From positions 372,001-436,000 of the forward strand of contig WIUZ02000010.1 in the NCBI GenBank assembly GCA_015956445.1: a stretch of 64,000 bases of DNA. Reading direction: 5' to 3'. Under the pieces are notes generated by a model, which was given only the letters and a program-made list of their open reading frames with translations, did not search any database and was not told the DNA's origin. Source of the DNA: Thelephora terrestris (taxonomy: Eukaryota > Basidiomycota > Agaricomycetes > Thelephorales > Thelephoraceae). Both the position numbers and the translations under genes were made by a program. Shown here piece by piece: positions 1 through 64,000 of this stretch (position 1 is the stretch's first letter; each line of letters starts with the position of its first letter).

Positions 1-540
1 AGGTTCGGCACCAAATTGTCCCATTCAGGACGTGCTCACAGACAAATAACACGGAAATTCAGGGCACGTGGATTCTTGAAACCCAGGAGCTCCGAAAAAA
101 GTTGCGTGTGGTCCGTGAAGGGGGTCCCGGGGGAAGCGGTGCACTCGTGCGAATAATTAAATATGATGGCAAGGAAAGGGAGCCGAAGTGGATGGACATC
201 GAACCAGGTATGGCTTCCGATTTCGGGGCATGATTCCTGTGTTTGATACTCACAATCCGAAAGACAAGTTCGAGACCCTGTGCCAGGTGGTTGCTGATAT
301 TTCTGCAGTGCCGCCCTCGTCGATACTTGGGAGTTCGGGGGCAATGCGCTACCACTATGAGTTTGATATGGTGCTTTTTATGGGCCTTCCTGAAATGAGG
401 GCCCAGATACGCTGGGTCGACTATTCTACGGTGTGTCCTCTCTCGAATACATCCCGTTTCACTCTTTTCTGACTGCGCAAACCAAGGGGGAGGAGAAAAG
501 GTGAACTCCAGTGTTTCGCAGATTATTTTATGCCTGGGCT
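1..540 (+). CDS. 3' end of a probable Hsp70-like ATPase gene (5' truncated by window edge)
   Basis: A reading frame enters from the window edge and contains RIIKYDGKEREPKWMDIEP. A probable intron follows (GT at about 212, AG at about 288), after which the frame continues as DKFETLCQVVADISAVPP and then LPEMRAQIRWVD. This order (a short beta-rich segment, a polar 'W..D' stretch, then 'ADIS', then 'AQI.W') resembles the C-terminal tail of the large Agaricomycete family of Hsp70-like actin-fold proteins. No part of the ATPase domain lies in the window, so the call rests on the tail alone. The frame after about 430 seems to enter another intron and the exact stop is not resolved. The family assignment is from memory and tentative; it could be an unrelated hypothetical protein. 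Confidence 0.35.
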
Positions 541-905
541 AACTTAAGATTGCCCGGGTTGCAGCGTCGAAGCGGAAATTGTGTACGAAGACGTGTCGTA
601 GAGCAGTTGCGCTGGCCCGTGGGTAGAGGTTTCCCCTTCAGAGATGGTGGGTTGGGTCCTAAGCTCGTATCGCAATAACATTTGCCTGAAGAACATGTTA
701 GATTGAGGGGGCTCTTGCGCCTCGTTCAGCGATGGCTGGGTACTCGGTTTGGTGTGGCGTGGCAGGGTGGGCTTATCCCAGCTCGACGCGTACAGCACGG
801 TGACAAGTACACAGACGGTTTCCACGTCCTTTTTGAGATTTTTTTTGGTAACATTCGTGCATGTGCAAATCGATGAAAAACTCTGCGACTGTTATCTAGT
901 CAACG
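541..905. other. intergenic, no gene seen
   Basis: This stretch separates the edge gene from the convergent end of the P450 gene. Short overlapping frames exist on both strands, but none has motifs or splice-compatible neighbours. Confidence 0.5.
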
Positions 906-3032
906 CTAGGAGTGTTTGCAATCTGGGAGGGTAGAGATCTCGAGATCCAGCCTCGTACCCGCTCCCCGATCCCCTGGTATGGTGGGGATCATGGTCGCAG
1001 CCCCGGTCCTTCTCACACCTTTGTAGTTTTCTGGTAGGCGGAATTCGAAGTTCGATAATAGCTCCACGATCACTGTCTGTGCCTCAAGAAGACTGAATCT
1101 CCACCCTGTGAATGATGAGTCACATGGCATCAATGGGGTCAAAAAGTCCTCACCGATGCAGGCATGTGGACCGTGACCGAAAGAGATCAAGTTGCTGTAG
1201 ACGCCGACCAAGCCAGGGATGTCATCCAACTTGTTGTCCAACCACCGATCGATATCGAAATCGTGCACGTTGTTGCCGAATACCCTCGGTAACCTATTGT
1301 AACCGGAGATGTTGATCCAGACGTTCTGGCCTTTTGAAACAGGGATCTCCGTCATCGAATTTCCGCTTGGAAGTTTGAGCGGTTCCGATAAGGGAATCAC
1401 TTCGTCTTCGACAGCCTGCCTGGCCCTCGTGAACACAACCGGATGAATCCTTAGCGTCTCCTTTATACCAGAGAATGAGTTTGCGACCGCCGGATCCCAT
1501 CGTAAAGCTGTGATATACCTTGATCAACGCGGTGAGCAATGGCATCTTCTCGTAGTGACTGAACGGTATCTCGTCGATGCTGGTGCTCTTCAAGGCATCG
1601 CGCTTGGCTTGGAGAATCTCTTCACGGAGTCGTCCCTGGATTTCAGGGTTCTTTGCCAGCTCCCAAAGGGCGAACGCGAGAGTGGATGCAGTGGTGGTGT
1701 CTGTGAGGGGACGGTCAGGCACGAAGGGTTTTCAGCCGGTAAATAGAACTTACAACCAGCGAAGGTGATCGTACTACACTCTGTCGATGAGCGTCTGGAA
1801 GGAGAGTTTGAAAGGATCAGAACCTACGTGATTCCGGAGGTAATCTCCTCATCTGACATCCTCCGCTGCGGATCCTCCCTGGCATTCGCACGTAGGAGCA
1901 GGGACATGAGGTCCTTACCTCCCTCTAAGCCTTTCTTCATCTCATCTTGTTTCTCTGCCATAACTTCTGCGGCTATACCGGTGATAGTGTCGCGAGTCTG
2001 GCTGATGTATTTGTACTTTTTTATCGGGAGCTGGTGAATCATCTGGGTAATCGTTTCTGGAAGAAGCTCCGCAACGAAGGTGGCGAAAAGCTGGTACTTG
2101 GAATCGTTTCCTAGGGACTGGGCTCTAACGAAGGCACAGAGTCAGCGAATCAATCTAATCCTGGCAGCGTGTTGGATTTATGACCGCTAGCCCTGATTGT
2201 CATGGACTTACTCGAGTTTTCTCATCACCGCTTTCAATTTGTCTTGCTTATTATCGAGAGCACCGAACTGGTGCTCGAAGGCGGCTGATTGCAATGATGA
2301 GGCGGATTGGGGAGGAAAGACGGGCAACTCACCGTCGCCGGTAATGTCCAGAGTCACGCGGCTGGTGTAGTCATAGACATCGATTTTCAGACTCTGGCGG
2401 TCGGAGTCCCCGGCGATCTCCTGTTTGAGCACTTGAACTAGCTGAGGAGGTCATGTGCATCAGTGCGGCTTGCCATGGTTGGTGAGGCAAACCTTTTGGG
2501 TATGGCGGATAAAAACGGGGAGGAGATTCCGCAAGTGAGAGAAACCAAAGGCAGGCTGCATGACTCTGCGCTGTCTCCTGTGGTCGTCGACGTCGGCAAC
2601 GCCGAGAGTGGGCCCGAAGAGCATCCTGAGCAAGTTCCTAGTGTGCTTCTGAAGGACGAACGAATGCGAATTCGTGTAAACGTGTTGTATCGCCTTGGGA
2701 TCCGAAATCATAAGGTATTCCTCCTGAGAAACTAGGTCAGGAATCACGATAGGTCATAGTGGAAAGTTATGTACTCCGAGGAGGCCGTACACTTTGAATA
2801 CCTGCCCATACTCCTCTTGCCATCGAATTTGGGATTCGCCGGCCTCTTTAAAGTATAGGTCGGTCAGGTTTCCGAAGAATGGATCGCTCTTCTCCGGGCC
2901 CGGGACATAGGAGATGGAAATGCGTTTGTGCCGAGCATAGAGCACGTGGAAGCAGCATACTGTGGCGAATGCTACAGTCAGTTGCAAGAAGGAGGCCTGG
3001 GGAATAATTTCGAGCAAGGTCCACGTTCTCAT
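906..3032 (-). CDS. cytochrome P450 monooxygenase
   Basis: This is a membrane-anchored haem-thiolate monooxygenase of fungal microsomal type; its substrate is unknown. The start at 3032 opens with a hydrophobic N-terminal anchor, then a proline-containing hinge (YVPGPEKS). Splicing short introns gives a continuous chain: HRRQRRVMQPAFG (C-helix WxxxR region), the I-helix ITFAGYTTTAS, the ExxR motif KETLRIHPVV, the PERF-like FDIDRWLDN and the haem loop FGHGPHACIG. Introns are seen at about 2760-2710, 2470-2425, 2335-2290, 2200-2130, 1840-1790, 1760-1705, 1515-1460 and 1150-1105. The last one lies directly after the haem-loop glycine. No frameshift was found, so the gene looks functional. The I-helix has Thr where an acidic residue is usual. 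The CYP family cannot be assigned by eye. Confidence 0.9.
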
Positions 3033-3930
3033 CTTGGAGGATGAAGCGAAAGAAGGTCAATGAAGGCTTACGAGTTTTATACCCGCGAAGCCCCCGCGGT
3101 GGTATACTTAGCCTTCAAAATCTTCATGCGTGGAGCGCGGTATACATACGGGATTCAGCGGAGATATAGTTGTTCCCGGTTGATGTTTGCACGCTGATAT
3201 CCGCTCATGATAACAAGATCGCCATGCTCCAGTCTGTATCAGGAATTTGCGAAGGGAGAACCCGTATGTGATTGAGCAGAGTCAACGGGTGGTCATGTGG
3301 CTCCTCTACAGAGTCCGCACGTTCTGAATTCCCGGAAGACCACAAGGCAAATAGGATCGCATTGACATCTGCGGCGCCAATTCACAAGTTTTGAAAACCA
3401 AGTGTAGAACACGTCTCCGAGGAGGAATAGTAGGTTTCCGAGGGTTTTGTCGGTCGATAACAGCCTGTAGAACGTGCGAGATAGCACCCCATTTTGAAGT
3501 TACATGACTGTCTAGCTTGCATGGATGTTGAGGCCCGCCTTTGTACTAGCAGACCAAGGTGCCGAATGGGTGAGGTAGGAACTCAGCGGTCGCCGGAACG
3601 ATGGAAAGTCGTACCGTTAGGCACTATCCAAGAATCACGAAATATCAGCAACATCCCACCGTTGGCATCAAATGCATGTGCATGGGCAGTCCAACCAGTG
3701 CTGAGAAGCCTACCACGTCGCGAGGCACTGCGTGTGCGGTAGTATTCCTGCCCGCAGTGGCGAGTTCGGCTGCAGGGAATCAAATTGGATGGCCCGGTTT
3801 CGATTTTGAGAACAAATCATGGGACGCGGGGCGCACGTGACTTATTCAGTGGACTTTTGGTCGCTTGGCTATCAAACAAAAATCTTTACTTCCACTCCTC
3901 ACATCCACCAGATACTACGCCACCTTCCAG
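3033..3930. other. intergenic between divergent P450 and importin genes
   Basis: About 900 bp lie between the starts of two divergently transcribed genes, so both promoters should be here. I see no convincing additional coding frame. Short frames at 3494-3840 overlap on both strands and have no recognisable motif. Confidence 0.5.
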
Positions 3931-6900
3931 ATGGACCTCAAAGCTCTGACGAGTCTATTTGCCACTACACTCAGTCCAGATCCTAACGTTCGCAAGGCGG
4001 GAGAACTGCAGATCAGGAAGGTATATCGCCGTCTGAGCGTCTGGAAAGTGGACGATTTTAACCAATACCGTTAGATTGCTGGTCAGGAGGGTATCATAGT
4101 TGCTCTCCTGCAGATCATATCGGCCGAGGGCGTTGACAAGTTCGTGTTTGACGCGTGTTCCATCGTGCTACAGCCACTCATTAACGATGTTTTCACAGTG
4201 CTACTCGTCAGGCGTGCGCCGTTTGGCTCAAAAATCGCGTCCACACATGCTACGACATAGATTCCTCCGAGATTCGACCGGATCGTACCCCGATTTCTCA
4301 GCCTGACTGTGATGCACTCAAGTCGTCTCTCCTCCCTCTCCTTGCTTCCACTCCCTCCCGACCCATTTCCATCCAACTGGCTGCAACTCTCAAGGATATC
4401 ATCATCCGCGATTTCCCTGAGAAATGGCCCAACCTCTTCTCAGATATCAACAAGCTTTTAGCGAGCGGAGATATTCGTGAAGTTGTTGCAGGCTGCCAGG
4501 CCAGCTTAGAGCTGATAAAGGCATTCGAGTACGTGGCCACCTAATCTCCGAAAACCCTTGTGCCCAGCTGATTCACTTAGTAGGGCTCGTCGAAAAGTAC
4601 TTCCAGAACTGTTGCCGCAACTTTTGCCGACGCTGGTCAACATCGCTACCCAATCCTTATCTGCTCCGCATCCCGGAAGCTCACAGGAAATTCCGATGCT
4701 CCTCCACTACATTCTCAAGACATACATGAAAACCACGCTTCTTCAACTTAGCGGTCACCAGATGAGCAACGAGAGCTTGGTTCCGTGGGGGCGGCTGTTC
4801 TTCCAGGTTATCAATCTCCAGCTTCCCAGTGACGCGGTGCCTACAAACGAAGACGAACGGGAACGATGTGAATGGTGGAAGGCCAAGAAGTGGGCATATG
4901 CTACCCTTGGCCGCCTCTACCGCCGATACGGTGATCCATCTCAGCTCCCCAGCACTCTCAAGGATGAGTACGGTGCTTTCGCTGACAGTTTCGTGAACAC
5001 CTTCGCCCCTGAGATCATTAAGGTTTACTTGCACCAAGTCGAGCTCTTTGTTTCTGGCCAAGCCTGGTTGTCGAAAAAATGCCAGTATTATATCTTCACC
5101 TTTTTTTCCGACTGCATCAAGCCCAAGTCTACTTGGCACCTCATTAAGCCTCACTTCGAGACGCTGGTGTCCTCCTTTGTATATCCTCAGATGACTTTTA
5201 CCCCCGCTAAAGAGGAACTCTGGCATACTGACCCCGTAGACCTTGTCCGCCAGCAAGTCGGTGAGCACCATCACATACCTGCCGGCCTACACCTCAGACT
5301 AATTATCTCACAGATGACGGTGATTACTTCGATACCCCTCTCGTCGCGGCGACGACCTTCCTCGTCCAGCTGGTGAAGAGTCGAACGAAAGTTACTTTCA
5401 GGCCAATTCTCACCTTCATCAACAACGTCCTGCGCTCAAACCCCGAGGCCCCTCGGAAGTATGGTGCTCTCAACATGACCGTCAGCCTCGCGCCTTTCAT
5501 CATGAGGCATCCGGATGTCAAAGATGGCATGGAGCAGTTCTTAATGGAACGCGTTCTGCCATGCTTCGGTGCCCCCGAGCCGTACCTCCGCGCCGTAGCT
5601 TGTGAGGTGCTCTGCTCTGTTGAGAAGGTTGGCGTGAAGTGGGGGGATGAACAGGTTCGTAGAGCGATGCGTTGCGGGTAATTGCGGTTAACACCCTCTG
5701 CAGAACCTCCATCACCATTTCTCCGCCGTCGTTGCCGCAATGTCGGACGAGGAGCTACCCGTAAAGGTCCACTCTATTTTGGCCTTGACTCAAATGATTA
5801 TCATCCACGATTCTAGTGTGTAGCCTTATCTCACCCTTTGCCTCCACTAATATCTAGTATCTAGTCCGCAATGTCGTTGCTTCACAAATCGGCAAACTTG
5901 TACAAGGTAGCAAACGTTACATTTCTTGTGTGTTGCAGATGCTTATCCTCGTACAGACCTTCTTAAACTTTGCGATGAAACCGAGTTGGAATCCTTGAAC
6001 TCCAGCCTTAAGGCTATCGTCGCCTACTATCACGAGGAATTGCTCCCGGTCGCGGTTGAACTAACCGTTCGTTTGGTACGTGACCTCTCTGTGCTCATCC
6101 ACAATCTTCCTCACCTCGAGAGTATAGTGCGACACCTACATGCGTTTAGCTGGGGAGGTCGCCTCGAAGAGCGGGGAAACCTCTGATCAAGATATCAGTA
6201 GCCCTTTCGAATTTGATGGTGGGGAGGACAAGGAGATTGCCGCCATGAATATCGCTCAGACGATCGGAACGGTCATCTCCGCCGTCGAGACCTCTCCAGA
6301 AATCTTGGCACAGGTGCAAGACGTTATTGCACCAATTGTCGTCTTCACTTTGGAGAAACAATTGATCGGTAACGCTTCTTCATTGAAACCGCAAAGGACG
6401 TTGGTAACATTCTTGGATTGCAGATCTGTTCGACAACGCGTACGAGCTTATTGATAGCACGACGTTCAAGCTGCGCAAGATATCTCCAAACCTGTGGCCG
6501 ATCTTTGAACTGACTTACAAAGCCTTGAAGACACATGCCATCAATTGGATAGAGGGTCGGTGCATCCCGCAGCACCGCTTCCTGAATTGTCGCTGAGTGT
6601 TTCTTAAAACAGAAATGATACCCACCCTCGACAACTTCCTCTCGTACGGCTCGGACGTGTTCAAGACGAGAGCCGACTACAGAAATATGATCGTCGACAT
6701 CTACACCACCGTGTTGAACAGCGACAGCCTGGGAGAGAACGATTTCATCAATGGGTCAAAACTTGCTGATTCTATTCTCTTGAACCTTCGAGGTCACGTT
6801 GATGATGTAAGCATCTTGGTTTGCTTGAAACCCGGTGACAAAAGCTCACGGCATCTACAGTACTTGCAAGTCATCGTTAACACCGCTTTGGCCCATTTTG

Positions 6901-7851
6901 ATTCCGCGAAGACGAACAAATTCCGGTTGTCTAACCTGGAAGTATTGATAAACTGCGTCTTGTATAATCCCGCAGCTGCGTTGCATTTTATCGAGGCATA
7001 TAGCCCCGGAATGGCTGGCACTTTCCTTGATCGGTGGTTCGCGGCTATCAAGGAGGAGAACGGGCTGCCGAGGGTGTATGATAAGAGGTTGACCATCATT
7101 GCGTTGAGTGCCTTGATGGAGATGGAACGGTCGACGATTCCCGAGCCGCTGAGCAAGGCATGGCCATTTATGGTTTCTGGAGCCTTGAAGGTGTTCGATG
7201 GTTTGCCTAAAGCTGTGGCTGGTAAGCGATCCGTCCTGCTCATGGTGTAGGTTCTGATCGTTGTGTGCCGTTCTCAGCCAGGAAGGAATTAGAAGATACA
7301 TTTGAGGACGATGAGGAGTTTGAAGATGATGACGAAGATTACTTGAACATGAACGAAGACGAGGGTACGCCCGTCACTTTCCGGGAGAGTGCGCTTGATC
7401 TAATCATGTTCCGTAGGTGACGTTTGGGACGAAGAGTCTGCTTACATGGAGGTACTTGCAAAGGAGGTGAGTGGATGCAAGCGGTGTTGTGCACTCAATG
7501 CTGACGACGGCCGAATAGGGAGCTCGCCTGCGTGCGATGAACGAGAAACGTGAAGGGGGTTATCCAGGCTCTGATTCGTCGTCGGAAGAGGAGGAGATCG
7601 AGGAGGAACTCGGATACTTTAGCCCGTTGGACACCGTGAACCCATACGAGACGTTCAAGAGCGCTTTGACGAGTTCGTTCGGCTCACTATTGTCTTCATG
7701 GCCCTGCGTTGTGCTGACACCTTCCCCGACAGACTTCCAACAAAAGAACCCTGCAGCATACCAGGCGGCGACGACGTCGTTGGATGTGGAGCAGCAGACT
7801 TCCTTGATGGAGGTGATGAAAAAGGCTGAGCTTCCTCAAGCCCAGGCGTAG
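3931..7851 (+). CDS. importin-7/8 type karyopherin-beta (Sxm1/Nmd5-like)
   Basis: This is a nuclear transport receptor of the importin-beta superfamily, expected to carry cargo through nuclear pores with Ran-GTP. The ATG at 3931 starts MDLKALTSLFATTLSPDPNV, the classic first HEAT repeat. After an intron comes GQEGIIVALLQII, and then ATRQACAVWLKNRV, the conserved 'K N R V' helix of the importin-beta N-terminal domain. The chain continues through helical HEAT-like segments (for example KKWAYATLGRLYRRYGDP, PLVAATTFLVQLV, PEPYLRAVACEVL, SPNLWPIFELTYKAL). It ends in an acidic cluster (EDTFEDDEEFEDDDEDY) typical of importin-7/8 tails, then KNPAAYQAATTSL and a stop at 7851. There are more than ten short introns, with borders such as AA|GTTCGT..CACAG near 4139-4198. 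The frame can be followed end to end without defects. Choosing between Sxm1 and Nmd5 orthology is not possible here. Confidence 0.92.
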
Positions 7852-8827
7852 GCGACTGGGAAGCCGAGGTGTAGCTTCTAGAGCGCGGTGGAGCTATCGT
7901 ACGTATTTGTTGGGTCGATGGTGTTGATTCGTCGATGTGTTGTCCTTTTCTCTCTCTCTCAATATCGCTTCTGTTACATCTACTTGTGCAACCACTTACC
8001 CGTATTCTCGAGAACGGTCTGTATGCTTGAGGTCTGCGGGGTATAGAGTCAGTTCAATGTCATCATTGGGTGATGATTGATAAGCAACCGCTCACGGACT
8101 CTGCTTCTCAGCGGGACGTGTTACGGGGATAAGTATATCAAAGGCCCCAAAAATGGTGATGGAATATGGTTTGATTTAGTTTGATTGCGGCCTCAGGTGA
8201 CGATATTTGCAGCGTTGTCCACGTGAGGGCCGTAAACCGCTATAGCGCATTTAATTTCCTCATTCTCGTTCGGCCCTTTCTCCATGCTCTCCGAGGGTCG
8301 GGTATCGGATGAGGTCAAGTGATACTCAGGGCAGGTTTTCCACGACCACTCGGGTTGAGCGCTTGAGCGATCAAATACCGACGGATCTGAATCCGCATAT
8401 TCATTTTTTTTGATCCGAACGTGTGGGCGGGGGCCGAAGTCACTGCACTGCTGGTACATCTTGCTTTGTTGCGAGTGAGCAGTACGAATGACAGAGGTAA
8501 GTAGAGGCGTTGGCGAACAGGGATTCAACCTATCGGCGACCGTGCGGGTTTTGCGAATTCGAGGAAGCGAGTGGGTCGGAATCAGAGGGGGCGGGAGAAT
8601 TGTTTGGACTTGTGGTGGTCCCCTCGTCGGCATTTTCGTGCCGATCGCTTGTTGACTGCCTCCGGGCACCCTGAAAGATGTTTTACTATTAAGTTGCCCT
8701 GTGGGCGGATGCAGGCTTCCATCTAGTCCCCCTTGACTCGAGACGGTGTCGTCTGTAACCCGACGGAACCCTCTTCGCCCCCGCCCCCCGCCTCCTTTCC
8801 ACCCCCTGATTCAAAGTTCAACTCGAC
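7852..8827. other. intergenic, 3' region of importin and 5' region of MFS gene
   Basis: A CT-rich tract (about 7949-7962) follows the importin stop. A 158-codon frame on the minus strand (8669-8193) has no recognisable motif and an unremarkable composition, and I do not call it. A pyrimidine-rich stretch at 8765-8815 just before the MFS start fits a fungal core promoter/leader. Confidence 0.5.
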
Positions 8828-10792
8828 ATGGCTTCTCAACAAAGACCGATATCGACCCAGACGCTCGAAGTGGGTCCAGAGTCGAACGAACGGCGGTGGA
8901 CTTCAGACGGATCTGTGACTGTGAACGTTTCTGAAGAGCAACCGTCGGAAAAGAAGGAGGAGGAGGACGTAGAAGCAAGCCCAACCATTCCTACACCTCC
9001 AGTGGACGATTTCCCCGATGGTGGCTTGGCGGCTTGGTCTGTGGTCTTTGGCGTGAGTTAATTGACCACCTCCTCGTGTTTTCGTTTTTTTTTCTGACGA
9101 GCCGACCGTGATCCACGTAGTCCACCTGTGCCATCTTCGCGACGTAGGTTCCTCTCTACGACTGAACACTGAATCATCGGCTCACTCTGGCGGTATTTTT
9201 TTTTCTGCAGATTCGGTCTCGTTAACGCCTGGGGAGTGAGTGAACTCTAAACGCATTCATTTGTTCACGTAACGGCTAAACCCCAAAAGGTGTTCCAATC
9301 ATATTACAAACGAATCCTCATTCCGGAAACCGACACCTCCACGATGTGAGTAAACGGTTTTCATCAACGGATTTTCCGGCCTTTTATTGAATACCCGGTT
9401 GGCAGCGCGTGGATTGGGTCCATTCAGGTACGAAGCGCCCTCCCCCCACCCCAACACCGACCGTGAGCTCACACGCAAATACAGTATGCGTTGGTTTTCT
9501 TTCCCGGACTTATCGCGGGGCGGCTGTTTGACCTTGGCTATTTCAAGCGAACCATGTTCATCTCCAGGTCCGTTCGGCGATTCCATCCGCATCACTCACT
9601 ACCATCATCTGATTCTCCAAACCAGCGTGATTCTTGCCGTGGCTACGGTGCTCACCGCCGAATGCCAGGAATTCTGGCAACTGCTCCTTTGCCAAGGCCT
9701 TTTGACCGGGTTTTGTTGCGGGATGATCTTCAGTCCGATCCCTGCCGTTGCCTCCCAGTGGTTTAAGACACGGAGGGCGTTGGCGTTCGGAGTCATGTCC
9801 ACCGGTTCGTCGCTTGGCGGAACGATCATCCCGATAGCAGCCAGTAATTTGATTGAACTCATCGGGTATGTTATATTCTCTGGCGATGACCGTGGCTAAC
9901 AAGTTTCTTCCAGGTTCAAGTGGACGATGCGTGTCATCGCCCTCATCGAACTCTTCATGCTCACGATTGCGAACTTGGTGAGGATTCAAGTGCAGGCCAG
10001 GGCCGTCGTTTTCTCACGGGGTTGCATCTCAGACCCTCAGAAGGCGGATCGAAGCTCGTAAACAAACCGGGCCCTTCTTCGCTTGGCACGACTTCAAAAA
10101 ACCTGCGTTCAATGTGTTCGCCATCGGAGGAATTCTAAATTTCCTGGGTCTCTTTACACGTATGTTTCCGCCCCTGTCATCGTTTCGCAACTGATGTGAA
10201 CTATCTACAGTACTGACCTTCATCGATCTGAGCGCTACCAGTATCGGGATCTCGCCGAAATTCTCCTTCTACTTGGTCTCCATCACGAACGCAGGGTCAG
10301 GTTTGGGACGGGTCTCTTCAGGTCTCCTTGCCGACAGATTCGGGGCGCTCACCGTAACTGGCCCGCTAACCCTCATGTGTGCGATCATGACGTACATCTG
10401 GCCGTTCGTCTCAACGAAGGGAGCCCTGATTGCGATCGGAATCGTGTATGGGTTCTGTTCTGGCGCATACGTTTCTTTGCTGCCGGTGCCGCTCATGATG
10501 ATGGGCGACATGCATGATGCTGGAAGGAGGACGGGCAGCTTTTTGACGTGCATCGCGCTCGGAGCTGTCGCTGGACCCCCGATTTCTGGCGCTATCGCCC
10601 AGGCCACCGACGGGTTCAAGTCCGTCGGTTACTACGCAGGTACTATCGCGACCCTGTTCATTGATCCTCGATATCTTGCTAAAAACGTCCCCTTCTGCTT
10701 CTAACCCCTTAGGATCGTGTATCCTTGGAGCCGTCGGATTCATGTACCTCACGAAATACCTGATGACCGGCTCTTTGCGCGGAAAGTGCTGA
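8828..10792 (+). CDS. MFS transporter, monocarboxylate permease (MCT/Mch) type
   Basis: This is an integral membrane secondary transporter of the major facilitator superfamily. The ATG at 8828 gives a polar, Glu-rich cytosolic tail of about 60 residues, then DGGLAAWSVVFGVS, the signature that opens TM1 in the fungal monocarboxylate-porter subfamily. Next come FGLVNAWG and, after introns, FFPGLIAGRLFDLGYFKRT (the MFS motif A loop), WQLLLCQGLLTGFCCG, a WFKTRRALAFGV loop and a second half with GSGLGRVSSGLLADRFG and AIGIVYGFCSGAYVSLLPV. The last exon ends KYLMTGSLRGKC, stop at 10792. At least seven short introns are needed, for example around 9055-9115, 9235-9290 and 9870-9914. No disablement was seen. 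Relatives include the yeast Mch proteins, some of which move riboflavin or are unassigned, so the substrate is unknown. Confidence 0.9.
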
Positions 10793-11233
10793 TGAAAACC
10801 TCCTTTAGACCCCCCGGTTTACGGCAATTCCAATACCCCTCCGACCTAACACCGTTAACATCACCGTCGATCTCCTTCACATATAAGGGCGATACCCCGC
10901 GCATGAATAAGCCCTTAAACTCAACTCTCCCGTAACCGTTTGGGCGGAAACCCCCTCCACCCACTTGACGACCCACCCCTTATCATGAAGTCATCCTCCT
11001 TGCCCTCGCATCCCCTCGTTTTTCACGCAGAGAACCCCGTATATCTTTCGCACTGTAGCAGCTTATACAGACCATCGTCCTTCTTGTTTTCCCCACCCCG
11101 CTTTTTCTCGTTCGTCACATGTAGTAGTACTGTACGTTTCGGTACGAATCATGATGTGAAAAGAAATCAATTGTCGTTTTCATCGAGCTAGCTGACCTTG
11201 CGCGCTTGAGATTGAGGTGCCTCCTAATCATCA
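10793..11233. other. 3' flank of MFS gene, no gene seen
   Basis: Short pyrimidine-rich frames only; nothing that looks coding. Confidence 0.5.
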
Positions 11234-11698
11234 TCATGCGGTTTTGCTCAGGGCTGCGATGCTTGTGATCCCAAAGCGGAAGGATCTCTTCTTTATTTGG
11301 GTTTCCGTGTGCCATAAATAGATATTCTGTGGGACGGTCGGCCCCTCGATGCATACTGGGCACCCGATCGTCGAATTGGGGGGAAACACCCATCGAGGAT
11401 CATCCGTGCCATAAACCCTCACGAACGAACTACGAACGAAAGATTCATTCGAGGCGTTGGCGAAAACCACGTGGCACCCGCCCGCCATTATCCTTCCTGA
11501 CCACACTTCCAGCAACCCTTCGACATCAACCTCTTCGGTTGAGTTGAACCTTGGGACCCACTTGAATTCCGTTGTTTCGTTGCGGCTGGTCGGCCCTCTC
11601 ACAAGCATGAATCTCCGCGACCACTGAGGGCTGCTATGAAGGCTCCCGACGCCGCGACTGCTACTCGCGGACAGGAACAGACAGGCTGAACGTGTCAC
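11234..11698 (-). CDS. hypothetical single-exon frame, 154 codons
   Basis: An uninterrupted minus-strand frame from 11698 to 11234. It contains a central Val/Gly/Trp-rich segment (VDVEGLLEVWSGRIMAGG), several N-glycosylation-type Asn sites (FANASNES, PPNSTIG) and two cysteines (CPVC). I do not recognise a family. It has no good signal peptide, although the first 15 residues are Ser/Leu rich. It sits at the edge of the CpG-poor repeat-like block, so it may be a remnant rather than a gene. Confidence 0.2.
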   Translation of the reverse strand: MTRSACLFLSASSSRGVGSLHSSPQWSRRFMLVRGPTSRNETTEFKWVPRFNSTEEVDVEGLLEVWSGRIMAGGCHVVFANASNESFVRSSFVRVYGTDDPRWVFPPNSTIGCPVCIEGPTVPQNIYLWHTETQIKKRSFRFGITSIAALSKTA

Positions 11699-13861
11699 TG
11701 AGACGCAAAAGGGGCGACCCCAATACCGCTCTTCCCCTAAAAAGGGGGTGACTTGGCCGTGGCATACCTTGAGAACAGACCCTAGAACACCACCGAGTGG
11801 GGGTCTCCCTTAACAAGGGTGAGTGGGGAGTAACCATACTCCCTGACCATGACTGAGACGAGACCAAACTTACTACACCAACAAGAATGAAGCCACGAAA
11901 CATGCTAGAGAAAGATCCCAATTTCTGGAAACCTTCCAATAAAAAGCCCTGCCCTTTTCCCAGCCACCCCCCTCCTGAGGTCAGAGACCTTGCAGAACCT
12001 TGTAAGGACCACCCCCTCAACGTCACACCGAAAAAAGATATCACCTCCTCATCCAACTCCTGCTGACTAAAATCCACATGCACGAGAGAGTGTAACAAGT
12101 CCGATGAACCAGCCGTGACCTCCCCTCAACAGAAAACTGGGGGATGGGCTGGCAAGCGGTATAACAACTCACTGCAGGGCAACCTGGAAGATCCAGGTCA
12201 ATGAGATAGTTGGAGGGCATGAGGTGATAACATGTTGTGCAAACCACCAGACCTGAGAATTCCACCCCTGAGACCACATAGTACCATCCCACTGATACAT
12301 GTTGACAATGTGAGTGCGTCTCCTGCTGTGGGGGTGGTATTTGATGGCGATCTTGCTGTCTTGTGGGGCCTGTGAGTCAGAACTTATCAGTGTCCCAGTG
12401 AGCAGGTCAATTTTGCTGTGTTCATATTGTCCCATGCTTACCATCCACTTTGTATTCCTCTGATCAAGCAATGGCTACATTGAGATCTCCTGTGATCTCG
12501 TTGATCTGGCCCCAGTTGCCTTCAATCACATCTTGGTTGACTACAATCTTGAGATCAAGGTGAACTCTGACAACCAAGGTGTGCACAACTCACCATCTTC
12601 CCATTCAGGATCCATCCCACCCTCCACAGCAATGACAGAGGCGCTATCTATGTTGACAGGAGGAGTGGTTTCCAAATCAACAACAATGGTAACCTGCTGC
12701 TGTGGCCATGGGCGCATGGTGCAGCTTCTCCTGTGCATTCCCAAGCCCCTTGCAAGAAAGCCATCATCACAATGAGGGCAGCTTTTTGTTTTCATCGATG
12801 GATGATGACTATTTACCCTGGGAGATGACATTGGTTGCTGGATAAGATTGCAAGTTGATTATATTTTCTTATTGCATATGTGAATTGCTTACATAACCTA
12901 TATTTCTAATTCAAAGGTAGTTTGGAAGCATTGCCAGTGAATTTAAAATCAATGCTTAATTGCAATTCTCCCAAGATTTTTCCAACAGAGGGTGATCACT
13001 TAGGTGATCTCAGCACCTTGACTAATCACAGCCTTATCAATGCCATCAAGGCTGAGGCCCTACCCCATGGTAGCTCTCTGGTACCTCTGCTATGCCAAAT
13101 GGGCAGGTTAAGAGGGGTGTGTGCAGTGACAAGGGGGGGTTCTGTCCATTATGGATCTTGGGTCACCTGCTGTGTCATCCTGAACTGTAATTACCACTTT
13201 TTTTCTTGGTGAGATGTACTTTGGTCAATTAATCTCATTGTGTTGCAGTTTTCAAGCATGAATGTATGCTCTTCCTTCACCATCAGATGAAGGTAGGGTG
13301 AAGGGGCACACTTTCCTCTATGGCAGATTAAATGCCCTGATCTTCAATTCTCTTGCCATGAGTTTCTACCTTGCTACATGCATTAGTTCAATGCCACTGC
13401 TCTGAGTGACTGTGTAAATGCACAATGACCCCTTGACAGAGGGCACTGTTTGTTTTCTGCTGACACTCAATCTCTTGATGCCTGGAACATATTTGTTATT
13501 TAACCCAAAGGTGAAGGTTGATAATCCACTTTTTTGAAGGGTGCCTTCAATGGGACAAGCCAAAATTCCACAGGGTGTGTATCTGGTTAACCCTATTGAA
13601 CAACAATTCTCCTCAAGTCTTTTTATCAGTTCCTGGAGATGGCTAGTAGGAATACCATAAGAGTTAGTAGATAGCAAAACTGTGTAACCAATCTGTCAAG
13701 CTGGGGCGCAATAACCATGTGTTCAATGGTCCTGATCCACAACTATCTTACCATTTGTCCAGTGTGATGAATTCGGTTGACCATAATAAGACTTCTTTTC
13801 ATTAGGTTGTTCCCAGACTTAAATAGATGATGGTTAAACCAGATTGCATTTGCAAACCTTC
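11699..13861. other. CpG-poor, repeat-like block without an assignable gene
   Basis: About 2.2 kb of lower-GC, CG-poor sequence lies between the MFS gene and the WD40 part of the broken NLR. The only recognisable element is a short zinc-finger-like frame at 12831-12541 (listed separately). Frames at 12922-13212 (+) and 13677-13366 (-) have no motif. The composition resembles a decayed transposon, but no terminal repeats or transposase motif could be found. Confidence 0.4.
12541..12831 (-). other. zinc-finger-like frame, possible transposon remnant
   Basis: A 96-codon frame begins with a C..C-x12-H-x4-C pattern (CPHCDD...GLGMHRRSC), which resembles a single C2H2/C2HC-type finger at a protein N-terminus. 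It is followed by an acidic linker (GGMDPEWEDGEL). Such isolated N-terminal fingers occur in fungal transposon proteins, but nothing downstream confirms this. It lies in CpG-poor sequence and is probably not a working gene. Confidence 0.2.
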
Positions 13862-15391
13862 CTATCTAAGACAAGACACACTATAATAGGAACAATACAC
13901 TCCAGATTCTTTCCAGGTATACAGATGACAGAAATCCAAAATCAAAACCTCTCCAGTGTCATAGCCAGCAACCAGATATTGCCCATCCCACTTTGCCACC
14001 CTAGGTTTTGCATACCTTCCAAACAGTCGGAAGACCACTTTTCCAGTGATTTTGTTTGTAATCCTAGGGGGATTCCTGGCAAATTGCAGCCAAGATTGCT
14101 CTATTGGTGTGTTGGGCAGTGGAACTGGGGAGGAGCCTGGGATTCCAAAGTCCCACCCTTGAAATGAATGAAGCCAATCTCTAATCCAGAGTTTTGAGCC
14201 ATCCAAATAGAAGAAATTTCCTGGTGATTCCTGTTCCAACTCAACTTTGCCCATGGGCTTTCCTGTCCGTATTGACCACACTTCAATGTGCTTGTGATCA
14301 CTCAGGCAAATAACCTTAGATCCATCCCCTGATATCCTGAGCCTCTTGCACTCTAGGACCTTTATAGTTCGGAGGAGTTTAGCTTTCTCAGTGCCCCAGA
14401 TGTGAATCTTCCCACTCTTATGCCCAACCATGATCAGCTTTCCATCTGTCAGCTGGACATCGTCTAAGGCAACACCAGCTGGGGTCTGGAAGAATGCTTT
14501 GCAGAGGCCAGTCGAGATATCCCAGGTCTTTACTACCCCTTTTACATCACTAGAGATAACAATTCCGTTCCCTGGGTACAGACTTATAGACCAAATTGCA
14601 GGTGAAGTAGGTGGAGTGGACTTTTGATCAGAGACAACTTGGTCTGTTTGTGGAACACAAATCTGCCAAAACTCAGCTAGTTCATCATGAGATGCTGAGA
14701 TCAGGGTGGAGGGAGAACAGAACACAGTGTCATAGATTTCAGATGGTACAGTGAATTGCTCCATGGGGTAAGAATCTGGGCTGGTAGTATCCCAGACAAA
14801 GACCTTGCGCACAGTGGCAACTGCAACAAGCCTGCTGTCAGGGGAGAAACAGCATTTTTTAGGGCTACTATCCACAGAGAATTTAGTTACAGTCATATTG
14901 GAGTGTTGGACTGTGACTGTATCCCAATCACACACAACAAATTTAGTACCATCTGGGGAGAATGCAATGCAATAACCAGCATATTCTGAGCCAATCTGAT
15001 GGCCATTCATGTCCCACTTCCAGACCTTGCATCCTGATACAGATATGAGGTGTTGGGGGGTTGTTGGAGAGAAGGTAACACTGTCTATCTTCTGTGCTTG
15101 CTTAATGGTACAGGTGTGTTTGTCACGAACGCGTGACATAGTATCCAAAATCACACAAATAATTCAAGACATTGGTCTTATTCGCGGTAATAATAGTACA
15201 AGGAAGACTAACAGAGACTACAAACTCAAACGAGAACAAATGGATCTACGTCACAAGGGCAGTCCTGAGCGAACGGACAGCGATGAGCGAAGTGGTGAGG
15301 GTTATGAACGCTCTGAGGACAGTACGAGTACGCTCGCGTTACCGGATCCTGCCAGCACTCCCTGCACCCCAATACATCATGAAACAAACTA

Positions 15392-16120
15392 TCATGCATC
15401 TCCCGTTTCACGTCCGTCAACGCCGCGCTCACTAATGCGAACCCATAACGGTCCTGGAGACCCGCTACCTCCACCTTCAACTTCATCCAAACCTGTTGCG
15501 ACTTGTCGGAGGGACGACAACGTTGTCCAGTACGAGCGATCAGACTTTTGCGATTCTTCTTCTGGGTCCTCTCCACCATCTGACGACGAGGGACAGGACT
15601 CCAGGGAGGGGATTGAGGAAGAGGGACTCCCTGATCTTGAAGGCGGCGGAGGGACGACGGGGGAGTGAGGAGCTGCATCGGTGCAGTAGGCTCCATGACA
15701 CCTGTGACCAAAGTATCGGAGGAGAGACTCCTGGAAAGGTTTCCAATGTTCCAAGGCAAAGTGAGAGAAGTCTTTGTTAAGACTGTTAACAACGACATAC
15801 ATGACGTCCATCCTCTTCTCCAGTTTCAAAATCCTATCCTCCCTCTCCTGTTCCATCGCATCCTGCATAGGGGTGACTCCAGGAGCCCACCTTCGAGTCC
15901 TGTTGGGGTCTTCATACCCAGCTCGCTCCCAGAACTCGGCAGGAGCATTGTGAGCGGTCAAGAAGTCCACCGCCACTTGATTGTCGTGGGCAATGTTGGC
16001 AGGGGTATCGTAGAGGTGTTGCTCCACGTTGAGAGGGGCGTCCGTCTTGAAGGACGGGGAGAATTCGAAGGGGGTGGCGGCAGTGTTGAGCAAGGCAGCA
16101 TTGACAGCGTAGGCAGACAT
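15392..16120 (-). CDS. 242-codon frame carried by the LTR-type element, unknown function
   Basis: An uninterrupted frame starting MSAYAVNAALLNTAATPF, with a TATA-like TATATAA about 95 bp upstream on the same strand. Residues about 40-80 contain 'ANIAHDNQVAVDFLTAHN' and 'FWERAGYEDPNR'. Residues about 85-115 (MEQEREDRILKLEKRMDVMY) look like a short coiled coil, and the rest is a Pro/Ser-rich, acidic, probably disordered tail. I recognise no gag, integrase, protease or reverse transcriptase motif. A gag-like structural protein or a captured host gene would both fit. It ends about 270 bp inside the element's left end. Confidence 0.4.
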   Translation of the reverse strand: MSAYAVNAALLNTAATPFEFSPSFKTDAPLNVEQHLYDTPANIAHDNQVAVDFLTAHNAPAEFWERAGYEDPNRTRRWAPGVTPMQDAMEQEREDRILKLEKRMDVMYVVVNSLNKDFSHFALEHWKPFQESLLRYFGHRCHGAYCTDAAPHSPVVPPPPSRSGSPSSSIPSLESCPSSSDGGEDPEEESQKSDRSYWTTLSSLRQVATGLDEVEGGGSGSPGPLWVRISERGVDGRETGDA

Positions 16121-16213
16121 AGTGGGGGAAGGAACCTTAAGAAGAAGTGGTATGGGTGTTTGGTGGGAGTGGAAAAGAGACGATGAGGGGAAAAGACCAA
16201 TAATCCCCCTGGA

Positions 16214-16220
16214 TTATATA
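16214..16220 (-). promoter_or_regulatory. TATA box for the element's minus-strand frame
   Basis: Minus-strand TATATAA, about 95 bp before the ATG at 16120. Position and spacing fit a core promoter; there is no expression evidence. Confidence 0.4.
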
Positions 16221-16328
16221 TGACTGACTCAAAAGGACACCAGGAAAGGAAAACAATAAGACATCACTCATTAAAATCCCAATTAGGAAAAACGAACCCT
16301 TAACCCCAATCGTGATCCCATCAAATCC

Positions 16329-16423
16329 AGAGAAATCCCCACCGATCAAGAGAAATCCCCATCATGCTTCTATTGCTACCATGAAACGAGAGAAATCCCC
16401 ATCGATTAAGAGAAATCCCCATC
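16329..16423. repeat. four copies of AGAGAAATCCCCA
   Basis: The 13-base unit occurs at about 16329, 16349, 16389 and 16409, arranged as two pairs with 20-bp periodicity inside each pair. It lies between the two divergent TATA boxes of the element, so it may be a shared upstream regulatory repeat. Confidence 0.7.
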
Positions 16424-16587
16424 AAACCCCTAATGACTCACTCGCTATTGTTCCCCTATTTCGTACTCGATACCGGTTGTTCTAAGTCCCACTTCTCTGA
16501 CTCATCTACCCTACCCTAAAGTACGCACAGACCACGTTGACTCCTGTTTGGTTCATTGTAGAATTATGACTCCTGTAGAGGATTGGG

Positions 16588-16595
16588 TATATAAG
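16588..16595 (+). promoter_or_regulatory. TATA box for plus-strand transcription within the element
   Basis: TATATAAG followed by a pyrimidine-rich leader and an AATAAA at 16662-16667. TATA then AATAAA within about 75 bp is the arrangement expected of a U3-R boundary in an LTR. Confidence 0.45.
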
Positions 16596-18687
16596 GAAGA
16601 GCGTTCGCTCCTTTCTTTTCCCCATTCTCAATCTCTTCTGTACTTCTCTACCAAACGCTCCAATAAACAAGTAAAGCTGAGAAATACTCCTCACGTCTTA
16701 CTATTTTCTGATCCCTTTCAAGCAGGAATTCTCCTGCTAGTGTATGTTCAGAGCCCCTAACCCATTCCCCTCCACAAGCCCAATCCAACGTCCGGTTATC
16801 CCCGACGCTAGAAGATCTGTCTGGGAGTATAAACTCATCAGGAGTCTTCAAGTAAACCGAACCGCCGGTGACCCGCTGTCTATTCGCGCGACCTTCGAAT
16901 CTAGTGCTAGTCCCCAGTCCCTACCTCCCTACCCCGCTAGCTACTGACTACGCGAGCAGACGACCCCTCGATCGGTCACAGGAGGGTCACGCCCACTTGA
17001 CGTCCCGATCATCGAACCGTTCCCGCGATCCCTTCGACGCGCGTCATCGCACGCTATTGCTGCCTCCGTGGCCGTCCTCCCCGAACGGCACGTGATGTTG
17101 CGATCGGCCGATGTCTCCTGATCCCTTATCTCGCCGAGATGACGTGTCCCCTCCCTCGGTCCGGTTCCCTTCAGTCTGTACACGTGTCGACTCGTTCCCT
17201 CTCGCTCGCCAATCATCTTCGACTGCTCCCGCTCTCCCGCCCGGTTACGATCTTTTGATCTCGAACCCGTAGACTTCCCCTTTCGGTCCTGTTTCTCACG
17301 ATCGCTCCATCCTCTCGGTAAGACCTGTCCCAGCCTCGTTCCGGCCTCCCGATGAACCGTTTGTCTCCCTACCCTGCATCGGACTCTCGTTTATCCCCTT
17401 CTATCTACCTGTTCTTATTCTCCCACCGTTTCTCCATTTGTTCGCTACTTTTCCCATCTCTTTCGCGTAGATCGCACTGTCTTTACCTATAAATACCCTG
17501 TACTAGCTAGTTGAACGACCAAGAAACCCCTGGGCCTCTTCACACCTCTTCTCCCTTCTGCTTGAACGACCTGATCATCGAAAACCTCCAGCTCCTCGCT
17601 CTGACATCGATTCCACTAGCCCCATAGTTCCAATAGACCCCTAGCCTATCGTCATCGTCTAGCAGGAGTTTGCTAGTACGGAGTTCTCCCTTCTCGTCCC
17701 GACAACGTCGCGACCTACTGTGGTTCCCTCTCCTCTGTCTAGCTTCTCTCCCCTTCCCGACCTCTGCACAACCGGCAACCCCTCACCCCCACTTCTGCTA
17801 TTCTGGTCGTGTCCCGACTCCACCCGGATAGTAGCAGTTCACCGGTTTACTTACTCATTTCCCTTATTATCGCCCCTTCGCCGCACTCGATTCCGGAGTC
17901 ACCACTCCCCCTTTCTTATTAGGAGCAGACCATCAGTTCCTTTGGAACTCAGACACTACTGGGAGCGTCCTAGCGACAGTCTACTTCAGTATAAGTCCAA
18001 CCTTCTATTTTCCCAACCCCCGCATCCATCTCACCACTAACGTTCATACCCATTCTCCTGCCATCATCGTCTTGTGGTGGGAAATCCCTACTGAATTACC
18101 TTACTCCGTTTTAGAATACCTCGTAAGCTTCGAATGCCTTAGCGACCACGACTTTGACCCCTTCATTCAACAATTAAGTCAGTTCTGCCAGGACTATCAC
18201 TCGCCCTTCCACCCTTACCAATCAGAATCGCCCCTTTCACTCGACATTCCTCCTCCTCTCACCTCCACCCCGGGAACTCCCTTCAGACCTCGTCCCGACA
18301 CCCCTCATCCGTCCGCTAATCCTCTAGCGCCCCTTTAAACAGTAAGCAGGCCCACAACCCTGACAGTGTTCCCCTGTCTGATAATTCCACAAGAAGATTT
18401 CTCCACTGTAATCTCCTGAGGCAATCATAGCAGAGTTTGTTGAGATGGAAACAGAGGAGACCCATTTTGTGTGACCATTGAATGTCTTGATGACTTCACC
18501 AGTTTGCACATCCCAGAGTTTGACAGTCTGGTCGATACTTCCAGATACCAACATCATCCCATCTGATGAGAAGGCTGAAATGTTAGTGTGCGCAGCATGA
18601 CCAGAAAGAACAGCAGTTTGGCTGCCAGTGAGTGCATCCAAGATAATGATGTTCCCAGATACCAGGCCAACTGCAACAGTGTTTTTT

Positions 18688-19741
18688 CAGTATGAGATGG
18701 ACCATGGGATGCTGCCAAGAGCAACAGTTCGAGAACACATCCCCCACCCAGGTGGACCTCCCCTGATCACCTTGACTACATTTGACAGATTTGCACTGTA
18801 GTACTTGTGAAGCCATGATGAGGAAGGGGAAAATGGGAGGGCATAATGGTATATCTGAGAAGGAGAGTCATGGATTGCATCAAAGTGTTCCAACAGGAAG
18901 CGTTGGGTGTCATTTGTCCACTTGCACACAATTCCAAGCTGAGCAGCCATTAGTTTGGGTCTCAGTCAATGATTTCAATAGCACTCACTGAAGCACACCA
19001 CCGCTCAACATCATTCATGGCATAAACTCCAACATCAAGCTTTTTTGTGAGCACAAGGACTTCAATCCAATACAACAAGCTTGTTGTAGAGAATTCATCT
19101 ATTGCCTTTCTTATCTCCTTGGTATGGGAGCTGCTTCCAGGGATCTCCAGAAGGTGCTTTGTCCAAAAGTGGCAGGAATACTCCAGAGCTTCTCCAATGT
19201 TATTGTTTTTTAGGGTGGAAAGGTTCTTCACCTCACTAAGAACAATATGGTCTTCAAGGTCACAGATGTTTCTCTTCTTCAACCTTTCTTTCATCAACCT
19301 AAGGCATGACAGCAAAATTTCTGCATGATAAACCTTTGGATCCACAAAAAACATTTCATCCCTGCAGCAGCTGGTGTCTGTGAGGAAGTCAGGAAACGAC
19401 TTGTGAAAGGCCTGAACTGGGTTTGCTTTCTTCTCTGGGTCTGCTGTCTTCTCTGTTTCTGGTACAAGGAGGAGGGAGTGGAGGGAGCGGAGGGTAGTAG
19501 GTATTGTGGACATTGGGAGAAGGTCTGAAAGAGCCCTAACTGAGAGAGGGTTGAACACCAGCACCACTGTTGCAAGGACAGTCTTGAAACCAGAATAGAA
19601 CTCCTCCTCACTCAGATCTATACCATCTGAGGCTTGCTCCAGGACTTGAGTGTAGAGGATATCAACCTTTTGGGGATTGATTGAATTTGACAACTGTTGA
19701 GGCATAGACGAACAGGCCAGCAGCCTTCTTGCAGAGAACAT
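18688..19741 (-). repeat. left arm of 1,054-bp inverted duplication
   Basis: This arm encodes, on the minus strand, the post-NACHT helical part of the NLR, in native orientation relative to the WD40 segment. Its translation is identical over the 270-codon and 87-codon frames to the translation of the opposite strand at 19797-20850. The inner end stops at 19741, where the two arms diverge. At the outer end the match continues a few more bases across a run of A/T with one mismatch. Confidence 0.93.
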
Positions 19742-19796
19742 GGGACAAGGAGCGACTGTGACTTTACAGAGCAATGGCCAAGTTCACATGACCTCA

Positions 19797-20850
19797 ATGT
19801 TCTCTGCAAGAAGGCTGCTGGCCTGTTCGTCTATGCCTCAACAGTTGTCAAATTCAATCAATCCCCAAAAGGTTGATATCCTCTACACTCAAGTCCTGGA
19901 GCAAGCCTCAGATGGTATAGATCTGAGTGAGGAGGAGTTCTATTCTGGTTTCAAGACTGTCCTTGCAACAGTGGTGCTGGTGTTCAACCCTCTCTCAGTT
20001 AGGGCTCTTTCAGACCTTCTCCCAATGTCCACAATACCTACTACCCTCCGCTCCCTCCACTCCCTCCTCCTTGTACCAGAAACAGAGAAGACAGCAGACC
20101 CAGAGAAGAAAGCAAACCCAGTTCAGGCCTTTCACAAGTCGTTTCCTGACTTCCTCACAGACACCAGCTGCTGCAGGGATGAAATGTTTTTTGTGGATCC
20201 AAAGGTTTATCATGCAGAAATTTTGCTGTCATGCCTTAGGTTGATGAAAGAAAGGTTGAAGAAGAGAAACATCTGTGACCTTGAAGACCATATTGTTCTT
20301 AGTGAGGTGAAGAACCTTTCCACCCTAAAAAACAATAACATTGGAGAAGCTCTGGAGTATTCCTGCCACTTTTGGACAAAGCACCTTCTGGAGATCCCTG
20401 GAAGCAGCTCCCATACCAAGGAGATAAGAAAGGCAATAGATGAATTCTCTACAACAAGCTTGTTGTATTGGATTGAAGTCCTTGTGCTCACAAAAAAGCT
20501 TGATGTTGGAGTTTATGCCATGAATGATGTTGAGCGGTGGTGTGCTTCAGTGAGTGCTATTGAAATCATTGACTGAGACCCAAACTAATGGCTGCTCAGC
20601 TTGGAATTGTGTGCAAGTGGACAAATGACACCCAACGCTTCCTGTTGGAACACTTTGATGCAATCCATGACTCTCCTTCTCAGATATACCATTATGCCCT
20701 CCCATTTTCCCCTTCCTCATCATGGCTTCACAAGTACTACAGTGCAAATCTGTCAAATGTAGTCAAGGTGATCAGGGGAGGTCCACCTGGGTGGGGGATG
20801 TGTTCTCGAACTGTTGCTCTTGGCAGCATCCCATGGTCCATCTCATACTG
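19797..20850 (+). repeat. right arm of 1,054-bp inverted duplication
   Basis: Reverse complement of 18688-19741, with equal arm length. The 55-bp spacer (19742-19796), read on the plus strand, encodes DFTEQWPSSHDLN, the sequence expected just upstream of this arm in the native protein. So spacer and right arm together are an inverted piece of the gene, and the left arm is the piece left in place. Confidence 0.93.
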
Positions 20851-22480
20851 GAAAAATGTATCTGCATCAACAGATGATCGTTGTACATCATGGAGCTTGA
20901 GCACTTCTGTGATAGGGAAAAGTGGTTTGAGACGAAACCCAGAGTGGATGGGGGGTTCGGGACATCCAGTGATGAAGAATTTGACATTGGGGATTTCATC
21001 TGTGTAGTGGGAGAGGATGGAAAGGATGGCAGATTCAGGTTCATCATCCTTGCACTCATCAAGGGCATCAATGATGATAAGTGTTTGGATGGAGGCAGTT
21101 TTCAGTGGACCAACAATGAGCTTCTTCATCTGTGAGGAGAGGGACTCCTGTTCAACATGGGGTGTTACCCTCAAGACTGGTAGCAACCGCTGACAGAAAG
21201 GGGGGTGGTTGTAGGTGAGCTGGAAAGCAAGGGTTGGGAAGATGATTTGAAGACTGCTCCGGTTCGCAAAATCTTGTGAACAGAAGAAGCTTGCCCCAAG
21301 ATTTCCATCTGCAAAACTTGTTTCCGCAAATGTTTGTGCAATGGTGGATTTTCCAGTTCCGGCCAGGCCATTCAGCCAGAAAACACGTTGGTCTTGTTTG
21401 TTTGTCAACCAATGTTCAATTTCCCTGAGGACATCATGCCTTGTTCCACCCAAGCATCCCTGCCTGTTTCCATAGCTGTACCCGGCATCCGGGGTGTGAT
21501 ACATCCCTTTGAGAAGGGCAAGGTCCGCCAATTCCTATCAATCAATCAGTCTGTGGGGTAAGAAAATGGAGGCGAGGCACACAATAAGCTCGCAATTCTT
21601 GTTATAGATGTCTTGTTGCAAGGAAGTCTGAAGCAAATGTCAGAGGTGCTGGAGGTGTATCATTGATGCATACCTGATAATCTACCATCGCATTGCGGAT
21701 GTCCTCAACCAGTCCACTAAGCCTATCCGCATTGTCGATATTGCAGAAAAAGCCTTCAATGTTTCCTTGATTCACCATCAGGTCCAGGTCTTGTAGAATA
21801 GCTTGCAATTTCCTAGTAATCCACAAATTAGAGTCAGTAGATGATATGAGAGGTCATCATCTAACCTTCCCAGATCATCTCTTCTCAATTGCTCCTCAGT
21901 GTCAGGAACAGCTCTGCAGAGCAAATCAACGAGCGTATGGATCCGGGGTACCAGTGATTCTATTGATTGTTTATTTGCCTTGGTTCTCTGATGTGTTTGT
22001 GAGCGCCGCGAAAAGATACAGAACAGGGTTTGTACCTCGCAATTTTCAAGGATAAAACAGAGCCCTCCCGCAACAGACTTGAGCGGAGGAAAGGCATCTG
22101 CGGAGTCTCTGACCCCAAGGAGAAGCAATTTGGCCATAGAAAATGCGGTGGACTTCCAGCTCGATTTTGCCCCGTCCCCCGCACTCTTGTTGACGGTGGG
22201 ATTCGAGGATTCTGCGGGTGCACTTTGTGTTTCGTTGACAATCGATCGGGATAGATCAGGGGCGGAAGGTTGGTCTGCGTGAGCAGAAAAGAGCGGTCAG
22301 ATGGTTTATCTGGGAAGAGAGACTGTGCGTACCATTGGATTGCTGACCGCCAGCAGTAGAGGGGCCGGGCGTTGTCAAAGTCGAGGCACCGATCTGAAGA
22401 TCAGGGGTCGATTCCGTCTTGGGAGGTTGCGGGGCCGGAACAACTTCGCCTGTGCCCTCGGTGGGGCCAATCTCACTCAT

Positions 22481-23459
22481 TGCTTTGCTTCGCTTTCAAC
22501 GAAGGCATTTCGGTAGATGGAGGAATTCTCGCAATCCCATGTTGTCGCTGATGTGGTGTAGATGATGGGATGGCAGCAGATAAGGCAGACACGTGGGACT
22601 TGTGGCGCTCAGTTCGCACCTCAAGCCACCAAATACTCACCGCGGAGAGTACCCGCCTGCAGACGGGCGGACTTTCATCTTCGCCAGTAAGAAACTACCC
22701 TTCTCTACTTTCCTTGCCTTGTTTTTCCCCGACACTCCAGTTTCGCCTCCCGAGGGTCGTCCGGTGTATCCTTCATCGACTCACAGGTGCAACCGCCACT
22801 TCTCCCAACGTTGAAGGCCGTATGGTCGTCGTAAGCGAACGGGTTCGGAGACCGAAGACCTCCAGACGCATCCCGAAATTGGCCCTGGTGCGGTACCGAC
22901 TCAGACTCCACCGCGCTCCTCAGATAGGGCAGAACACGATACGCTAGGCACCCGCTGAGGGTCCGGGTATTTCAAAGCCGTCTCCTTGGGCTTTCTCTTG
23001 CACGAATTTGCGTCATACCGCACCCTTTGTAGGATGCGGGTGCTCTAGAAGCACCCATCGCGGGCACCTCAGAGGTAGCCACCGCGGATCGATGTCCCCG
23101 AAGTAACCGCGGCATTGGGGTCCCATGTTTTCTTCGTTCATCTCCCCTGATCACGTCTCCCGCACCCTCAACTTTCTTCGCCCCTCATCGAATTCAGGAA
23201 ATTTGCCGATTTGTCTTATTGGACGAAGTTATGGTGCAACGAGAAACGGGCAAGCCATTCGTGCGTACTTGTTTTTTTTTCCTGGATCGACGGTGGATCG
23301 CAAAGTGAGTTCATCACATGTTTGTCAGCTGGACCCTCAGGGAGATGGAAATTGGCCCCCAACTGAGACATTGAGCGCGCTGCAAGAAGGAAAAGATAAG
23401 GGACCAGGAGAACACGAGGTTCTTACTTGCAAGAAATGAAAGCCTCCTCATGCGGAGAA
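22481..23459. other. upstream region of the NLR pseudogene and AIG1-like remnant, no gene resolved
   Basis: CpG-rich sequence with short overlapping frames (for example 22570-22947 +). None has a motif. I searched it for the missing P-loop of the downstream G protein (GxxxxGKS/T) on the plus strand and did not find one. Confidence 0.45.
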
Positions 23460-24435
23460 GGGCTTGGATGTCTTCTTCGTGCTTAGTGTTGGCACGGAAT
23501 GCAACGGATGTCTTCAATGAGGACACAGCCGGTCGTCGTGTGGTTCTGATCGATACTCCCGTGTTCGACGACACCTTATTCAGCGACGTAGACTTTCTCA
23601 ATATGATCGCGGCCTTTCTCGGAAACTTGTAAGTGAGGCTCAAACTCAGCCCCCGTGAATCGAACGACTGAGCTTTTCTCACGCACGGTGTATCGCGTCT
23701 CAACTACAATGCTTCTGTTTGCAGATACGAGGGGGGCAGAAAGCTTGCTGGGGTCCTTTATTTCCACCGGATCTCCGACCCCAAGATGACCGGAATATCG
23801 AGAAGGAAATTTTGGATGTTCCGGAAGCTCTGCGGCGACAATGCCCTCCAGAACGTCGTCATCGTCACCAACATATGTGGACCTCGAGGCCGGTAACGAA
23901 TGTGAGGCCCAGTTGAAGAGAGAGGATGATTTCTCCAAGCCGGTTCTCGACAAGGGCGCTCGGATGGAACGTCATGAGAATACCGCTCTCTCGGCGGAAA
24001 GGATCGTACGCCTCATACTCGGTAATAACCCCTTGCCGCTGCACATCCAGAAGGAGATCTTCGATGAATGCAAGGCCATCCCTGACACTGCCGCTGGCCG
24101 TGAAGAGCTGAATAGGGAGCTAAACGCCCAAATCGAGAGACACCGAGAGGAAATGCGGGTGCTCAGGAACGATTTGGAACAGGTGATAAAGGAGAAAGAC
24201 CAGGAGACCAGGAGGGAACTAGACATGGAAACCCAGAGGTTGCAAATGAAGGTCCAAGGGTTATTGGACGACAGCAAGAGGATGGCATCCGACTACTAGC
24301 TACATATCGACGAGATCAAGGACACACTCCGAAAGGAGAAATCTCGAGGACACAGACAGGATAGAGTTCTCAACCGTCTCCGTGACAGGTTTCGCTCGAG
24401 GATCGCAGCGTACCTCGATGGCGTCGACTTGTAGG
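23460..24435 (+). pseudogene. AIG1-like G-domain protein with coiled-coil tail, decayed
   Basis: The frame reads ATDVFNEDTAGRRVVLIDT, where DTPVFDD stands in place of the usual G3 motif DTPGFDD. A 60-70 bp intron follows (GTAAGT at about 23630 to TTTGCAG), then GGRKLAGVLYFHRISD, ISRRKFWMFRKLCGD and the G4-like VVIVTN. This is the pattern of a large Agaricomycete family related to AIG1/IMAP GTPases. Three defects are visible: no P-loop upstream, a one-base frameshift directly after 'VTNI' at about 23876, and an in-frame TAG at 24297-24299 inside the coiled-coil tail (ELNAQIERHREEMRVL...). The same frame then continues to a final stop at about 24435. It was probably a membrane- or stress-associated GTPase; it is now dead. 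Confidence 0.75.
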
Positions 24436-25098
24436 ACTGTCCTTTTTTCGTCTCTTTGACGGTTAGTCAGCTCTTGTATGTTGTGCTCATGTAGACCAGT
24501 CGGAAACTCGCACGAAACTTCGCACTATCCTGTCAAAATCCTGATTCCATGTGGACAAGTCGACGCACATGATATCAGGCATTATGAAAAATTCTGCACC
24601 TTAAATTCAGTGAGATGAGACAGAAATCACAGATTCAGTCCGTGTGCGGCGCTGAACTTGAGCGCTTACCTCAAAGGCGATCTCAATCGACGCCTTAAGC
24701 TTGATTTCAGTCGCTGCGGTTTTTACAGTGGCATACGAGGCTGGTATCCTCAAGCAGACCACGCACAGCACTGACGATCACTGGTAAGGGATAGAGTGAT
24801 CTAGTGTACAAGACCCTCTGTTGCGTTTCGTGGCCAGCTTCAATACTGGCTCTAGAAACGAACGGTTGAGCCCTCAAGTAGTTGATTAGATTGTAGTTAC
24901 TCCAAAGTTATATCAATGCGCCCGGGTCAAAAACAGCGCGTCAACTCCGCAGAGAGAGGTTCATGAACGCAACCAAGGGTCTAGGTAAAGTTTATCAACC
25001 TTAGGTACCAGAGAATAGTATCTTCAAACGATGTCGCACGGCAATATGTAAATTAAAATGACCAAAAGTCGGTCACAATCTTGACGTTGGTCCGTACG
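24436..25098. other. intergenic, no gene seen
   Basis: AT-richer stretch between the AIG1-like remnant and the convergent zinc-cluster remnant. No frame, repeat or RNA gene was recognised. Confidence 0.5.
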
Positions 25099-26820
25099 TC
25101 ACTCCTCGTTGACGAGGGCCTGAGCGTATGTCCTCTGCGGGGGAGTCGTGGAAAGGAAAGAAACCCTGGAACCAGAATCACTTCGAGCCATTCGAAGGAG
25201 CTTCAGGTCCCTATCCAACTCGTGATCGAGGGTGTCGTGGGTGTAGGCGGACTCGAGGTCTTCCCAGTCCTCCTCGATGAGGAGGCTGAGGTCATCAGAG
25301 TCCACGGCATCCCAGCTGAAGTTAGACATGGTCTCGAACTCGTGGTGGACAGATTGCTCTCCGAGTTCGGATGGTGGGACGGAGGACACCCGGGGAACGG
25401 ATTGGAGAACTTCGTTTCCACGGGCCTTGCCTGTAAGAAAGAACTCTAGTAAGCACCCTATGAATGAATAAACGGATGCTTGATCTTCACGCACGTTGCT
25501 TAGGCTTGCGAACCTTCATTGTGAAGTCGGCGAGAGAGATCTCAAATGCCTGTGGCCGTATATCCTTCTGATCACAGTATTCTCGACCGCCATAGACCAC
25601 GCTGCCGTCGACAGCTGGGTCGACGTTTAGGAAGTCCAGGTCAGGCTGGCCAGCGCTGGTGTGCGAGACACCAGTATAGGTCGAACCGCCGTTCCCCGCC
25701 TTGGGTGTCGATGACGTCCAGTGGAATGGGTAGCCAAGACCGACCAATCTTGCTGGAAGCGGTGAGTGAGGTCGTTCTGAAAGCGGCAGGCGTTTTCCTT
25801 GGCGGAACGCAAGCGTGGCCAACGCCGCATACCCGGAACACGTCAACGAGATAACACACTTCCTGCCCATCCACCTTTGTAGCCTAGCGTAGCCCTTCAC
25901 GTAGTTGTACGGCTTGAGTAGACCAGCTTCGAACTTGCTTCGGATGACCCTATTGAGACGTTCGTTCTTTGGCCCGGGCTCCTGGTACGCCGCAATCATT
26001 AAAAACTGCTCGGTCTTCGTTGCGGACGGAAGAACCACAGGCGCAGTCTCCTCCTTGACATGCTCTAGTACTGGCGGCGAAACCTCCGCGACGGTCACAT
26101 CTGGGTTCGTGTATTGTTCCACGTTGGAGGAAGGGGAGGATTCTGCAGGTTGAGGCGGAGCAGTGAAAGGGTGGGACGGACCAGACATGAGACCTGGAGC
26201 AACCGTGGTCAGCGGAGGGTTGAAGAACGAGCGCTCGTCAAGAGACTCCAAGAAGTTGGATAATAGAGAGAAATCGCCCCCGAGCGTAGTTTCAGGTGAT
26301 TGGAGGAAAGCCCCCTGGGGCATTCCCGTGGACTGCCATGTCACCACAGGAACACGAACAGACGCCGACGCATATGGAACAGCCATTGCTATAGAGAGCG
26401 ATAAATACACGGCACGCGACAAGGCAAGTCACTCACATATGTATGCATTGATTTGCTGCTCAAGTGCGGATAAGACTGGTTTGGGTCGTGCTTGCGGGTC
26501 GGACTCTGGCGCAGGAGTCGGTGTAGATGTAGTAGTCGAATTGGAGGTAGATGGAGCCTTCTCCTTGGCAGCAACCGACGGTTTCTGCTCGTCGTGGCAG
26601 AGATGTGCGATTTATTTCTTAATACTGGCAAGCGGACAAGATTTCCGGATTAGTGATAACCTGCAAAGCAAAAAGATCGTTGGTACCGACCATCTTTGGC
26701 AGGGCCTTCCCTCATCACAAATAAAGACAGGCGTGATTCACTTTTCTTTTGGCGGTGGTGGGTTTTCTCTTGCAACCACTGGAAGGGGCATCGTCGTCGA
26801 GGGCCTTGACCTAGACCGAT
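25099..26820 (-). pseudogene. ERT1/AcuK-like zinc-cluster transcription factor remnant, chimeric with an unknown C-terminal exon pair
   Basis: Reading down from 26820: KRKPTTAKRKVNHAC begins a Zn2Cys6 cluster. After a probable intron the second half is corrupted (a TAA and lost cysteines) before IAHLCHDEQKPS, the conserved end of the ERT1/AcuK cluster. A Thr/Pro linker follows, and then the strongly conserved block NRVIRSKFEAGLLKPYNYVK. Directly after GYARLQRWM the family's PAS region is missing. The frame instead enters unrelated sequence ending ISLADFTMKVRKPKQR, then an intron (GTGCGTGAAG to TTACAG, about 25495-25432), then an acidic exon (DDLSLLIEEDWEDLE) with stop at 25099. So the N-terminal half is a dead gluconeogenic-regulator-like gene, while the C-terminal half may belong to another protein. 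No function is likely. Confidence 0.6.
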
Positions 26821-27540
26821 GAATTGGTGGCTGGCCGGATGGCGATGTCCGCTTGCTTCAGATGGGAACTCATAGATGTTTTACGAAGGACACAATCGGC
26901 GCCGTGAAAATTGGGAGGGTCGTCGTGCGACGTCCACGCTGTTAGAGAAGGTTCGCAGTTCTTGAGGGTCACGAAGGGGAGAGAGAGAGAATGACGATAT
27001 GAAAATAGCCAAGTCAAGCCGCTGTGTGGCGATGCATTCCATCGAGCCGCAGAGGATCCAGCCGTGAGTCCGATCCTGAGGACTCAGCTTCACCAGCTTG
27101 ATCATCAGCGCGGATGGACCAGAGGCATTGAAACCTGAGTGCAGGATCTGCACGACGCCTTGCAACGACGGGACGTCTATAGCTGGACCGGGTGACTGGC
27201 GAAGGGATAGTGTGCCGAGATGACTTGACGCGTTCAACACACGAGTCAGTCCCACGTGATGCCATGACCGCGCTCCTTCCAAACTGAACTATCACCATCG
27301 CTGCACTCATTCCCCAGATAATTGGTGTTTAACCCACCATCGGACAATAAACGTAGGCCGGGGGCCTCCAAGAAACTTTTGCGGTCGCTCTTTACCCCAT
27401 CAAGAACTATACTGCCCATACTCTTTTTGTTCGGACGCCTGACGGCTACTACCCATAACTTTCCAGCGCTTACCAAATAGGCTAAGGGTACCTCCGCTCA
27501 AAATAACTTGGCTGCTTATCAAAACCCCAGAAGGGATAAA
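26821..27540. other. intergenic, no gene resolved
   Basis: Contains overlapping minus-strand frames of 60-130 codons (for example 27282-26881) without motifs. From 27502 onward it is part of the segment duplicated at 35947. Confidence 0.45.
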
Positions 27541-28845
27541 ATGGCGCCACAACTCGATAAACCCCACACGACACGTTCTCACCGTCGCATGGACGATTCA
27601 GCGTCGATGCCCGCCCCTTTCATCTTCGACCCTCACTCGGTATATATCCTATTCGTCGAGCGACAAGGCGAGACCTTTGGTGGGGTGTTCCATCACCACA
27701 AGGACCAGATGGGGAGGCTTGCTTGGGGTGAAGCGGGGGTAGCATTGCTACCCGAGTCCCAACGTATGGTCTTTGTACGCGAGCTCGACCTGAAGCACAG
27801 TAAGGACCCCCCACGTTCCGAACTTTCCCCGTCCATCAAACTAAGTTCAGCAAAAACCGTCAGAAATCGAAAGCAAGTTCAACATCGTCACCGCGCACAA
27901 GGTGGCCCACCTCCATTACCACGATTTCTGGCGCCACGACCACTTCATCAATCACGGGCAGACGGTTATTTCGGACGAGAACGAGTGGATGGTGGACGTC
28001 CTGTCCCGGCTCAAGCAGCGATCGGGGCACCATTGGAAGCACAGCACGGAGCCGGAACACGAAAAGTTTAGGGAGCTCGTTGAAAGGCATACTCCGAAAG
28101 TGTCACGCTTCCTTCGTCCAGAGGAATTTCCGTCGGATGGCGGTTTTGAGCCAACGGAAATTTAGTTTCATACCCCCGTCGGTTCGATTGTATTATTTGG
28201 AGTAAGCGTTACAGTCATGTTGTATTACGAGCCTGAGTTTCGCCTGCTCTCATTTTTTTTTCGTCTTAGGGGATGCGAGTGGTCGTTGCTTCCGCACCAC
28301 GGTCCGAAAGGCTCCCCCAGTCCATGCTCGGGGTGGAAGCCAGCGAGAGAGATTCCTGCCGCGAAGCCGATGGACGGTCCGATTCCTGGCTGAAGAGTGG
28401 GAAATCAGTCCGTGCGATCCACTATGTGTCGCTTTTTCCGCCAGTGCAACAGGCAGTGTCTGGTTCATCGAAGACACGATGTGAAAAGCGGTTTTTCGAT
28501 GTATGCTCAGAGTACCCAGAGAGGCCACTACAAAGTTACAGTGATCCAGTGCGTCCATTGGGTTATTGGAACCCTGGACACAGAACAAGGCGGACGCGAG
28601 ACCCGGTGGTCGGGCCTGCGCACAAAGCCAAAAAAACGAACAAACGTAAAACAGACAGGCAGTGAAACCTTGAGAGAAGATCTCGGGTGACCCACGGTGC
28701 TGACCCTTTGGTGACCAGGGAACGTCCGGAAGATGTTATCGGAGTTTCGTTCGAAGTGTAAGTGACTGGCATGCGATCCGTACTGTTGACTTATCACAAG
28801 TTTTGGATCACTCATTTTTGATTATCCTTCTGGGACGTGGTGTAA
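27502..28845 (+). repeat. segmental duplication, copy A (matches 35947-36700)
   Basis: Shared from AATAACTTGGCTGCTTATC (27502) through orphan gene copy 1 to GGACGTGGT at about 28842. A 550-bp segment (28140-28689) is present only here. The two copies are about 90 percent alike by eye, with scattered substitutions and small gaps. Confidence 0.8.
27541..28165 (+). CDS. orphan two-exon protein, family copy 1 (186 aa)
   Basis: Exon 1 is 27541-27799 and exon 2 is 27864-28165. The intron runs from GTAAGG to GTCAG and joins in frame as DLKH|KIESKF. The protein has an N-terminal block FDPHSVYILFVERQ, then GGVFHHHKDQMGRLAW, a basic/aromatic middle (HKVAHLHYHDFWRHDHF), DENEWMVDVLSRLKQ and ERHTPKVSRFLR. 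It is rich in His and has no signal peptide or membrane segment. Copy 2 (29188-29754) shares the block order and the exact intron phase, and copy 3 (35985) is broken, so this is a real coding family. I do not recognise it. A remote resemblance to small basidiomycete proteins with an N-terminal 'hWALL'-type strand is possible but unproven. Confidence 0.75.
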
Positions 28846-29187
28846 GGCCAGGCTTTCGATTCCCTCAAAATCATTTGGTTGACTGTCAGACTCGCCCCTG
28901 GTTTCCCTTAGGTCCCGCTCCAGGACAGCCTTGCGCGTCCACTGGAGTGCATGGACCAGTGTCTTCTCCGATGGTCCTCGACCCTCCTACGTTGTAGGTC
29001 CACGTGTATTGCTCTGGAAACGGCCTTTCACGTTTCCTGGAATAATGGCATCGGTGGACTCATCCTTGAAGGAGCCTCTGCTCATCGCCACGGACTGTAT
29101 CTCTGAGACCAGATACTGTGACCCTACGGGAAATAAAGAGAGCCACAATGGAAACCGTCTCTCCCTCCACCTTCAACACGCCACGCA
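28166..29187. other. intergenic between orphan family copies 1 and 2
   Basis: The first half is the copy-A-specific 550-bp segment; the second half is ordinary. Overlapping frames on both strands at 28250-28815 lack motifs. A poly-T run is at 28253-28261. Confidence 0.45.
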
Positions 29188-29754
29188 ATGAACGACCCAA
29201 CGCCGCTGTCTCGACCTTTCTTCGAGCCTGACTCGATATATCTTTTATTCATTTTGTACGCCGATCGGCCATGTGCTGGGGTGTTCCATCACAACAGCAA
29301 AAACAGGGGGAGGTTGGCTTACTGCAACGGGGGACTACGAGGATCACAGGGACCACATCATACGGCCCTTCTGTTCGAGTACGAATTGAAGCAGAGTAAA
29401 GAGTCCACACTTCAAACCGCGTATGGTCGTTGCTGACTTCCGCCACCGTCAGGGATAGAAGCCGAATTCCGTATCCTCGCCCTACACAAAGTGGCGAGTC
29501 TTCGTTATCAGAAGCTCTTGCCAAACGGCCACCTGATACCCGCCGGGGTGGGTCCTGGGGCAGTCCTTGCTGATGAGGACACATGGACGGCGTGCGTGTT
29601 GTTTAATCTCGCAATGAGGTCGAAGCGGTCTGGGTTTGTTTGGACAAATCGTCCGGAGACGGGAGAATTCAGGAGCCTCGCAGAGAGGTACACCCCTAGC
29701 GCGTTATCCTTCCTCCGTACGCAACAGATGCCGGGTGTGGGGAGAAGGAACTGA
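29188..29754 (+). CDS. orphan two-exon protein, family copy 2 (169 aa)
   Basis: Exon 1 is 29188-29395 and exon 2 is 29453-29754. The intron runs from GTAAAG to GTCAG with the same phase as copy 1, joining ELKQ|RIEAEF. It aligns block by block with copy 1: FEPDSIYLLFILYADR, AGVFHHNSKNRGRLAY, LHKVASLRYQKL, DEDTWTACVLFNLAMR and ERYTPSALSFLR. The His-rich centre of copy 1 is replaced by a Pro/Gly stretch. Sequence divergence is high while reading frame and splice sites are kept, which suggests both copies have been under selection. No known domain was recognised. It lies about 1 kb downstream of copy 1 in the same orientation. Confidence 0.7.
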
Positions 29755-31268
29755 TGGCTCGGAAGTCATAGATGGACGATACCCAGGTTTAACTATTACA
29801 TCGATCGCGATATTTAGAATACACCAAATGCCATGTTGTGTTTTGAGCCTTGCGCTCCCACTCCTCCTGCTCCTATTCTCCGTCATGTGGGGCGGTCGCG
29901 CGAACCGGTTAGCTGCTCGCAAAGACGGCAGACGCATCGCTTGTACCATCATCCTTGCGTTCTTCCACCCCGTCTCGGGGTAAAGTCTCTGGAATACGCG
30001 ACGGTGACCAACAGTGAATGGGCGAGAGGCTCGAATGTGACTCGATAACAAGAGCCGTTGAGAAACACGTTACCGTTAAGCTAAACCTTTGTCGAGATGA
30101 TACAAGGGCGTTTCACGGAGCGATGACCTGGAACCCCTTTGTTGCGGCTCGTGAATGGGGGTCGACGTGGTCTGGCCGGCCTTCAATGCGCCCACCTTTC
30201 CCAACGTCCAGAACCTCCATAACTCAACGGATGTGCTCGATTTCCGAGGCGCTGCGGCGGCCTGATCAAGCCCTCTGGCCCACATCAAGTCTCTGTTCTC
30301 CCGATGCTATTTCGGCCAATGTACACTACATTGCTGCTACATCCTTCTAATGTTCCGGTATTCACTTCGCCGTTTCGAGTCTATTTCAGCTTCTGACCAA
30401 TCGGTTCTACCCAAGCTCACTGCGATACTCTCAAAAAAGTCCCACGATGGACCGGCGCCATTGCCAGGCCCGGTATTCGACCTCACGATATTCTCCCAGT
30501 AGAGTGGGCTCCAAATGACTGAGACACTACACGCTCGAGACCATCTGACCCGAGTGGAGTCTGCTGCGTTCATCAAAGAGTTGAGAGAGGCGGCCTTCGG
30601 AAGTACTTTGGTGAATATCGCAAAAAACCTCGGTCACATTGGGACGGGCATAGTGATGCATTTAGCCTCAGTGTTTGACTGCTGACCCACGAGAAGGCAG
30701 AGGTGATTCTTCTTGCCAAGTGAGTCGTTTTCGCACCGACATATACCGCCGAATGCCGGACATTCGTGAACTGCAAATCGACGCTGAGGCCCGCTTTTTC
30801 TTTCCAGAATACTGGTTGGCAGCATCCCGCGTGCATGAGGCCGGTGTGCCAACTCTTTCCGTTGACTGCCGGGACGCGTGGACATCGACCGACAGCCTGA
30901 CGACACGATGCAGCTACTGAGAATATGCCTCGCGCTTGTGGTTCGACCAAAATGATAGAATAATCTTTTTCATGTGCTATTACTCACTACCGCAGATCGG
31001 ATTGTTTATGGGTCCGGCTGGATTGGCGGGATGAAGTGTAGGAGGAAGAAGGCGGGTACTAGAGGAAATCATCCTACTTGGAGACGATACATGCCGGGGA
31101 TGAACGCGGTGAAATAGCAACGCATACATAGAACGATGTGTGGGTATGATGGGCGGGGTGCTGGGAGATCGAGAGTGACGGATATTCTGTTCAGGAACGA
31201 GGGGCCTGTCCGGGTCCATGTGTAGCGCCTCGAGAGGGCAGGCCGGACGGTGCACCAGGCGCTACGCG
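29755..31268. other. 1.5-kb interval with possible F-box/LRR-like debris
   Basis: No intact gene. On the plus strand, 30150-30690 can be read as a damaged protein with VVWPAFNAPTFPNVQNLHN, LDFRGAAAA, RYSLRRFESIS and LTRVESAAFIKELREAAF, broken by several stops and frame changes. The style resembles the leucine-rich part of Agaricomycete F-box proteins, but no F-box is present and I am not sure. The remainder holds nothing recognisable. Confidence 0.25.
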
Positions 31269-34200
31269 TTAAGCTTGGAGATGGCACATGAGTTGCCAGG
31301 GATAGGAGGCAGCATCGTGTCCGGAAAACTCACCACTGGAATCTGGAATGTCTGGGATAGACTGGCTTTCGATCGCTTGTTCAATTTTTTGGAGGAGTTT
31401 TCTGCAGCCCCGTGCATCCTTCGCCGCCCTGAGCCTCTCAAAGATCTCCAGTGCCGCCAAACCCTCGGATCTCGCCTCTTCCAGCCTACCTTGCTTAAAC
31501 CAAAGCTCAGCCTGAAAGACCATCGCGCGACCCAGTTCGTATGCGTTGTCAACCACATGGGATTTGGCTTGTTGAATGCGGGTGTTTGCATTGCCAGACT
31601 CGCCTTTGGACGAGAATAGCTCTGCCATAGCGTAATGAATCCAAAAGAGTAAATTTTGCCAATTGAAGCGGGATGCGATTTGGAGGGCTGTCTCGTAATG
31701 GTCTATGGCCTTCTCTTTCTTTCCCTTGCGACGATATATCTCACCAAGAACGTGATGAGATGTGCACAGCAGAAATTCTTGGCCTTTCTCCGGGATAAGA
31801 TTAACCGCGCGTGATGCCGCGCTTTCTGCAGCGTTGAGTTGTTTGTCGTCATGCAACAACCAAGCAAGCTGTTTCAAACATTGCGCTTGATTGATCGTGT
31901 CCCTGCACCCTTTGTGGATTTCTGATGCTTCCTCCACTTGCCGTATTCCTTCCGTGTAAAGTCCAAGCCTCCGATTGACATCGCATAGGAAGCCTAATGT
32001 CCGAGCAACCCGAACATCATCTCCCTTCTCCCTCTCGAGCGTTAAAGTGTGAATAAGCAGTCGCTTTTCTTCTGCGGGATTTCCAATCCTTCCAAACAAG
32101 GTTGAGAGCCTCAACAAGCATTCAGCCTTCGATCGATGACCATCAGGAAGGCCTTCGATCTTCGGCCCTAGCAGAGTGTGCCGTGGCTTGTGCCAAACCA
32201 GGTGGTCCATAAAGTTATGACAAGCATCCCAGACCTCACAAGCACTCAGGTCAATTGAAATGAAAACATTGAGCAAATGCTCAACGTTTATATCCTCCCA
32301 CTTGATCCACTCCGCTTCTCGGAAACTGGGTTGATTAGGGTTAAGGTGAACTGACAACCGGGTGAAGTAACGATCCCTGGTTGCACAGAGGAGGGGGGAA
32401 GATTCTGGATTGAGGGGGCAGAGGTAGTCTCTGATCGGAGCCAACATCGTGATGAACCCGTGGCTTCGGTGCGTCAAAGAGAGAATGCAGAATTTGTCGA
32501 AGATCTCCCTTCTGTTGGAGGTTGTGGGGAATAACCAGTCGAGGTTTTTCTCGTCGATCCCTTGTGGAAAGAATGCGACAACTTCGAGGAGCTCACGAGC
32601 ACTGGGGGGGATTTCACAGGGGATTGGAGAAGGGACCAGTTTGTGGAGGATCGGAGAAGGGATGAATTTGCTGAAGGCTGGGGAAGCAGCGAGTCGGTGA
32701 AATTTTGACCGAGGGTCGGGTTGGTGGGGTTCTGATGGAGGGACGAGTTGGTGGAATGTCGGGGAATTGAGTGAGAGTTCAATGGTTGCAGCCAGGCTCT
32801 CTTTGCCAGGTGTCTGAAGTACCTGCACTCGGCGTGCATCCCACTCCCTGGCCAATCGATCATAATCCCACACGTTCTGAGCAGCCGTGGTGGCAAGCAG
32901 TGTGATTGAGAGCGCGTGGAAATCTAGTTGCCTGACAAGGTCGCCGATGACGTCTGATCGTCCGCCGTCGGTGTAGATGGCATAGAAGATCTCACATGCC
33001 GATTCCACTGACAGTGTAGGGACGACTGGACGCTTGCAGTGTGGGGGGACAGTGGTGATGCGCGAGGTGATCCCGAGGCAGATGTTCTCAAAGCGGCTCA
33101 ATTCCTCCACCGCGGCATATATCTCCCGGAAGTCCCTCCCCTGCGGGTCGAGAATGGATTCAGCATTGTCGAGAAACAGGATCATCTCCCTCGAGCCCAG
33201 AAACGGTCGCAAGGGAGTCAAATCCTCAGGGTTTTCGACGCCTGCACCAATAACTTGGGAGATCCGGGCGAGAAAATGGGGGTACGAAGCTGGGAACCGA
33301 TCGCAGCGGATGAATCGTCGGTTGTCGCCAAACCGGTCCTTGACGCGATCGTGGTGGAGGACGGCCAGCGCGATGGATGTTTTTCCGATGCCCCCTGCAC
33401 CGATGAGAGCGACAGGTTCGAGGTTTTCGGCAAGACCGAGGATCTCCTCAACCAGTTGGTCACGTCCGAAACAGGCCCTGGGAGGCGGGGGAGGAGATTC
33501 TCCCAGAGAAACACTACGCAAAGGTAAGCGGTGGGCCTCCAAGTTTCACAAACACCGACCTTGCTTGAGTCTCGAAGACCATCAGTGTCTCGTTGACGAC
33601 GAATAGGAAGCCGTACTCACTGTTCGATGCTGTTCAATAGCACCTCCTTGACCTGTCGACGTGTTTCGATGGCCATCTGCGACCAGCATGATTGCCAGTT
33701 CGGTCTGAGGGAGGTTGTTATCAAATGCCAAGCGGGACTGACTGAACGTACGTTGAAGATGTGGAGGATCCTATTGAGGTCCCGGCTCCAGGCGGCAATG
33801 CTATCTTTGTCGTTCTTCGCGTGGAGAACCTGAGAGGCTGCATTTCGTTTGCCCAGCTTGACAATCTCCCTCTGGATCGTGGCCACAGTCCTGCATTGAG
33901 GACTCAGTGAGTAAAACACGCGACGGCCACATCACCACATCAACTCACGTGGTCAACTCTCCAATTGCCTCGAGCGCCACCGGACTGACTTCGTCCAACC
34001 GCCTGCCTTTCGACCCCCGGTCGAGAGCTTTGCATACGCCGGCGCACAATCGCCCAAGATCAATATATTCCTGTTTGTTGAACATCGGGTCCTGAGTGAA
34101 CGTGAGCCTGGAGCTCACAACCACGGAGTGGGAGGGAACGTACTCTGATTGTGGTCAGGAGGGCACCGGCGGAATCGAACGCATCTTGAGCTGGTGGGAT

Positions 34201-34299
34201 ACCACTGGTGTCCCTCGCGCGAGTTATGACTTGGATGTCAGTATCTAACGTTGAAGAAAGGCCATCGCGTCCATCATGACTCTGGGACGTTGAAGCCAT
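31269..34299 (-). CDS. NB-ARC-TPR NLR-type protein
   Basis: This is an STAND NTPase with C-terminal tetratricopeptide repeats, a fungal NLR-like architecture linked to recognition and cell-death signalling. The start at 34299 gives MASTSQSHDGRDG, then a helical N-terminal domain over two or three exons (PAQDAFDSAGALLTTIR; QEYIDLGRLCAGVCKALDR; WSRDLNRILHIFNV). The large exon (about 33520-31269) has CFGRDQLVEEILGLAENL, the P-loop GAGGIGKTS, Walker B MILFLDNAES, the sensor LGITSR and a winged-helix-like region. Several TPR-like helix pairs follow (ARTLGFLCDVNRRLGLYTEG; LGEIYRRKGKKEKAIDHYET). I found no frameshift or stop, so it looks intact. Odd feature: between the NB-ARC end (ATIELSLNSPTF) and ARELLEVVAFFPQGID lies an extra stretch of 9-residue units encoded by a 27-bp minisatellite. 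The final residues after SSGEFSG may be intron-derived. Confidence 0.88.
32594..32755 (-). repeat. in-frame 27-bp minisatellite inside the NB-ARC-TPR gene
   Basis: Five clear 27-bp units start at about 32621, 32648, 32675, 32702 and 32729, preceded by one degenerate unit. Each encodes about nine residues of the type H-K-L-V-P-S-P-I-P or H-R-L-A-A-S-P-A-F. Units are diverged from each other, so the array is not brand new, but the frame is kept throughout. Confidence 0.8.
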
Positions 34300-35946
34300 T
34301 GTCGGTGTTCGTGGTAGGTGTGAGGAAAGGGTATGTGGCTGCACGGAAAGGCCTGAACCGGTTGGGATGACTCGTAGCGCGCCTCGTGTAAGCATAGCCA
34401 TGCTATGTACTTGGCACTTAAACGCTCGTTGAAAAACTCGAAGCGGCGGGCATTGGTTGCTGTTGGTGCTCTGTTCAGAGACCGCCACGATAATCCAGGG
34501 CTACTGGCTGGGTGGCACACTCTGGGACGACTTGTGGGAAACGCGCACCTTCGCGCGTCCCATCATCACCACGTACGCGCGCCTACGACGAGGCTCAACA
34601 AAGGACGGCTAACTCGCCGGATCAGTTATCGATCGGATCCATATCTTCAAAGTTCAACGTCGTCGCGATCACCTGCTCCAAGACTACCGGATTTCCTCCG
34701 GTTCAGCACAGGAGCGCGTTCGCTTGATCTAGGGGATCTACCGGCAATGACGAACGGCTAGGCCAACCTCCGGTCGTGAGTTCTGAACGCCTTCCACCCT
34801 TGAATATCTTCAGAAGAATGAGAACTTGGACGCCAAGGAATTTTGAATGGTTCGGTCCCAGTGTCGGTACGATACTCCAAGAAGCGAAAGGAAATAAGGA
34901 GAGACAGAGAGTGAGGGTGAGAGGACGGGGAATCGAGCACGTTTCAGCCCCTGGTGAGTTTCTGTTCCGTGTCCGAGTCCCTTGCGACTCACGGGCTTTG
35001 CATTCGTACCGTTGCAACAGACCGGTCGGCTCAATTCTCAAAGGCGACACCAAGTTTTCCGAGCTCGCTTGCCAAATCTTACGGACAAGATACAAATCCT
35101 CGACGGCCAAGTTGCACTCCAGGCCCTCAAGTCGCACGGACAAGAGGATCCGCTCTACTGACGTTGTCACTCGGGAGGCTCACGTTTACAATCCACCGTC
35201 TCCTGAGCGTCCCCCCAACAGCAGTCCCCCCCCTCAAATCCTCCTCCCAATTCGCTCTGAAATTCGAGGCTGGATTCCAGCCTATCTCCTCCCAACGAGA
35301 GGCAATATTACGGGCGCTTTTTCGCCTTGCCGGCCGCCTGGCTCGTGACCTCGAGCGTGATCTTCCCGAACAAGACGTTCACTCTTGAGAGTCTGAGACG
35401 GTTTCTTGCTACCGCGGTAGCGAAAACCGGTGGGGCGTTGGGGCGATCGCAACTGACCCCTGGGAATGTCTCGTGCAGTAACTTAGGATCGTGACACGAT
35501 GCCTCTTTATTCGGTCCAGTTAAAGCTCCCGTTAGAACCCGAGTCCGCCGACAATTTTAAAACGCAACAGAGCCCAGGACTTGCCTCGTCCAGTGATTCG
35601 ATCGCTTCCCGCCCCTCCCAAAACCTACGCCCTTGCTTCTCCGGCATCCTTGAATTTTCCACCGCCCCTACTAAACCTCCGTCTCGGGGTAGCATCGACT
35701 ATAGCTCAACATTCTAATGTCATCACCGACTCCATCATCACTACACCGAACCTAATCGACTAATCGGTAATCGACTCCGCACCTTCGTCTTAGCACCCAT
35801 CCCACCCGTCGATTCCCCCCTTCGCCTTGCTCTTGTTGCGGCCCTTACCCAATCATTCTGCTCGAACGCACCTGCGTTGACACAACGGCGGATTCGCCCA
35901 TGCGATTCAGCACACCGTCGCCACCGCCTTTTCCGTGTCCCCTAGC
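34300..35946. other. 1.6-kb interval upstream of the NLR gene, no gene resolved
   Basis: This includes the NLR promoter side. Overlapping frames at 34703-35388 occur on both strands. A plus-strand piece near 35060-35150 (LTDKIQILDGQVALQALKS) looks faintly coding, but I cannot build exons around it. The 17-bp palindrome AGGCTGGATTCCAGCCT occurs at about 35268 and again at 42581. Confidence 0.35.
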
Positions 35947-36700
35947 AATAACTTGGCTGCTTATCGAACCCCAGAGGGGATAAAATGGCGCCACAACTCG
36001 ATAGACCCCACACAACACGTTTTTACCGTCCCATGGATGATTCAGCGTCGCTGCCCGCCCTTTTTATCTTCGACCCTCACTCGGTACATATCCTATTCGT
36101 CGAGCGACACAGCGAGACCTTTGGTGGGGCATTCCATCATCAGAAGGACCAGATGGGGAGGCTTGCTTGGGGTGAAGCGGGGGTAGCGTTACTACCCGAG
36201 TCACCTGAAGCACAGTAAGAACCCCCACGTTCCAAACTTTTCCGTTCGCCAAACTAAGTTCAGCAAAAACCATCAGAAATCGAAAGCAAGTTCAATATCG
36301 TCACCGCGCACAAGGTGGCCCACCTCCACCTCCATTGCCACGATTTCTGGCGCCACGACCACTTCATCAATCACAGGCAGACAGTTATTTTGGACGAGAA
36401 CGAGTGAATGGTGGATGTCTTGTCCCGGCTTAAGTAGAGATCGGGGCAACATTGGAAGCACAGCACGGAGCCATGTTTAGGGAGCTCGTCGAAAGCGATA
36501 CCCCCAAAGTGTTACGCTTTCTTCTTCCGGAATTTCCGTCGGATGACCCACCGTGTTGGCCCTTTGGTGATCAGGGAATGTCCGGAGAATGTCATCATAG
36601 TTCCGTCCAAAGCGTAAGTGGCTGGTATGCGATCCGAACTGTTTTCTTATCACAAGTTTATGATTACTTGCTTTGGATTATCCGAAAGGGACGTGGTATA
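35947..36700 (+). repeat. segmental duplication, copy B (matches 27502-28845)
   Basis: It starts at the same AATAACTTGG as copy A and ends at GGACGTGGTAT near 36696. It lacks the 550-bp segment that copy A has at 28140-28689; here GGATG (36541-36545) joins directly to ACCCA. Confidence 0.8.
35985..36545 (+). pseudogene. orphan family copy 3, broken
   Basis: Nearly identical in its start to copy 1 (MAPQLDRPHTTRFYRPMDDS) and sharing FDPHSVHILFVERH and GGAFHHQKDQMGRLAW. Defects: about 28 bp lost at the end of exon 1, removing the segment between 'LLPES' and the splice donor; a TGA within DENE|MVDV near 36405; a TAG soon after in the 'RLK.RSG' stretch; and a gap before the last block. It is a dead relic of the duplication, useful mainly for dating copy 1. 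Confidence 0.85.
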
Positions 36701-36710
36701 ATCTTATCGC

Positions 36711-37045
36711 ACGACCGTTACTATCCTATCCATTGGAGAATATAGTCGCAAGATGATGTTTACTCTTCGATATCTAAACTCTTCCGCATCGCATACACCA
36801 ATTATCGGAATTGGAACATCGGGGTGGGACTGGCTGTGTATAGGTAAGCAACCTACCCCAGGAGCGAAGATCTCGTATCGACGCGTGTGTGATTCGCAAA
36901 TAACGTCCAATGTAGGGCGACCACAATCGATGCGCAGCAGGAGCACGTACTGCCATAGGCCCATGATCCGGGGAAGGCTTGCAGCGTGTGAGTACACGAG
37001 GTAGTGGAGTGGCCGTGGGTGACACAGTACCCACCCACACAGTTT
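36711..37045. repeat. dispersed repeat, copy A (matches 43989-44340)
   Basis: The two copies share ACGACCG..., the 'TACTCTTC.ATATCTAAA' stretch, GGGGTGGGACTGGC and GATCCGGGGAAGGCTTGCAG in the same order and orientation, about 85 percent alike. In copy B it lies just downstream of the seven-helix gene. Confidence 0.8.
36806..36923 (+). repeat. left arm of a 118-bp inverted repeat
   Basis: Reverse-complement match to 37048-37165 with one mismatch (CAAATAAC versus CAGATAAC in the same orientation). Copy B at 44.1 kb has only this arm, so this arm is original. Confidence 0.9.
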
Positions 37046-37047
37046 TC

Positions 37048-37165
37048 TGGTCGCCCTACATTGGACGTTATCTGCGAATCACACACGCGTCGATACGAGA
37101 TCTTCGCTCCTGGGGTAGGTTGCTTACCTATACACAGCCAGTCCCACCCCGATGTTCCAATTCCG
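37048..37165 (-). repeat. right arm of a 118-bp inverted repeat
   Basis: An inverted copy of 36806-36923. It sits exactly where the sequence jumps from the 44.3-kb homology to the 45.1-kb homology, so it is the filler at a deletion junction. Confidence 0.9.
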
Positions 37166-37450
37166 TCCGATGTTGAGTGTCGAGCTGACAGCGTCGAGGG
37201 CGCGCGGCAAGATTCGACAAGGAGTCACTTGGTGACGATGGCCTTGTAAAATTTGTTGAGTCTGACGAGAGGGCCCATCGAGTCACCATGTATCAGCGAC
37301 ATTCCAAGGTCGCTACGATGCACGGAAAACCCGATCGCTCTCTCTACTCCCTTGGACGCTCGGTGCGACTTCGGCCCGGCTGCGCGAGGGCTCGTCTCAC
37401 CTATCCCATACTTGTCGCGATCGGTTTGCAGAGGACATACTATGTACTAC
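37163..37450 (-). pseudogene. fragment of a seven-helix membrane protein gene (copy of 45096-45415)
   Basis: CCGATGTTGAG, GCTGACAGCGT, GATGGCCTTGTAAAATTTG and TTGAGTCTGACGAGAGGG appear in the same order as in the intact gene at 44730-46042. They correspond on the minus strand to its helix 6-7 coding region. After about 37310 the match is patchy, ending around GGTTTGCAGAGGACATAC. It is a non-functional fragment. Confidence 0.8.
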
Positions 37451-37607
37451 CCCTGTCTGAGTCGCCTGGTGCGCTGCCGCGCACCCCCTGACATACCCCC
37501 ATCTTCTTGCTTCTCGTCCTCTTCAAAAGTGCGTTACTTTATACTTCCTTGGTTGTCTCGTCGCATATAATGATCCTTCTTTTATTTTTCCTACTCTCTC
37601 GTCAGCA

Positions 37608-39429
37608 GTGTTCATCCCCGAGCAACTTAACCTCGATCCGAGGTTCATTGACGCCTGCTTAGCTATCCGATGGCAGGACGAGAACCCGTTTCCGTTCCTT
37701 CTCAAGAATAAGGCTGGGGACAATGTTGTCCCCAGGGCGACCCGCCTCACCGAGAAGTACCCATACGCCTATAGCGACTTCTATGGTTCCGGTACTCCCT
37801 GTGTCTACAAATCTGGCCCTGACTGGCCCATACGCAAGGGACCTATGGCCCAGGGCATCGTCCGCGAGCCTCGCCCGGTTCATGGCCATGCTATTCAGCC
37901 TACTTGGGTTTCTATCGGCACGCGCATCTGCGACGAGCTCGAATCTGTTGGCATAATGTGGACTTCCATCAATCCCCTCGCCTACGCCAATGATGGGGAG
38001 CCCAAGCCGTTCTGTCCTCTTATCATATGCGTCGGTGTGAACCCCGGTTCCCTCCTCTACGAAGACGCTGTTGCTGCTGCAGCCGTCGTCAAGAACATTC
38101 TCACTGACGCCGGCTTCCCTGACATTGAGGTGGCATTTATCGAGTCGGTAGTGACTTGTTTTACTGGCCCAAAGCTCCTCTCGTTCAACCCCATCCTCGA
38201 CAAAGTCCCTGACCTGCGCAAGCCGTTCACCCCCGCTCTTGGTCTCTCTATCGCGCCTCGCAAGTACCCGTACCACGAAGGGACCGCCGGTCTCTACTTC
38301 CGCCTTTCTAAAGATGACGACCGTGTCGTGGTCCTAACCTGCGCTCACGTCGCTCGTCCTCCTTCTGTCTACCACAACACAGGCATGACCCACAAGAAGG
38401 GTAGGCATGAGGAAATCGTCGCGCTCGGTACCATGGGCTACGACAACGCCGTCAAGGCCATGATGGCTACCATCGGTGACCGCCTCCATACTATCGACGC
38501 CTGAACAATGACCTTCGCAGGCTTGGGGACCCCGTTGAGGGATAAAGTGAGCAGGTGACTGAGAGTCGCGATCACTACCTGGATTTGTTGGCGAAGGCGA
38601 CGAGGGTGATCCAGAGGGTGAAAGCGATCCACGGTGAAGTCGTCGAGAACTACACCACGCTTGACCAGCGCACGATTGGCTTCGTCCTTCACTCGGAGAA
38701 GATTGAGGTTTCCGCCGAGCCCTACAAATTCACCAATGACTGGGCTCTTATCGAGCTTTATAATGATAAGATCGATTGGACGACGTTCAAAGGCAATAAG
38801 CTTTGGGTCGGTACGTCTTTTTCCATATCTTTGTCTCCGTCTCCCGTCCTTTTCATCTCTCGTCGCATTTTCCATCTACTGTCTTCTTGTCTCCAGCTTT
38901 AGCTGAACATTACTTTTATTTTCTTCGCAGGTGGTAAACTCTCAATCCCCGAGTATGGAAACATGTTGTTCCCTCAACCCCAGGATCAAAAGAACTACCG
39001 TTATCCCGTGGGTGGTCTCCTCCAGGCCTACGACTTCGTCCGGGAAGCCGAGATGCGCAACCCTCAGCAACTCGACGTCCATGGCGAGAAGTGCCTGCTT
39101 GTCGTGAAAAATGGGTTGGCCACGGGGACCACCGTCGGTCGCGTCAACGGCCTCGAGTCCTTTAGGCGCGTTCAAGAAGACCACCGTATCAGTCACAAGT
39201 CCCTTGAAATTGCTGTCTTACCCTACGACAAGACGCACAGCAAGTTTTCCGATGCTGGCGACTCGGGCTCGGTCGTCCTCGACAGGGGGGTCGCATTGTC
39301 GGACTCCTCACTGGCGGCTCAGGCCCCACTGACGAAATCAAAATCACGTACCTCACCCCTTACTGGTGGATCGAGAAGCAGGTCAAGGCCAAGTTCCCCG
39401 AGTGCTCCCTCTACGAAGTCGTCCAGTAG
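37608..39429 (+). pseudogene. trypsin-fold (PA-clan) serine protease-like protein, decayed
   Basis: The first exon seen opens VFIPEQLNLDPRFIDACLA directly after an acceptor (GTCAGCAG). A typical domain follows with the three expected triad residues: His in VLTCAHVARP, Asp in FTNDWALIELY and Ser in DAGDSGSVVLD. An intron lies at about 38812-38931 (joining LWVG|GKLSIPEYG). It is a multicopy Agaricomycete family of unknown role. Defects: a missing base in the Trp codon at about 38504, an in-frame TAA about 40 bp later, and a missing G in a G-run at about 39287 (six G where seven are needed) before the expected RIVGLLTGG. The C-terminus YEVVQ and stop at 39429 remain recognisable. The first exon is absent: upstream is duplicated filler, so the 5' end was probably lost when that patchwork formed. 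Two of the defects could be sequencing errors, but not all. Confidence 0.78.
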
Positions 39430-40605
39430 GTACGTCGCGAGCTCGACAAGCTCGACGCGCACACCTCTTCCCACTTCCCCGTCATCATGGCTCTTCTTTT
39501 TTTCTCGCCTTGTCTCGTCTAATCACGCTTGTTCCTTGCTCCCTTCTCCGTCGCGGCCGTCGACATACAACTCCTGGTTGACTGCGTTTCGGTACGATTG
39601 GCCGATCGGCGTTCGTACGGTATAACAACTACTACGGTAGCATATCTTTAAAATGTTTTATCCTAGGCGGACCTGATTTTTGTGCCCTCATCCACGCTCA
39701 TGCACGCTGGACGCGACCAAAACCCAGACACAAATTTGAAAATAAAAAAGGACGCGATCGAAGCTGAAGCTGATCACGTGGAAAGTAGTGAACTTCGCCG
39801 GCTATCAAACACGTCTTGAAGTTTGAACGCGTCGCGTGTTTACCTATCCACCCTGCTTGGAGTCGCCATCTAGGGCGGAAGCTACCCCTCCATACTAAAT
39901 GCCACGTTCAAGAAAATAACCCACCAAACGGTTTGTTCAACTGGTGCCAGGTGCGGTTTGTACCGGGGAAGGTACCTGAAAACCAAAGCGCCCGGGAACC
40001 GTGGTCTCGGTGTCCATGACCCCCTTTTACCCCCGCCACAGTTCCAAGGTCGGCTTTTGTTTTACCTCCCCGGATTTTACATCAATCGAGAGCCGTGGTG
40101 ACCCGTGGGACGCCGTGGGTGGCCATAAGTTCGAAGCTGGTAGTACCGTCGGGTAACCATCACCACTATCAAACGTACAAACCCACAGTCCACGGTCGAA
40201 GCAAGTCAAAGAACCCCGCCTCATCCAGTGCACACGCGTATCAACCGACACGTCCACTCGAACGAAAGGAAAAGAAAAAACCCACGGGGGCGTGGAACGT
40301 CCTAGTGAGTCCCGAAAATAGTCAAAAGAAAACGGCTCGATTTGTAATTAGGTGGTACAAACCTGTGCGGCACGCTACCACCCGGAGTTTTAATCTGATA
40401 ATGTTTTGATGCGAGAAATGGGTGGCACGCAGTCCATGGACTGGGAAAGTGTTCTTTGAGAAAATCATTCCTTTGGACTTCCTGTACTACCGGGACGTAT
40501 TTAAGCCACAGAAATTTCGGAGGGAAGGTTCCGTTCCTCACCTACCCCAACGCACTGTATACACCTCTCCCTCATCTTTACTCTCGCGCTCTCACCTCGA
40601 CTCCG
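39430..40605. other. 1.2-kb interval, no gene seen
   Basis: Only short frames. The last 100 bp before 40606 are pyrimidine-rich with a TTTAAG/TATTTAAGC element near 40498, a plausible promoter for the next gene. Confidence 0.5.
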
Positions 40606-41994
40606 ATGTCTTACTTCAACTCTAACTCCAACTTGTACCCCACCCCTGCTGATGGGGAGTTCGATATGTACTCCTTCCTGAACCAGCCGCCGGCCCCCGA
40701 ACAGGCTGACGATCAAGTGTACCCCATGTTCCCAAATTACTGGGAGACGGCCGGGGCACCGACCAACCTGGGCGCTACAGCAGGTTACGGTAAGCATCAT
40801 GACCACACTCCCGTCGACCGTATCTGACGCGTGGTTTTTAGAGTCGATGGCTTTGGCCACCTCACACGTGCCCCATGTTGATAGCGCCTCCCACCCCTCA
40901 TTCATGAACCAGCGCTGGCCGGGTTTTGAAGACCAATCCCAAGTCGCTGGTCCCTCAAGTTGGGCCACCAGCACCACAACTTCAGAGGCGTCCACTGCTT
41001 TGGAGGCCCCCAGTAGTTGTAAGTACATTCTCTGCTTCTCGCCTTTGAGAAATCGAACGCTTATCGATCACGTACAGTCCCGCTCGACTTCTGGGGGCAT
41101 AACCAGAGCGCATCACCAAAAAACCAATGGTACCCGCTACCCGATCCTGTCGATACCATCTCGGAGCAGGACCCGTACTCTTCGTGTCGGCAAAGAGTCG
41201 GTCCTGCTAGGACCGATCGGATTCCGGGTGAGCGGTTCCAACCGTATGTGACCGCTCGTGCTCGTACGGTCGGATACACGAACGCGGAGGCAGGCCCATC
41301 AACCCTGGCGCCTCCACCCGTCCCACGCGCTCGTTCACCAACGCCACAACCCTCCGGAGGGATATCCGAGACCACGGCCGTCGCCGAACCAACACAAACA
41401 ATCACAGAAGAAGCTGAGGCTCCGGTAAGCAGCTTTTACCGTTCCCATATTCCTCATGTAACTGATCGGTCGTTCAGCGTCAGGAGTCGAGGCTAGATAG
41501 GCTCCCCCATGGCCAAGGGGCACCGCGAAAGTACCGCGTTGAAGCGCAGAGAGAACTCCCGAAGCTTTACGAATGGGTACTGAGGCATAATGACCAGGTC
41601 GAGCCTAAAAACGTGTGCGAGGCGCTAGCAAGTAAGCATACGATGCATTCATCGAAATGGACGCACCTGACCCGATCGGTCGCATGACAGTCGCCGTGGA
41701 GGCGATCAAGGCGATCCGGCCCGTCCTAATGGACGAGCCATACCTCGTGAAGATCCCGACCAAGGCGGAGGACGCGAACACGGCAGCCGCTCGAAGAGAG
41801 CGAAACCGGAGGGCCGCCGAGCGGGGGCTCTACGAGGAGCTGAGCAGGAGGTACCCGCCCGGCCCGAAGCCCTGGACGCGCGCAGAGCTGCTGGCCCTTG
41901 GTAAGCAAGAATTTTTTTTTTTTTTTTGACAATCCACTTACCCGCTTCCCCCCCAGTCGTGCTAGATCTGGAGGGTAACCCCATTCTCCAGTAA
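40606..41994 (+). CDS. hypothetical protein with a bHLH-like basic stretch
   Basis: Five or so exons join cleanly: MSYFNSNSNLYPTPADGEFD... to about 40790; from about 40841 ESMALATSHVPHVD...; from about 41079 a Pro/Gln-rich stretch; from about 41478 RQESRLDRLPHGQG; from about 41690 IAVEAIKAIRPVLMDEPY. The last exon joins at the poly-T intron (41899-41956) to give VVLDLEGNPILQ, stop at 41994. Residues near the C-terminus read TAAARRERNRRAAERGLYEE, then LSRRYPPGPKPWTRAELLAL. This looks like a basic region, helix 1, Pro-containing loop and helix 2, which suggests a divergent DNA-binding HLH protein. The N-terminus is disordered (Pro/Ser/Gln/Asn), as in transcription factors. No family was identified with certainty; the domain call is inference. 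Confidence 0.6.
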
Positions 41995-42670
41995 TCTGAA
42001 GCCTTGGTCAAAAAGGGGGAGTTAAAATACCTTCAGTATACCCAAGAATTGTCAATTTATTTTTGCGACGATATTAAATTTGAATCATACCACTTTTGTT
42101 TCGCCTCAGAGCCTTGACTCGATGCGTGAAAAATGCGTGTGTGGTGGGTTGAGGGATGAACTACGTGAGACCATGTGAGTTTCGTATATCGACGCAGCCT
42201 TTCAGATGGCTTCTGGATGGCGTTACCTCCATTGACGTTGGGTCCATAGTGCACGTTACTGAATGCCGATAGCCATCAGGACCGATCAATGACCACAACA
42301 GCGACAGATGGTGAAACCCAGTGTCAGTAAGAGGCGAAACGGCCATCCCAAGCACAGCGGACCCGACGAAAACCAGGAAGGAACGATGGTGGAGTGAAAA
42401 GATGATTATCGGCGTGAGAAACAGTCAATTGACGTAGATGTGAGTCGGTTTTCCCCGAGCCTTCGGAGAAGACATTCAGCCATTCTCTCCGCCTGTTCTT
42501 TCCAGGCGTCGCCGACTCGCCCCCACTAGTGCTAGGTATCGTCCCCTTCTAATTTGCGTCCTCCCCGCCCTCCGAACTCGAGGCTGGATTCCAGCCTACC
42601 GAGGACGCAAATTCGGTGTAACGACTAGTACTGATCACCACAGCCACACCAGCGCCCCCTTCCCCCCGCG
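41995..42670. other. intergenic, contains a nested hairpin
   Basis: AT-richer sequence in its first half. Apart from the hairpin at 42551-42613 nothing is recognised. Confidence 0.5.
42551..42613. repeat. 63-bp nested hairpin
   Basis: The outer arms are AATTTGCGTCCTC (42551-42563) and its exact complement GAGGACGCAAATT (42601-42613). Between them lies the near-perfect palindrome AGGCTGGATTCCAGCCT (42581-42597). The inner palindrome with flanks recurs near 35268. Confidence 0.85.
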
Positions 42671-43470
42671 ATGTCGACTCCACACCTCCTGGAAGAACTG
42701 CTGGACCACATCGTCGACTTACATCTCACGATACGATCTCAAGAGCTTTTGCCTCGTCTACAAATCATGGGTCCCGCGCGTTCGGCGCCACCTTTTCGTT
42801 GACATCCAGTTCCCCGTTTACACCAATCTCGCGTTGTGTCCTTCGGGGTTGTCAATTATGGCGGGCACACCGACGAGGTGACGACCTCCCTCGCCCTATT
42901 CCGTGGGTTCTCACCTGTCATGAAATCTCTCCGCGTGCTTCATGCCGCTGTCCAACTCCCACAAATGCTCGACCGAATCCATTCATTCCCCCACCTCGAG
43001 GATCTCACTGTGTACACTAGCTTTAGGTCGATAAACGCCCTCCCGGTAATTTCGATTGGCAGACAACTGCCATCCAAAGCTAAACCACACCCAAACCTAC
43101 CCAAATTCACGGTCTCTGAGGCTTTCCTTGGCACGTGGGATGAATCTTCTCACCCATCAATTGCTGTCTCTTCCAGATGGCATTCACTTCCGAGGACTGT
43201 ATTCGATGGGAGAACTATATTTCATCGACAATTGCGCTGGTGTAGGGGTGTCTTTTCACCCCAGAATTACTCCGTATCGCTGGCCATGAACGCAAGGCAT
43301 GGCCGGTCTACACTTGACCCTTCACCTACAAATGAAGCATTCCTGTAGACGGGTCGTTGACGGGCTCTTTCGACCTCTCGGAAGTGACAAGGCTTAAAGA
43401 CGTGGAATTCTCGAGCCGGCAGGACCCCCAATGGATCATCATGACACTCAGAAAAAAGATCTTGTACGCG
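42671..43470 (+). pseudogene. F-box/LRR-type protein, decayed copy 1
   Basis: The start MSTPHLLEELLDHIVDL is an F-box opening. One base out of frame the F-box continues as YDLKSFCLVYKSWVPRVRRH. Leucine-rich remnants then appear in shifting frames (FSPVMKSLRVLHAAVQLPQ; HSFPHLEDLTVYTS), with stops between them. They end with TGSFDLSEVTRLKDVEFSS at about 43360-43420, which matches the usual C-terminal part of this family. At least three frame changes are needed. It faces the second decayed copy across the seven-helix gene. Confidence 0.75.
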
Positions 43471-43988
43471 TGGACTTTAGAGCCCATTCCCCCCTCCCTT
43501 CGGCTTTTCTGTCCATCTTTGCCTGACCTCATGTTACTTCCTCTTGCATTTAACCTAATCACTCCCATCCGCCCGGCTTCCGTGTGGATTCTCTCTTCTT
43601 TTCCGCCGCCTCTCCCCCCGAATACTTTACGATCACCCCACTCCCCCCCCGTTTCATATTTATGTGTGTACAATGTCATACTGTCGCTTTTATCCACTGG
43701 TGTGTTCTTCGCTGCATAGTTGTCCTGCCTAGGTTGCCCATGTACCATTTTCTTCCCTCGCCCCTCACCCTCTGTGTTCCTCTCTCGCTTTTCACTCGTG
43801 TATCTCCTTTTCCTGTCTCCGTTCAATCTCATGCCCTATCATTCAATACCAAAACACCTTTCCAGGTTGGCAGGAGCCCGGTGCCACTGCCAGACCACCA
43901 AACAGAAGGACGGATACCATAATCGGCCTGGGGGTGGAAGTGCGGGATTCGCCTTCAAGGTTTCCGACTGTTGCTTCTCGCAATCCTT
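43471..43988. other. intergenic, pyrimidine-rich, no gene seen
   Basis: Long CT-rich plus-strand frames at 43357-44022 reflect composition, not coding motifs. A 168-codon minus-strand frame (43832-43326) covers the F-box pseudogene in antisense and is a shadow. Confidence 0.5.
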
Positions 43989-44340
43989 ACGACCGAATAC
44001 CATCATATCCATCGGAGAATAGACTCGCCGAATGATAGATGATTACTCTTCAATATCTAAAGTTTTACGCATTGCATACACCGAATATCGAAATTAATTG
44101 ATGGAACATTGGGGTGGGACTGGCCGTGTATAGGTGCAGTAAGCAACCTGCCGCCCCAGGAGCGAAGATCTCATATCGACGTATGTGTGATTATCAGATA
44201 ACGTCCAATGTAGGGCGACCATGATCGATACGCAGCAGGAGCAAGTACTGCCATGGGCCCATGATCCGGGGAAGGCTTGCAGCGTGGAAGCACATGAGGA
44301 GCTAGTGGAGTGGCTGTGGGTGTTACCCACCCACACAGAT
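43989..44340. repeat. dispersed repeat, copy B (matches 36711-37045)
   Basis: This is the intact-order copy, with no inverted arm. It lies about 390 bp past the stop of the seven-helix gene, so copy A is most simply a duplicate of this gene plus its 3' flank. Confidence 0.8.
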
Positions 44341-44729
44341 TTCACGGGCGTGCCACCCGAAGCATAGGCCTTGATCGATATCAATGGGAGCTTGCTTAGA
44401 AGCATGCTGGCGCAGAGAATACGTCGGCGGACCAGCAGCTGGCTTCCGAGAATGGATGTCGGGGTTGTTTACAAGGATTTCGATATATGGGTAGACGTCC
44501 ATCGTCAGACGGATACTCGATGTGATAGTGACGACAAATACAGGGGAGTGATGGATGAGATGAAAATTGGTATGATACGCATCCGTGAATATGCGTAAAA
44601 TCGGATTGAGCGGTTCGGAGGAGTTGAAACGGTTGATGTGAGCATCAGCCTGCTCCAACGTTGAGAACGAATGAGAACGACGGCTGGCGGAGAGGAAATT
44701 GGATAGAGTCTCGACCGTGCGGAGGTATA

Positions 44730-46042
44730 TCAATGCTGGGGGTCCACTGTGGTCTCAGCTCCATCGTCGAGCTCACGGCGGGTATCTTCAGATGTACCCA
44801 TCGAATGCATTGAATCTCCTTCAGGAAGTGTATCGCTGCCGCTCGTGGAATCTCCCTGGCTCTGGAAATGAATTGAACCGACACTCCTGATGGCGGTGGT
44901 ATCGTCTGTTGATGCTCTCTGGTTGACGACTCGCAGAATGACGAGGAACGGAGCGATGACCTGTTCGTTCCGTGGTTAGACAATCATGTCCCAGGGTTGC
45001 GGTGCAACGGGAAAGCGTAGAAGGTGGGAGGCACGAACCTGAGTCTGAACAAGTATCGGGAAGAAAGCGAACTGAACGGGATTGTTGGTGCACCACGGTC
45101 CGATGTTGAGTATAGAGCTGACAGCGTAAAGGGCGCAAGATTCGACAAGGATGGTGACAATGGCCTTGTAAAATTTGTTGAGTCTGACGAGAGGGCCCAT
45201 GGTATCTCGGACGCGCCTGCCACGTAGGATGAGCCGTATGACGATCATGAGCGTGAGGAGGATGTTGAGCGAAAGGGAAGCAGAAAAGTATGGAATGCCG
45301 AAGTTGATGGAGTCAGTATACTGTTGCGAGGCCTGGTAGTAGGCGGCGGTGACTCCCATCGCTGTATCGGCACATTAGCGGAAAGTCTCGCAATCGGTTT
45401 GTTGGCAGAGGACATACCCAACGAGGTGAGGTACATTACGCAAGGGAAAGCGATGACCCAGAAGTTCATAGAATAAATGACGTAGCAACGATAGAGCTGA
45501 AGGAGGGACCTACATAAGTCACCTGGGTAGTTGGGTGGAATACATGACTTACTAAGAGACCATCAGCCAGCCATTGGTTGAAGGCGAACATGACACTAGG
45601 AACGACGGTGATCGCCTTGGAGTAGATGAAAAATTGGTATCCGAGAGATCCAGGAGACCAGCCGTCGGCACCAGGGAATTGTCTGTTGTCGACGTAGGAA
45701 ATTGATTGCGTGTCGAGGGTCGTCGCAGTGTATATCGTCACGGAAGAGAACATGGCCACGGTGTGGGCGACAAGTCCCCACCTGATGCCTCCCCTTTGAG
45801 AACCGATGGGACTGAGTAACGCGACCATACATCGAAAGAACAGGACGATATCGATCCCTAGAAGAACAATAGTCAAGCGGACGACGCGAGAGCGGAGAAA
45901 CGAGCGGATTGGTCGACGTACCATAGAGTACTGCACCGATGAGGATGCCAGCAAAATTTGACTTCTCTGAAACGTATTCGAAGGACGTGATGTCTGGGGC
46001 GTTGAGATTACTGGACCAGGGTTTTACTGAGGAATTTTTCAT
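44730..46042 (-). CDS. seven-helix membrane protein of the Agaricomycete-expanded family
   Basis: The start at 46042 gives MKNSSVKPWSSNLNAPDITS, then FAGILIGAVLYG at the end of exon 1. Exon 2 carries IVLFFRCMVALLSP, a loop, WGLVAHTVAMFSSVTIYT, DNRQFPGADGWSPGSLGYQF and NQWLADGLLV. After a 50-bp intron comes LYRCYVIYSMNFWVIAFPC; after another, YYQASQQYTDSINFGIPYFS and LNILLTLMIVIRLIL, then FYKAIVTILVESCALYAVS. The last exon begins VIAPFLVILRVVNQRA and ends with a polar tail, stop at 44730-44732. Seven hydrophobic segments, the WLADG..LYRC motif and the 'VESCALYAVS' helix mark a very common basidiomycete family (DUF6534-like), possibly receptor-like but of unproven function. All splice joins are in frame and no defects were found. 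It lies between two F-box pseudogenes. Confidence 0.85.
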
Positions 46043-46289
46043 GGTTCAGTTGTGTACGACCAAAGGAAGGGGCTTCGACGGGAGGTGGGGGTCCGTGAAG
46101 GTAAACAAAGAGACCCGGAGGTCAACGGAAGAGAGTGAAGGGAGCCAGTGGCAACCAAACAGCGGAAACTGATGAACAGAGGAGGAGAACAGGTTCCCGT
46201 TTCTCGTTTTGCAAAGCATCCAGGGTCCTCAAGCTCGAAACCGGGCGGCCACCAACAACTGACTGCTGTACTAACCACCGATCACCACA

Positions 46290-46980
46290 GCGGCACACCT
46301 GGGCGTCCTCCGCGCCTCCCAGACGAACTGCTCGACCACATCATCGATGTCCTGCGCGGCACACATACCAGACACCCCTAGGAGTTGTTCCCTCGCCTCA
46401 AAATCGTGGATCCCGCGCGCTCGGCGCCACCTTTTCGTTGCCATCCTGTTCCCCGGGGGGAGCTTGCAATCACGGAAAGATGTATTTCCAGATCCCTCCA
46501 CCTCTCCTGCGCGTTTCATGAAAAATCTCATCACCGTCGTACCCCTTGTATTTACAGCTGCAGATGCAGGGGAAGTTTTTCTCACGTCGTGCCCTTCGAG
46601 ATGGTCAATTGAGGCGGGCAAGCCGACGAGGTAACGACCTCCCTCGCCCTATGCCGTGGGTTCTCACCCGTCATAAATCTCTCCGTGTGCATTATGTCGC
46701 TATCTAACTCTCACAAATGCTCCATCTCGCCCATTCATTTCCCCTTCTCGAGGACCTCACTGTGTACACTAGCACTAGGTCGATAAACGCCCTCGCCGGT
46801 AATTTCGATTGGCAGACGACCGCCACCCAAAGCCAAACCACACGCGAATTCACTGGGTCTCTGAGGCTATCCTTGGCACGTGAAATGAATCTCTTTACCA
46901 ATCAATTGCTGTCGCTTGCAGGTGTTTAACGAAAGATCGGGGAGGAGTTACATGGAGACCTTTTTGCCCAAGGCAACTAT
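46290..46980 (+). pseudogene. F-box/LRR-type protein, decayed copy 2
   Basis: LPDELLDHIIDVLRGT (an F-box start) is followed one frame over by RSCSLASKSWIPRARRHLFV and then by the family's linker DVFPDPSTSPARF and VVPLVFTAADAGE. Later pieces (EDLTVYTS-like, 'FDWQTTATQS', 'SLRLSLAREMNLFTNQLLS') are in different frames with stops. It is homologous to copy 1 along its length, including the stretch ACCTCACTGTGTACACTAGC, so the two descend from a local duplication. Confidence 0.75.
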
Positions 46981-47156
46981 GAGAGATGGGGAGAGCGGAG
47001 GGTGGGGGCATGTGTCCCCGCCCGGGCGCACTGTACCATTGACTATTTCAACCAAAGGGGCCCTCTCACATGTGTACTCGACATTGTCGGTGCTCGGGTA
47101 GAAACCTAGACCCTTGACTCCCCACGCAAGTTACCTGCGCTGAGCCAGCGTTCGCA

Positions 47157-49192
47157 CTACGAACCTGAGATCGGAATGTCCTGAACCACTATAATCTCGT
47201 TCTCACACAGGCACAGTATCACGACCTTCTTCCCTCCTTCTACATCCAAGGTCAAAGCCCCCACGCCCAGAAGAGGACCCGTCGCCGCATCTCCTACCCG
47301 AATCACGGACTGCTTCGCCCACTGAGCCGAGCGGGTGGGCGTTGCTTGATAAAGATAAATGTTAAACCCGAGTCCCCTCGAGCCGCTCTCGAACGCCAGG
47401 ACGACGCGATCAGATATATGGTGAGTGTACCGAACGTCCTGTTTTGAAGCTAGGACGAATGACAGAGCAGGGAAAGTCGAGGCGTGCGTCCATATGCTTT
47501 CGTCCCCTTCGATGGGTCGGCTTGGTGCGGTGAGGGTGTAGAAGAGTCCGTCGATATCGTTTTTGGCGATCAGAGAGGGAGAGTCACCGGGTTTGGACAA
47601 TCCTTGCAGGGGGGTAGAGAGTAATGTGACGGGAGGCGGCTGGTCCTTCGTATCCGTTCCGTTTTGGATTTGAGGCGTCGAAACCGGGACCCTAGTGAGG
47701 AACGTCTCTCTCCCCACGGAAGAGTCCAACTCGTCATCAATCTCTCCCTTCCCCAAACTCGGCACTCCCTTTCCCAAGCCTAACCCACTACCGTCATCAG
47801 AAAGAGACGAAGTGTACTTCTCCAAAGCTTCCCGAATATTATACAGCTCGCTCGGGTCGAGGGTTTCCGCAACTTCCGGCTCCGGTTCTCCCGACGGAGT
47901 TTGATGAGGCGCAAAGACCTGTGACCATCTCGTTCCTTCGTGTTGCTTGTCGAGATGTAAGGTGAGGAGTCCAAAACCATGCTCTCCTGTTTTTTCCCAT
48001 GTCCAGAGGCTCGTAGACGATTGAATCCCGTCCCAAAATACCCTTGCGATGTATCGGGGTAAGGGGAGGGGGGAGGAATTGAATTCCTGAGAAGCATCAG
48101 AGATGAGGAGGTTCAGAGATTTTTGAGTGAATGCGACTTTTATCGCTGATTTTGGAGTGGTTGATGGGAGCGGAAACGCTACCGTGACGGAATCGGAGGT
48201 CTGTGTCCACGAATATGGGGGTGGTTTTGGAACCATCTCCGCGTCAAGGTTTTCACCAGCACGAGGGATGGGTGCGATCTCGTCGGGAGCGGGAGTGTGA
48301 GGTTTGGCAGTGGAGTTTTCCGGTTCTGTGTACGGGGATCCTCCGAAGATGTGAAATGAAGGCGGCGAGTCGTGATAGGCTGAGTAGACGGGGACTTCTC
48401 GGCCAGTCCGTTGCCAAACGCAATTTAATATCTGGGCCTCCTCATTAGTCGCCGAGGTAAGAGGTACCTCCACACCCCACAGATCGAATTCGACCGGTGC
48501 TCGACTTTTTGGATCGTGTGGTTTCACTGCATATGATCGAGAAGATAATATGACAATGGCGAAATCAGGAGAGATTTGTTGGACGACGTGAATACGGAAC
48601 GGAAGAGGTTGCGCAGCTGAGTCCGGTCTGAGTTCGTAGGATCCCAGTAATTTTGCAGAGGTTTGGTCTTCGGAGAGTAGGAACGAGTATAGCGTTCCGT
48701 GTCCGTCGGCGACCAACAATGTATTTGGATTGGCGAAGGCCGATGAAGGATACTCAGCGCGTCGAGAATCATGAGTGTCGGAGCTTTGAACCGATTGAGG
48801 CAGTTCCGCTATGATGTAGAACGTGGGTTGGAGTGCGGTCTGCTCTACCAACTCAGTACTGGCTGGTTCCCAAGGAGAAAGTACGAAAGGCGTTCACTCA
48901 CTGGTTCGACGGTAACCCCTATCACGCGATACTCAGCGTCGACGTAGACCCCAAGCGCAGAACCGGGCCTGACTGCCAGGTGATTGTGCGTTATCCTGCT
49001 CTGCACTTCCTGGAAAGACATCGGCTGCAGCGAACGGGACGCGGATGTGTTCGTCTGGCTCGGCTTGTATTGTAGACCATGCCGACGCGTGAGGTTATCC
49101 TGAGGTAACGGGTTGAACCTGTAGCCCTCAAACTTTGAGTTAAGCAAGGAGCGATTGAGCTTGAAGTCGTGGGGGTGGGTGGGGGCGGCCAT
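47157..49192 (-). CDS. NudC domain-containing protein 1 (NUDCD1-like)
   Basis: In animals NUDCD1 is a CS-domain protein that works with Hsp90/dynein-regulatory pathways; in fungi it is poorly studied. Exon 1 (49192 to about 48902) starts MAAPTHPHDFKLNRSLLNS and includes RVIGVTVEP. A 50-bp intron (GTGAGTGAAC to TACTGAG) joins to LVEQTALQPTFYII. The second exon (to 47157) has a beta-propeller-like N-terminal region (NTLLVADGHGTLYSFLL), then the CS/NudC core PPPYSWTQTSDSVTVAFPL with IKVAFTQKSLNLLI and WTWEKTGEH. A second propeller-like part with WTHASTFPALSFVLAS and GFNIYLYQAT follows. Its roughly 660 residues are slightly longer than animal NUDCD1, the excess being a Ser/Gly/Glu linker. No defects were found. 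Confidence 0.88.
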
Positions 49193-49567
49193 CGTTATCA
49201 GCGAGAGGGTGGCAGCGGAAGGGCAAGCCGGCGCTTTCCCGCAGATCGGCCCAAGATCGGCCCTGTTTTCCGGCTTGTACCAAGACCAGGAAATTCTTCA
49301 AAAAACTCAAATTCTACACCCAAGCCAGTTCGCCATGCTATAACAAACCTCGGATGTATACCTATTACGTGTCCGGCGGCGTACAGATACTTGCTGACTG
49401 CCAGAGTCTCGCAATTCGTTTTTCACATCACCGAGCGAGTTCGAATTGAGCTCGGTTGCGGTGCTACAGCAGTCCTAAGGACATTCCACCAAAGATATTA
49501 CAGCTTCAAAAGACCCAGTGAACCGAGCGCCAGATTATACTTGGTGTTCAACGTCCAGTCTCTAGTG
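49193..49567. other. upstream region of the NUDCD1-like gene
   Basis: Promoter side of the minus-strand gene; no coding frame with motifs. Confidence 0.5.
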
Positions 49568-50450
49568 TCAGTTTGCGCTGACTCTCTGCCCTCCGCGTTT
49601 CAAACATCCCAAAAAACATGCCACACTGAATTCCCTGATCTCGAATAATTCTCGTAATATGGAATGAGGGCTCCCCAATAGCCAATATGCTTCATGCTCG
49701 GTAATATGACCACGATCTCGGAAAACGCCGGAAATGGGATGGTAGAATGAACCTCCCTGGCGGAAATCGACGAGAGGGCTGAGAGCTCTATAGACCGACC
49801 GAAGAGCGGTGCAGGGTGATATCTTGAAACCTGGGTAAATCGTGTCCCAGTATCTTGGATCCATGTGGCTGAATCTCATCCCTCTGAATGCGACGAGCGT
49901 TTCCCCCCTAAAACTCTGCCTCATCGAAGGAAAAGAGGGTTAACTTCCCTCGTAACCCTCCACCAATGGGGACTTCGGTAAAATTCTAAAGAAATCGAGT
50001 AGTTGTCGATGACTACCCTTCGGATGGTCCGACGGTCACCGATCGCAATGTGGGCGCGAAGTCTCCCAAGTACACTTCTTCAACCCCGCCGGGAACTTGG
50101 TAAAATCCAGGTGCCCAATCCAAAGGGCCTCCAGCGAATGACCCCTCAAAGTCCAGTCGCTCGACGAACGGCAACAATGCGAGTTTGGACAAAGGTGAAA
50201 GTGGATGGGGGTGTATGAGGCCCGTCTTCGAGGTTCATTCGCGAACTGTCAGGGTGCGACGGAGATGTAAAAACGCGATGTTGTACCAGCAAAACGAGTC
50301 GCGGCGCAAGCTTTGAGAGTCAGAGTATCGGGTTTGAGGTGTGCGATGATCATCTCCGCAATTTCCGGAGTAAACCTGCATGGCTGGGGAGCATCCGAGT
50401 GAGTATGGGTTTGAAACGATATCGGGTGGCGTTGGCAAAGAGCTCAATTC
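49568..50450 (-). pseudogene. F-box-like protein, decayed paralog of 50625-52112
   Basis: Shared pieces appear in broken frames. On the minus strand there is 'FCWYNIAFLHLRRTLTV', parallel to FCWYNISIPHLHRTLIL in the neighbour; 'LVAFRGMRFSHMD', parallel to VVAFGGMRFTSMD; and 'IREFSVACFLGCL', parallel to IREFSVAFCLEVL. The middle is shortened, stops separate the pieces, and the order is kept. It lies immediately downstream of the better-preserved copy in the same orientation, a tandem duplication with one copy lost. Confidence 0.75.
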
Positions 50451-50624
50451 CCAGAATAGGTCAACGAGTATTCGACAGTGGGGACAGAGCGTGATTTCCT
50501 AGGAACTTGATAGAGAATATATAGGGCCCCTTGAAAGTCTTCCGTCGCGGGCCGCCTTCGACATGTTCGTGGGACAGTGGTGTCATCCGTAGAACTTCAA
50601 ACGAACGCGTTCTTGGGCTACAAT

Positions 50625-52112
50625 TCAAACTATTGAGCAACGACGAACATGATTGGGGGCCATACGAGAGAAGACCAAAGGTGGACGAGGGAGAAAATCA
50701 TAGAGGCCCGCCGCCACGGCTTCATTCGTGTTTAGCGCCAGCTTGTGTTGACCCTCCGCCCCTGGCGAGGTTCCCAACACCTCCAAACAGAACGCCACGC
50801 TAAACTCCCTTATCCCATACAACTCACGGATTTTTCCAGCCAAATTCTCTGACTGGCGATCCACCTCACGCTCGGAAAATATGACGACGATCTCGTGGAA
50901 CACCGGAGATGTGATAGTGGAAAGAGCTTTCTTGACGTAAGTCAGCGAGTAGGCTGGGACCTCTATGGATCGGAGGGCGGTGCTGGGCGATAGGTCGGGT
51001 TCTTGGACAAGGGGATGCACTTGAAAAACAAGGTTAGCTAGGGTATAAGGACAGTGCTCTCATGGGTCAAAACCCCCTTACTAAGACAATCTTCTGGGTA
51101 TAGATCTTCTGCCCATAGATCTTCTGAGTCTAAGCGCAGGGTCTCCAAAGTGTCTGCGCAAGCACACAGAAGGAGTTGTTTCCCCAGAGTCCTCGACAGA
51201 TCCATGGAGGTGAATCTCATCCCCCCAAATGCGACCACTAAATCCTCAAACAACCCAATTTCGCCGAACGTATTGAGGGTTAATCTCCCTCTTAAACCCC
51301 CATTGATGGGGGCGAGCTGGGTATCAAGTGCGTCGCACACCTCCCGCACTGGATCGTAATGTAATACCTCGATGTTGTCCAAGTTCGGGAACAGCCTGAA
51401 AAAATCAAGTAATTGCCGACGAGCACCGTTTGGCAAAGTCAATGCCACCGATCGCAACGTGGGCGCGAAGTGCCCTAAATACCCCCCGAATCCCGCCGGA
51501 AACTTGAAGAAATTCAGCCCCTCGATATCGAGTTCCTGCAAATTCACCATGGCGCGAATATATGGCATATTCCGGGAATCGCTTAGGGCAGGAACGACCC
51601 AACCATCCCAAGTCATTGTACCCGCGAGCTGCAGTTGCTCGACGAATGGCAACAATCCGAGCTTATACAAGGATGGGAGTGGGTTGGAACGCTGAAACTT
51701 CTTTGAGAACCGACCCCCGAGTATCAGGGTGCGATGGAGATGTGGAATGGAGATGTTGTACCAGCAGAAACAAGTCGATGCACAGGCTTTGAGAGCCAGA
51801 GTATCGTATTTGAGGTGTGCGATGACCATCTCCGCAAGCTCCGGAGGGAAAGTGCGCGGTTGGGGAGCATCCGAGAGGGCGGCTGACTGCTTTTTTGCGA
51901 GGACGCCGGTGAGTTTGGCTTTGGAACGGTGCCAAACGACGTTGGCGAGGAGCTCGACTCCTGGAAGAGGCGAATGAGGAGATGCGATGCGGGGAGATGA
52001 CTCGCGTACCCGATAGGGAAGATGTGGGACTCCTTAGAAGACTCCTATCGCAGGTCGTCCCCGACATGGTGGTGCAATTCAGTCCAGACTCGGATCTCGG
52101 AAGCCGGAGCAT
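50625..52112 (-). CDS. F-box-like / leucine-rich protein of the Agaricomycete family
   Basis: A likely adaptor-type protein with an F-box-related N-terminus. Exon 1 starts at 52112 or, with equal merit, at the Met at 52067 (MSGTTCDRSLLRSPTSSLSG). After an intron (GTACGCGAG to TCTTCCAG) come VELLANVVWHRSKAKL and PPELAEMVIAHLKYDTLALK, then FCWYNISIPHLHRTL. The body has leucine-rich segments (LVNLQELDIEGL-type; FAPTLRSVALTLPNGARRQL; LDFFRLFPNLDNIEV). The last exon contains STALRSIEVPAYSLTYVK and YDFLPRPPLVFSR near the stop at 50625. The final intron (about 51075-51022) would need a GTTTTG donor, which is unusual, so that join is uncertain. Otherwise the gene reads as intact. Confidence 0.7.
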
Positions 52113-52471
52113 GGATGTTACTACACTACGCGGGCGCTGTGAACTGGATAGTAAGGCACAGCACCCCTTTGCTACTAGATGACACTAGTGCATCAGTTTC
52201 GCACTGCCTGACCTAAGGCAAGACGCTGCTGGGCAAACAGTACACTAATGGCTGGTCCGGCTCCCGGCAGGAGCAGTGTTTAGATATCAGTCCGTGGCAG
52301 ATATGTCAGGAGCTAGACTGAGAAGACGACAGCGAGCTACAAGATTGGAGTACTACATATTCATCCTCTTTCTAGTCAAGCGAAGGGAATAGCATAAAAA
52401 GGAAACGTCCGGGGAGAAATCAAATAGAGAAAACGGCAACTCAGTCCCAACAAACTCCCTTCACGACCTCC
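52113..52471. other. intergenic, no gene seen
   Basis: Short interval between the F-box-like gene start and the aspartic protease 3' end; nothing recognised. Confidence 0.5.
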
Positions 52472-54466
52472 TCAATACCTCGAATCCCAAGGGTTTCGAT
52501 AATCGGATGAGCTTGGTCTTGGACCGCCCAGTGCATGCATCCCCACCGGGGCGGGATCTTGCAAGGGGCGGTAGCTCTTCTGACTTCTCCAGAATGGCCT
52601 AGAATTTGTCCTCTTCCGTCGCCGCACACAGAGGCAGGAGATGATGAGGACGAGGACGAGGAACCCTGCCACACCAGCGATGATCGGCCAATAGTACTCG
52701 ATCTTCCGGACGAATTGCGAAGCGGCCTTTGGTGTGCTGCCCGTAGAAGAAGCGGGGAGAAGCTGCCAACTCTGGTCATCTTTTCCGCCCAAGCGAACGT
52801 TCACGAAATCTTGGTGGGCTTCTGTGGGATCAGTCGTGGCTAGGAGCTGAATGTAGGGGTTGGCAGTGACGGAGGTACCGTCGACGAAGTCTCCGTAATC
52901 TATGAGGATATAGACGTTTCTCACTGCGCGGAAAAGTTGAGAACAAGCACAGGGATAGGCGGTCGTAAAGGATACGCACGGAAAGCCATTCCAAGGATGA
53001 CATCGTAATTGCTGTCTTGTGCAGTGGTGATAGGTTGAAACTGCACTGCTGGTGAGCGATGGCTTATAGGGGATAAATGATCCATGCACTTACGGCTCCG
53101 AGGCACACCTTATTTCCAGAATCGTCGGTTACATTGAGATCAATTGTCGTATCCAAGGGATGAATAGGAATTTTTTGGCCAGCAAATATGAATGTCATAT
53201 TGACTTCCTTGTCGCAAGGCACCTGCCAGATTCCTCCAACGTCGGATCTATTAGCGAACTGAGCGCCAGGGATCCGGCCGTACACCGCAGTAGCCAGTGC
53301 CCTGTATATTTGTTCAGCATCGAAAACCCAGACGAATGTATGCGTTGCCTACTCGGGAACCTGAGGCAAAGAAAATCCGGTATCAAACACAGCGGTCAGT
53401 TTATAGGCATCCGATGTTTTGGCGACCACAGTCGTCAAGGTTATTGGTTGACCATCTGGACCGAGGACCCCGTTCGCATCTATCAACGTTTGCCAATGTT
53501 GTGAACCGGACTCGAACGTAGATACTGCAACCAAGTCAGGAGGGTAAGTCGTCTGAGCATGATCAACGTACCTTGAGTTACGTCCAACTTCGATTGTGAG
53601 GTGATGTTCTCGTAGCCCTGCAAGATATCGCCGACGGTAATATCGCCCGGAAACGTATCTGTTGGATCATCATACCGTCCGAGTAGCACGGAGAGGAAAT
53701 TTGGCGTGGAGGTGTTTTGGCGAAATATCCTATCAACGACCGCTGCGCCGCTAACGGACCCCAGTGTGCTAAAAACGTTTGAGCCCTGGTTGGGACCTAA
53801 TCCAATGAGGCCCAATCCTTGCGGATTCGTTGAGTCTGGGGTTACTTGAACTGCCAACCGAAGGTTAGGGATGATTCAGATGGTATACCAGGGTGGCGAC
53901 TGACTAAAGGCTTGATCGCTGACCACGTAACCTGTGAAGTTAAGATCGGCAAGCTGCACAGGACCTAGACACAAGAACTTGAGCGGACAGCGCGAGCAGC
54001 AAGCGCAGTTAAGAGCGCACCCTGAATGGCACCGATGGCATAGGTAACGCCGGAATTCTTTCCCGTTTCCTTCGCATTTGGGACGGAACCAGCGACCCAA
54101 AGATCGGAGCTGTTCAATGAGGGGTGTTAAAGTAATCCGCGTTTTTTTGGGGCCACAGAGCATCTACCTTCCGGTATCTAAAATAGCTGGACTCAGTATC
54201 GGTCAAAAACACAGTGAATCGCACACACCAATCAGTACTGAAAAAGAAACTCCCCCGAGGGTGACATTAGCGTAATAACTGATGTCCGCCGAGTTGGACA
54301 GCGTCGAGCTTCCCAGAATATTTCCTCGTTTGCTGTATTTTAGGTCGGGTGGGTTGCGTTTTCCATTGACTTTTAGGCGAAGACCGCCCTCGCGTGCTGC
54401 GTAAACAGCGGGCAGGAGAGATGACCAGATAACGGCGGCCTGTAGCCCCCAGAGAGCGAGCTTCAT
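52472..54466 (-). CDS. membrane-anchored aspartic protease (family A1), copy 1
   Basis: This is a secreted or surface pepsin-type endopeptidase. I choose the Met at 54466 because it begins a good signal peptide (MKLALWGLQAAVIWSSLLP, cleavage near VYA|A). The in-frame Met at 54508 would place polar residues in front. The first catalytic motif, ILDTG|SSDLWVAGS, is assembled from a 16-bp micro-exon and flanking exons (introns about 54226-54179 and 54164-54112). The second is FDTGFSLPQVP. Other landmarks are LGLIGLGPNQGS, WQVPCDKEVNMTFIF, IPIHPLDTTI and the family end DVILGMAFR. The C-terminus has a transmembrane helix (YWPIIAGVAGFLVLVLIISC) followed by a basic stop-transfer segment and a cytosolic tail, stop at 52472. 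Both active-site aspartates are present and the splices join. It is divergent and head-to-head with copy 2. Confidence 0.85.
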
Positions 54467-54668
54467 CGCGCTCGAGGTTGTGTCGATAGTTGTCCGAAAG
54501 CGAGCCAAGTCTCTAGTGACGTGCGAGAGATGGCTGCTGCGGCGAGGTGGCGGTCGTGGTGATTAAAGTGATTGTTGTCCCTGTTTCCGGCCAATTTCCG
54601 GCTTAACCATCGACCATCATTTTCCCGCTCTCCCGCACGACCCGACCTCCGCTCATTTTCCTGGCTAC
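54467..54668. promoter_or_regulatory. 202-bp bidirectional promoter of the two aspartic proteases
   Basis: The two start codons face away from each other with only 202 bp between them, so core promoters and leaders of both genes must lie here. A pyrimidine-rich stretch at 54600-54665 precedes copy 2. No clear TATA was found. Shared control of the pair is likely but unproven. Confidence 0.6.
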
Positions 54669-56507
54669 ATGTGGCCTTTCTTTCCTTTTTGTCTCTCCTT
54701 TCTCATCGATGCTCACTTCGCGTACGCTGCAAGAGTACCCTTCCAAGTTCGCTACGCCCAACCCAATGACTTGTCCAAGCGAGGCGTGAATTCAAGCGTC
54801 CCAATCACAAATACCTATAATGCGGAGTACATTAGTACAATTACCCTGGGGGGAAGTTCCTTTCCTGTCCTGTTGGACACAGGCAAGTCCAAAAAGTTCC
54901 GAATGGTCGATTCCTGAAACGCTGAAGACGAGTACAGGCAGCAGTGACCTTTGGGTTGCTGGGAGCGTCTCACAAACTACCTCACTAGGGAAGTCCGAGA
55001 CGCTTAGTTACGCCATTGGAAAAGCTGGCGGCGAAATTCAAGCAGCGACTCTCGACTTCGCTGGTTACACTGTCAACAACCAGGCGTATGGTACGAGACA
55101 CGTTGCTTTCGGCTCAGTTGGAGTTTCTTACTATCTAAATATAGTGCAGGTACTCGACACGTCGACCTTCTCCTTCAACATTCAGGCCCAAGGCTTTTCG
55201 GGACTCATCGGTCTGGGCCCAAACTCTGGGTCCAAGATCTACGATGATCTCAGCGGGAGCACTGGATACAGCGTCCTGAACCGCATCTTTACCGAGAACA
55301 ACGTTTCTTCGCCGTCCATCACTTTCTACCTCGACCGAGCCAATGGGACTGCCATTTCTAACAACGGAATGTTGACCATCGACGAAGTTCTTCCCCAATA
55401 CTCTAACATTACCTCCTACACCAAACTCTCGGTTGACAAAGTCCACCGACTGACCGACGCTGACCAACACTGGCAGGTATTTACTGACGCCAACGGCATC
55501 ATTGGCCCTGACGGAAACACCATCACCCTCAAGTCAATTGCGCCTTCAGCGCCGAAGGGTCAACTCGTCGCTGTCATCGATACCGGTTTCACTCTCACTC
55601 AAGTCCCGCGATACGTCTCTGATGCTATCTATGGCTGTGTTCCTGGCGCTGTGTTCGACTCGAAGAATCAGTTCTGGACTGTCCCTTGTGACTCTCTCAT
55701 TAATGTCTCGTTCGAGTTTGGTGGCGTCCAAATTCCTATCCACCCCTTGGATACCGTTATGAGCGAATTTAATTACAAGGATGCAAACGGGAACACCGCC
55801 TGCGTTGGATCCGTGAGTTCATGTCTCTTTGCTTCGTCCCATTACTGAACTCTCTTCTTCCAGTTCCAGCCGATCACATCTGCATTCAGTCTTTTGGGTG
55901 AATATGACATGGTACTTGGAATGTCATTCTGTAGGTGTCTCGTAACTGTTGCTTGATCGTACCTAACTCCGCCCCTGTTGCCAGTGCGCAACGTGTACAC
56001 ATATATTGACTTCGGGAACTTGTAAGCTTCTCCCATTATGCCTGTCACACGATTTGACACTTTCGCAGTGTCAAGGGCGGCTCTTTCAGTTACAACCCCT
56101 TCGTTTACCTCATGCCAGTAACCAATCAGGCCCAAGCTCATGCCGACTTCGTCACCGCGAGGATGGGCGGTGTCGATGTCTCCGGGAATGCTGCACATGC
56201 TCTGCTTCCTACCGACCAGTGCCAGCAATCCCCCATTCCCGAGAGCGAGAAGAAGAAGGAACTCCAAGCCAAGATTCTGAGCAGGTGGCCCTACATCTTC
56301 CTTGGATGCTTTATCTTCGTCCTTCTGCTCGTCGGCTTTGGTGTCTGGAAATGTTGCAAGAGGAGGAGGCAAAGGCGGGAGAAGAAGTTGGCGGCTGAAC
56401 TTGGTTTGGAAGGGAAGCACCAAAGGGACCAAACCTACCTCGAGTTGCAAGACTCTAACGGCTACGGAAACTCTCAGACCAAGCTGAATTACTACCCGAG
56501 TCATTGA
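54669..56507 (+). CDS. membrane-anchored aspartic protease (family A1), copy 2
   Basis: The start at 54669 gives a signal peptide (MWPFFPFCLSFLIDAHFAYA|A). The first catalytic motif VLLDTG|SSDLWVAGS is split by an intron with a GC donor (ACAG|GCAAGT, about 54883 to TACAG at 54939). The second motif is VIDTGFTLTQVP. Also present are SGLIGLGPNSGS, CVPGAVFDSKNQFW, IPIHPLDTV, EYDMVLGMSF and NVYTYIDFGNF. The end has a transmembrane helix (WPYIFLGCFIFVLLLVGFG) and a strongly basic cytosolic segment (KCCKRRRQRREKK), stop at 56507. Three further introns lie at about 55813-55863, 55933-55984 and 56023-56068. It is the clear paralog of the divergent neighbour: same exon logic, same anchor, about half of residues alike by eye. 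No defects were seen. Confidence 0.88.
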
Positions 56508-57338
56508 AACCGACAACGAAGTACGTTCACTGGCTTTGTTTGCACCGCACCCCGGCGGTTTGTTTTCCTCTCACAATGTCCGTGGTTGTCCGGTGCTCTC
56601 GTCATTTTTCCCAATTCTTACTGTCGTCGTCCTCGCCTCTTGTTTCGATGGGCCGGGTTCTTGCTCAGATACTTAAGTGTCTTCAGCGCACCCCGCTCTG
56701 TTGAATTGTACTTCCCCCGTCATACACACGCAACAACCTCTACCCCTATCTATTCTCACCTATTTCGCTTTCGATCATGGATTGGTCTCTACAAGGCTTC
56801 TGTTACTCCGATGTTATTTCTGAATGTATATCCCACAATGAAGCTAAGAGTGAAAGTTTTTCGCACATTGACGAAACAGCGAAGATCCGCAAGTCACTTT
56901 TGCGCAGTCCTCACGCGGTTGCATCTGCAAGGTTATGAATATGCTGATCGCGCTTGAGTGATAAAATCGGTGCTAGAACATGCTTTACAGAACCCGGCTG
57001 TGGTGTAAGTATTTTGAGTGTGCTTTATGCGAGAACGCGTGCTGATTTTAGCACAAATAGCGTATTTTTAAACTGCCTTATGGCCTTTCCATCCTGTTCG
57101 GGACATTCCCCCGCCCCAGCTCCCATCGCCACCACGGGAATCATCAGGTCCACAATTCGGTATGTCACAAAATTTGGCAAGCTGATTGATGAGCACCTTT
57201 CATTCGCGCGTGTCTGGCTCACGGTTTGTTCTTGTGCCGAAAACAGAGAGGGTACAGTACAGGAAAAGACGTCGTACTAAATACAAGTCAGCTAAACCAG
57301 GTGCTGGGGGATGGAATACGCCACTCGACACCAAGAAC
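56508..57338. other. 830-bp interval between convergent genes
   Basis: Contains the 3' ends of the protease and of BTB gene 1. Short plus-strand frames at 56504-57280 overlap each other and have no motifs. Confidence 0.5.
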
Positions 57339-59310
57339 CTATTTCATCAGGCCAAAGGCACTAGGCAACATCACCCAAACCTTCTTTCTCAAGTCCGCAT
57401 GCCCAGACTCCCATCTTCTCAAACAATTGACACAGAAATCAGAAAAAACCCGTACATCGCCACCTGCTAGGTTCACATGGAATTGTGGGACCTGCAGCAC
57501 TTTCGTCCCGCGCTGAGAGGGACCAACGATGTGATCAAAAACCTTTTGGTAGACCGCCACCGCTGCCGATCCATTCGGGGCGCGTGAAGGGCATTTCAGT
57601 TCGGGACAGTTTTGAGAGCTTTTTGAACCAAAGACCAAAAGGTGGGTCTCATTGAGCTCCACTTCTCGGAGTGCCATGAGTCCTCCAATCGCGGACTGGA
57701 GGACCTCGGGAGATAGCGTGGCGCCCCGTGGTAGATGTTTGTCCATTAACGAACTTAGTCCCCTCCGAGCAGCCATGTAGTATGCCATCGGTAGCGCAGA
57801 CGTGAGCTTCTGCTGGATGAAGAGGTTGAGGACTTCGTTCGGGTGAGGGGTCGGCCCACTGAAGACTTTCTCCCCTAGCGCCTTAGTTGGTGTGATTCCT
57901 TCGAAAGTCTCCGGGTACGCATCACGGACGACGCCAAGCAACCGGGATAGGACAGCCGGCCTCTCGTACTTCTCCGTGATTCGAAGGAGGGACGAAAAAG
58001 TACTGAAATCCGGTACCTTGTTCCATTCAGGGAACCTGCGGAGGGAATGTGAGCAGAAAGATTTGTCGGCGGAGGCGCGATGGGACGTACTCTGGAAGAT
58101 ATATCATCTTGAGAAGTGTGGTAAAATCGATGGCCTTGTCAGAGGACAGGATACGCGGGCAACCATTGGGTGATTCCGCCGTTGCTAGGTTAGCCGGAGC
58201 GAACATCTGACGGAGGGCAGGGGAATGGAGCGAGAGGATGCTAGTGTGGACACGGAAGAGGGTGTTCCTACACAACACTTCCACGTTCCCATCTTCGAAG
58301 TTGAAGGTGTCATGAGGGGTTATGGTCGTGGAGTCGACGGGAGACTCGTCCTCGAAAATATCCGCAACCTCGAAGTCGGACAGAGTCACAATGCTGATCG
58401 ACGGGGACTGAGTGGCAGGAGGTGAGGGGGTCGTTTCTGTCTCTGGGACGACGACTGTTTCGGGTGGAGGAGAATGAAGAACCTGGGGTTCGAGATCACT
58501 GTCGGGAAGTCCCAGGGAAGTTGCGAGAGGGGTTGCGCCAGGATCTTCCTGACCTATGACGGTCGCGAATACGGGTGGGGGAGGGAGACCCTCCCAGCCA
58601 CGCTTCCGTAACCCAAACACCTCCTTGAAACTCACGTCAATTTGACGACTGCCTTCCACTGCGTGGGCTAAGCGCACCTGTATCAGTTTCCCTTTGACCG
58701 TATTGCAATCATAGTGGTCCTTGAGAAGCTCAAAGCAGCGATCTACCACAGAAGGATCAGCAAAAGCCTCAAATGTTGCTCCTGCTAATTTAAACAGGAT
58801 GATGAGCGCATCTGCCTGATGGTCGCACGGGTTCGGAAGGGGGCCAGAGATGAGTGACTGGAGGATGTGGTCGCGAATCGCCGATGCCTCCACGTATCCG
58901 AGGTTAGCCCAACTAGCAATGAGGTTTGCCATGCTAAGGAAGGAATTCCTGGAGGCCTCCCACGAGACGCGGACGTACAGCATGTTGGTCTCGAAGAAGC
59001 TCCCTAGTATCATTGTGCAAAGGCGGCTTTGGAGTTTGGCGGTGTATGGGGCAAGGGTAGGATCGAACTCCGCATCGCTCGCGAAACGGATGAACAAGCG
59101 AGCGGTCGGATGGAGGAGGCGACCATCCTCGAAAGACACCTTCCCCGAACCTCCGGCATTGCAGAGATCATCAAGAATCTGGTCGGGGACGATTTTGGAA
59201 TGGGTGAGTCCGATCTGAAACCAAAGGCGATAGAAGGCGAATGATTGTTCATAGTTTTGGTCAGATAAACTTCTGACCACTGAACTCAGGCGTTGCTGGA
59301 TCTCACTCAT
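57339..59310 (-). CDS. BTB/POZ domain protein, tandem copy 1
   Basis: Start at 59310 (MSEIQQRLSSVVRSLSDQNY). Residues 1-190 are helical, armadillo-like (HPTARLFIRFASDAEFDP; MANLIASWANLGYVEASAI; ALIILFKLAGATFEAFADPS). A 54-bp intron (GTGCGCTTAG to TTTCAAG) is followed by a Pro/Thr-rich, acidic linker. The BTB core comes next (FNFEDGNVEVLCRNTLFRVH; TSILSLHSPALRQMF; DFTTLLKMIYLPE). After an intron at about 58098-58037 comes a BACK-like helical region (FSTFSSLLRITEKYERPAV; RDAYPETFEGITP; FSGPTPHPNEVLNLFIQQ). The end is Cys-containing (CPELKCPSRAP ... FCVNCLRRWESGHADLRKK) and may bind zinc. The frame is intact to 57339. BTB proteins often act as cullin-3 adaptors or transcriptional partners; which applies here is unknown. 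Confidence 0.85.
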
Positions 59311-59637
59311 CGAGACTGTGGCGGAGAAGGTGGGGTCGGAGCTCGTCTGTTGGTACGTAACGTGACAATCTCGAAAACAGTTGGCTCGTCACGTATTATA
59401 CGTCGTGTACGAACAATCTCTGCAAGGCACCCACGGTTTCTCCCTGCGTATGGGAAAGTTGAGATAATACGATGCCAGCGCGTACTTGTAAGCCGCTGAA
59501 CAAATGAATTCGTTTTTGCAGGGTGGCGCGTGGACAAGAGACACCAGCGACTGCCAAAGTGTTTGTGGGACTCCGGTTAGAGCATCACCAAAATGTCAGG
59601 GGAATACGTTTGGTACAGAGCGCGCCAGAGTTAAGGA
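59311..59637. other. spacer between BTB genes 1 and 2
   Basis: Promoter side of BTB copy 1 and 3' flank of copy 2; nothing else seen. Confidence 0.5.
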
Positions 59638-61701
59638 TTACAAGTCATCCCAACTACGAGAGATATTAAACGCTGGCGGAAGTTTCTTCCAAATATCTGG
59701 AGCCCAGATGGCGTGGGTCATCTCCACATGCTTCGCACACTTTGTGCAGAGGAGGTGCCCCGAAGGAGGCGGACTCAACAATCCGCCTTCCCTCTGGCCA
59801 ATCACCGCGGAACAGACCTTCTCCATCGCTATCACCCTCTTCTCAACGGAGCCGATCTCAACGTTCAGAGTGCACGACTCGTTGGAACACACCCGGAGGA
59901 ATCCCACGTAAACAGCCATATGCGCGAAATTGGAGGCCGCGGCTCGTAGTACGTGCATGCCGTTGATGGCAGTTGCCAGGGTGCGGGGTGGGAGGGCGGT
60001 ACCGGGTTTGTCGCTCACGAGAGCGGAGAAACCACCGATGGAAGCGCGATAAGCGGCAAAAGGAACCGCGAACCTGACTTTCTCCGTCTCGAAAAGATTC
60101 AGTACCGCGTTAGGATGGGGTTTGGGCGACCCGAAAAAGTTTTCTCCAAGAACCTTTGCACCTTGGAAGTCTTCCCATTTGGTAGGGTAAGCGCCCCTGA
60201 TGTCCTTGACGAGTTGGTCACGGACGCTGGAGAAGCCGTACTTCGTCGTCATCCGGAGGAGCGATGCGAATACCGTAAACTCCGGAGCCTCGTGTCTCGA
60301 AGGGAACCTGGACGTTAGTCCGGCGGTCAGTTTGCATGATTCAAATGGAGGGAAGTAAGGATTTACCCTGGAGTGTAGATCATCTTCAATAGGACAGCAA
60401 AGTCTTCCGCGCTATCTGAGATGGTGACTCGAGGGCATTCTCCCGGAGTTGGAGCATGACGGAGTGTTAATTGGGAGAGGATGTCCCGAAGTTTGGGAGA
60501 CGAGAACGAGACGACGGTGGAATGAACCCTGAAGACGGTGCTTCCGCAGATAATCTCTACATTCCCGTCTTCGAAGTAGAACGCATCGTGGCGAGCAGCA
60601 GCCTTCTCCTCAACGTGTTCGATATCTTCACCGAGCTCGGTTGGGGTAAAGTCTGATATGGTTGAGATGCTGAGCGTGGGGGAGGAAGTTGCGCCAGTCA
60701 CGACACTGATAAATGACTCGGGTAAAGTGTCTACGTCATCAAAGTCGGAAGTTTCGATATTTTGGGAGATGGAGAGAGGGATTTCAATATCGATCGTAGC
60801 AGCAGGAAGATTTTGAGGGACGAAGGCCACTGGAGTTTCGGCCTCTGCGGAGACTTCTGCGTCGGTGTCCTCTGCTCGTCTTTGAAATTTTCCAGTCTCC
60901 CTTGCATTCTCCCGCCCTTCCTCCTCTTTGTGCTGCATCCATGTGGCATGGATCTCGCGGAATTCCTGTTCGGAAGTAAAACTTCAACGTAGCCGCGAGC
61001 GGTGCGTTGTAATGTACCTGTAGTTTCGCCGACTCGAAACCCTTTATCCATCCGCGTCGGTACTCCAGTATTTCGAAGCAGACTTGGACATCCTCGGGCT
61101 CGAGAAGACCGCGAAGCAATGTGCTCCCCGCAGCAATGAACAGTTGGTAGATCGCGTGGGCCCGGACAGCACCGGGGGAATCGTCGGCACTGGAAGTATT
61201 CCAGTGGTTGGTCAGTGGCTTGGTGAGGTGCTGCCCCGCGAGCTCGTGGGTGAGCAAGCCCCATTCGATGAGACACCCAGTAAGCGATGCTGCGCGTATG
61301 AAGCCGCGTCCTGCGTTAGGGTGACTTATAGCCAAGCCATGATCAAAGATTGTCATATCCAGCCAAAGGTCCTCCGCAGATGCTGCTGCAAACCATCGAA
61401 GGACGTAAGAGCATAACTGAACCACAAAAGACTTCGCCTGCGCGGAGCGGTGAGGCGCATCAAGAAACTCCTTGAGGAACCGCCCGACAGTTGTAAAAGA
61501 CCCACCACCTCTCCATGCGACATCGGATACTTCCTCTACAAGTTCATCGACCGTCACGAAACCCTCGCGGAGGACATATTCGATCCAGTATTCGATCTTT
61601 GGTGTGATTTCATCGTACGCAGACGGCTCGTTGGTGAGGAAGGTGAGCAAAGAGCAGATCTTCGAGCAAATGGGACCTTTCCGTTCGTGATAGCCCGGCA
61701 T
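59638..61701 (-). CDS. BTB/POZ domain protein, tandem copy 2 (divergent)
   Basis: The likely start is the Met at 61701 (MPGYHERKGPICSKICSLL); the frame is open to 61746. The N-terminal helical domain (YEITPKIEYWIEY-like; SFVVQLCSYVLRWFAAAS; HAIYQLFIAAGSTLLRGLL) ends with KGFESAKLQ at an intron (GTACATTAC to GAACAG, about 61022-60975). The next exon gives EFREIHATWMQHKEEEG, a long acidic/Ser linker and a BTB core (FYFEDGNVEIICGSTVFRVH; STVVSFSSPKLRDILSQL; DFAVLLKMIYTPG). The last exon has TVFASLLRMTTKYGFSSVR and LVKDIRGAYPTKWEDF, ends LPPAFNISRSW, stop at 59638. It shares the architecture of copies 1 and 3 but is far more diverged, so it is an older duplicate. It reads as intact. An additional 5' exon cannot be excluded. 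Confidence 0.75.
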
Positions 61702-61915
61702 TGTCACGGAGCAGGGAAAAGTGTGGCGGGTGTGGACCCACAGCAAGTGATGGGACTCTGGCCCAGGCTCGGATTGGAACGTTCCCTCAAAAGATAATCC
61801 TCACGGATCATCACGTATGCTGGAGGGGAGCACAATAGAGTTACAAGGACATAACAAAGTCGCGATAGTACAACGGTGAACACCTGAGACCTGATATCGA
61901 GCTCGCACAGCAGAT

Positions 61916-63882
61916 TTAACCCTTCAATCCAAACGCACCCGGCAACATATTCCATGCCTTCTTTCTCACTTCTAAGTGCCCGGCTTCCCACCCCTTGACA
62001 CAGACCTCACAAAACCCGTCAGGGTCACCTTCATTGATGCTGCTCAACGACAGAACCTGCAAAACCTTCGTCCCAGACCAAGAAGAATCCGTGATTTGAT
62101 CGATGACCTTCTGATGTGCAGCAGACACTTTTAAACCTGTTGCAATGCGTGAGGGACAATTCGGTGAGGAACACGTTTGGGAGATCTTTGGCCCCAGGAC
62201 CAGACGGTATGTCTCGTTGAGCTCCAATTTTTGAAGCGCCACGAGGCCTTTGATCGCAGACTCGAGGACCTCGGGAGAGAGAGTGGCCCTCTGAGATAGG
62301 CTTCTGTCCATCAGCGAACTGATACCCCTTCTGGCCGCCATGTAGTACGCCACCGGTAGCGCGGATGTGAGCCCCTGCTGGACGAATAGGTTGAGGACCT
62401 CGTTCGGATGCGGGGTCGGTCCGCTGAAAACCCTTTCCCCAATTGACTTGGTGGGCGTGACTCCCTCAAATGTCTCCGGGTACGCGTCACGAACAACCTC
62501 GATCAGCTGGGTTCGCACGGCCGGCATCTCATAATTTGCCGTGATCCGGAGGAGGGATGAGAACGTGTTAAAATCCGAGACTTTGTTCCGCTCAGGGTAC
62601 CTGCAGACTTGTGATCAACGGAGGAATGATAGGTGTAGAGATCAGTTAACATACCCAGGAAGATATATTACCTTGAGAAGTGTGGCGAAATCTGTTGCCG
62701 TGTCGGAGGACAGGATACGAGGGCAACCGTTGGGCGATTCGGCAGCTGCGAGGTTGGCCGGAATGAACATCTGACGGAGGGCAGCGGAATGGAGCGAAAG
62801 GATGCTTGTGTGGACACGGAAGAGGGTGTTCCCACATAAAACTTCCACGTTTCCATCCTCGAAGTTGAACAGTGTGCTGTGGGGGGTAACGGTTGTGAGG
62901 TCGAGGGGAGACTCATCGTCGGAAACATCTGCAACGGTGAAGTCGGACAGAGTGGCAATGCTAGTGGACGGAGACAGGGTTACGGGAAATCTGGAGATCA
63001 TCTCTGTCTCTGGAGTGGTTAGTGATTCGAGCGGAAGAGATTGAGGGATCTGAGGTTCGTGGTCTGCATTCGGTAGTCCCAGGGACGTGGCGACGGGAGT
63101 TACGATGGGATCTTCCTGGCCCGTGTTGGTTTGCTCTGCTCTGCTGGTTGCGAATACCGGCGGAGAAGACAGTCCCTCCCAACCACTGTTCCGTAGTTGA
63201 AGTAACCTCTGCAACTCATCTTAGCTCCAATCAAGCTCCCGTCGTGGAGTTCGCCCACCTTTATCTGCTTCCGTCGCGAGGCGAAGATATAGCTGTGATC
63301 ACTGAGAAGCTCAAAGCAGTGGTCAACCGCCGAAGGGTCAGCGTATGCGTCAAATGTGGCCCCTGCTATTTCGAAAAGCACACAGAGCACGTCGACCTGG
63401 TGATCGTATAGCGTCGGAAGGAACATTGCGGTGAGGAGCTGAAGGATGTGCGGGCGGATCGCAGTTTCCTCTATAAATCCAAGATTGGCACCATGTGCAA
63501 CGAGGTTAGCGAGGAGATTATTCCCCCCTGATCCGGACAGGAGACCCAACCCAACATTGAGGAATTCTCTGAGAATAGTTGTGCAGAGGCGGCTTCGGAG
63601 TCCAGCGCTGTGCGGAGCAAGGATGCTGTCTGACTCTGCGTCGCTGGCGAAACGAAGAATTAACTGGGAGGTCGGGTAGAAGAGGTTATCGGGCGTAGGG
63701 AGCCTCCATGCGTGCTTCCAGATCGAATCGAAGACCAGATCGGTGGGAACTTGGGAGTAGGTCTGCGCGAGCTCGAACAGAAAACGATAGTTGGCGAGCG
63801 ATTGTTCGTAGTTCTCTTCAGTCAAGGCACCGACTACTCTACCCAATGCCTCTTCGATGTTGGACATCGTTGTTGTCGCCAT
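61916..63882 (-). CDS. BTB/POZ domain protein, tandem copy 3
   Basis: Start at 63882 (MATTTMSNIEEALGRVVGAL). The protein follows copy 1 closely: helical N-terminus (HPTARL replaced by YPTSQLILRFASDAESD; NLVAHGANLGFIEETAIRP; VLFEIAGATFDAYADPS). A short intron (GTGGGCGAAC to AGATGAG, about 63264-63223) joins to LQRLLQLRNSGWEGL. The linker is Pro/Thr-rich. The BTB core is FNFEDGNVEVLCGNTLFRVH with SPNGCPRILSSDTATDF and LLKVIYLPG. After an intron (about 62655-62600) comes YPERNKVSDFNTFSSLLRI. The end is FCEVCVKGWEAGHLEVRKK and a stop at 61916. The Cys pattern of the tail (CSSPNCPS ... FCEVCVKGWEAGH) is conserved with copy 1, supporting a metal site. No defects were found. Confidence 0.83.
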
Positions 63883-64000
63883 GATGAGTGGGAGGTGGGT
63901 GGTTACGTAAACCAGCCACAGGGTTTGGGCGTTTTAGACTGACCGCCATATCACAGCACGTCAGTGCGTTCCTCAGCCGCTACTTGATTTCTACTCCGCG
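63883..64000. other. upstream of BTB copy 3, window edge
   Basis: Promoter side of BTB copy 3; too short to say more. Confidence 0.5.

Follow-up and report, generated by a model that had tools for sequence, protein, structure and literature searches.

How did a nearly perfect inverted repeat come to lie between the NACHT and WD40 parts of a receptor gene, is it real, and does it serve any purpose? It is found in a minus-strand NACHT-WD40 receptor gene within a stretch of 64,000 nt, here called the window (C2:372001–436000 of an assembly of 40.6 Mb in 60 contigs). We consider the fold-back to be a real structural mutation that came late, in a gene already broken by then, namely a deletion with inverted duplication, most likely produced by template switching; the probability of this reading is put at roughly 0.8. 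A selected function of the fold-back is not expected.

Geometry of the fold-back and the native order in paralogs

The repeat search identified two inverted arms of 1,060 nt each, separated by a spacer of 55 nt (Table 1). Aligned base by base, a check proposed in an earlier, sequence-only reading of this DNA, the arms differed at exactly one of the 1,060 positions (18687/20851). The runner-up inverted pair in the surrounding 10 kb was merely 40 nt long at 73%, so a chance origin of the 1,060-nt pair is excluded. The sequence-only reading had described a fold-back duplication of 1,054 nt at 18688/20850 with a 55-bp spacer. This duplication is real; the edges given delimit its strictly identical core, and the homology is 6 nt longer on each side. 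The accompanying statement that the arms translate over about 357 codons did not hold. There is not one open frame: the native frame ends soon after the spacer, with ~71 nt of coding sequence missing from both arms. The longest frame through the arm comprised 278 aa and ended in an apparent unspliced intron.

Table 1. Coordinates of the receptor gene, its fold-back and repeat nest, and of the second fold-back (window positions)
Feature	Positions	Strand	Basis
WD40 region, remainder; single-base gaps with respect to the best paralog	13740..15120	-	Profile search, paralog alignment
Target-site duplication of the outer element (GTGTT, 5 bp), left copy	15116..15120	.	Paralog alignment
Nested repeat elements splitting WD40: outer element 15121–16869 and 17842–18365, younger inner element between	15121..18365	.	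Copies elsewhere; WD40 of paralogs runs on from 18366 into 15120
Target-site duplication of the outer element (GTGTT, 5 bp), right copy	18366..18370	.	Paralog alignment
WD40 region, first part; contiguous with the left arm, an arrangement shared with paralogs	18366..18681	-	Homology to L051
Left arm, native in position and orientation and contiguous with WD40; site of the one derived base (18687)	18682..19741	-	Repeat search, paralog alignment
Spacer, 55 nt, inverted with respect to NACHT and WD40; native place here lost	19742..19796	+	Paralog alignment, translation
Right arm, inverted copy; coding sense opposite to NACHT	19797..20856	+	Repeat search, paralog alignment
Two junction bases, continuing neither the arm nor the NACHT match	20857..20858	.	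Paralog alignment
NACHT domain exon (NPHP3_N PF24883, NACHT PF05729); open frame enters the inverted arm and stops at 20737	20859..21531	-	Profile search, frame
N-terminal part of the NACHT-WD40 gene; frame from ATG 22540 stops after 14 codons, later start possible	21532..22540	-	Similarity to the best paralog
5' flank, ~83% with respect to that of the best paralog	22541..24758	-	Comparison with the best paralog
Second, smaller fold-back: arms 36806–36926 and 37045–37165, 118-nt spacer	36806..37165	.	Repeat search, alignment of relatives

The native order was taken from paralogs. They were searched for with the NACHT part, and the best 40 of 101 candidates were scored; among these, long matches outside the window reached 68–84%. 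In all 21 paralogs aligned over the NACHT border, the order was NACHT, 38 nt, spacer and arm, in a single orientation. In all 18 loci aligned over the arm/WD40 border, the arm ran straight into WD40. The native order NACHT, spacer, arm, WD40 that had been proposed from the letters alone is thereby confirmed at both borders. In the window, NACHT is followed by an inverted unit of spacer plus arm, then by the arm and WD40; the 38 nt before the native spacer are gone, and the native borders of the window copy are lost. Given the paralog order at both borders, two changes set the window apart: the 38 nt were lost together with the spacer that stands next to NACHT in the native order, and a second spacer-arm unit was added in inverted form. 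Read on the strand opposite to NACHT, the spacer encodes DFTEQWPSSHDLN; in the paralogs, spacer and arm are connected in this same sense. The claim that the spacer and one arm turned over together within an NLR gene was therefore well founded.

The motif TG[A/G]AAAAA at the outer ends had been interpreted as microhomology. It is instead the end of the arm: TGGAAAAA is arm sequence, and CTGGAA stands at this place in 18/18 paralogs. The second G of CTGGAA is kept in the inverted copy and has become A in the WD40-side copy. Because the paralogs have CTGGAA and the inverted copy keeps the G, the arm reaches 20856/18682, and the WD40 side acquired the mismatch afterwards. Both window copies have a run of five A at a place where AACAA, or something close to it, is found in most of the paralogs.

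A transposon with terminal inverted repeats was considered and rejected. When 44 loci (several of them overlapping) were checked, the arm was present in both orientations only in the window's own three (L001, L005 and L035) and in none of the 41 others. Moreover, the outer borders lie inside gene sequence.

State of the receptor gene

The open exon at 20737–21531 matched NPHP3_N (PF24883) with 100.9 bits and NACHT (PF05729) with 27.7 bits, both over the cut-off. WD40 (PF00400) was matched with 30.4 bits in 13862–15154 of the window. The best paralog (L051) has both NACHT and WD40, the latter with 82.9 bits for PF00400 in its second frame. In the window, WD40 is not readable together with NACHT: the repeat nest splits WD40, and the fold-back and a frameshift lie between the two domains. 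The window gene is therefore a pseudogene of the NACHT-WD40 NLR family. Its upstream region was kept, as the 5' flank is still ~83% alike that of the best paralog. The start codon at 22540 is common to both genes, and the window frame stops early (Table 1). In a NACHT motif, the window has GCP, as against GRP in 27 of 29 paralog loci (one had GHP, and in one the motif was not found).

Compared with 21/21 paralogs, both arms lack a stretch of ~71 nt (71 nt in 19 paralogs, 74 nt in L019 and 68 nt in L027). The reading frame of the best paralog passes through this stretch, and the native frame of the window stops just after the deletion. As the frame of the best paralog is open there, the loss is a coding deletion. 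Being common to both arms, it is older than the fold-back, unless gene conversion spread it from one arm to the other. On this basis, the receptor gene appears to have been broken before the fold-back arose. An alternative reading of the loss as a lost intron, which would point to a cDNA origin, was rejected: the frame of the best paralog reads through, and further on an apparent short intron, as read from DNA rather than RNA, is retained in both arms.

We also checked how changes were distributed over codon positions, using sites at which at least four paralogs were present and all agreed. The window was changed at 121 of 2,090 such sites (49/743, 34/821 and 38/526 for positions 1, 2 and 3), giving an odds ratio of 1.39 for the third versus the first and second positions (p 0.11). 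Limited to positions 1–2211, the range used for the paralogs, 57 of 1,214 sites were changed (ratio 1.64, p 0.10). The ratio was 3.53 for 16 pooled paralog rows and fell to 2.57 without L012, which by itself gave 68 of the 142 third-position changes. The third-position share of the window differed from that of the paralogs with p 0.009 when L012 was included and with p 0.16 when it was left out. The ratios of single paralogs scattered from 0 to 6, with few changes each, and the window arm plus spacer taken alone gave a ratio of 2.45 (p 0.03). Relaxed constraint is thus suggested by the codon positions; this result is not robust and depends largely on one paralog, L012. The broken state can be judged without this test, from the ~71-nt deletion, the repeat nest and the early stop.

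Selection for a truncated NACHT protein as the product was likewise not supported. The exon is open, but its private changes were distributed 5/10/5 over codon positions 1/2/3 (small numbers), the GRP motif is altered and the frame from the shared start stops early.

Most copies of the outer repeat element in the WD40 region had 76–90%, and copies of the inner element had 93–99% (best 40 of 468 candidates scored). In this nest (15121–18365), the outer element has TG...CA ends, and the inner element is ~1 kb long. A further copy of the outer element was seen at L051:7657–9964, ~55 nt past the WD40 match of the best paralog (contig C34); hence, this element adjoins or sits in two NLR genes of the family. 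Elsewhere in the window, a separate large ORF at 31269–33542 had TPR matches and weak AAA_16/nSTAND1 matches below the cut-offs, possibly representing a second STAND-type receptor.

Origin and age of the fold-back

Template switching had been suggested from the sequence alone, and it is supported here as the likely route: a deletion with inverted duplication is what such switching leaves. A strand growing from the WD40 side would have quit its template at the arm end, during copying or repair, and jumped ~55 nt ahead onto the opposite strand. From there, it would have copied the spacer and the arm backwards up to the arm/WD40 border, and the new copy would then have been joined to the NACHT side with a loss of 38 nt. 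We infer a single replicative, DNA-templated event in the WD40 -> NACHT direction. In this order of points, the template starts ahead of the first jump, so an opposite template strand would be needed, and a simple folding of the end would not suffice.

The apparent intron in both arms speaks for a DNA template. It also argues against an inverted copy made by reverse transcription, e.g. an inverted retro-insertion, for which the repeat-element nest 0.3 kb off might be cited. However, the 5-bp duplication borders the nest and not the arms, and we regard such an origin as scarcely credible. An artefact of the library or the assembly, i.e. a fold-back read or an amplification chimera built into the contig, was also considered. 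Its attraction lies in the near identity of the arms and in the 55-nt offset at the turn, which fits fold-back reads, as their second segment lies within 200 bp on the other strand (PMC12870357). Such reads are a recognised artefact of ONT libraries; in the same study, ~0.55–0.6% of ONT genomic reads fold back, and they were virtually absent from its PacBio HiFi data. Yet a fold-back read returns to its own flank, whereas the second arm exits into NACHT instead of WD40, and 38 nt are missing. An artefact is also opposed by the content of the assembly, which holds no unrearranged copy (the best full-length matches elsewhere were 84% for the NACHT part and 88% for the arm), by the one base difference between the arms, whose ancestral state is clear, and by the diverged arms of a second fold-back in the window. 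Furthermore, 205,801 unique bases outside the window contained no further inverted pair with closely spaced arms when the limits were set at 50 nt or more and 85% or more; this sample was not random, consisting mostly of NLR and repeat loci, plus some loci of RNAi genes and a 10-kb region picked arbitrarily. Overall, we consider an artefact improbable.

More widely spaced inverted pairs were present in the 205,801-base sample at L029 (1,896 nt between) and L055 (726 nt between). At lower identity, L029 also had pairs of 61–97 nt at 77–84% with 195–370 nt between, and self-overlapping ones near 70–78%. The wide pair of L029 (269–889 and 2786–3406) consists of 621-nt arms that are 94.5% alike and 1.9 kb apart, and it lies beside an NLR paralog on contig C10; its arms are possibly transposon ends. 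A second haplotype was not seen: apart from itself, a neighbouring 3-kb stretch matched no more than a single piece of 243 nt at 70%.

The second fold-back lies ~16 kb from the first, and its arms of 121 nt have two mismatches. Seven related copies of this region were found on the same contig. The six that were aligned are collinear with ~36702–37047 and thus with one arm and the spacer only; in these, ~356 to 754 nt intervene before the sequence picks up again with what the window has at ~37165–37210. At position 36899, the right arm agrees with 6/6 relatives, and the left arm carries the change. By this alignment, the second fold-back is likewise a deletion with inverted duplication, with arms more diverged per base. 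Two fold-backs at a distance of 16 kb, with unequally diverged arms, suggest that local template switching visibly changes this contig.

Concerning age, the arm plus spacer had 27 private changes in 593 paralog-invariant sites, as compared with one difference between the arms in 1,060 nt. The fold-back would thus be a late event compared with the separation from the paralogs, provided that the likeness of the two copies is not maintained by gene conversion. The description of the fold-back as very recent stands with this reservation: it agrees with the small difference between the arms and fails if conversion has been at work. A less likely reading is that of an old fold-back in which gene conversion preserves the identity of the arms, as it does in large palindromes. 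The sole mismatch is situated 6 nt inside the outer end, the place at which conversion should be weakest; by chance, a mismatch would fall so close to one or the other end in ~1% of cases. The 71-nt deletion, too, could have been carried from one arm to the other by conversion. Then again, one mismatch is a single datum that a recent origin explains just as simply, and the smaller fold-back in the window has 2 mismatches in 121. From the position of the sole mismatch, the age of the fold-back may be understated. The late, template-switched mutation remains our preferred reading.

Possible meaning and known systems

If the fold-back locus is transcribed, it would yield a truncated NACHT reading frame together with a hairpin RNA, the transcript being predicted to fold into a hairpin of 1 kb. 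This invites the reading of a functional inverted-repeat locus: one template switch would have turned a dead NLR gene into a natural hairpin locus, whose putative siRNAs act on the NLR family and damp the living paralogs. If true, this would be the accidental birth of a family-wide immune-receptor silencer. The genome encodes the domains of Argonaute, RdRP and Dicer (13 profile matches for Argonaute, 20 for RdRP and 2 for Dicer_dimer, which are exon pieces and not gene counts), and the kept 5' flank would suit a transcribed locus. Out of 1,034 21-mers of the arm, 354 recurred exactly in one or more of 28 paralog loci, and 23 of these loci had some. However, the arm of an ordinary paralog shares more (736 of 1,106 21-mers versus 27 loci), and siRNA matching specific to the family was rejected on this comparison. 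Moreover, the gene had been broken before, and a single copy from a single assembly gives no indication of selection. A silencing hairpin is hence possible but unsupported, and we think it very unlikely.

With the fold-back read as a late mutation, the locus is a well-bracketed case of member loss in large fungal-type NLR families, and part of the order of decay is legible: the frameshift came before the fold-back. The term fungal-type is used on account of the NLR type, the short introns and the genome size. A nearly perfect inverted repeat of 2.2 kb, a kept 5' flank and RNAi genes in the same genome also make it a natural test of chance-hairpin silencing of gene families.

The mutation is probably real; it is well resolved but of an ordinary, known kind, and the gene that carries it is a dead one from a large receptor family. 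No title among the matches listed from the open literature named a fold-back inside a fungal NLR, which is no proof of absence. Deletion with inverted duplication (DelInvdup) is a described class of complex structural variants (PMC9510932). The fold-back resembles it in having an inverted extra copy beside the native copy and in the loss of native bases at one border. It differs in its size of ~1.1 kb, in its place in a fungal-type NLR pseudogene and in having been found via paralogs and not via reads.

Template-switch events have also been described with four points (PMC7954356). In that model, too, a nearby reverse-complement copy lies between two jumps, and we read the order in the window as 3-1-2-4 in the WD40 -> NACHT direction. 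The source describes it for short-range events, whereas the window copy is 1.1 kb long.

In yeast, fold-back inverted insertions have been seen, with local ones mostly of 5–34 bp (PMC11724301), and hairpin-capped, dicentric chromosomes are the subject of another study (PMC10622511). Both studies report fold-back synthesis together with end joining. These double-strand-break fold-backs share with the first fold-back of the window the inverted adjacent DNA, the end joining and some loss. In the latter, however, the template lies ahead of the turn, so simple end folding is insufficient; the second fold-back (36806–37165) fits simple folding better.

Among the repeats of basidiomycete NLRs, WD40 prevails (PMC4986451). 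The window gene agrees with this fungal NACHT-WD40 family in its domains and in its many copies in the genome, and is set apart by its broken state, with a frameshift shared by both arms, a fold-back, a repeat nest in WD40 and an early stop.
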